Part shown: piece after piece, positions 1 to 33,863 of the stretch | How positions within the stretch are numbered: the stretch's first letter is position 1 | How the letters are laid out: each line of letters begins with the position of its first letter | NCBI GenBank assembly: GCA_947179195.1 | Contig: CAMXAS010000003.1 | Coordinates: 1-33,863, forward strand | Source of the DNA: an uncultured Bacteroidales bacterium | GTDB lineage: Bacteria > Bacteroidota > Bacteroidia > Bacteroidales > P3 | DNA: 33,863 bases | Direction: 5' to 3' | Made by a program: the position numbers and the translations under genes | Notes under the pieces: model-generated | Told to the model about the DNA's origin: nothing | What the model saw: the letters and a program-made list of their open reading frames with translations, nothing else | Database searches by the model: none

Positions 1-1
1 C

Positions 2-1681
2 ATGCTGCGCGAAGTTTTGCGGACGCGCAAGCAGACACTGCCCGACCCCAAGGTGTTGGGCAGCGCGGGCAGTTTTTTCGCGAATCCGGTGGTGCCGGCC
101 CTGCATTACGAGCGTTTGAAGGCCGAATACGCCGGTTTGCCGGGGCATCCCGTGGCGCAGGGTGTCAAGATTCCGGCCGCCTGGCTCATCGAACAATGCG
201 GTTGGAAAGGCTATCGGGACGGCGATGCGGGTGTCTATGAAGGCCAGCCGCTCGTCTTAGTCAATCACGGCATGGCCACCGGCGCCGAGATATGGGCGTT
301 GGCCGGCCGCATAGGCGACAGCGTGGAAAAGAAGTTCGGCATCCGCTTGCAGGCGGAAGTCTGTCTTTACGGGACGGAAGAAGATAAACGGCAGTTGCAT
401 TATCAGGCCGTGTTGGACAGGATGTTCCACAGCCTGCCGATGTTCCAGCGCATCGGGGCGGCGGCCTACAAGGCCGACCTATCCAATACGGAGAAGATGA
501 TGGAGGCTTTGAACCATCCGTACCGGCGGTTCAAGTCCGTCCATGTGGCGGGGACGAACGGCAAGGGCTCCTGCTCGCATCTGCTGGCCGCCGTCTTTCA
601 GGCGGCGGGCTACAAGACCGGGCTTTACACCTCGCCGCACCTGAAGGATTTCAGGGAGCGTATCCGCATCAACGGCGAGATGATTCCCCAAGAGCGCGTC
701 ATCGCGTTCTATGAGGCCAACGCGCCCTTGTTCGAACGCATCAAGGCCTCGTTCTTCGAAATGACGGTGGCGATGGCGTTCGATTATTTCGCACGGGAGC
801 ACGTGGAAATCGCGGTGATAGAAGTTGGCATGGGCGGCCGGCTCGATTCGACGAACGTCATCACGCCCGAACTGTCGGTCATCACGAACATCAGCCCGGA
901 CCATATGCAGTTCCTGGGCGATACGTTGGCGAAAATCGCTGAAGAGAAAGCCGGCATCATCAAACCGGAGGTACCGGTCGTCATCGGTGAGACACAGGCG
1001 CAGACGTCGCCGGTGTTCCAGAAGAAGGCGGCCGCGTGCGGCAGTCCGATTGTGTTCGCCGACACCGTGTTTACCGCGCGTCTGAAAGAAGATACGCCCG
1101 AGGGGCTGCACGTGGATGTGGCCAAGCACGGCAGTCCGTATATGGCGGATTTGGTTTGCGCGTTGCGCGGATCGTCCTACCAGTTGAAGAACATCGCGAC
1201 GGTGCTGGCCGCGGTGGAGCGGTTGAAGGAGAAATACACGCTCGGCGAGACGGATATCAGGAACGGCTTCCGGCAGGTTATGGAAACGACGGGCTTGCGC
1301 GGCCGCTGGCAGCAGATCGGCCAAAAGCCGGATGTGTTCGTCGATACGGGACATAACGAAGGCGGCGTGGCCTTGGTCATGGAAATGATAGCCAAACGGC
1401 GGTTCAAACATCTGCGCATCGTTTGGGGCATGGTGCGGGACAAGGATATCTCTCACGTCATGGCCCTGTTGCCGAAGGAGGCGACCTATTATTTCTGCGC
1501 CGCGGACATCGAGCGCGCGTTGCCGGCCAAGGATATGGCGGCGCAGGGGGCGGCCTTCTCGTTGCAGGGCAAAGCCTACGCCTCGGTATGGGCGGCCTTG
1601 CGGGCGGCTAAGGCGGAGGCGGAACCGGACGATTTGATTTATGTGGGCGGCAGTACGTTTGTGGTGGCGGAAGTGTTGTAA
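2..1681 (+). CDS. murB/folC: MurB (C-terminal part)-FolC fusion: UDP-N-acetylenolpyruvoylglucosamine reductase / folylpolyglutamate-dihydrofolate synthase, 5' partial
   Basis: The gene runs in from upstream; the visible 559 residues are the end of one protein. Residues 1-124 match the C-terminal third of MurB, which reduces UDP-GlcNAc-enolpyruvate in peptidoglycan synthesis. They include LPDPK, GSAGSFF (Ser24, the expected catalytic proton donor), the LIEQCGWKG block and the terminal catalytic Glu (Glu119 in QAEVCLYG). Residues from about 132 to 559 are a full-length FolC, which adds glutamate to dihydropteroate and folates in the cytoplasm. It has SLPMFQRIGAAAYK, the P-loop GTNGKGS (184-190), GMGGRLDSTN (276-285), ISPDHMQFLG and DTGHN (448-452). 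No stop separates the halves. A TTG at 395 would be the natural FolC start if they were separate. One frame over, TAA at 385-387 would end MurB almost at the expected place, so the fusion could result from a single indel. The first ATG in the window (2) is internal to MurB and is not a start. yfcC follows after 24 bases. Confidence 0.88.
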   Translation: MLREVLRTRKQTLPDPKVLGSAGSFFANPVVPALHYERLKAEYAGLPGHPVAQGVKIPAAWLIEQCGWKGYRDGDAGVYEGQPLVLVNHGMATGAEIWALAGRIGDSVEKKFGIRLQAEVCLYGTEEDKRQLHYQAVLDRMFHSLPMFQRIGAAAYKADLSNTEKMMEALNHPYRRFKSVHVAGTNGKGSCSHLLAAVFQAAGYKTGLYTSPHLKDFRERIRINGEMIPQERVIAFYEANAPLFERIKASFFEMTVAMAFDYFAREHVEIAVIEVGMGGRLDSTNVITPELSVITNISPDHMQFLGDTLAKIAEEKAGIIKPEVPVVIGETQAQTSPVFQKKAAACGSPIVFADTVFTARLKEDTPEGLHVDVAKHGSPYMADLVCALRGSSYQLKNIATVLAAVERLKEKYTLGETDIRNGFRQVMETTGLRGRWQQIGQKPDVFVDTGHNEGGVALVMEMIAKRRFKHLRIVWGMVRDKDISHVMALLPKEATYYFCAADIERALPAKDMAAQGAAFSLQGKAYASVWAALRAAKAEAEPDDLIYVGGSTFVVAEVL

Positions 1682-1705
1682 AAAGCATATAAAGGAAAGC
1701 GGACG

Positions 1706-3322
1706 ATGTTGAAGAAAATGCCGGATACCATCGTATTGGTATTCTACATGGTGCTGACGGCGGCGGCGCTGACATGGGTGGTGCCGAGCGGCGAGTATGT
1801 GCGCGAATGGACGGAAGTGGACGGCCAGATGAAAGAGGTGGTCGTGGACGATTCGTTCCATTATGTGGAGCGTGCGCCGCAACTGTTCAGCGTGTTCTTC
1901 GCGCTGATGAAAGGCTTTGTCGATAAGGCCGACATCATCGTCTTCGTCTTGATTGTGGGCGGCGCGTTTTGGATACTCAACGGTACGGGGGCCATCGACC
2001 GGGGTGTCAAAGCGTTTGTGCGGCGGTTGCGGCGCAGGGAGCGCAAGGGCGGCTGGTGGACGGTGGACGATACGGTGCTGACGCTGATTATGGTCGTATT
2101 CAGCTTGTTCGGCGCGGTGTTCGGCATGAGCGAGGAGACGCTGGCGTTTATCCTGATTTTTGTGCCGATGGCGATTTCGATGGGCTATGACTCGATTGTG
2201 GGCGTAAGTATCAGTTATTTGGCCGCCCATGTCGGGTTTGCGGGCGCGATGCTGAATCCGTTTACGGTGGGCGTGGCGCAGGGCTTGGCCGGTCTGCCGC
2301 TGTTTTCGGGCGTGGAGTACCGGTTCCTGTGCTGGCTCGTGTTGACGGCGGCGGCCGTGGCCGTCGTCTTGGCCTATGCCCGCAAGTTGCGGAAAGACCC
2401 GACGGTTTCGCCCATGTACCGATTGGATGACTTTTGGCGGCGCGGCGCGGAAGCGGCCGTGTCGGAAGGGCTGGCGGACACGGCCGCCGCGGGCGTATTG
2501 ACATCGGCCGTGCGTCGCCGGTATATTGTATATATTGTGCTGGCGGTGACGCAGGTCGTCATGGCCTGTCTGTATCCGATGGCGGCCTTCGATTTGTTCG
2601 GACGGACGTTCCAGTTGCCGGTGCTACCGTGTATCGCGGGGCTGTTCGTGCTGTGCGGCGGCTATGCGGCGCACCGTTCTTCGGCGGCCTTTTCGATGGG
2701 GCTGTTGCTGTTCACGATTCTCTATTTGGTGGTGGGCGTGCTGTGTTACGCCTGGTATATGACCGAAATCGCCGGCCTGTTCTTCGCGATGGGCTTGGCC
2801 GCCGGCTTGGCGTCGGGTTTGGGCATGAATCCGCTCATGCGGCGGTTCATGGAAGGCGTCAAGGATATGTTGGAACCGGCCATGATTATCGGCCTGGCCA
2901 GCGGCATCATCTTCATCCTGCGGGAAGGCAAGATTATCGATACGTTGCTCTACAGCGTCTCTTACGCGATGTCCGAAGCCGGCGAGGTGGCGTCCTTGGC
3001 AGGGATGTATCTGTTCCAGACGCTGTTGAACGTCGTCATGCCGTCCGGTTCGGCCAAGGCCGCGCTGACGATGCCGATTATGGCGCCCCTGTCCGACTTG
3101 TTGCATATCTCGCGGCAGACCACGGTGCTGGCGTTCCAGTTCGGCGACGGTTTCACGAACATGATTACCCCGACCTCGGGCATCCTTATGGGCGTGTTGG
3201 GCGCGGCCCGCATCCCTTATACGGTTTGGCTGAAGTGGGTCTATAAATTCATCCTGTTTTGCATCGGGCTGGGCTTTTTATTGCTCCTGCCCACATTATA
3301 TTTTACGTTTAATGGATTTTAA
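1706..3322 (+). CDS. YfcC-family (COG1288) membrane transporter, possible basic amino acid exchanger
   Basis: A 538-residue polytopic inner-membrane protein with about a dozen hydrophobic segments. Family-typical motifs are visible: FGMSEE near residue 139, NPFTVGVAQ near 185, a C-terminal MPSGSAKAALTMP block and FGDGFTNMITPTSG. These are the paired re-entrant or discontinuous helix signatures of the YfcC/DcuC-like ion transporter superfamily. Members are annotated as C4-dicarboxylate carriers or, in arginine deiminase loci of Gram-positive bacteria, as arginine/ornithine antiporters. The substrate cannot be read from the sequence. The ATG at 1706 is preceded by a purine-rich AAAGGAAAG (about 1692-1700), a reasonable ribosome binding site. 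It lies 24 bases after folC and about 10 bases before the preferred lysC start, so the three genes are probably co-transcribed. A long loop between the two halves (about 225-270) is rich in charged residues and Ala. Confidence 0.85.
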   Translation: MLKKMPDTIVLVFYMVLTAAALTWVVPSGEYVREWTEVDGQMKEVVVDDSFHYVERAPQLFSVFFALMKGFVDKADIIVFVLIVGGAFWILNGTGAIDRGVKAFVRRLRRRERKGGWWTVDDTVLTLIMVVFSLFGAVFGMSEETLAFILIFVPMAISMGYDSIVGVSISYLAAHVGFAGAMLNPFTVGVAQGLAGLPLFSGVEYRFLCWLVLTAAAVAVVLAYARKLRKDPTVSPMYRLDDFWRRGAEAAVSEGLADTAAAGVLTSAVRRRYIVYIVLAVTQVVMACLYPMAAFDLFGRTFQLPVLPCIAGLFVLCGGYAAHRSSAAFSMGLLLFTILYLVVGVLCYAWYMTEIAGLFFAMGLAAGLASGLGMNPLMRRFMEGVKDMLEPAMIIGLASGIIFILREGKIIDTLLYSVSYAMSEAGEVASLAGMYLFQTLLNVVMPSGSAKAALTMPIMAPLSDLLHISRQTTVLAFQFGDGFTNMITPTSGILMGVLGAARIPYTVWLKWVYKFILFCIGLGFLLLLPTLYFTFNGF

Positions 3323-3332
3323 TACACGAGAC

Positions 3333-4610
3333 ATGGAAGTCTATAAATTCGGCGGCGCCTCGGTCAAGGGGGCGGAAGCCGTCCGCCATGTGGCGCAGAT
3401 TTTAGCTAAGGAACAAGGCCCGAAAGTATTGGTGTTTTCGGCCATGGGTAAGACGACGAATGCGTTGGAGGCCCTGTTGAACGCGTTTTTCCGTCAGGAA
3501 CCCGACCGGGCGGAGGCGTTCAAGAAACTGATGACCGACCATATCGCCATCTTTCAGGCGTTGTTTACGCCGGATACCGAACGTTACGCACTGGTGCAAG
3601 GCCTGTTGCGGGAACGTTTCGAACAGTTGTACCAGCGTTTGCTGGAAGCGGCGGTGTTGCCTTACGACCAAGCCTACGACCAGATTGTGTCCTATGGAGA
3701 GCGTCTTTCCACGCTGCTGATTGTGAATTATCTGCAGGAGAACGGCTTGCCGGTCGAGATGATTGACGCGGCCGATTTGATTCGGACCGACAGCCGCTTC
3801 CGCGAGGCCAACGTGCAATGGGAAACGACGGTGAAGCAGATACGGGCGGCCGTGTTGCCGCTGTTGGAACAAGGCAAATGGGTGTTGACGCAGGGCTTTA
3901 TCGGCGGCGACGGACAGGGGCATACGACGACCTTGGGCCGGGAAGGCTCCGACTATTCGGCCGCGATACTGGCGCACAGCATCGACGCGCGGCAGATGAC
4001 GATTTGGAAAGACGTGCCGGGCGTACTCAACGCCGACCCCAAGTATTTCTCCAATACGTGCAAGCTGGCGCATATCTCGTACAGCGATGCCACCGAATTG
4101 GCCTATTTCGGCGCCAGCGTCATCCACCCGAAGACCATCAAGCCGTTGCAGAACAAGCATATCCCGCTCTACGTGCGTTCGTTCATCCAACCCGATGAAC
4201 CCGGTACGTGGGTCGGTTTGGATGATGTGGAGAATACGGTCGTGCCGTCCTATATCTTCAAGCCGAATCAGATTCTGCTGTCGGTATATCCCAAGGATTT
4301 CTCGTTCATAGAGGAAATAGGGCTGGCGCGGATCTTCGATTTGTTGGCGCGGTACGGCATGAAGGTCAATCTGATGCAGAACTCCGCGCTGAGTTTCTCC
4401 CTGTGTCTGGATGGGGCCAAAGGCCGTTTCCCCGATTTGTTGGGCGCCCTGTCGGCGGAATTCGACTGCGTCTATAACGAAGGCATGGATTTGGTGACGA
4501 TCCGTCATTATACGCCGGCGGTCGTCGAACAGATCGTGGCCGGTCGCGCCGTATTGCTCGAACAGCGGACGCGGCATACCGTCCAGTTGGTCGTGGCGCG
4601 CAAGGCTTAG
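3333..4610 (+). CDS. lysC: Aspartate kinase, monofunctional
   Basis: Phosphorylates aspartate, the first step to lysine/diaminopimelate, threonine and methionine. The N-terminus MEVYKFGGASVKGAEAV carries the amino acid kinase signature KFGGAS. Further on come the SYGERLS motif, TLGREGSDYSAA (substrate loop), IWKDVPGVLNADPK (nucleotide site) and ATELAYFGASVIHPKT. The C-terminal 130 or so residues look like a reduced ACT-type regulatory region, and there is no homoserine dehydrogenase domain. The ATG at 3333 is preferred because the family begins M-x-V-Y-K-F-G-G. An in-frame ATG at 3312 would add seven residues and overlap the end of the upstream transporter gene by 11 bases, and it cannot be excluded. 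Its stop (TAG, 4608-4610) overlaps the stop of the converging lipoprotein gene. Confidence 0.93.
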   Translation: MEVYKFGGASVKGAEAVRHVAQILAKEQGPKVLVFSAMGKTTNALEALLNAFFRQEPDRAEAFKKLMTDHIAIFQALFTPDTERYALVQGLLRERFEQLYQRLLEAAVLPYDQAYDQIVSYGERLSTLLIVNYLQENGLPVEMIDAADLIRTDSRFREANVQWETTVKQIRAAVLPLLEQGKWVLTQGFIGGDGQGHTTTLGREGSDYSAAILAHSIDARQMTIWKDVPGVLNADPKYFSNTCKLAHISYSDATELAYFGASVIHPKTIKPLQNKHIPLYVRSFIQPDEPGTWVGLDDVENTVVPSYIFKPNQILLSVYPKDFSFIEEIGLARIFDLLARYGMKVNLMQNSALSFSLCLDGAKGRFPDLLGALSAEFDCVYNEGMDLVTIRHYTPAVVEQIVAGRAVLLEQRTRHTVQLVVARKA

Positions 4611-6145
4611 TCCAACGGCTGGTATTCGTAAGCGCCGAGCGTCGGTACGAGCGGGCGGGCAAAGCCCGTGATGTCGCTCTCCGCCACGCCCGAAACGGCG
4701 GCCGGGCTCCCTTTCCGGAAGGCGCCCGACGTGGTGTCGGCGATGCGGAAATCCGTCCGGTTGTATTGGATGTCGTGGAATTTCGGATCTAAATTAATCG
4801 CGCAGGCGGAAAATTTGTCGAGTTCGCCGATAGATGCCGTATTGCGTTGGCGTATCAGGCAGTGGTCGAAAGCGCAAGGGGCGTTCTGCTCGTCTTGGAT
4901 GCCGAGGTAGAGTTGGTCGGAAGAACTGCCGTAGAAGATGCTGTTGATGAAGCGGCAGTTCGAAAAGTCCAAGGTCGCGCCCGCCTGTTTCCCGTCCAGC
5001 ATTTCCAAACTGTAACCGTTGTACGAAGAACTGTGGAACGTGCAATGCGTGAATTTATAACTGCCGCCGCGTTGCAACGAGACCGCCTTGTCGCATTGGC
5101 CGATGACGAGATTGGTGCCCTCTATGGCGTTCCGGTAGGCGACGAGGCCATAGTTGGTCATATTCGTAATCCGCGTGTTTTCGATGGTGAGGCCGAGGTT
5201 ATGCACGGTGGCCGTGGTGGAGGAATCGAGCCAAATGCCGCTTGAACCGTCTTGGATGATGGCGTATCGGATGCTGTGGTCGCCGCTTTCGGCATCCAGC
5301 CAGATGTGCCCCCATTGGCCGGGCTCGTTGCGGTAGTTCGTGTCCAAGTGGAGCCCGCCGAACCGCACGGGATTTTCGAGCGTGCCGTCAATGCGCAGGC
5401 TGCCGCCTTGCTGTACCCAAATGCCGGCGTCCGTGCCGAAATGCAGGCGGGCGCCCGCCGGAATATTCAACGTGACGCCTTCCGGTACCGTCAGATAGCC
5501 GAAAATGGCATAGGGCTTTTCGGCGGTGATGATGGAATCGGGCGACCAAATGAAATAGCGGATATATTGCGTATCGACGCCGCCCGGCTGTTCGGTGCTA
5601 GGGTAGGGGCGCGCGTAAACGCGGTCGGGATGCCAATAGTGGGCGTCCTGTCCGTAGGCGTAGAGATAAACCGATTGCGAGGATTTACTTTCGGCGATGT
5701 CGCATTGGAAATAGGCGTCCACGATGAACGGCTGGTTCTGCCCTGACAGATGGACGCCGCTACGGATAAACGCGAAGACGCTGTCTTTGGCACCGATGAC
5801 CAAATCGCGGATCTCCGTCGAGGTGTCGCCGTTGACCGTGAAGCGGAACGATTCCGAACCGTAGCCGCTTTCGCCCCGCCGGATATAGATGCGGGCGATT
5901 TTGACCGGTTTTTTGCCGGGGTTGTATATCGTGAACCGTTTGACCGGCTCGTTGAGCGTGGAAAGCACCGTATCGAAACAAACGGTGTCGGCTGAGAAAC
6001 GGAGCGGATTGCTACCGGTTTCAAAGTCCGTCGGCTCCTTGCGGCAGGAAACGGCGAAGCATTCGAGCAGCAGGAACAAGCCGACCCACAGCCACAGGCC
6101 GTGGCGGACGGACGGTATCCAACGGTGCGTATCGGATTTAGGCAT
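4607..6145 (-). CDS. Right-handed beta-helix lipoprotein
   Basis: A 512-residue predicted lipoprotein. The start is basic, followed by a hydrophobic stretch (LWLWVGLFLLLECFA) and a lipobox-like AVSC, giving the acylated Cys at about residue 35. Mature residues about 45-150 look like a beta-sandwich region (RFTIYNPGKKPVKIARIYI). From about residue 215 onward there are repeated short beta-helix rungs with ENTRITNMTNYGL-, FTHCTFHSS- and FSNCRFINSIFYGSS-like turns, typical of PbH1 repeats. The C-terminal DPKFHD...DFRIADTTSGAFRKGSPA...LGAYEY is the ending usual in Bacteroidota beta-helix proteins. The likely location is the outer membrane, and the function is unknown. The ATG at 6145 overlaps the response regulator's 3' end by 8 bases, suggesting translational coupling. 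A GTG at 6154 gives three more residues and is less likely. It is the last gene of the kinase-regulator unit. Confidence 0.82.
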   Translation of the reverse strand: MPKSDTHRWIPSVRHGLWLWVGLFLLLECFAVSCRKEPTDFETGSNPLRFSADTVCFDTVLSTLNEPVKRFTIYNPGKKPVKIARIYIRRGESGYGSESFRFTVNGDTSTEIRDLVIGAKDSVFAFIRSGVHLSGQNQPFIVDAYFQCDIAESKSSQSVYLYAYGQDAHYWHPDRVYARPYPSTEQPGGVDTQYIRYFIWSPDSIITAEKPYAIFGYLTVPEGVTLNIPAGARLHFGTDAGIWVQQGGSLRIDGTLENPVRFGGLHLDTNYRNEPGQWGHIWLDAESGDHSIRYAIIQDGSSGIWLDSSTTATVHNLGLTIENTRITNMTNYGLVAYRNAIEGTNLVIGQCDKAVSLQRGGSYKFTHCTFHSSSYNGYSLEMLDGKQAGATLDFSNCRFINSIFYGSSSDQLYLGIQDEQNAPCAFDHCLIRQRNTASIGELDKFSACAINLDPKFHDIQYNRTDFRIADTTSGAFRKGSPAAVSGVAESDITGFARPLVPTLGAYEYQPLD

Positions 6146-6863
6146 TGGGTTCACGATGAATCAACAGTTTGAATCCGACCCCGTGTACGTTCAGGATTTC
6201 GGAAGTGGAGTGTTCTTTGAGCAAACGTCTTAGTTTTGCTATATATACATCCATGCTGCGGGCGTTGAAATAGTTGTCGCTATGCCATATCTTGACAAGC
6301 GCCTCGCCGCGTTCCACCACCTGGCCTTCGCGCAGGCAGAGCGCGAGCAGCAGTTCCGATTCCTTGGACGTCAGCCCGATTTGCTGCGCATCGTTGAACA
6401 GCATCTGTTTCGTGTAGTCGAAGCGGATGTTGCCCAAATCGAAAATCTGTTCCTTTTGCGGCGCGGGCTGAAGCGCCATGCGGCGCGAGATGGCCTGAAT
6501 CCGCAACAGGAGTTCGTCCATGCTGAACGGCTTGGTCAGATAGTCGTCGCCGCCCACCTGAAAGCCTTTCAAACGGTCGGCCTCCAACGTCTTGGCCGTC
6601 AGGAACAGGATGGGGATATTGGCGTCTTTCTTGCGGATGTCCTTGGCTAAGGAGAAACCGTCCTTGACCGGCATCATGACATCGGTGATGCAGAAGTTGT
6701 AGCCGCCGTCCAAAAACGCTTTCAAGGCCTCTTCGCCATTGGTGAACAGGCCGACCGCAAACCCTTTGTTTTCCAAATAGGATTTGAGGAAGCCGCCCAA
6801 ATTCGTGTCGTCCTCGGCTAAGAGAATCGTCAAGGTCGGTTTGTCGGACTGCAGTTTATTCAT
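6138..6863 (-). CDS. rprY: OmpR/PhoB-family response regulator, RprY-like
   Basis: A 241-residue regulator. The receiver domain (about 10-128) has the acidic pocket AEDD (Asp18/Asp19), phosphoacceptor Asp61 in ITDVMMP, the switch Thr89 in FLTAKT and Lys111 in YLTKPFS. A winged-helix DNA-binding domain occupies about 140-238, with TSKESELLLALCLREGQVV and the recognition-helix region SMDVYIAKLRRLL. It strongly resembles RprY of Bacteroides fragilis. The cognate kinase gene lies 17 bases upstream and the lipoprotein gene overlaps its end. A TATATTTG box ends only five bases before the ATG, so an additional leaderless transcript is possible. Confidence 0.93.
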   Translation of the reverse strand: MNKLQSDKPTLTILLAEDDTNLGGFLKSYLENKGFAVGLFTNGEEALKAFLDGGYNFCITDVMMPVKDGFSLAKDIRKKDANIPILFLTAKTLEADRLKGFQVGGDDYLTKPFSMDELLLRIQAISRRMALQPAPQKEQIFDLGNIRFDYTKQMLFNDAQQIGLTSKESELLLALCLREGQVVERGEALVKIWHSDNYFNARSMDVYIAKLRRLLKEHSTSEILNVHGVGFKLLIHREPNA

Positions 6864-6867
6864 ATTG

Positions 6868-6875
6868 CAAATATA
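6868..6875 (-). promoter_or_regulatory. Possible internal -7 box (TATATTTG) directly before the response regulator
   Basis: Read on the minus strand the sequence is TATATTTGCA, matching the Bacteroidota -7 consensus TAnnTTTG with a following C. It lies in the short gap between kinase and regulator genes. The G is five bases from the regulator ATG, so a transcript from here would start at or next to the start codon. I cannot identify a matching -33 element, so it may be chance. Confidence 0.35.
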
Positions 6876-6880
6876 CGCTT

Positions 6881-8461
6881 TTATTCGGATAACGCCGCCG
6901 ATTTAACTACGGTCGGAAACCGCAGGTGAAACACCGAGCCTTTTTTCAGTTCGCTTTCCACCCAAATCTTACCCTTGTGTTGCTCCGTAATGGATTTGAC
7001 GAAACTGAGCCCCAGGCCGAAACCGTAATGCTTTTGGGCGTTGCCGGCCGGCACGCGGTACAGCTTCTCGAAAATCTTGTGCCATTGCTTTTTCGGGATG
7101 CCGATGCCGTTGTCGGCCACCGTGATTTCGATGCCGTCGGGCGTGTCGTGGCTGTCGATTTGGATGAGGGGGGCGCGTTCGCAGTATTTGTTCGCGTTTT
7201 CGATGAGGTTGGTGAACACGCTGATAAGCCGTTCCTTGTCGCCGAAAAACAGCGTGCGCGTCGCCTGCAGGTCGGTCTGAATCCGGCCGCGGTTCAACAT
7301 GATTTGGAAACCGCTGTAATTGATGGCCTGCCGGATGATGTCATGCAGGTCGCATTCCTGACGGTTGAGCTGATAGAACCCCTTTTCGAGCGTCGAAATC
7401 TCTATCATCTGACGGCTGAGCTGTTGCAGGCGTCCGCTTTCATGCTGGACGATATGCAACAGGTTCTGTATCTCCGCCTCGCCGTAATGGATGTCCGGGT
7501 CGCGGAACGACTCGCAGACCAACGAGATGGTGGAAACCGGCGTCTTGATTTCGTGCGTGATATGGTTGATGAAATCGGCCTTTTGTACGGCGAACCGGTG
7601 CTGCTTGATGACGGCGTTCAACGTGTAGGCGAACGCGAACGCCTGCAAGCCGAACAACAACAGCGTCACCAGGCCGAGATACCACATGCGGGAAGCGATG
7701 AACACGGTCTGTTGCGGAAAATCGACCATGAGGAAATAGGCGTCGGGCGACGGGTCGTTCGGAAACAGCGGATAGAAATAGGGGCTTTGCAGCAGGCGGA
7801 CGCCGTAGTCGCGGGAGCGGCGGACAATGAGTTTGGAAAGATCGGTGCTGAAAATGCCCCATTCGAAACTGGTATGGAGGCCTTTGGCGTTCAACTCCCG
7901 CGCGATGAGGCTGTCCACCTCGTAGGGGTTGAGGCGGGCGAGCAGGTTCTGTTCGGGCGTATGCCGCAGGGTTTCGCGCAACAGGTCGTCGAACAGGCGG
8001 CTGTTGAGCAAGAGCAGCGCGCGTTCCTGTTCCATGGCGCGGTAGGTGTGTTGCAGATGGCGGATGTGGGCGGCGGAGGGGCGCACCGGGACGGAGACGG
8101 GTAGCGTGTCCGGCCCGGGTTGCGGGTCGGTCAGCACGAAATTATCCTGCGCATTTTGGCTGAAAGACCGTTCTTCAAACGCGACATCCGGATAAGTCTG
8201 CCGCAGGGCGGCCATGCGCGTGTTGAGCGTGTCGATGCGGCGGATGAGTTCGGTATGCTGCCGGTAACGCAATACGCGTTCGGCGATGTCGCGGCGGTTG
8301 ATTTGGAAGACCACCTCGTCCATCGCCTGGTTGACCGTGTTCTTGAAAATCTGCTCCTGCAGGTGGAACACCTGCAGGGTCCAGTAAATCTGTACGGAGA
8401 TGAAGCCCAGCAGGGCGATGCTCATGGTACAGATGATATAGAACAGCTTTTTCTTGTTCAT
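6881..8461 (-). CDS. rprX: Membrane sensor histidine kinase, RprX-like
   Basis: A 526-residue inner-membrane kinase. Transmembrane helix 1 is at about 5-28. A long periplasmic sensor region (about 30-258) is partly charged and helical. Helix 2 is at about 259-282. Next come the dimerisation/H-box FINHITHEIKTP (phosphoacceptor His303), the N-box NLIENANKY (418-426), G1 DNGIGIP (450-456), the F-box region and G2 GFGLGLSFVK (480-489). It phosphorylates the downstream RprY-like regulator. The reading frame is open to 8500, but the ATG at 8461 is chosen. A TAACTTTG promoter box sits at 8505-8498, so the upstream codons would fall in or before the promoter, and MNKKKLFYIICTMS is a normal cytoplasmic start for an anchored kinase. 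It is divergent from lpxC. The signal sensed is unknown. Confidence 0.92.
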   Translation of the reverse strand: MNKKKLFYIICTMSIALLGFISVQIYWTLQVFHLQEQIFKNTVNQAMDEVVFQINRRDIAERVLRYRQHTELIRRIDTLNTRMAALRQTYPDVAFEERSFSQNAQDNFVLTDPQPGPDTLPVSVPVRPSAAHIRHLQHTYRAMEQERALLLLNSRLFDDLLRETLRHTPEQNLLARLNPYEVDSLIARELNAKGLHTSFEWGIFSTDLSKLIVRRSRDYGVRLLQSPYFYPLFPNDPSPDAYFLMVDFPQQTVFIASRMWYLGLVTLLLFGLQAFAFAYTLNAVIKQHRFAVQKADFINHITHEIKTPVSTISLVCESFRDPDIHYGEAEIQNLLHIVQHESGRLQQLSRQMIEISTLEKGFYQLNRQECDLHDIIRQAINYSGFQIMLNRGRIQTDLQATRTLFFGDKERLISVFTNLIENANKYCERAPLIQIDSHDTPDGIEITVADNGIGIPKKQWHKIFEKLYRVPAGNAQKHYGFGLGLSFVKSITEQHKGKIWVESELKKGSVFHLRFPTVVKSAALSE

Positions 8462-8497
8462 GGCGAGTGACGCTCGGCCGCCGGTGGCCGCTTCGGA

Positions 8498-8505
8498 CAA
8501 AGTTA
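8498..8505 (-). promoter_or_regulatory. -7 promoter box (TAACTTTG) for the kinase-regulator-lipoprotein unit
   Basis: The minus-strand octamer TAACTTTG fits TAnnTTTG and lies 36 bases upstream of the kinase ATG at 8461. It is only 12 bases from the oppositely oriented lpxC box. No convincing -33 TTTG is visible. Confidence 0.5.
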
Positions 8506-8517
8506 CGAAATTTTTGT

Positions 8518-8525
8518 TACCTTTG
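8518..8525 (+). promoter_or_regulatory. -7 promoter box (TACCTTTG) for lpxC-fabZ
   Basis: TACCTTTGC matches the Bacteroidota -7 consensus TAnnTTTGC and lies 26 bases before the lpxC ATG. A weak TTCG about 22 bases upstream (8492-8495) could serve as a degenerate -33 element. An AT-rich leader (8527-8543) precedes a TAAGGATAACT start region. Confidence 0.6.
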
Positions 8526-8551
8526 CACCTTATATTATTTTAAGGATAACT

Positions 8552-9973
8552 ATGGATAAACAGCGTACACTTAAAGCGCCGGTCGAAATCAAAGGCGTGG
8601 GGTTGCATACGGGCCTGACGGCCACCGTGACCTTGAAACCGGCTCCTGAAAATTTTTGGTTCCAGTTCAAGCGGACCGACTTGCCGGACAGCCCGAATAT
8701 CGAGGCCCTCGTGGAGAACGTCGTGGATTCCTCGCGCGGTACCACCTTGGGCAAAGGCGACGCCCGCGTGGCCACCGTCGAGCACTTTTTGGCGGCCCTG
8801 GCCGGTTTGGGCCTGGATAACGTCTTGATAGAGACCGATACGATGGAGATGCCGATTCTGGACGGCAGCGCGGCGCCGATCGTGGAGGCGATTCTGAAGG
8901 CGGGCATCGTGGAACAGGATGCCGAACGCCGGTATTACGAATTGCCGTCGGCCGAAACCTTTACGTCCGAAGACGGCAAAATCCGCCTCAAGGCCGTGCC
9001 GTCGGAGGCGCGCGAGATGACGGCTTTGGTCGATTACGACTCCAAGGTGGTCGTGCCGCAGTACGCGCAGTTCCGTGTGGACGGCGCGGCGAACGAAACC
9101 TATTTTTCGCAGGAAATCGCGCCCAGCCGGACGTTCGTGTTCCTGCACGAATTGGAAGCCCTGTATCAGCACAACCTGATTAAGGGCGGCGATTTGTCGA
9201 ACGCCATCGTGTTTGTCGATAAAGTGTTGCCCGAAGCCGAACTCAGCCGTTTGGCCGGTTTGTTGAACAAGCCGACCGTGGAAGTGAAGGCGGAAGGGAT
9301 GCTGAACAATGTGGACCTGCGTTTCAAAAATGAACCGGCCCGTCATAAACTCATGGATATGGTGGGCGATTTCGCGTTGCTCGGATGCTATCTGAAAGCG
9401 CAGGTAACGGCCGAACGGCCGGGGCATGCCGTCAACGCCGCGTTTGTGAAACAATTGGCCAAGCGCGCCAAGAAAGACATGGCGGTAGAGGCTTTGCCGC
9501 ATTGGGATCCGAACGCCAAGCCCTTGTACGACATCAATCAGATTCAGCAGATTCTGCCGCACCGTCCGCCCTTCCTGTTGGTCGATAAAATCGTCTATAT
9601 GGATAAGGACCAGGTGGTCGGTATCAAGAACGTGACGATGAACGAAGCGTTTTTCGTGGGCCACTTCCCGGGCGCGCCCGTCATGCCGGGGGTTTTGCAG
9701 ATGGAAGCCATGGCGCAATGCGGCGGCATCTATATGCTGACGCAGTTGCCGGATCCGGAAAACTATCTGACGTACTTCCTGAAAATGGACCAAGTGAAAT
9801 TCCGCCGTCAGGTGGTGCCGGGCGACCAGTTGATTTTCAAATTGGTGCCGGCTTCACCGTTCCGCAGAGGGCTGTGCCACATGAAAGGCTGGGCCTATGT
9901 GGGCGATGAAATCGTGGCCGAAGCCGAACTGTTGGCGCAACTGTTGCGCCGCGCGGATGCGCCCAAGCTTTAA
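8552..9973 (+). CDS. lpxC: Bifunctional LpxC-FabZ: UDP-3-O-acyl-GlcNAc deacetylase / 3-hydroxyacyl-ACP dehydratase
   Basis: A 473-residue cytoplasmic fusion. Residues 1 to about 300 are LpxC, the zinc deacetylase committing to lipid A synthesis. It shows GVGLHTG (15-21), VEHFLAAL with zinc ligand His78, ILDGSA (102-107), RHKLMDMVGD with His265 and Asp269, and PGHAVN with His292. After a short linker, residues from about 325 are FabZ, which dehydrates 3-hydroxyacyl-ACP for fatty acid elongation. It shows ILPHRPPFLLVD (334-345), VGHFPGAPVMPGVLQMEAMAQ with catalytic His371 and Glu385, and VKFRRQVVPGDQL. This fusion is well known in Bacteroidota and places the two enzymes competing for or producing hydroxyacyl-ACP in one chain. 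The gene has its own divergent promoter, and its TAA overlaps the batE stop by four bases. Confidence 0.97.
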   Translation: MDKQRTLKAPVEIKGVGLHTGLTATVTLKPAPENFWFQFKRTDLPDSPNIEALVENVVDSSRGTTLGKGDARVATVEHFLAALAGLGLDNVLIETDTMEMPILDGSAAPIVEAILKAGIVEQDAERRYYELPSAETFTSEDGKIRLKAVPSEAREMTALVDYDSKVVVPQYAQFRVDGAANETYFSQEIAPSRTFVFLHELEALYQHNLIKGGDLSNAIVFVDKVLPEAELSRLAGLLNKPTVEVKAEGMLNNVDLRFKNEPARHKLMDMVGDFALLGCYLKAQVTAERPGHAVNAAFVKQLAKRAKKDMAVEALPHWDPNAKPLYDINQIQQILPHRPPFLLVDKIVYMDKDQVVGIKNVTMNEAFFVGHFPGAPVMPGVLQMEAMAQCGGIYMLTQLPDPENYLTYFLKMDQVKFRRQVVPGDQLIFKLVPASPFRRGLCHMKGWAYVGDEIVAEAELLAQLLRRADAPKL

Positions 9974-10767
9974 ATCTTTTCGATATCGGCGGCGGGAATC
10001 CAACCTTGGTTCCCGTCGCTCATTTTTATCTTGCAGTAGGGCGCTATTTCGTCCAAAATCTCCACTTTATTCCCTTCGTGCAACAGGTAGCGGACCTCGG
10101 CCGCGGCTTCGGGGCGCGCCTTGATTTCGCTTTGCGGCACCATGATGATGGCTTCGGGCTTGAAACGGGCGTTCCGTGCGGAAAGGCAGGCCATCAGCGT
10201 GATGAAGGCGGCCACCAACAGCAGGATGGCGCCGTAGAACGTCGTGCGGCGCAGACTGTAGCTGTGGCTCAGGAAATAGCAGACCAAACAGAGCAGCAGG
10301 CCGGCCGTAAGGCCCAACAACCCGCCGGCCCATGCGTCGGCCGGTAGGGCGCGCACGACGCGCTGCCAAAAGTCTTGCAGGAAGAAAGAGGGCAGGGCTT
10401 CCCGGTCGTCGGTGATTTTGGTGCGGCAGAGCGCCAGGTTCTGCCGGATGTCGGCCTGGCCGGGTTTGAGGCGGTCGGCGCGTTCGTACGACAGAATCGC
10501 GCGGCTGTAAGCGCCCGTCTTGTAATAGGCGTTGCCCAAGTTGTAATAGACTTCCCAAGCCTCATAGGGCAGAGCCAATATCTGCCGGTAGCAGTCGATG
10601 GCTTCTTCGTATTTCTCGCGTTGATAGAGCAGGTTGCCTTCGGCGTAGAGGTTGCGCGCGTAATCGACGGGCAATTCGGAGGTGGCCGCCTGCAGGCGGA
10701 CGGTTGTCAACAGGGCCGTCATCCAGACGGCACAGAGGATTGGCCAGCGGCGGATATGGGTTTTCAT
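9970..10767 (-). CDS. batE: BatE: TPR and SH3-domain membrane protein
   Basis: A 265-residue last protein of the Bat operon. It has a signal peptide or N-terminal anchor (about 8-28), TPR units at about 35-110 (YARNLYAEGNLLYQREKYEEAIDCY, then VYYNLGNAYYKTGAYSRAILSYERA), two membrane helices (about 145-165 and 175-195), and a C-terminal SH3-like domain (EVRYLLHEGNKVEILDEI ... DGNQGWIPAADIEKI). The TPR part probably docks with other Bat proteins. The reading frame is open for another 79 codons upstream, but that stretch is antisense-like overlap with batD. The ATG at 10767 forms an ATGA overlap with the batD stop, so it is the start. Confidence 0.88.
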   Translation of the reverse strand: MKTHIRRWPILCAVWMTALLTTVRLQAATSELPVDYARNLYAEGNLLYQREKYEEAIDCYRQILALPYEAWEVYYNLGNAYYKTGAYSRAILSYERADRLKPGQADIRQNLALCRTKITDDREALPSFFLQDFWQRVVRALPADAWAGGLLGLTAGLLLCLVCYFLSHSYSLRRTTFYGAILLLVAAFITLMACLSARNARFKPEAIIMVPQSEIKARPEAAAEVRYLLHEGNKVEILDEIAPYCKIKMSDGNQGWIPAADIEKI

Positions 10768-12614
10768 GCTTTCAATTCTTTGATGATGGATGAAATGACT
10801 TCCAAGGCTTCCGCGTGGAGGTCGGCCATGCTTATGCGGCTGTTCCCCTGCGGCGCGAAACGTTCGTACTCGCAATGCTCCAACGTCTGTATGAAGGCGT
10901 CGGCACTGGCTTCCGAAATGCCTTTTTCGTGTAACACCTCGCGGACGCGCGCCATCGAGAGGTCGGAAACCGGGATGTTGAATTTGCGGCTCAAAAAGCC
11001 CCAAAGCGCCTGCGACAGTTCGATATAAAAGTCATTCTTCCGGTTTTGCGTCATATAAAGGTGCCCTTTCCGCAGACAGCGGCGCGCTTCCTTGTAGGCG
11101 CGTTTGTTGCGCAGGCCGATGGAATCCGCCAATTGGGCGCGGTGGCGGCGGTAGAGCCCGACCGAAAGCGCCGTCAAGACGAACAGGCCGGCCAAGCCGA
11201 GCCACCAGCCCGTGCTGAGGAAGAACTGCCGGCCTGTCCTGAACCAATGCGGGGCGTGGGTCTGCAAGGGCGCCAGGGTTTGGGCCGCGCGGCCGTCGGC
11301 CTGCTCAGAACTGCCGGCGGGCACATACGTGCCGTCGCCCTCGCGGATGTTCAGCGCCGTTTCGGGAATGTCCACGGTGCGGTATTGGCCCGCCTGCGGG
11401 TTGAAATACGAGAACGAGAAGGCGGGGATACGGTAGATGCCGGGGCTGCGCGGCACCACGATGTATTCCATCGAGGCCTGGCCGCCGATATGGCCGTCCT
11501 GTGTCTTGTGCAGGTTCACGCGCGGTTCGTAGACGTCGAAGTCGGGCGGGAACAGGATGTGCGGCGGTTGGATCAACTCGATGTTGCCGCTGCCGCTTAC
11601 CGTAAACGTGAAGTCGATGGCTTCGTTGGCCTTGAGCGGCTTGGTCTTGTCGTACTGGAACGTCACCTTGTAATCGCCTACGGGGCCGTTGAAATCGGCG
11701 GGTCGGCCGGTTTCGGGCAACGGCCGCACGTTGAGTACCGTCGGTTTGGTGCGCACATTGGCCTGGGTGTAGGTCACGCGGTCGAAAAACGGGTCATCGA
11801 AAATATCGAAAATCGTGCCCGTGCGTTCGCGCTTCTGCTGAATGGCGGCCACCACCTCTATCTCCAACGGCTCGATCGTGAGTTTGCCGGCTTCCTGCGG
11901 GAACAGCGCCACCTTGCGCAAATCCACATAGACGTAGGGGCGGCCGTTGATGGTCTCGCGCTGCTCGTTTTCGCCCGTTTTCAGTTCCTCCGACCAGAAA
12001 CCCTTGTTGGTCGGCAGTTTGTAGATGCTGTATTGGCGCACGGGCACGGCCGTATAGAGGCGGTAGGTCACGACGACTTCTTCGCCGACATACGGGTTGC
12101 TCTTGCTGACGAAACTCCGCAGGAAAACGTCGTCGTTGCCGATTTCGCCGCTGACGGGTTGGGACGGACGGCCGCCGGGCGCGTTGCGGGCGGCACGGGC
12201 AGGATTGGCGGGTTGCGTACGCGCCGGCAACACTTTCAGCACCACGGCTTCCGTCTGATAGGCCTGGCCTTTGACCTCGATGGTGGCCGGCTCAAAACGG
12301 AATTCGCCCGCCGATTCCGGGGCGCGGAGCCGATAGGCATACGAGAGCGTGAAACTCTGTTGCATATGCCCGTTGATATAGCTGACGTTGGTCGATTGCG
12401 ACTGGGCGGGGCCGAACAGTACGTCGAAGCCCTTGAAGGCCGGTGCTTTGAAATTGCGCGACCCTTGCGCATTGACGATGAACGAGATGTCGAACGCTTC
12501 GCCGGCATAGACTTCCCGCGGCGCCTGCACTTGGAACGTGACGCCCTCTTGTGCCGCGAGGGTCGCCGGCAGGAGGCACAACAAACAGAGTAAATTACAA
12601 ACGAAACGTCTCAT
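10764..12614 (-). CDS. batD: BatD: Oxygen-tolerance family protein
   Basis: A 616-residue envelope protein. It has an N-terminal signal peptide (MRRFVCNLLCLLCLLPATLA, cleavage near AAQ). Tandem immunoglobulin-like beta domains follow (VQAPREVYAGEAFDISFIV; then YVGEEVVVTYRLYTAVPV; then KANEAIDFTFTVSGSGNIE), as is usual for BatD. A single transmembrane helix near residues 465-490 (GWWLGLAGLFVLTALSVGLY) and a cytoplasmic helical tail of about 120 residues close the protein. The start is ATG at 12614; a TTG at 12623 opens the frame but is unlikely. It follows batB-batC by two bases and overlaps batE by ATGA. The role is inferred from the family: partner of the VWA proteins in envelope stress or oxygen tolerance. 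Confidence 0.9.
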   Translation of the reverse strand: MRRFVCNLLCLLCLLPATLAAQEGVTFQVQAPREVYAGEAFDISFIVNAQGSRNFKAPAFKGFDVLFGPAQSQSTNVSYINGHMQQSFTLSYAYRLRAPESAGEFRFEPATIEVKGQAYQTEAVVLKVLPARTQPANPARAARNAPGGRPSQPVSGEIGNDDVFLRSFVSKSNPYVGEEVVVTYRLYTAVPVRQYSIYKLPTNKGFWSEELKTGENEQRETINGRPYVYVDLRKVALFPQEAGKLTIEPLEIEVVAAIQQKRERTGTIFDIFDDPFFDRVTYTQANVRTKPTVLNVRPLPETGRPADFNGPVGDYKVTFQYDKTKPLKANEAIDFTFTVSGSGNIELIQPPHILFPPDFDVYEPRVNLHKTQDGHIGGQASMEYIVVPRSPGIYRIPAFSFSYFNPQAGQYRTVDIPETALNIREGDGTYVPAGSSEQADGRAAQTLAPLQTHAPHWFRTGRQFFLSTGWWLGLAGLFVLTALSVGLYRRHRAQLADSIGLRNKRAYKEARRCLRKGHLYMTQNRKNDFYIELSQALWGFLSRKFNIPVSDLSMARVREVLHEKGISEASADAFIQTLEHCEYERFAPQGNSRISMADLHAEALEVISSIIKELKA

Positions 12615-12616
12615 GC

Positions 12617-14455
12617 TTACCAATCTTTTTCGGTATATTTCTTCCGGACGGGCATTTCCTTTTTCTTGACCTTATCCAACGTCTTTTTCTCTTGGTTTTC
12701 CAAAGCCTGCAAAATCTTTTCGGCATCATTCTTCTTGCGGCGGTCCTCCTGCGATTCGCGTCCCTGTTGCTGGTCTGGGCGGGGTTGCTGACCGTCCTGC
12801 TCGTCTTGGCCGTCCTGCTGGTTCTGCTGTCCTTGTTGCTGGTTCTGTTGGTCTTGGTTGTCCTTGTCTTGATTCTGTTGCCCGTTCTGTTGATTCTGCT
12901 GGTTTTGCTGCTCCTGTTTATCTTGCTTGTCTTGGTTCTGATTGCTTTGTTGCTGCTGTTGCTGTTGTTGAAGCAGTTTCTGCGCGTAGGCCAGGTTGTA
13001 TTTCGTATCGGCGTCGTCGGGGCGTTGGCGCAGGGCCTGTTTGTAGGCGTCCACGGCTTCGGCGTAAGCCTGCGTCTGCATATAGGCGTTGCCGAGGTTA
13101 TGGGCGGCCTGGGCGCGTTCTTTCTTATTCAGGTACGGGCTCTGCAACACCTTGTTGTATTGTTCCGCGGCCTGCGGGTAAAGCCCTTGTTTGTATTGGG
13201 CGTTGCCGAGGTTGTACAGCAGGCGGCTGTTCGTGGAGTCGAGCGTCAGCCCCTTGCGGTACATTTCTTCGGCGGCCGGATGGTCTTCCAACTCGTAGAG
13301 GCGGTTGCCCTGATGCGTCAGCGGCACCAAGGTTTGGGCCTGCAGGCCGGAGGCGGATGCGGCGGCCAGGCACAGCACCGTCACGAGCAGGGGCGCCGGC
13401 GCTTTTTTCGCGTTTTTCATGCCGAAAATGTGTTTGCGGTTCAAACGGCGGTGTTGTTTCGTAAAGATGAGGACGTCGAGCAGCAGGCAGGCGACGGCCA
13501 CCCACAGCGGCCATTGATAGCGGCTCTCGTAGTCGGATATGTCGCGCTGTTCCAGCAGGGTCTTGTCCAAGCGGTTGATTTCGTCAAACACTTTGCCGAT
13601 GCCGGCCGACGTATTGTTGGCGCCCACGTAACTGCCCTTGCCTTCGGCCGCAATCTGACGCAGCATCTCTTCGTTCAACTTGGTCATGACCGTTTGTCCG
13701 CTGCGGTCTTTCTTATAATCCACGATCCGGCCGTTGGCGTAGATGGGAATCGGCCCGCCCTGCGGCAAGCCCATGCCGATGGTGTGGACGGCGACGCCGG
13801 CTTTGGCCGCCCGTTGCGCCGCGCTCAGCGCCGCGGCCTCATGGTCCTCGCCGTCGCTGATGACGATGATGGCCTTGTTGTGGGCGTTGTCGCGTTCCTC
13901 TTGCTCGAAACTCTGCATACAGAGGTCGATGGCCGCCCCGATGGAGGTGCCTTGGGTGCTGATGTCGTCGGTGCTGATTTCGCTGATAAACAGTTTGGCC
14001 GCGCCGTAGTCGCTCGTCAGCGGCAGTTGCAGGAAGGCGTCGCCGGCAAAGACGACCAGACCGATGCGGTCGTTGCCCAGGCGGTCGAGCAGACGGATGA
14101 GCGCCTGTTTGGCGCGCATGAGCCGCGAGGGTTGTATATCCTCGCAGTTCATGCTGTTGGATATATCCAGGGCCACCATCAAGTCCACGCCTTTGCGCTC
14201 CGCCTTTTTGACCGTCGTGCCCATCTGCGGGTTGGCCAGCGCGAGCACGAGACAGATGCCGGCCAGGAGCAGGAGCAGGTATTTGACGTATTGTTTGCCG
14301 ACCGAATAATCCGGCGACAGCGCGATGACCAACTGCGGGTCACCCAAACGGGCAAAACGTTTGTATTTCCGCCGTATGACGAACACGACCGCCGCCAAGA
14401 GCGGCAGAAAGACCAAAAGGCCGTATAGCCATTGCGGGTTTTCGAATCTGAACAT
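12617..14455 (-). CDS. batB: BatB-BatC fusion: membrane VWA protein joined to a TPR protein
   Basis: One 612-residue reading frame covers what are usually two genes. BatB part (1-345): helix 1 at about 9-27, helix 2 at about 56-76, a VWA domain with MIDAS DISNS (Asp97, Ser99, Ser101), TQGTSIG and SDGEDHE, and a third helix at about 315-331 followed by KQHRRLNRKH. BatC part (346-612): it begins with Met346 (ATG at 13420-13418) and a classical signal-peptide-like stretch ending GLQA|Q near 373. TPRs follow (LTHQGNRLYELEDHPAAEEMY, SRLLYNLGNAQYKQGLYPQAAEQY, AHNLGNAYMQTQAYAEAVDAY), then a 70-residue Gln/Asn/Asp tract and a Lys-rich end. The start at 14455 gives a TAATG overlap with batA. Both halves have ordinary family lengths, so nothing is truncated. 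Internal re-initiation at 13420 is possible. Confidence 0.88.
   Translation of the reverse strand: MFRFENPQWLYGLLVFLPLLAAVVFVIRRKYKRFARLGDPQLVIALSPDYSVGKQYVKYLLLLLAGICLVLALANPQMGTTVKKAERKGVDLMVALDISNSMNCEDIQPSRLMRAKQALIRLLDRLGNDRIGLVVFAGDAFLQLPLTSDYGAAKLFISEISTDDISTQGTSIGAAIDLCMQSFEQEERDNAHNKAIIVISDGEDHEAAALSAAQRAAKAGVAVHTIGMGLPQGGPIPIYANGRIVDYKKDRSGQTVMTKLNEEMLRQIAAEGKGSYVGANNTSAGIGKVFDEINRLDKTLLEQRDISDYESRYQWPLWVAVACLLLDVLIFTKQHRRLNRKHIFGMKNAKKAPAPLLVTVLCLAAASASGLQAQTLVPLTHQGNRLYELEDHPAAEEMYRKGLTLDSTNSRLLYNLGNAQYKQGLYPQAAEQYNKVLQSPYLNKKERAQAAHNLGNAYMQTQAYAEAVDAYKQALRQRPDDADTKYNLAYAQKLLQQQQQQQQSNQNQDKQDKQEQQNQQNQQNGQQNQDKDNQDQQNQQQGQQNQQDGQDEQDGQQPRPDQQQGRESQEDRRKKNDAEKILQALENQEKKTLDKVKKKEMPVRKKYTEKDW
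12761..12970 (-). repeat. Low-complexity Gln/Asn/Asp-coding tract within batC
   Basis: About 70 codons encode almost only Gln, Asn, Asp and Gly with a few Lys and Glu. They start with eight consecutive Gln and include repeated QQN, DKQ and DGQ units. On the plus strand this appears as CTG/TTG/TCC-rich DNA. It is a disordered linker between the TPRs and the basic C-terminus, and a likely site of replication slippage and length variation. Confidence 0.85.
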
Positions 14456-15453
14456 TAGGGTAGGGTTTTGAAGACGAACAGCCGGCCTAAGAGTTCCAGA
14501 AGCAACAAGCCTAACGCGAGCCACAGCAAGGGCGCGTATTCGTCGGTGTGCGACTCGTAGGTCATAACCTCTATCTTGCTCTTTTCCAGTTGGTCGATTT
14601 CTTTGAAAATGTTACGCAATTTGTTTTGGTTCGTGGCGCGGAAATAGTTGCCGCCCGTATTCTGCGCCATGGCCTGCAACAGGGCTTCGTCGATTTGCAC
14701 CTCCACGTTTTGGTATTGGATGCCGAACGGGGTCTGGAACGGATAGGGGGCGAACCCCTGCGTGCCGACGCCGATGGTATAGACGCGTATGCCGTACAGT
14801 TTGGCCATGTCGGCGGCCGTGAGCGGGTCGATGGCGCCGCGGTTGTTCACCCCGTCGGTCAGCAGGATGATGGTCTTGCTTTTGGCCGTGCTGTTGCGGA
14901 TGCGGTTGATGGCCACCGCCAGCCCGTCGCCGATGGCCGTGCCGTCTTCAATCACGCCGCTTTTCAAGGCCTTGAGGCGGTGTTGCAAGATATGGTGGTC
15001 GATGGTCAGCGGGCATTGCGTAAAGGCTTCGCCGCTGAACGCCACAAGCCCCATGCGGTCGTCGGGCCGCCCCGCGATAAAGTCGGAGGCCACTTTCTTG
15101 GCCGCTTCCAAGCGGTTGGGCGAGAAGTCCTCGGCCAGCATACTGCCGGAGATATCCATGGCCAGCATGATGTCGATGCCCTCGATGTGGCGGCTGTTGT
15201 TCTTCAGGTGGCTTTGCGGCCGCGCCAACGCGACAATCAGCAGGATGAGGCAGAGCGTGCGCAATACGTAAAGGAGCGGATAGCAGCGTTGCCGCCCCGT
15301 CTTTTTAAGCCGGCCCGCAAAACCGGTGTCGGAGAAGTGCAGACGCGGGTACGTCTTTTTCTCTTGCGCGATGTACCAATAGATGAGGAACGGAATGATA
15401 CACAGCAGCCAAAGGTAGTGCGGGTTGGCGAAAGTCAAATCATTCAGGTTCAT
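14455..15453 (-). CDS. batA: BatA: membrane VWA protein
   Basis: A 332-residue membrane protein with two N-terminal helices (about 12-29 and 57-77). A VWA domain follows from about 93, with a full MIDAS motif DISGS (Asp100, Ser102, Ser104), a conserved DGTAIGDG Thr loop and LLTDGVNNRG. A C-terminal helix (LLWLALGLLLLELLGRLFVF) closes it. The VWA domain is expected in the periplasm and to bind a divalent metal and a protein partner. The start is ATG at 15453 (MNLNDLTFANPHYLWLL matches family N-termini); the frame extends nine codons further. It overlaps the preceding gene by 14 bases and touches batB through TAATG. Confidence 0.93.
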   Translation of the reverse strand: MNLNDLTFANPHYLWLLCIIPFLIYWYIAQEKKTYPRLHFSDTGFAGRLKKTGRQRCYPLLYVLRTLCLILLIVALARPQSHLKNNSRHIEGIDIMLAMDISGSMLAEDFSPNRLEAAKKVASDFIAGRPDDRMGLVAFSGEAFTQCPLTIDHHILQHRLKALKSGVIEDGTAIGDGLAVAINRIRNSTAKSKTIILLTDGVNNRGAIDPLTAADMAKLYGIRVYTIGVGTQGFAPYPFQTPFGIQYQNVEVQIDEALLQAMAQNTGGNYFRATNQNKLRNIFKEIDQLEKSKIEVMTYESHTDEYAPLLWLALGLLLLELLGRLFVFKTLP

Positions 15454-16426
15454 GGGTGCTTGTTTTATGCTGTGCCACAAATTGCCATATCAGGCGGAAG
15501 CAATCCTCGTGTTCCGACGGCTGCGGCTCGCTCTTGGCGAACTTGACCAGGTCGGCGGTGCGGAAGACGGTCTCCAGGCGGTGGATGTCGTCCTTGCGGT
15601 CGGGGTATTGACGCCGCAGGTTCTCGATACATTCGTCCGACGTCATTTCGACGGCGGCGATATGGTATTCGTCGGCCAGGAACACGCGCAGGATGTCGGT
15701 CAGTTCCGTATAGTATTCCTTGACGCGGTTATGTTGCCAAAGTTCTTTGTTCTTGAGGGTCTTGAGGTTGGCCAACGCGAGATCCACGGGTGGGATGGCG
15801 GGCTTGGGCGCCGAGAAGACCGGCAGGTTGCGGCGTCTGCGCCGCCGGTAATACCAACCGAAGACGGCGGCCGCCAACGCAAGCAGGATAGCGCTTATCC
15901 AAACGTAATGGCGGCGGATATAGTCGGCCAGGCGTTCCCAGACCGAAACCTGCTGAATCGGTTTGATGTCGCGGATATCCTGTTCGAAGTCCACGTCGGG
16001 TTCGTAAATGTTGACCCAAAGCGTGTCGGTGTCGTAAATCAGAATCTGCCCGTCTTCGAACACGCGGAAGGAAACCGGCGGAATGGCGTAGGTGCCGGCC
16101 GTGTAAATGGCGAACGGATAGCTGGCGCGCAGGCGGAACAGGCCCGTCGTCTTGTCGTAAGCGGTGTCGTAAGTGGGCGTGGCGGAGAAAAACTCCAGGC
16201 CGGGGTAGGCTTGCGGGTCTAAAACCGGAAACAGCACATGGCGCGGGTCGGTGCCTTCGTATTGCAGTTTGAGCGAGAGGCTGTCGCCTATCCAGGCCGC
16301 GCTGTCGCAGAACACGCGCAAGGCGGGGGCGGCGTTGGCCCGTCCCAAACCGATGCAGGCGACGGCGGCTGTCAGCCACAGCCCCGCCCGGTATATTCCC
16401 CGTTTGAAAAACGAAACGGCCGTCAT
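15440..16426 (-). CDS. Bat-operon envelope protein with one transmembrane helix, function unknown
   Basis: A 328-residue protein between the DUF58 gene and batA. It has a signal peptide (RAGLWLTAAVACIGLGRANA), then a periplasmic beta-rich domain of about 140 residues (SAAWIGDSLSLKLQYEG ... YAIPPVSFRVFEDGQILIYDT), which resembles the Ig-like units of BatD. A transmembrane helix follows at about 174-192, then a strongly basic RRRRRR stop-transfer segment and a cytoplasmic helical domain of about 125 residues (YYTELTDILRVFLADEYHIAAVEMTSDE). That arrangement mirrors the BatD tail and the DUF4381-like proteins found in other MoxR loci. It probably links the periplasmic and cytoplasmic parts of the complex. 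I can name no catalytic residue. Confidence 0.8.
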   Translation of the reverse strand: MTAVSFFKRGIYRAGLWLTAAVACIGLGRANAAPALRVFCDSAAWIGDSLSLKLQYEGTDPRHVLFPVLDPQAYPGLEFFSATPTYDTAYDKTTGLFRLRASYPFAIYTAGTYAIPPVSFRVFEDGQILIYDTDTLWVNIYEPDVDFEQDIRDIKPIQQVSVWERLADYIRRHYVWISAILLALAAAVFGWYYRRRRRRNLPVFSAPKPAIPPVDLALANLKTLKNKELWQHNRVKEYYTELTDILRVFLADEYHIAAVEMTSDECIENLRRQYPDRKDDIHRLETVFRTADLVKFAKSEPQPSEHEDCFRLIWQFVAQHKTSTHEPE

Positions 16427-16441
16427 GGTATCAATGGACTT

Positions 16442-17308
16442 TTAAATTCGGTTAAACATCGTAATCAGCGGTTTGACATAGTCCTCGCCCGTGGCGATAT
16501 CCGCATGGCGGATGCCGTATTTGACGAGCAGACCGTGTGTCCGCTTGGTCTGCGCCTGACGGTAGGCCGCATAGGCTTGCCGGTTGGCAGCGGAATGCGT
16601 GTCAATCATCACGGATTGGCCGCTTTCGTTGTCCGTTACGCGGAGCAGGCCCACGTCGGGCAGTTCGGTTTCCAAGGGGTCGTACAACCGGATGGCCGAC
16701 AGGTCGTGCCCCTTGGAAACGATTTTGAGCGCGTCTTCATAGGGGTGTTTGTCCATGAAGTCGGACAGCAGGAACACCGTGCATTTGCGTTTGTGGACGT
16801 TGCGGAAGTAGCGCAAGGCCTCGCCGATGTTCGTGCCCTTGTGCTGCGGCTTGAATTCCAACAACTCCCGTATGATGCGCAGGATGTGCTGCCGGCCCTT
16901 TTGCGGCGGGATGTATTTCTCCACCTCCGAGCTGAAAAACAGCAAGCCCACCTTGTCGTTGTTGGAAATGGCCGAAAACGCGAGGATGGCCGCGATTTCC
17001 GTCATGGCGAGGCGTTTGCTCTGTTCGCGCGTGCCGAATTCGTTCGAGGCGCTCACGTCGATGAGCAGCATCACGGTCAACTCCCGTTCCTCTTCGAACA
17101 CCTTGACATACGGTTTGTGGAAACGCGCCGTCACATTCCAGTCGATGAAACGGACGTCGTCGCCGAAGCCGTATTCGCGCACCTCGCTGAACGCCATGCC
17201 GCGCCCCTTGAACGTGCTGTGGTATTGTCCGGAGAAAATCTGATTCGAAAGATCCTTGGTCTTGATTTCGATTTTCCGGACTTTCTTCAATAAATCGGAC
17301 GTTTCCAT
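16442..17308 (-). CDS. DUF58-domain protein (VWA-like), MoxR partner
   Basis: A 288-residue cytoplasmic protein with no signal or membrane segment. It shows the DUF58 hallmark GQYHSTFKGRGMAFSEVREY (27-46), then GDDVRFIDWNVTAR (49-62), and a VWA-like core with a complete DxSxS metal site (Asp84, Ser86, Ser88). Later come GTNIGEALRYF and LLSDFMD. It sits five bases downstream of moxR, the standard pairing, and is thought to be a substrate or adaptor of the MoxR ATPase. The start at ATG 17308 gives the expected N-terminus. Confidence 0.92.
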   Translation of the reverse strand: METSDLLKKVRKIEIKTKDLSNQIFSGQYHSTFKGRGMAFSEVREYGFGDDVRFIDWNVTARFHKPYVKVFEEERELTVMLLIDVSASNEFGTREQSKRLAMTEIAAILAFSAISNNDKVGLLFFSSEVEKYIPPQKGRQHILRIIRELLEFKPQHKGTNIGEALRYFRNVHKRKCTVFLLSDFMDKHPYEDALKIVSKGHDLSAIRLYDPLETELPDVGLLRVTDNESGQSVMIDTHSAANRQAYAAYRQAQTKRTHGLLVKYGIRHADIATGEDYVKPLITMFNRI

Positions 17309-17313
17309 AAGGC

Positions 17314-18309
17314 TTAGGGCACTTCTACCGTATTGAGGATTTCGTTCAGGATATCCTCCGAGTGGATGTTTTCGGCTTCGGCTTCATAGGTCAGGCCGAT
17401 GCGGTGGCGCATGACGTCGAAGCAGACGGCGCGGATATCTTCCGGAATGACGTAGCCGCGGTGTTTGAGGAACGCATAGGCTTTACCGGCCAAGGCCAGG
17501 TTGATGCTGGCACGCGGTGAGGCCCCGTAAGCGATCAGCGGTGCGAATTTTTCCAGATGATAGCGGTCGGGATAACGCGTGGCGAACACGATATCCGTGA
17601 TATAGTTCTCGATTTTCTCGTCGGCGTACACCTCTTTCACGAGCGCGCGGGCCTTCCGGATGGTCTCGACCGAAACCACCGGGTTGATTTGCGGCTTCTC
17701 CTGGCCGATGTTCTGCCGGATGATTAGTTTCTCTTCCTCCTTGCTCGGGTAGCCGATGACGACCTTGAGCATGAAACGGTCCACCTGCGCTTCGGGTAGC
17801 GGATACGTGCCTTCCTGTTCGATGGGGTTCTGCGTGGCCAATACGAGGAACGGGTCGTCCAGCGGGAACGTCTCCTCACCGATGGTTACCTGGCGTTCCT
17901 GCATGGCTTCCAGCAGCGCGCTCTGCACCTTGGCCGGCGCACGGTTGATTTCATCGGCCAACACGAAGTTGGCGAAAACGGGGCCCTTCCGGCTTACGAA
18001 ACGCTCGTCCTTCTGGCTGTAAATCTGCGTGCCGATGACGTCGGCCGGCAACAGGTCGGGCGTGAACTGGATGCGGCTGAAGTTGGCGTCGATGGCCTGC
18101 GCCAGCGTTTTGATGGCCAACGTCTTGGCCAAGCCCGGCACGCCTTCGAGCAGGATATGGCCGTTGGCCAGCAGGCCGATCAGCAGGCGTTCCACCATGG
18201 CTTTCTGCCCCACGATGTTCTTGTTCATTTCCAATGTGAGCAAATCCAAAAAGGCGCTTCCTTTTTCGATTTTCTCGTTGAGTTCTTTGATGTCTATAGG
18301 CTCTGCCAT
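17314..18309 (-). CDS. moxR: MoxR-family AAA+ ATPase
   Basis: A 331-residue cytoplasmic AAA+ ATPase. Walker A is GVPGLAKT (56-63), Walker B VLADE (116-120), sensor 1 lies in LATQNPIEQEGTYPLPEAQVDRF (158-179), and an arginine finger or sensor-2 region occupies the C-terminal lid (YGASPRASINLALAGKAYAF). MoxR proteins act as chaperone-like remodelers for VWA proteins, and here the gene heads the whole DUF58/Bat operon. The ATG at 18309 follows a 45-base leader from a TATATTTG box. The upstream region carries a palindrome and direct repeats. Confidence 0.95.
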   Translation of the reverse strand: MAEPIDIKELNEKIEKGSAFLDLLTLEMNKNIVGQKAMVERLLIGLLANGHILLEGVPGLAKTLAIKTLAQAIDANFSRIQFTPDLLPADVIGTQIYSQKDERFVSRKGPVFANFVLADEINRAPAKVQSALLEAMQERQVTIGEETFPLDDPFLVLATQNPIEQEGTYPLPEAQVDRFMLKVVIGYPSKEEEKLIIRQNIGQEKPQINPVVSVETIRKARALVKEVYADEKIENYITDIVFATRYPDRYHLEKFAPLIAYGASPRASINLALAGKAYAFLKHRGYVIPEDIRAVCFDVMRHRIGLTYEAEAENIHSEDILNEILNTVEVP

Positions 18310-18354
18310 AAATGTAGGATTTTAGTCGGGGTGAACCGACTGTTTTACGGAATG

Positions 18355-18362
18355 CAAATATA
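18355..18362 (-). promoter_or_regulatory. -7 promoter box (TATATTTG) for the moxR/bat operon
   Basis: On the minus strand TATATTTGCA matches the Bacteroidota consensus TAnnTTTGC, about 45 bases before the moxR ATG. A -33 TTTG at the usual spacing is not evident; a 12-base palindrome occupies the spacer instead. The leader holds a small GTCGG...CCGAC inverted repeat (18325-18340). Confidence 0.55.
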
Positions 18363-18372
18363 AAGAAAAGCC

Positions 18373-18384
18373 CGGTCGCGACCG
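18373..18384. promoter_or_regulatory. 12-base perfect palindrome, possible operator in the moxR promoter
   Basis: CGGTCGCGACCG is a perfect inverted repeat ten bases upstream of the moxR -7 box, in the spacer where the -33 contact would lie. The surroundings are AT-rich, so the GC-rich palindrome stands out. A regulator binding here would block the promoter; that role is inference. Confidence 0.4.
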
Positions 18385-18390
18385 CGTCGG

Positions 18391-18409
18391 AAATGTTAAA
18401 AAATGTTAA
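18391..18409 (+). repeat. Direct repeat AAATGTTAA, two copies in 10-base phase
   Basis: AAATGTTAA occurs at 18391-18399 and again at 18401-18409, one helical turn apart. An inverted TTAACA follows at 18440-18445. All lie between the moxR and ruvX promoters and could bind a regulator of either operon, or simply reflect AT-rich spacer sequence. Confidence 0.4.
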
Positions 18410-18499
18410 TAAAAACAAGCGTCTCAAACACTTGATTATTTAACAAAAATCTGTTGAAAACCGCCGTCTTTGATTGTGAAATTTGGCAGGGGGATTTCT

Positions 18500-18507
18500 T
18501 ATTTTTG
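18500..18507 (+). promoter_or_regulatory. -7 promoter box (TATTTTTG) for the ruvX operon
   Basis: TATTTTTG fits TAnnTTTG and lies 25 bases before the ruvX ATG. TTG at 18474-18476 or TTTG at 18482-18485 could be the -33 element, but neither has ideal spacing. Confidence 0.5.
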
Positions 18508-18532
18508 TAAAATTTAGCAAACGTGCGTTGAA

Positions 18533-18946
18533 ATGGGTCGGATATTAGCCATCGATTACGGTCAGAAACGTTGCGGGCTCGCCGTGACGGATCCGCTCAA
18601 ACTCATCGCCCATGCGCTGGAAACGGTGCCGACGGCCAATTTGGACGCCTATCTCGCCGACTACCTGCGGCGCGAGGAGGTCGAAACCGTGGTGGTGGGC
18701 TTGCCGTTGCAGATGGACGCGACGCCCTCCGAGAGCACGCGCTATATCGAGCCTTTCGTCAAACGTTTCAGGAAACAGTATCCGCAGATTCCGGTGGAAC
18801 GCGTCGATGAGCGGTTTACGTCCAAAATGGCGTTTCAGACGATGCTGGACGCCGGCCTCAAAAAGAAGAAACGGCAGGACAAAGGCTTGGTCGATGCGCT
18901 CAGCGCCACGCTGATATTACAGACCTATATGCAAAAACGAGTTTAG
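18533..18946 (+). CDS. ruvX: RuvX/YqgF-family putative pre-16S rRNA nuclease
   Basis: A 137-residue small RNase H-like nuclease, the usual length. It shows the first acidic motif ILAIDYGQKRCGLAVTD (Asp8 catalytic), VVVGLPLQMDATPSE, the conserved VERVDERFTSKMA (Glu and Asp of the second motif) and the C-terminal KGLVDALSATLIL with the last catalytic Asp. Family members are implicated in 16S rRNA 5' processing; the Holliday junction resolvase name is historical. It heads a six-gene plus-strand operon and is separated from def by three bases. Confidence 0.95.
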   Translation: MGRILAIDYGQKRCGLAVTDPLKLIAHALETVPTANLDAYLADYLRREEVETVVVGLPLQMDATPSESTRYIEPFVKRFRKQYPQIPVERVDERFTSKMAFQTMLDAGLKKKKRQDKGLVDALSATLILQTYMQKRV

Positions 18947-18949
18947 ATT

Positions 18950-19543
18950 ATGATATATCCGATTGTTCCTTACGGTCAACCCGTATTGCGCAAGCAGGCG
19001 GCGGAAGTGCCGGCCGATTATCCGGATTTGCCCCGCCTCGTGGCCGATATGTTCGAGACGATGGCGGAAGCCGGTGGCGTCGGTTTGGCCGCGCCGCAGA
19101 TAGACCTTTCCCTGCGGCTGTTCGTCGTGGACATCCCGCCCATCGAGTTGGAAAGCGGCCCTTCGGCCGGCGTCAAGACACCCGCCGAGCCGTTCCGCAA
19201 GGCGTTCGTCAACCCGCAGCTGTTGTCGGAAGAGGGCGAGCCCTGGGGCTTTGACGAAGGCTGTCTGAGTTTCCCCGGCCTTTACGAGGAAGTCTATCGC
19301 AAGCCGGTGATACACGTGCGTTATCAGGACGAGCGATTTCAATGGCACGAGGAAACCTACGACGGTTATGTGGCGCGCGTGTTCCAGCACGAATACGACC
19401 ATATCGAGGGGCGGGTTTTCGTTGACCATCTGAGTACGTTGCGTCGGGCGATGTTGAAGAAACGGCTCGACCGCATCGCGCATGGGGACGTGCGGGTGGA
19501 TTACCGTATGAAATGGGGCGTAGCAAAGAAAAAGAAATCATGA
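18950..19543 (+). CDS. def: Peptide deformylase
   Basis: Removes the formyl group from nascent N-terminal Met. All three metal-enzyme motifs are intact: GVGLAAPQ (43-50), EGCLSFP (103-109, with metal ligand Cys105) and HEYDH (147-151, two His ligands and catalytic Glu). At 197 residues it is slightly longer than the Escherichia coli enzyme, with an insertion around residues 62-82 (PPIELESGPSAGVKTPAEP) and a Lys-rich tail. The stop overlaps the next start as ATGA (19540-19543). Confidence 0.97.
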   Translation: MIYPIVPYGQPVLRKQAAEVPADYPDLPRLVADMFETMAEAGGVGLAAPQIDLSLRLFVVDIPPIELESGPSAGVKTPAEPFRKAFVNPQLLSEEGEPWGFDEGCLSFPGLYEEVYRKPVIHVRYQDERFQWHEETYDGYVARVFQHEYDHIEGRVFVDHLSTLRRAMLKKRLDRIAHGDVRVDYRMKWGVAKKKKS

Positions 19544-22500
19544 GGAAGTTTTTAAAAAACAGCCTGGCCGTAGGCTTTTTCATCGGGCTGCTCTGTCTGG
19601 GCGCGGGCAGCGGCTTGCGGGCGCAGAACACGGCGTTTTATGACCAGCCGGAGGCGATGTTCCGCGATGCGTTTGAATTGTACGCCAAGGCCAAGTATGC
19701 GTCGGCCCGCAAGCAATTCATGCGGGTGTCGCAGAAAATGGCGGGCCGCACGGCCCCCGAAGACGATTTCTACCGGAGCGAGTCGGACTTTTATGCGGCC
19801 GTGTCCGGGGCGCGGCTCTATCACCGCAACGCGCAGGTCGATTTGCAGCGTTTCATCGAAACCTATCCGATGAGCAACCACATACAGCAGGCCTGGCGCG
19901 AGATGGGCGACTATCTGTATCACTACAAGCAGTATGCGGAAGCCTACGAGGCCTATTCGCACGTTTCGGTCGATGACCTGACGCCCGAAGAACTGGAGGC
20001 CTTCCGCTTCCATGTCGGTTACGCCGCTTTCAGCGGCAAGCGGTACGACGAGGCCAAACTCAACTTCGCCCCGCTGATTGAATCCACCGGCAAATACCGC
20101 ATCGTGGCCGGCTATTACTACGCCTATATCCTCTATATGGAGGGCAAGTATCAGAACGCCCTCAACGAATTCGCGAAGATTCAGGACGACCCGACGTTCA
20201 AGACGCTGGTGCCGTTTTACGTGCAGCAGATTTACTATATGCAGGGCCGTTACAAGGATGTCGTCGATATGGCGGAGACGCTCATGGCCTCGGCCTCGTC
20301 CAAGCGTCAGCCCGAGGTGGCGCGTTTGGTCGGCGAATCGTATTACCAGCTCGGCGACTACGACCGGGCGTTGCCCTATATGCAGTTCTATTTCGACCGC
20401 TCGGCCCAGCGTCCGGACAAGGATGGCGACTATATCCTGGGCTACATTTATTATAAACGTCAGGTCTATGATACGGCTTCGCATTATTTCCTGCGCGTGT
20501 TGAGCGTGGATAAGGACAGCGAACTGGCGCAGAGCGCGTATTACCATTTGGCTTATTGCTACGTACAGCGCGGGCAGAAGAAGTTTGCGATGGATGCGTT
20601 CCGCGACGCTTCCCGTTTGAAATTCAATCCGGTCGTGCAGGAAGACGCGATGTATCACTATGCGCAACTGAGTTACGAATTGGGCTTGGCTCCCTACAAG
20701 GAGTCGGTCACGGTCTTTACCGACTTCCTCGAAGCCTATCCGCAGTCGGCCTACAGCCGCAAGATTTACGAATATATGCTGAGCGCGTACAGCCGCAACC
20801 GCCATTACGCGGAGGCCCTGGCCGCCATCGAGAAGTTGCAGCCGTTGTCTTACGAGTTGAAGCAGGCCAAGCAGAACCTGCTGTTCAACCGCGGCATGGA
20901 AGCGTTCCGTAGCCGCAAATACCCGTTGGCCGATACGTCTTTCGTGACGGCGGCGCAGGTGTTGCCCGACGAAGCGCTGGCGGCCCGCGCGATGTTTTGG
21001 GCGGGCGAGAGCGCGTGGCAACTGGACGAGGCGGATACGGCCCTGACGCGCTACGAGGCGTTCGCGGCGCGGCCGGAAGCCGTTTCGACGCCCGAATACG
21101 CCATGGTGTATTACAATCTCGGCTATCTCTATATGGACCGCGTGCGTTACGAACAGGCGCTGTCGCAGTGGGAGCGCTTTTTCGCCGTCTGCCGCGCCGC
21201 CGACACGGCCTATCTGACCGACGCCTACCTGCGGGCGGGCGACTGCGAGTTCATGCTGCGGCATTTCGACAAGGCCGAAGCCTATTACACGAAAGTCATC
21301 GACAAAGGGCGCGAGCCCTTGGATTACGCCCTTTACCAACGGGCGCTCTGCGAAGGCGCGCAGGGACGTTACCAAGAAAAGGTGGACGGCTTGCTGGGCC
21401 TCATTGAGAATTATCCGCGCACCGCCTATATGTCGATGGCCATCAACGAGTTGGCGGCCACCTATTTGGTGCTGGAACAGAACGACAAGGCGCTGATGTA
21501 TTACCGGCAGCTCTACGAGGGCTATCCGCGTCAAGCCTTGGCGCGTGTGGCGCTTTTGAAAATCGGCATGATTTATTTCAATATGGGCGAGTCGGCGCGC
21601 GCGTTGGAGAATTTCAAGCGGCTCAACGCCGAGTATCCGGCCTCCACCGAGGCGCGGCAGGCCTTGGTCAACATCCGCAATATCTATATGATGATGAACC
21701 GCGTGGACGAGTTCTTCACCTATGTCAAGCAACTGCCCTATGCGGTCAAGATAGAGGAGGGCGAAAAAGACTCCATTACGTATTTGGCCTTGGAGAACCG
21801 CTATATGGAAGGCGATTGCGAGGCGGCGGTCAAGGGCTTCGAGCAATATTTGCAGGATTTCCCGCAGGGCTATTTCATTACGCCGGCATGGTTCTATCTC
21901 GGCGAATGCGCGTATCGGCAAGGGCAGGACAGTGTGGCGGAAACGGCTTACGCGAAAGTGGCGCAGTTGCCGGCCTGCGAGTTTACCGAAAAGGCCGTGC
22001 AGCGTGCGGCCGCCCTCAGCTACGCCCGTGGCGACTATGCGACGGCTTTGCGGTTCTACAAACAGATGGTGGCCTTGCAGAACCCGTCTTTGGAAAACGA
22101 AGCCCTGATGGGGCGGTTGCGTTGTTTCTACCGTCTCGGACAGGACAAAAATACGGAGGAAGCCGCGATTTCCTATCTGCGGCGGGAAGGCATGGCGGCG
22201 GCCGACCGTCAGGAAGCCATGCTGTATGCGGCCCGTGTCGCGGTCAAGAAAGGCGATGCCGCCCTGGCCAACCGGATGTATAACGATTTGCTGAACGCGG
22301 CCGACCCGAACATTCAGGCCGAGGCGCGCTACTATATGATAGAGCGGCGCGTGAAGGAAGGTGACTACAATATGGCCGAACAGTTGATTTTCGACTATAT
22401 CGCGGACGCGCCGGCCGAGGAATACTATCTGGCCAAGGTCTATATGCTTTGGGCCGATATTTACGAGCACAAGGGCAATGTATTGCAAGCCAAGCAGACG

Positions 22501-22671
22501 TTGCAGAGCATCATCGACCACTACGAGGGCGACGATTTGGTGACCGTCGCGCGGCAGAAATACGCGGCCATCGAGGCCGTGGAGCAGGCCGAACGTGAAC
22601 TGGAGGAACGGGAACGTGCCGAACGCTACCGTTATGCGGAGGAAGAGGAAATTGTAATCCCTGAAATGTAA
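19540..22671 (+). CDS. Large periplasmic tetratricopeptide-repeat protein
   Basis: A 1043-residue protein with a signal peptide (LKNSLAVGFFIGLLCLGAGS, cleavage near LRAQ). Almost the whole mature chain is built from degenerate TPR/Sel1-like helical hairpins rich in Tyr and Ala; examples are DAFELYAKAKYASARKQF, AWREMGDYLYHYKQYAEAYE, LGYLYMDRVRYEQALSQWERF and IGMIYFNMGESARALENF. The last 30 residues (EQAERELEERERAERYRYAEE) are a charged coiled-coil-like tail. No enzyme motif is present, so it is probably a scaffold in the periplasm or attached to the outer membrane. The start is ATG 19540 in the def ATGA overlap; an ATG at 19513 is inside def and adds a non-signal stretch. The outer-membrane protein gene follows after four bases, so the two probably act together. 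Confidence 0.85.
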   Translation: MRKFLKNSLAVGFFIGLLCLGAGSGLRAQNTAFYDQPEAMFRDAFELYAKAKYASARKQFMRVSQKMAGRTAPEDDFYRSESDFYAAVSGARLYHRNAQVDLQRFIETYPMSNHIQQAWREMGDYLYHYKQYAEAYEAYSHVSVDDLTPEELEAFRFHVGYAAFSGKRYDEAKLNFAPLIESTGKYRIVAGYYYAYILYMEGKYQNALNEFAKIQDDPTFKTLVPFYVQQIYYMQGRYKDVVDMAETLMASASSKRQPEVARLVGESYYQLGDYDRALPYMQFYFDRSAQRPDKDGDYILGYIYYKRQVYDTASHYFLRVLSVDKDSELAQSAYYHLAYCYVQRGQKKFAMDAFRDASRLKFNPVVQEDAMYHYAQLSYELGLAPYKESVTVFTDFLEAYPQSAYSRKIYEYMLSAYSRNRHYAEALAAIEKLQPLSYELKQAKQNLLFNRGMEAFRSRKYPLADTSFVTAAQVLPDEALAARAMFWAGESAWQLDEADTALTRYEAFAARPEAVSTPEYAMVYYNLGYLYMDRVRYEQALSQWERFFAVCRAADTAYLTDAYLRAGDCEFMLRHFDKAEAYYTKVIDKGREPLDYALYQRALCEGAQGRYQEKVDGLLGLIENYPRTAYMSMAINELAATYLVLEQNDKALMYYRQLYEGYPRQALARVALLKIGMIYFNMGESARALENFKRLNAEYPASTEARQALVNIRNIYMMMNRVDEFFTYVKQLPYAVKIEEGEKDSITYLALENRYMEGDCEAAVKGFEQYLQDFPQGYFITPAWFYLGECAYRQGQDSVAETAYAKVAQLPACEFTEKAVQRAAALSYARGDYATALRFYKQMVALQNPSLENEALMGRLRCFYRLGQDKNTEEAAISYLRREGMAAADRQEAMLYAARVAVKKGDAALANRMYNDLLNAADPNIQAEARYYMIERRVKEGDYNMAEQLIFDYIADAPAEEYYLAKVYMLWADIYEHKGNVLQAKQTLQSIIDHYEGDDLVTVARQKYAAIEAVEQAERELEERERAERYRYAEEEEIVIPEM

Positions 22672-22675
22672 AGCC

Positions 22676-24433
22676 ATGAGCAAGATATCATTCATCATAC
22701 CCCTTGGGTTGGCCGGCATGCTGGCGGTTCCGGCGGCCCAGGCGCAGACGGCGGACGACCAACCGTATCAGGAACGGGTGGTGGTCGTGGCGCCCTACCA
22801 ACCCATGTTGGACGTCGTGCGCAAACCGCTTTTGCAGCCGGAGGTGCCGGCCGATACGACGCACCGTATCGATACGGCCGTTTACGAAATCATTTCCCGG
22901 CCCGTGCAGACGACCTATCCGGTGGAGAACATCAAGCCGGCCAAGGTGGCGGGCGAACCCGTGGAACGCTTGTTCAACCAGCATCTCAAAATCGGGTTCG
23001 GCAACCATCTTTCGCCCTTGGCCGAGGCCTATGTCGCGATGGGGCGTTCGCAACAATACGGGGTGGCCGCCTCCTACAAGCATCATTCGGCCTATGGCAA
23101 TATCAAGGATTACAGCCAGTTCAAGACCGACCACTCCTACAACGAAGGCGATTTGTCGGGCGAGATTTTCGCCAAGAAATTCCGGGTGCGGCTCGAATTG
23201 GATTACCGTCAGACCAAAGTCAACGCCTATGGCATCCGCGACGGGCTTTACGATACCATCGTCAATTTGTTGGCGATGAATGAGGATTTCCGCAAGATTT
23301 ACCGCGACCAGCCCGTGCGTTGGTTTCAGAATATGGACGGCCGCCTGTCGATAACCGACCGCGCGACCGACCCGAACGACTGGCGTTACGATGCAGGCCT
23401 CTATTACGACTTCGGGCGGAACAACTGGCACGGCGTGGAGAACATCATCGAGGCCGACGGCGGTTTCTCCAAGCGGGTGGCGCAGAAATCCGATTACGTT
23501 GACCGTTTGGATATCAGGGCGCGCGTTTTCTTCGGCGACTATCTGCACCGTACGCATCAGGACGACCCGGTCGATAATGCGTTCCACCTGCGTTTGGAAC
23601 CGACCGTGTCTTACCATTACGACATTTGGGATTTGGATGCAGGCTTGTGCTTCCATGTATTCGGCGACAGCCGCGACGGCAACAAGTTCCAGTTCAACCC
23701 GCGCGTGCGCTTTAACGTGCAGGCCGTGCCGGATATCCTGAGCCTGTATGTGGGCGTGGATGGCCATGTGAAGCGCAATACGATTCAGTTTATTTCGGAC
23801 ATCAACCCGTTCCTGCACCCGTTCGATGTCGAGGATTTGGCTTTTTCGCGCGACAAACTGTATGTCTATCTCGGTGTCAAGAGCAATTTGACGCGGGAAA
23901 TAGACTTCGCGTTGACGGCGTCCACGCATTGGTTGGGCAACCAGATGAGTTTCGATTATTACTATTATCCGTACCAACAGAGTGTGGCGGGGGAGGCTTT
24001 GGTCGGCTATAACGATTTCAAGCCGCTCTATACCGAAAAGGTCTTTCAGTTCCAACTCAAGGGCGAATTGAACCTGCATTGGGACGACCGCATCCTGGCG
24101 CACGTGGAGGCCGAATACAACTATTACAACCAAGCCTTGCTCTATACGCCGGCTTTCAGGGGCGGGGTCATGTTCCGCTACGACATCGGGCATAAGTTCA
24201 TCGTCACGTCCGAAATCGCCGGTTATACGAATATGAAGGCCCACGACCATTTCGGCCGGGAGGTAACGCTCAAGGGCGGCTTCGATTGGAGCGCGGGCTT
24301 GGAATACCGCTTCTTCAAGCGTTGGTCGGCCTTCGTCAATCTGAACAACCTGATAGCCTACCGTTATTACCGTTGGTACGACTATCCCACCTATCGGTTC
24401 AACGTCATGGCAGGTATCACGTTTTCATTCTAA
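22676..24433 (+). CDS. Outer-membrane beta-barrel protein, function unknown
   Basis: A 585-residue protein with a signal peptide (FIIPLGLAGMLAVPAAQA). A short N-terminal segment (RVVVVAPYQPMLDVV ... ENIKPAKVAGEPVERL) is followed by about 480 residues of alternating polar/hydrophobic strands with many Tyr, Phe and Trp and short Asp/Asn turns. The chain ends in Phe after GITFSF, the C-terminal signature of beta-barrels inserted by BamA. It looks like a TonB-receptor-type barrel without a recognisable plug domain, or a porin-like barrel. It is co-translated with the TPR protein (gap of four bases). I do not recognise the specific family. Confidence 0.75.
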   Translation: MSKISFIIPLGLAGMLAVPAAQAQTADDQPYQERVVVVAPYQPMLDVVRKPLLQPEVPADTTHRIDTAVYEIISRPVQTTYPVENIKPAKVAGEPVERLFNQHLKIGFGNHLSPLAEAYVAMGRSQQYGVAASYKHHSAYGNIKDYSQFKTDHSYNEGDLSGEIFAKKFRVRLELDYRQTKVNAYGIRDGLYDTIVNLLAMNEDFRKIYRDQPVRWFQNMDGRLSITDRATDPNDWRYDAGLYYDFGRNNWHGVENIIEADGGFSKRVAQKSDYVDRLDIRARVFFGDYLHRTHQDDPVDNAFHLRLEPTVSYHYDIWDLDAGLCFHVFGDSRDGNKFQFNPRVRFNVQAVPDILSLYVGVDGHVKRNTIQFISDINPFLHPFDVEDLAFSRDKLYVYLGVKSNLTREIDFALTASTHWLGNQMSFDYYYYPYQQSVAGEALVGYNDFKPLYTEKVFQFQLKGELNLHWDDRILAHVEAEYNYYNQALLYTPAFRGGVMFRYDIGHKFIVTSEIAGYTNMKAHDHFGREVTLKGGFDWSAGLEYRFFKRWSAFVNLNNLIAYRYYRWYDYPTYRFNVMAGITFSF

Positions 24434-24451
24434 CCCTCAATACGCAAGGTC

Positions 24452-25240
24452 ATGGAGATTTGCCGGGATTTGGAACAGTGGCGGCCGGTCCGCAACGCGG
24501 TCGTGACCGTCGGCTCCTACGACGGCGTGCACCGTGCGCACCGCTCCATCATCGATTTGCTGAACCGGCATGCCGAGGCCGAGGGCGGGGAGAGCGTCTT
24601 GATAACGTTCAGCCCGCATCCGCGCTTGGTTTTGCAGGGCGAGGAGGCGTTCAGGAAGAATTTCAGGCTGTTGACCACCGAACAGGAAAAAGAGGAATTG
24701 TTGGCGGCGGCCGGCCTGCGGAACCTGTTGGTCCTGCATTTCGACGAGGCTTTCGCCGCCATGCCCGCCGAACGCTTCGTGCGGGAAATCCTGGTGGAAC
24801 GCCTGCGGGTCAAACGCATGATTATCGGCTTCAACCATAACTTCGGGCACGACCGTCAGGGCGGCTACGAACAGATGGTGGCCTTGGGCGCGCAATACGG
24901 CTTTTCGGTGGAACGCTATCCCGAATATACGGTGGACGGCCAGGCGGTCAGTTCCTCACAGATACGTCGCCTGTTGCAGGCCGGCCGCGTGACGGAGGCC
25001 AACCACTTGCTGGGCTACGCCTATTTCATCAACGGGGCCTGGCATCAGGACGTGTTCGAAGCCTCCAGCAAATTCAAACTCCGTCCGGCGGCGGGGCATT
25101 ATCTGACGAAAGTCAAGGTCAACGGGCGCTACTATTATACGGTGGCCAAGATAGACGGGGACATCCGTCTGTCCGACCTGCCGTTTTTGCAAGAGGGCGA
25201 CCACATGAAGGTACGGTTTTTAAAGGAGATCAGTTTATGA
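24452..25240 (+). CDS. ribF: RibF-like FAD synthetase with degenerate riboflavin kinase domain
   Basis: A 262-residue protein. Residues 1 to about 185 are the FMN adenylyltransferase module, with VTVGSYDGVHRAH (18-30; the usual HxGH is HRAH here), TFSPHP (52-57), GFNHNFGHDRQGG (126-138, where the family mostly has D at N128) and SSSQIRRLL (167-175). Residues 190-262 align in position with riboflavin kinase, but the GFPTAN nucleotide/metal loop, the GR before it and the C-terminal catalytic Glu region are absent. The protein is also about 45-50 residues shorter than standard RibF. It probably makes FAD from FMN or is a specialised flavin or nucleotide transferase; flavokinase activity is not expected. 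It overlaps yggS by four bases. Confidence 0.82.
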   Translation: MEICRDLEQWRPVRNAVVTVGSYDGVHRAHRSIIDLLNRHAEAEGGESVLITFSPHPRLVLQGEEAFRKNFRLLTTEQEKEELLAAAGLRNLLVLHFDEAFAAMPAERFVREILVERLRVKRMIIGFNHNFGHDRQGGYEQMVALGAQYGFSVERYPEYTVDGQAVSSSQIRRLLQAGRVTEANHLLGYAYFINGAWHQDVFEASSKFKLRPAAGHYLTKVKVNGRYYYTVAKIDGDIRLSDLPFLQEGDHMKVRFLKEISL

Positions 25241-25923
25241 GTACGGTCAAGGAAGAAATCATGGACAATCTGCGGCGGGTGGCCGCCGGTTTGCCGGCCG
25301 ACGTGCGTTTGGTGGCGGTATCCAAAACCAAGCCGATGGCGTATATCGAATGGGCTTACGAGGCCGGGCAGCGCGTGTTCGGCGAGAACAAGGCCTTGGA
25401 ACTGCGCGACAAATATATGGCCTTGCCGAAAGACATCCAGTGGCATTTCATCGGTCATTTGCAGACCAATAAAATCAAATACATCGCGCCCTTCGTATCG
25501 CTGATTCACAGCATCGACAGCCTGGAACTGCTGGAAGCCGTCGATAAACAGGCGCAGAAGCACAAACGCGTCATCCCTTGTCTGTTGCAATTCCATATCG
25601 CGGCCGAGGAAACCAAATTCGGCCTGAGCTTCGAGGAAGCCGAGGCCCTGTTGCAGAGCGAACGCTATGCGGCCTTGAAACACGTCCGTATCGACGGCGT
25701 CATGGGCATGGGCACGTTTACCGATAATCAGGAACAGGTGCGGGGCGAGTTCGCGCGGCTGAAACAGTATTTCGACGCCTTGAAGGCGCGTTATTTCGCC
25801 GCGGCCGACCATTTCAAGGAACTTTCGATGGGGATGAGCGAAGACTACCCGCTGGCGATAGAAGCGGGCAGCACGCTCGTGCGCGTCGGCAGCAAGATTT
25901 TCGGCGCACGGGTGTATGCCTGA
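25237..25923 (+). CDS. yggS: YggS/PROSC-family pyridoxal phosphate homeostasis protein
   Basis: A 228-residue cytoplasmic protein with a PLP-binding alanine-racemase-like barrel. LVAVSKTKP carries the PLP lysine (Lys30), followed by FGENKALEL (YggS has FGEN.vqE), WHFIGHLQTNKIK and IHSIDS. After a substrate loop (FHIAAEETKFGLSFEEAE) come MGMGTF and the phosphate-binding SMGMSEDYPLAIEAGSTLVRVGSKIFG. The family buffers PLP and affects amino acid metabolism; it has no demonstrated enzymatic reaction. It is the last gene before the terminator. Confidence 0.95.
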   Translation: MSTVKEEIMDNLRRVAAGLPADVRLVAVSKTKPMAYIEWAYEAGQRVFGENKALELRDKYMALPKDIQWHFIGHLQTNKIKYIAPFVSLIHSIDSLELLEAVDKQAQKHKRVIPCLLQFHIAAEETKFGLSFEEAEALLQSERYAALKHVRIDGVMGMGTFTDNQEQVRGEFARLKQYFDALKARYFAAADHFKELSMGMSEDYPLAIEAGSTLVRVGSKIFGARVYA

Positions 25924-25940
25924 GGCGAGATGGTTTAATA

Positions 25941-25970
25941 AAAAAAGCCGTCCCATCGGGACGGCTTTTT
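25941..25970. terminator. Bidirectional rho-independent terminator
   Basis: GCCGTCCC-ATC-GGGACGGC is a perfect 8-bp stem with a 3-base loop, flanked by A6 on the left and T5 on the right. It therefore works on both strands. It lies 17 bases after the yggS stop and 22 bases past the end of the opposing ornithine carbamoyltransferase gene, ending both operons. Confidence 0.95.
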
Positions 25971-25992
25971 CGTTATAAGGCGGGAGGCCGGC

Positions 25993-26994
25993 TTATTTGC
26001 CGAGCGTCGCCACCATGACGGCCTTAATCGTGTGCAGACGGTTTTCGGCTTCGTCGAACACAATGCTTCTCGGCGATTCGAATACGTCTTCGGTCACTTC
26101 CAGACCATTCATCTTGAACTTCTTGTAGATGTCCTGACCGACCACCGTTTCCAGGTTGTGGAAAGCCGGGAGGCAGTGCATGAACTTCACGTTCGGATTG
26201 CCCGTCGCCTTAACCACGGCGGCGTTGATCTGATACGGCTTGAGCAGTTTGATACGTTCGGCCCATACGGCTTCGGGTTCACCCATCGAAACCCAAACGT
26301 CGGTGTAGAGGAAGTCCACGCCCTTGACGCCTTCGTTCACCTTTTCGGTCAACGTGATTTTGGCGCCCGTTTCCTTGGCGATTTTCTTGCATTCCTTTAC
26401 GAGCGATTCTTCGGGCCAGCAGGCTTTAGGCGCTACGGCGCGGAAGTCCATACCCATCTTGGCGGCACCGACCATCAACGAGTTACCCATGTTGTTGCGG
26501 GCATCGCCGAGGTAAGCGAACGAAATCTGATGCAACGGTTTGTCGCTGTGTTCGCGCATCGTCAGGAAGTCGGCGAGGATTTGCGTCGGGTGAAATTCGT
26601 TCGTCAGACCGTTCCATACGGGAACCCCCGCGTATTCGGCCAGCGTTTCAACCGTCGACTGGGCATAGCCGCGGTATTCGATACCGTCGTAGATGCGGCC
26701 CAACACGCGGGCCGTGTCTTTCATCGATTCCTTCTTGCCCATCTGCGAACCGGAAGGTCCGAGGTAGGTAACGTGCGCGCCTTGATCCAAAGCGGCCACT
26801 TCGAAAGAGCAACGCGTACGCGTCGAGTCTTTTTCAAACAGCAATACGATGTTCTTGCCTTTCAGCATCGGGGTTTCGGTGCCCGTGTATTTGGCCTGTT
26901 TCAGTTGGGCGGCCAAATCCAGCAAATAGCCGATTTCTTTCGGCGTAAAGTCCAGCAACTTCAGGAAGCTGCGGTTTCTAAGGTTGAAAGCCAT
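25993..26994 (-). CDS. argF: Ornithine carbamoyltransferase
   Basis: A 333-residue cytoplasmic enzyme: carbamoyl phosphate + ornithine to citrulline, or the reverse. It shows carbamoyl phosphate site STRTR (57-61), HPTQ (135-138), [12 protein letters not shown] (162-173), the ornithine loop DVWVSMGE with SMG at 236-238, and HCLPAFH (273-279). The SMG loop favours ornithine rather than N-acetylornithine or putrescine. Length and sequence resemble the classic OTC used in either direction. Its immediate upstream neighbour is carbamate kinase, which suggests the catabolic, ATP-yielding direction (ArcB). The terminator at 25941-25970 closes the operon. Confidence 0.94.
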
Positions 26995-27032
26995 TTTTGT
27001 ATAGATTTAAGGTTTTGATATTCGGTTTCAGT

Positions 27033-27974
27033 TTAAGCCACGATGCGTGTGCCGGCGGCCGCCTTGCCCAATTCGCCGGCTTCGGTGATGATGCACTCCT
27101 TGCCGCCGTTTTCCACAAAGAAAATCGCGGCCCGGATTTTGGGCGCCATCGAGCCTTCCGCAAACTGGCCTTCGTCTAAATAGCGGCGGGCTTCCGCCAC
27201 GGTAACCGTATCCAAGGCCTTTTCGCCCGGCTTGCGGAAATTGACATAGACTTTCGGCACGTCGGTCAGGATGTAGAATTCGTCGGCCTTGATTTTGACG
27301 GCCGTCAGCGCCGACGCCAAATCCTTGTCGATAACGGCTTCAATGCCCTTGAAGTCGCCGTTGGCCTCGCGGATGACGGGGATGCCGCCTCCGCCCACGG
27401 TCACGACGATATGCCCGGCCTCCACGGCCGCTTCAATCATTTCCAAGTGGTTGATATCCATCGGCGTGGGCGAGGGTACGACCTTGCGCCAGCCGTTGCC
27501 TTTCGGGTCTTCCTTGAAGATGGCGCCCGTGGCCGCGCTGTAACGGTCGGCTTCCTCTTTCGTATAGTACGGGCCGACGGGCTTGGTCGGGTTCGCGAAC
27601 GCTTGGTCGTCCTTGCTCACCAACACCTGCGTCAATAGCGTCACCACCTGACGGTTCAGACCCGCTTTTTGCATCTCGTTGAACAGGCAGAGTTCAATCA
27701 GATAACCGATGGAACCTTGGGTTTCCGCCACGCAGAAATCCATCGGCATGGCCTCCAAATGGAAGACCTGTTTACCCGCTTCGTGTTGCAGCATGACGTT
27801 GCCCACCTGCGGGCCGTTGCCATGGCCGATGACCAGGTTGTAACCCTGTTGGAGCAGAGGCAACAAAGCCTTGCAAGTTTCGCTGACGTTCCGGACCTGT
27901 TCCTCGAACGTGCCTTTCTGACCGCTTTTGAGCAGGGCGTTACCGCCAAAAGCCACCACGGCGAGTTTTTTCAT
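27033..27974 (-). CDS. arcC: Carbamate kinase
   Basis: A 313-residue amino acid kinase-fold enzyme: ADP + carbamoyl phosphate to ATP + carbamate. It shows VAFGGNALL (7-15), IGHGNGPQVGNV, the MPMDFCVAETQGSIGYL block typical of carbamate kinases, VVTVGGGGIPVI, AVIDKDLASALTA and the C-terminal GSMAPKIRAAI. The ATG at 27974 gives the standard MKKLAVVAFGGN start; the 21 codons before it look like spacer. It lies 38 bases upstream of the OTC gene. No arginine or agmatine deiminase is present in the window. Confidence 0.95.
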   Translation of the reverse strand: MKKLAVVAFGGNALLKSGQKGTFEEQVRNVSETCKALLPLLQQGYNLVIGHGNGPQVGNVMLQHEAGKQVFHLEAMPMDFCVAETQGSIGYLIELCLFNEMQKAGLNRQVVTLLTQVLVSKDDQAFANPTKPVGPYYTKEEADRYSAATGAIFKEDPKGNGWRKVVPSPTPMDINHLEMIEAAVEAGHIVVTVGGGGIPVIREANGDFKGIEAVIDKDLASALTAVKIKADEFYILTDVPKVYVNFRKPGEKALDTVTVAEARRYLDEGQFAEGSMAPKIRAAIFFVENGGKECIITEAGELGKAAAGTRIVA

Positions 27975-28034
27975 GTCGTTAGTTTTGGTGGGGCGACAGG
28001 CGCCGTTGTCAGCTTCCCGTCGCAGAAAAGAGCA

Positions 28035-28042
28035 CAAAAATA
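28035..28042 (-). promoter_or_regulatory. Possible -7 box (TATTTTTG) before carbamate kinase
   Basis: The 83-base AT-rich gap between rnfA and arcC contains TATTTTTG on the minus strand, about 60 bases before the arcC ATG. It fits TAnnTTTG and could drive arcC-argF separately from rnf. No -33 element is clear. Confidence 0.35.
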
Positions 28043-28057
28043 AGCAAATAAAACAAA

Positions 28058-28630
28058 TTAAACTAATCCGGCGAAGCCCATGAACGCGATGGCCAGAATG
28101 CCGGCCGTAATCATCGCGATGGGCGCGCCCTTCATCGTTTCCGGGATTTCCACCAGGTCGAGGTCTTCGCGCAGGCCCGCGAAAATCAACAGCGCGAGCA
28201 TGAAGCCCAGGGCCGAGGCGAACGCGAAAGCCGTGCTCTGCAAAAGGTTAAATTCCTTCTGCACCACGAGGATGGCCACGCCCAAGACGGCGCAGTTCGT
28301 CGTAATCAGCGGCAGGAAGATGCCCAAGGCCTGATACAGCGCGGGGCTCACTTTTTTCAGTACGATTTCCACCATCTGCACGAGGGCGGCGATGATGAGG
28401 ATATAGGCGATGGTTTGCAGGAAGCCCAAGTCCAAGGGCACCAGCAGGTAGCGGTTGATTAGGTAGGTAACGACCGTAGCGAGCGTGATGACGAACACGA
28501 CGGCCGCGCCCATGCCGACCGAGGACGACAGTTTGTTGGAGACGCCCAGGAACGGACAGATGCCGAGCGTTTGCGACAGGACGATGTTGTTGACGAAAAC
28601 GGCGCCTATGATGAGCAGTATGTATTCCAT
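28058..28630 (-). CDS. rnfA: RnfA: ion-translocating oxidoreductase subunit A
   Basis: A 190-residue inner-membrane protein with six helices. The signatures are FVNNIVLSQTLGICPFLGVSNKLSSSVGMG at the N-terminus and LPLITTNCAVLGVA in the middle; the two NN/TTNC half-motifs face each other and hold a [2Fe-2S]-type cluster through conserved Cys in Rnf/Nqr complexes. It pairs with RnfE in the membrane core for ferredoxin:NAD+ electron transfer coupled to ion transport. It is the last gene of the rnf set, 24 bases after rnfE. Confidence 0.97.
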   Translation of the reverse strand: MEYILLIIGAVFVNNIVLSQTLGICPFLGVSNKLSSSVGMGAAVVFVITLATVVTYLINRYLLVPLDLGFLQTIAYILIIAALVQMVEIVLKKVSPALYQALGIFLPLITTNCAVLGVAILVVQKEFNLLQSTAFAFASALGFMLALLIFAGLREDLDLVEIPETMKGAPIAMITAGILAIAFMGFAGLV

Positions 28631-28654
28631 GATGCTATTTTTAAAGTTGAGGGG

Positions 28655-29266
28655 TTAACGGTTGGTTGAACGCAGGTTTTGCACGGCCCGTATGATGGCG
28701 ATGAGCAGACCCAGCGCGAAGAACGCGCCCGGGGCGAGCACGAAAATCAAAATGCCGTCGGCCTCCGGCGCGATGAACTTGTAGCCGAAGATGGCGCCGC
28801 TGCCGAGCAGTTCGCGGACCGCGCCGAGCAAGGTCAGCGCGAGCGTGAAGCCCAGCCCCATGCCGGCCCCGTCCAAAAACGAGCGGAACACGTTGTTTTT
28901 GGCGGCGAAGGCTTCGGCGCGCCCCAGAACGAGGCAGTTCACGACGATGAGCGGGATGAACAGGCCCAACTGCGCGTAGAGCGCCGGCACGTAGGCTTTC
29001 ATCAGCAGTTCCACCATCGTCACGAACGAGGCGATGATGACGATGAAGCACGGGATGCGCACCTTGTCGGGAATCTGATATTTGACGAGCGAGATAATCA
29101 TGTTCGACAGAATCAGCACGAAGGTCGTGGCCAGGCCCATGCCGAGGCCGTTGATGGCCGAGGACGTGACGCCGAGCGTGGGGCACATGCCGAGCAACAA
29201 CACGAAAACGGGATTGCTTGTGAACAGCCCGTTGCTGAAGATTTTCCAAACGGATGTCTTATTCAT
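28655..29266 (-). CDS. rnfE: RnfE: ion-translocating oxidoreductase subunit E
   Basis: A 203-residue six-helix membrane protein, paralogous to RnfA. It shows NPVFVLLLGMCPTLGVTSSAINGLGMG and FIPLIVVNCLVLGRAEAFA, each with the conserved Cys (CPTLGV and VNC), and a RSFLDGAGMGLGF block typical of RnfE. The ATG at 29266 is chosen because an exact AAGGAGGT lies four bases upstream and MNKTSVWKIFSNG is the family start; the frame is open for 16 further codons inside rnfG. It overlaps rnfG by eight bases. Confidence 0.96.
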   Translation of the reverse strand: MNKTSVWKIFSNGLFTSNPVFVLLLGMCPTLGVTSSAINGLGMGLATTFVLILSNMIISLVKYQIPDKVRIPCFIVIIASFVTMVELLMKAYVPALYAQLGLFIPLIVVNCLVLGRAEAFAAKNNVFRSFLDGAGMGLGFTLALTLLGAVRELLGSGAIFGYKFIAPEADGILIFVLAPGAFFALGLLIAIIRAVQNLRSTNR

Positions 29267-29834
29267 GGTAACCTCCTTCCGAAGCCAAAGTGTTGAACGC
29301 GCGTTCCAACGCATCGCAATAGGCGCGGGAACTGATGGTGGCCGCCGTAATCGCGTCCACGTCGCCGCCGTCTTTCTTGACGCGCAGCTTGAAGGTGTGC
29401 GGGTGGCGGTTCTCGAACTGACCGGCGAATTTCGGGTCGGTCATCTTAGAGCCCAAGCCCGGCGTTTCGGCGTGTTGCAGCACCTGCACGCGGTAGAGCG
29501 TGCCGTCGGGCAGCAGGCCGGCCATCAGCTGGATTTCGCCGGCAAAGCCCTTCTTGGTAAACGTTTGGATGGCGGTGCCCACGGGTACGTCCTGCGCGTA
29601 GGCCGTGTAAGCCGTCAGCAGGCCGTTGCCGTCGGGCGTTGCAATCTGCCGGGTTTCCAAGCGGTCGAAGTCCGGCAACACGGCCTTGATGGCCGCTTCC
29701 TGTTTCTCTTTCTCCGCCTGGGCTATTTGGGATTTGGTGAGCAGGTACATGCCGCCGACGCAACCGCCGGACAGCACCGTCACGCAAAGCAGGCTCACCA
29801 CCATGTTCCTGAGGGTTGAAGCTTTCTTTTCCAT
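29259..29834 (-). CDS. rnfG: RnfG: FMN-binding subunit
   Basis: A 191-residue protein with one N-terminal membrane helix (about 11-31) and a periplasmic FMN-binding domain. It shows the PGLGSKM motif (125-131) and the flavinylation site DAITAATIS, where Thr166 would carry covalent FMN. The common site is S/T-G-A-T; here the Gly is Ala164. The start is ATG 29834 (MEKKASTLRNMVVSLL); the 18 upstream codons overlap rnfD. rnfE is translated from within its end. Confidence 0.93.
   Translation of the reverse strand: MEKKASTLRNMVVSLLCVTVLSGGCVGGMYLLTKSQIAQAEKEKQEAAIKAVLPDFDRLETRQIATPDGNGLLTAYTAYAQDVPVGTAIQTFTKKGFAGEIQLMAGLLPDGTLYRVQVLQHAETPGLGSKMTDPKFAGQFENRHPHTFKLRVKKDGGDVDAITAATISSRAYCDALERAFNTLASEGGYHE
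29271..29278 (-). promoter_or_regulatory. Strong Shine-Dalgarno (AAGGAGGT) for rnfE inside rnfG
   Basis: The minus strand reads AAGGAGGT, then TACC, then the rnfE ATG. Most genes here lack a clear Shine-Dalgarno, so this full match fixes the rnfE start and suggests boosted translation within the operon. Confidence 0.75.
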
Positions 29835-29838
29835 AGTC

Positions 29839-30861
29839 TTAGCAACCGTAACGTTTGGGTTTGAAGCCGCGGTTGATGAGCGGCACAAACGCGTTCATAA
29901 TCAAAATGGCGAACGAAACGCCTTCCGGATAGGCGCCGAAGTTGCGTATCAGGATGGTCAGCAGACCGCAACCGAGGCCGAAGACGATTTTACCCCAGGG
30001 CGTCATGGGCGAGGTCACCATGTCGGTGGCCATGAAGAACGCGCCGAGCATGATGCCGCCGGTCAGGAGGCTGAAGCCGGGCGGCAGGAACGCCTGCGGG
30101 TCGGCGGCGTGCAGGATGGCCGCGAATACGAAGGCCGAACCGAGGAAGGCCACCGGGATATGCCAGGTGATGATGCGCCGCCACAGCAGGAACAGGCCGC
30201 CGAGCAGAATCGCCAGCACCGAGACCTCGCCGAGCGAACCGGCGCGGTGGCCGGTCAGCAGTTCCAGGGGCGTGACGCCGAGCGTGCGCAGGCTTTCGTC
30301 CACCGAAATGCCTTGTTGCAGGTTCTCTTTAATCAGGCCGAGGGGTGTCGGGCCCGTGAGCGCGTCCGTCGCGCTGAGGACGAAGGTCGGATGCGCGTAG
30401 TCGATGGGCTGCGGCCAGGTCGTCATGGCCACGGGGAACGAAATCAGCAGGAAGACGCGGCCCACCAGCGCGGGGTTGAACGGGTTGTTGCCCAAGCCGC
30501 CGTAGGCCATTTTCGCCAAGCCGATGGCGGCCATCGCGCCCAAGACCGTCATCCACCAGGGCAAGGTGGCCGGCAGGTTGAACGCGAGTAACAGCCCCGT
30601 GATGACGGCCGAGCCGTCTTGCAGCGAGCAGGGCTTCTTGAGCAGGAAGCGCTGGATAAGCCATTCGCAGGCCACGCAGGCCGCCGTGCTGACGAGCACC
30701 GTCCGCAGGGCCGGCAGGCCGAAATAATAAATGGAGACCGCCAGGGCGGGCAGCAGGGCGATGACGACGCCCCACATGATTTTGGCAACGCTCTCGGGGC
30801 CGTGGATGTGCGGCGAACCGGAAACGACCAATGTTCGGGAAACGGATTTTTCGTCCGACAT
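29839..30861 (-). CDS. rnfD: RnfD: membrane subunit with covalent FMN site
   Basis: A 340-residue polytopic membrane protein. It shows SGSPHIHGPESVAKIMW at the start, ITGLLLAFNLPATLPWWM, KMAYGGLGNNPFNPALVGRVFLL, and the flavinylation motif ATDALTGPTPLG with Thr172 as the likely FMN attachment. Near the C-terminus are GGIMLGAFFMATDMVTSP and GAYPEGVSFAILIMNAFVPLI. All are typical of RnfD/NqrB. It starts at 30861 with a TAATG overlap to rnfC; rnfG begins just beyond its end. Confidence 0.96.
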   Translation of the reverse strand: MSDEKSVSRTLVVSGSPHIHGPESVAKIMWGVVIALLPALAVSIYYFGLPALRTVLVSTAACVACEWLIQRFLLKKPCSLQDGSAVITGLLLAFNLPATLPWWMTVLGAMAAIGLAKMAYGGLGNNPFNPALVGRVFLLISFPVAMTTWPQPIDYAHPTFVLSATDALTGPTPLGLIKENLQQGISVDESLRTLGVTPLELLTGHRAGSLGEVSVLAILLGGLFLLWRRIITWHIPVAFLGSAFVFAAILHAADPQAFLPPGFSLLTGGIMLGAFFMATDMVTSPMTPWGKIVFGLGCGLLTILIRNFGAYPEGVSFAILIMNAFVPLINRGFKPKRYGC

Positions 30862-32195
30862 TATTTTGTGGTATTACGGTTTCTGATAATTTGATTGACT
30901 TTGTTCTTGCCCAGACGGAGCGTGTCGAGCAACGGCCGGAACGAGGGGCAGGTGTACTGGCAGCAGCCGCATTCGATACAGTCGGTGATGTGGTGGTGTT
31001 CGCACAGATCCATGCGTTGGTTCAGCACGGCGGCGTGCAGCAGGTAGGGTTCCAACCCCATCGGGCAGGCGGCCACGCATTTGCCGCAGCGGATGCAGTG
31101 GGCCACCGTGCCGCGGTGCGCCTGCTCGTCCGGCAACAATAGCAGGGCCGAGAGGCCTTTCGTAACCGGCACGTTCAGGTGCGGCAACGCCTTGCCCATC
31201 ATCGGGCCGCCCGCGATAATCTTGCCCGTGTCTTCGGGCAGGCCGCCGCAGGCTTCGACGAGCGCGCTGACCGGCGTGCCGATTTTGACCCAAAAGTTGC
31301 GCGGTTCCTTCACCATCGGCCCCGTGACGGTCACGAGCCGTTCGGTCAGCGGCTTGTGCTTCTGTATGGCTTCATAGACCGCGAAGCAGGTGCCCACGTT
31401 TTGAATGACGCAGCCCGCGTTGATGGGCAGTTTGCCGGACGGTACTTCGCGCCCGGTCAATGCCTTGACCAATTGTTTTTCCGCGCCTTGCGGGTATTTC
31501 ATTTTCAGCGCCTCCACCGAAATGCCGTCGTAGGCGGCGGCTTTCTCTTTCAGCAGCGCGATGGCTTTCGGCTTGTTGGCTTCGATGCCGATGATGGCCT
31601 TGTTCACGGCCAGGGCTTTCATCAGGATGGAGACGCCCACCAGAATCTCGTCAGGCTTGTCTAACATCAGCCGGTAGTCGTCAATCAGGTAAGGCTCGCA
31701 TTCCACGCCGTTCACAAGCAGATAGTCGGCCTTGCAGTCTTTCGGTATCGAGAGCTTGACATGGGTCGGGAAGCAGGCGCCGCCCAATCCGACGATGCCC
31801 ATGGCCTTGACCCGTTCGATGATTTCCGCCGGCGAGAGCCGTATGTCGCGGTCGAGCGTCGGGTCATCCGAAATGAAATCCTCGGCCTCGTCGCCGTCCG
31901 GTTGGATGTAAATGGCCGGCCGCGCGAAATTGCCCGCGTCGGGGGCTTCGGCCACGTTCTGCACCGTGCCCGATACCGGCGCGTGGACGACCGAACTCAG
32001 GAAAGCCGTGTTTTCGGTCAGCGGCTGCCCGCGTTTCACCTTGTCGCCCTTTTTGACGATGGGCGTGGAGGGCGCGCCCAAATGCTGGCTGACCAGCACG
32101 CAGTACGGCCCGTCGAACGGCAGGACCTGTGCCGGCGCGTCCGCGTTGAGTTTGTTGTCGTTGGGGTGAACCCCGCCTTTATGGAATGTCTTCAT
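30861..32195 (-). CDS. rnfC: RnfC: NADH/FMN and iron-sulfur subunit
   Basis: A 444-residue peripheral membrane subunit. It has an N-terminal RnfC barrel domain (FHKGGVHP...), an NAD-binding Gly-rich GIVGLGGACFPTHVK (133-147) and VNGVECEPYL (161-170), typical of the Nqo1-like fold. A SLBB-like region follows, and two [4Fe-4S] motifs close it: CIRCGKCVAACP (Cys367, 370, 373, 377) and CIECGCCQYTCP (Cys406, 409, 412, 416). It transfers electrons between ferredoxin-reduced RnfB and NAD+. It lies 17 bases after rnfB. Confidence 0.97.
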   Translation of the reverse strand: MKTFHKGGVHPNDNKLNADAPAQVLPFDGPYCVLVSQHLGAPSTPIVKKGDKVKRGQPLTENTAFLSSVVHAPVSGTVQNVAEAPDAGNFARPAIYIQPDGDEAEDFISDDPTLDRDIRLSPAEIIERVKAMGIVGLGGACFPTHVKLSIPKDCKADYLLVNGVECEPYLIDDYRLMLDKPDEILVGVSILMKALAVNKAIIGIEANKPKAIALLKEKAAAYDGISVEALKMKYPQGAEKQLVKALTGREVPSGKLPINAGCVIQNVGTCFAVYEAIQKHKPLTERLVTVTGPMVKEPRNFWVKIGTPVSALVEACGGLPEDTGKIIAGGPMMGKALPHLNVPVTKGLSALLLLPDEQAHRGTVAHCIRCGKCVAACPMGLEPYLLHAAVLNQRMDLCEHHHITDCIECGCCQYTCPSFRPLLDTLRLGKNKVNQIIRNRNTTK

Positions 32196-32212
32196 GGTTT
32201 TCTCTCAAAGGT

Positions 32213-33052
32213 TTAGTTGGACGATGCGGGCACCGCCGGATGGGGATGGGTCGCGACGATGGATTTCCGCGGGCAGATTTCCACGCAGGTGCCGCAATGC
32301 GTACAGCGTGTGAAATCGATATAGGCCAGGTTGTTTTCCACTTTGATGGCGCCCACCGGACAACTCTTGGCGCATTTGCCGCAGCCGATGCAGGCCGACA
32401 GGCAGTGCTTCATGGCCAAGGCGCCCTTGTCTTCCGTATGGCAACCCACGTAGATGCGGCCTTCCTGCGCGTGTTTGTAACGCAGTTCGATGATGCCGCG
32501 CGGACAAGCCTTGACGCAGTTACCGCAGGCCGTACAGCGGTCCTCGTTGACGGTGGCCAGGCCGGTCTTGGGATCCATCGTCAGGCAGTTGAACGCACAG
32601 GCGCGCGTGCAGTCGCCCAGGCCGAGGCAACCGTAGCTGCAACCGTTTTCGCCGGCGTGCAGGCTGTGGGCGAAGGCGCAGCTTTCCAAACCTTCGTAGG
32701 CCGTTTGGCGGATGCTGTTCAGGTGGCCGCCCTGACAGCGCACCACCGGAATCTTGACTTCGCACGTGTCCGCGTGCATGCCCATGAGGTCGGCCACGGC
32801 CGCCCATTCTTCGTTCGAGCAGACCGGGCAGTGGAGGTCGGTTTGCCCATTGCTTTCCACTAAGGCTTTGGCCAGGTCACGGCAGCCCGCCTTGCCGCAG
32901 GCGCCGCAGTTGGCGCCCGGTAGCCGTTCGGCTACGAGGTCGATGCGCGGGTCTTCCTCCACCTTGAATTTCATGGCGATGAAATAGAGTACGACGGCTG
33001 CGATGAGGCCGGTGGCGGCCAAGAGCAGAACCGCATAGAGAAACGTCGTCAT
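32213..33052 (-). CDS. rnfB: RnfB: multi-cluster ferredoxin subunit
   Basis: A 279-residue subunit. A single N-terminal membrane helix (about 5-25) precedes a four-Cys cluster region GANCGACGKAGC plus Cys75 (Cys49, 52, 57, 75). A ferredoxin-like array follows: a Cys-rich segment CSYGCLGLGDCTRAC and CxxCxxCxxxC motifs CTACGNCVKAC, CIGCGKCAKSC and CTHCGTCVEIC. It accepts electrons from ferredoxin and passes them to the membrane subunits. It begins 27 bases after purN with no visible promoter, so it may share the purN transcript. Confidence 0.97.
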   Translation of the reverse strand: MTTFLYAVLLLAATGLIAAVVLYFIAMKFKVEEDPRIDLVAERLPGANCGACGKAGCRDLAKALVESNGQTDLHCPVCSNEEWAAVADLMGMHADTCEVKIPVVRCQGGHLNSIRQTAYEGLESCAFAHSLHAGENGCSYGCLGLGDCTRACAFNCLTMDPKTGLATVNEDRCTACGNCVKACPRGIIELRYKHAQEGRIYVGCHTEDKGALAMKHCLSACIGCGKCAKSCPVGAIKVENNLAYIDFTRCTHCGTCVEICPRKSIVATHPHPAVPASSN

Positions 33053-33079
33053 AGGTCGATGTGTTATTCGGTGAGGTAC

Positions 33080-33691
33080 TTATTTGGCTTGGAACGGGGG
33101 CAGCGTCTGCAGCGCCCATTGTTCGATGACTTCGGGAAAGTGGCGGTATTCCAGTTCGTGCACCTTCCCGGCGATGCTGTCGGGCGTATCGTCGGGCGAG
33201 AGCGGGCAACGCGCCTGGAACAGGATGGCGCCGCGGTCGTAGTGTTCGTCCACGAGGTGAATCGTGATGCCGCTTTCTTTCTCCCGGTTGGCGGCCACGG
33301 CTTCGTGCACGTGGTGGCCGTACATGCCCTTGCCGCCGTAAGCGGGCAGCAGGGCCGGGTGGATGTTGACGATGCGTCGCGGATAGGCGGCCGTCAGGTA
33401 GGCCGGAATCAGGCTGAGGTAGCCGGCCAGCACGATATGCGTGATGTCGTGCGTCTTAAGCAGACCGAGCACGGTTTCAGGCTCCTTGAGTCGGCTGTCG
33501 GGCAGGTAAACGGCCTCTATGCCGAGCTTGGCCGCGCGCTGGGCCACGTAAGCCTGTTTGCGGTTGTAAAAGACCGGCCCGATTTGAAATCGCGGATTGT
33601 CTTTGAAATACAAGGCGATACGTTCGGCGTTCGTCCCGTTTCCGGAGGCGAAGAGGGCGATGCGGAAAGGGCTCGGCGTAGAACTTGTCAT
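33080..33691 (-). CDS. purN: Phosphoribosylglycinamide formyltransferase
   Basis: A 203-residue enzyme that transfers formyl from 10-formyl-tetrahydrofolate to GAR in purine synthesis. It shows IALFASGNGTNAE (11-23, phosphate loop), the formyl-transfer residues Asn109 and His111 in NIHPALLPAYGGKGMYG, and Asp152 in HLVDEHYDRGAILFQ. The start is ATG 33691. The frame is open to 33718, but the TAAATTTG promoter box covers those codons. It is the first gene of the rnf-containing strand. Confidence 0.95.
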   Translation of the reverse strand: MTSSTPSPFRIALFASGNGTNAERIALYFKDNPRFQIGPVFYNRKQAYVAQRAAKLGIEAVYLPDSRLKEPETVLGLLKTHDITHIVLAGYLSLIPAYLTAAYPRRIVNIHPALLPAYGGKGMYGHHVHEAVAANREKESGITIHLVDEHYDRGAILFQARCPLSPDDTPDSIAGKVHELEYRHFPEVIEQWALQTLPPFQAK

Positions 33692-33715
33692 ATACGGTAT
33701 TTTTATAATAGAGTA

Positions 33716-33723
33716 CAAATTTA
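33716..33723 (-). promoter_or_regulatory. -7 promoter box (TAAATTTG) for purN
   Basis: The minus strand reads TAAATTTG, matching TAnnTTTG, 24 bases before the purN ATG at 33691. It is the only promoter-like box seen before the purN-rnf gene string. It also argues against a start at 33718. Confidence 0.55.
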
Positions 33724-33863
33724 ATAAAATAAAGTGACTTCGGCCGGCCGGTCGCGGGCGTTTCGGGAAAGTTTTTAACGATTATGTTTGTATTTGTTTG
33801 ATAATCAACAAGTCTATTTTGTTAGGTTTTTGTAGACCCGCCGATTTGTTGGTAAAATTGTAA
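33724..33863 (+). other. Intergenic region at the window end with promoter-like boxes
   Basis: No gene is visible in the last 140 bases. It contains a GC-rich patch with a CGGCCGGCCG palindrome (33741-33750). AT-rich sequence with TATGTTTG (33783-33790) and TATTTTG (33815-33821) on the plus strand follows. It is probably the upstream region of a plus-strand gene beyond the window. Confidence 0.4.

Follow-up and report, generated by a model that had tools for sequence, protein, structure and literature searches.

A fused batB-batC gene of Bacteroidota keeps a conserved predicted signal peptidase site at its seam

When two genes share one reading frame, do their products also remain one protein? 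The question is raised by the window (the whole stretch of DNA that was analysed, 33,863 nucleotides), in which batB and batC are joined. An earlier note, made from the sequence alone, had placed BatB and BatC in a single frame with a signal-like segment at their junction, and had left two outcomes side by side, a chain cut by signal peptidase or one that stays joined as a four-helix tether. We indeed found a 612-codon frame that encodes VWA and TPR domains in one chain, and the residue numbers given for the junction (346-373, ending LQA/Q374) proved exact. The note gave no strand: the gene is on the minus strand, with its start ATG at 14455 and its stop at 12619-12617. Its parts are the following.

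12617-14455, minus strand: fused batB-batC gene, a single open frame for a precursor of 612 aa and 69.0 kDa
13421-14455, minus strand: BatB part, residues 1-345, with predicted helices at about 7-37, 52-74 and 314-334 and a vWA domain
13423-13462, minus strand: basic, presumably cytoplasmic tail of BatB (KQHRRLNRKH...), read from the sequence; predicted n-region of the internal signal
13337-13420, minus strand: internal signal-peptide segment, residues 346-373, with the ancestral ATG of BatC (Met346) at 13420
13334-13339, minus strand: predicted signal peptidase I site Ala373/Gln374, the segment ending ...GLQA373/Q374
12620-13336, minus strand: predicted mature BatC, residues 374-612, 28.1 kDa, with TPR repeats and then a Q/N-rich tail

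Pfam matches to VWA (residues 91-229, E = 9e-18) and TPR (382-494, above the Pfam cut-off) lie within the one chain, and the BatB part has in addition a BatA_N match of 24.8 bits, slightly below the cut-off of 25.9. A profile match links this part to the PDB structure of a BatB vWA domain, 3ibs (E = 7e-77), and 4jdu is also related. The MIDAS motif DxSxS occupies residues 97-101, and D97, S99 and S101 are invariant among the 18 fused proteins aligned below. With such a vWA domain between predicted membrane helices, and a place in a moxR/bat operon, the first part of the chain has the features expected of BatB. The second part aligns with separate BatC proteins, whose genes lie immediately 3' of batB in 129 relatives; as a TPR protein with predicted export, encoded directly after BatB, it has those expected of BatC. 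Both domains lie in one uninterrupted frame, which makes this a fusion of the type found in Leptospira biflexa. The BatC tail (12620-12967, minus strand) contains a Q/N-rich stretch (about 62% Q+N in 78 residues) and, after it, a charged segment whose last residues are KDW. An antisense open frame of 625 aa (12551-14428, plus strand), very rich in L, V and Q, runs over the fused gene; the Q-rich tail is mirrored in it, and it seems to be a side effect of codon bias.

The surroundings are those of a standard bat operon in which batB and batC are joined. Its genes are all on the minus strand and nearly touch each other.

17314-18309, minus strand: moxR AAA+ ATPase (Pfam)
16442-17308, minus strand: DUF58 protein (Pfam)
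15440-16426, minus strand: membrane protein between the DUF58 gene and batA, with a signal-like N-terminus ending in ANA/A and no Pfam match
14455-15480, minus strand: batA (Pfam VWA and BatA N-terminal domain), whose stop overlaps the ATG of batB by one base (TAATG)
10764-12614, minus strand: batD (Pfam BatD), whose signal peptide likewise ends in ...LAAQ in a signal scan
9970-10767, minus strand: batE-like TPR protein (Pfam TPR)

The fused frame is shared with other genomes. Two other species of the genus have the same unbroken frame (L004 and L005, with 96% and 93% identity), and so do two sister genera, in 15 genomes with 51-57% identity. These 18 genomes (the three species of the genus and the 15 others) form one clade in the BatB tree, with a support of 99. 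No stop interrupts the frame, and the codon-position GC keeps a steady phase across the junction, which leaves no signature of a frameshift. The earlier note had named a frameshift or a missed stop near 13421 as the danger to its reading; none was found, and since the frame is conserved in 18 genomes, neither a local error of sequencing nor a missed stop can explain it.

To place the fusion among its relatives, we used a BatB tree of 167 proteins, 38 of them fused and 129 with a separate batC adjacent, built by a quick LG+G4 analysis and containing some long branches. The fused or separate state changes at least 11 times on this tree, and 10 of the changes are forced by well-supported branches; the count does not establish the direction, fusion or fission. 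The survey of relatives that the earlier note had suggested thus reveals that the fusion recurs. Besides the window clade, several groups within a second genus of its family are among the fused lineages, as are three Prevotella/Bacteroidaceae groups, a further family of the order, and single genomes of Saprospiraceae and of a verrucomicrobial lineage. When 297 genomes were sampled across the phylum, fusions came to light in at least one more family (five genomes) and at least two genera of yet another. Among the separate cases, 32 of 129 have a batC frame that opens right after the batB stop and in the same frame, so that one stop-codon change could yield a fusion.

A BatB-BatC fusion is not new as such, since one has been published for L. 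biflexa (PMC3557215). The useful new result is the conserved seam. We aligned the 18 fused proteins of the window clade with MAFFT (about 55% identity between genera) and took residues 345-382, which span 51 columns, as the seam. The mean majority frequency is 0.41 in these columns compared with 0.73 over the whole chain, and it is 0.33 over the 40 columns of the signal segment itself. Gln374 is the sole invariant column among the 51, and Ala373 is present in 17 of the 18 proteins. Of the 37 fused Bacteroidota proteins, 36 have Gln and one has Glu at +1, and 35 have Ala, one Gly and one Ser at -1; the site picker rewards a +1 Gln and two of the 37 sites were set by hand, and the MAFFT result is independent of this. 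The protein with Glu (L050) is the single one of its kind, and its near relatives L052 and L053 have Gln. Both codons are used for the +1 Gln (19 CAG and 17 CAA), hence it is the residue that is kept and not the DNA. Eight more fused Bacteroidota proteins, outside the tree and read by eye, all have Gln at this position. In these sequences, the seam changes fast, and nothing else in it is nearly as conserved as the -1 Ala and +1 Gln of the predicted site.

The same residue is found where BatC is encoded separately: 76 of 102 non-lipoprotein BatC have a +1 Gln (with the same Gln-favouring picker), and the motif is thus not relaxed by fusion. Six fusions from outside Bacteroidota were read by eye: their sites are A-x-A-like, though weak in L110, and the +1 residues are S, A, A, N, N and D, with Gln in none of the six. 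This indicates that the Gln follows the processing rule of the phylum rather than the structure of the TPR protein BatC.

This rule, the Q-rule of Bacteroidetes, states that most substrates begin with Gln once signal peptidase I has cleaved them, and that this Gln is then cyclised (PMC5837995; PMC10653852). Inner-membrane proteins are listed as untested for this pyroglutamate rule (PMC5837995). Enzymes for both steps are encoded in the host genome, namely a signal peptidase I (Peptidase_S26 above the cut-off, with recognisable Ser and Lys motifs) and a lipoprotein glutaminyl cyclase that matches solved bacterial glutamine cyclotransferases (E = 1.8e-97 to PDB 6qro). Signal ends of the A/Q type were also found in the batD product and two other proteins when the window's few exported proteins were scanned. 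The junction itself has the predicted make-up of a Q-rule substrate, with n-, h- and c-regions, a small -1 residue and a conserved +1 Gln. Its weak point is the -3 position, where the window and many relatives have Leu, a residue less favoured there by signal peptidase I.

Other types of signal occur in the relatives. Several genera of the same family have a separate BatC with a lipobox (e.g., FTSC/DKEK) and no signal peptidase I site (L025, L026, L028, L138, L139, L143, L147, L153, L164, L168, and others), which suggests that BatC is probably a lipoprotein there. The rows of this type from the window's family lie in one clade. A BatB-BatC fusion of Rhodothermales (L078) has a lipobox-like LLATGC at its seam, so that its internal signal would be that of a lipoprotein.

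The hydrophobicity of the junction also bears on its function. The maximal 19-residue mean has a median of 1.65 in fused junctions and 1.75 in separate BatC signals, and helix 3 of BatB, with a median of 2.27, lies above the fused junctions (p = 2e-8, a value that overstates independence since the rows are related). Across the fused set, the junction is signal-like and not anchor-like. In an AlphaFold2 model (pTM 0.59), the vWA and TPR bodies are predicted with confidence and the junction with low confidence, the pLDDT being below 50 in the loop 335-353; the model thus favours neither a tether nor a cut chain. The analysis supports the topology proposed in the earlier note, where the last helix of BatB would end in a basic cytoplasmic tail and a signal-like segment would then re-enter the membrane. 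The BatB tail is also basic in the fused Bacteroidota relatives. In three fusions (L106, L137, and L070), the predicted cytoplasmic loop between the last helix of BatB and the signal has shrunk to only a few residues, so that the basic tail of BatB alone would be the n-region.

Of the two outcomes left by the earlier note, the comparative evidence favours cleavage, given the Ala-Gln at the seam, the Q-rule and the signal-like hydrophobicity. In the other outcome, the former signal would now be an ordinary helix, and BatB and BatC would stay covalently joined in an uncut four-helix chain. The open frame and the predicted topology permit it, and in the window alone the junction is nearly as hydrophobic as the protein's own helix 3 (1.74 vs 1.78). 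However, nothing would oblige a segment that is buried and never cut to retain Ala-Gln while its neighbours all vary, the +1 Gln obeys the signal peptidase rule of Bacteroidetes, and fused junctions are no more hydrophobic than separate signals. We thus regard a permanent tether as unlikely.

A second alternative is that translation of BatC also, or mainly, begins separately at Met346, whose ATG is retained, and that the frame is open across the junction only incidentally. An ATG with a lysine-rich start is indeed present in all three species of the genus, but this carries little weight because the genus is too similar (93-97%). Among the 37 fused relatives, 23 have no ATG between the last helix of BatB and the h-region, and 10 have none of ATG, GTG and TTG there, such that in these genomes BatC could hardly come from anything but the fused chain. 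Hence, the earlier statement that the junction keeps BatC's own Met holds for the window (ATG at 13420) and fails as a general rule. The loss of the start codon in many fusions shows that separate initiation of BatC is not generally needed, and we consider this explanation quite improbable, even more so than the tether. Finally, in many relatives a single base change would suffice to join the two genes, but a lost stop or a frameshift in a fragmented assembly (220 contigs) was rejected as practically inconceivable, since the fusion is shared by the 18-genome clade and about 10 other lineages with a steady coding phase at the seam.

Our preferred reading is that BatB-BatC is a polyprotein, which signal peptidase I probably cuts between residues 373 and 374. 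BatB would insert with three helices, so that its vWA domain is periplasmic and its basic tail cytoplasmic. This tail would supply the n-region of an internal signal by which BatC passes through Sec, and signal peptidase I would then cut Ala373/Gln374 on the periplasmic side. One product would be BatB (residues 1-373, about 41 kDa), to which the used signal would add a fourth helix at the C-terminus; the other would be BatC (374-612, about 28 kDa), whose N-terminal Gln would be cyclised to pyroglutamate. In this scheme, fusion would fix the synthesis of the two proteins at 1:1 and at the same place, and mature BatC would be unchanged. With somewhat less assurance, we lean towards the view that selection keeps the internal signal cleavable in about 10 separately arisen BatB-BatC polyproteins, for co-production at a fixed ratio and then separation. 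If true, this would be a recurrent bacterial polyprotein processed by signal peptidase, and BatB and BatC would be matched partners that have to separate.

The function of the widespread Bat system is not yet settled. The repeated fusion of exactly BatB and BatC is good evidence that the pair works together, and the preserved cut site suggests that they must act as separate chains. The fusion also provides a natural test case for the action of signal peptidase I on an internal signal and for the pyroglutamate rule of Bacteroidetes. For annotation, the lesson is that a fused gene does not necessarily imply a fused mature protein.

Among the closest known systems is that of L. biflexa, where, according to the accessible part of the published study, a moxR/bat operon likewise contains batB and batC as one gene and a single chain has both vWA and TPR, whereas the genes are not fused in pathogenic leptospires (PMC3557215). 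The same part of the text mentions bat fusions in Borrelia burgdorferi, Spirochaeta thermophila, and Francisella tularensis Schu S4, reports no oxidative-stress role upon bat deletion in L. biflexa, and contains no discussion that we found of an internal signal peptide or cleavage (PMC3557215). Unlike the fusion of this spirochaete, those of Bacteroidota carry the A/Q site of their phylum. Borrelia BB0173 was considered as a fused BatB of known topology and set aside, since the accessible description is of a three-helix vWA protein, with no BatB-BatC fusion. The separate BatB and BatC of Bacteroides and relatives have the same domains and gene order, and their BatC has an N-terminal signal. 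In contrast to these two genes, there is one here, with an internal signal for which the BatB tail would be the n-region. A literature search for bacterial polyproteins with internal signal peptides returned mainly viral cases. A bacterial parallel is FbcH, the cytochrome b/c1 polyprotein of Bradyrhizobium japonicum, in which a multi-span protein is followed by a second exported protein and the internal signal is cut by signal peptidase. The proteins are unrelated to BatB-BatC, and cleavage is experimentally known for FbcH whereas here we infer it. Finally, the seam resembles Q-rule substrates in its short hydrophobic segment, -1 Ala and +1 Gln (PMC5837995, PMC10653852), but the signal of the usual substrates is N-terminal, whereas here it follows a predicted three-helix membrane protein.
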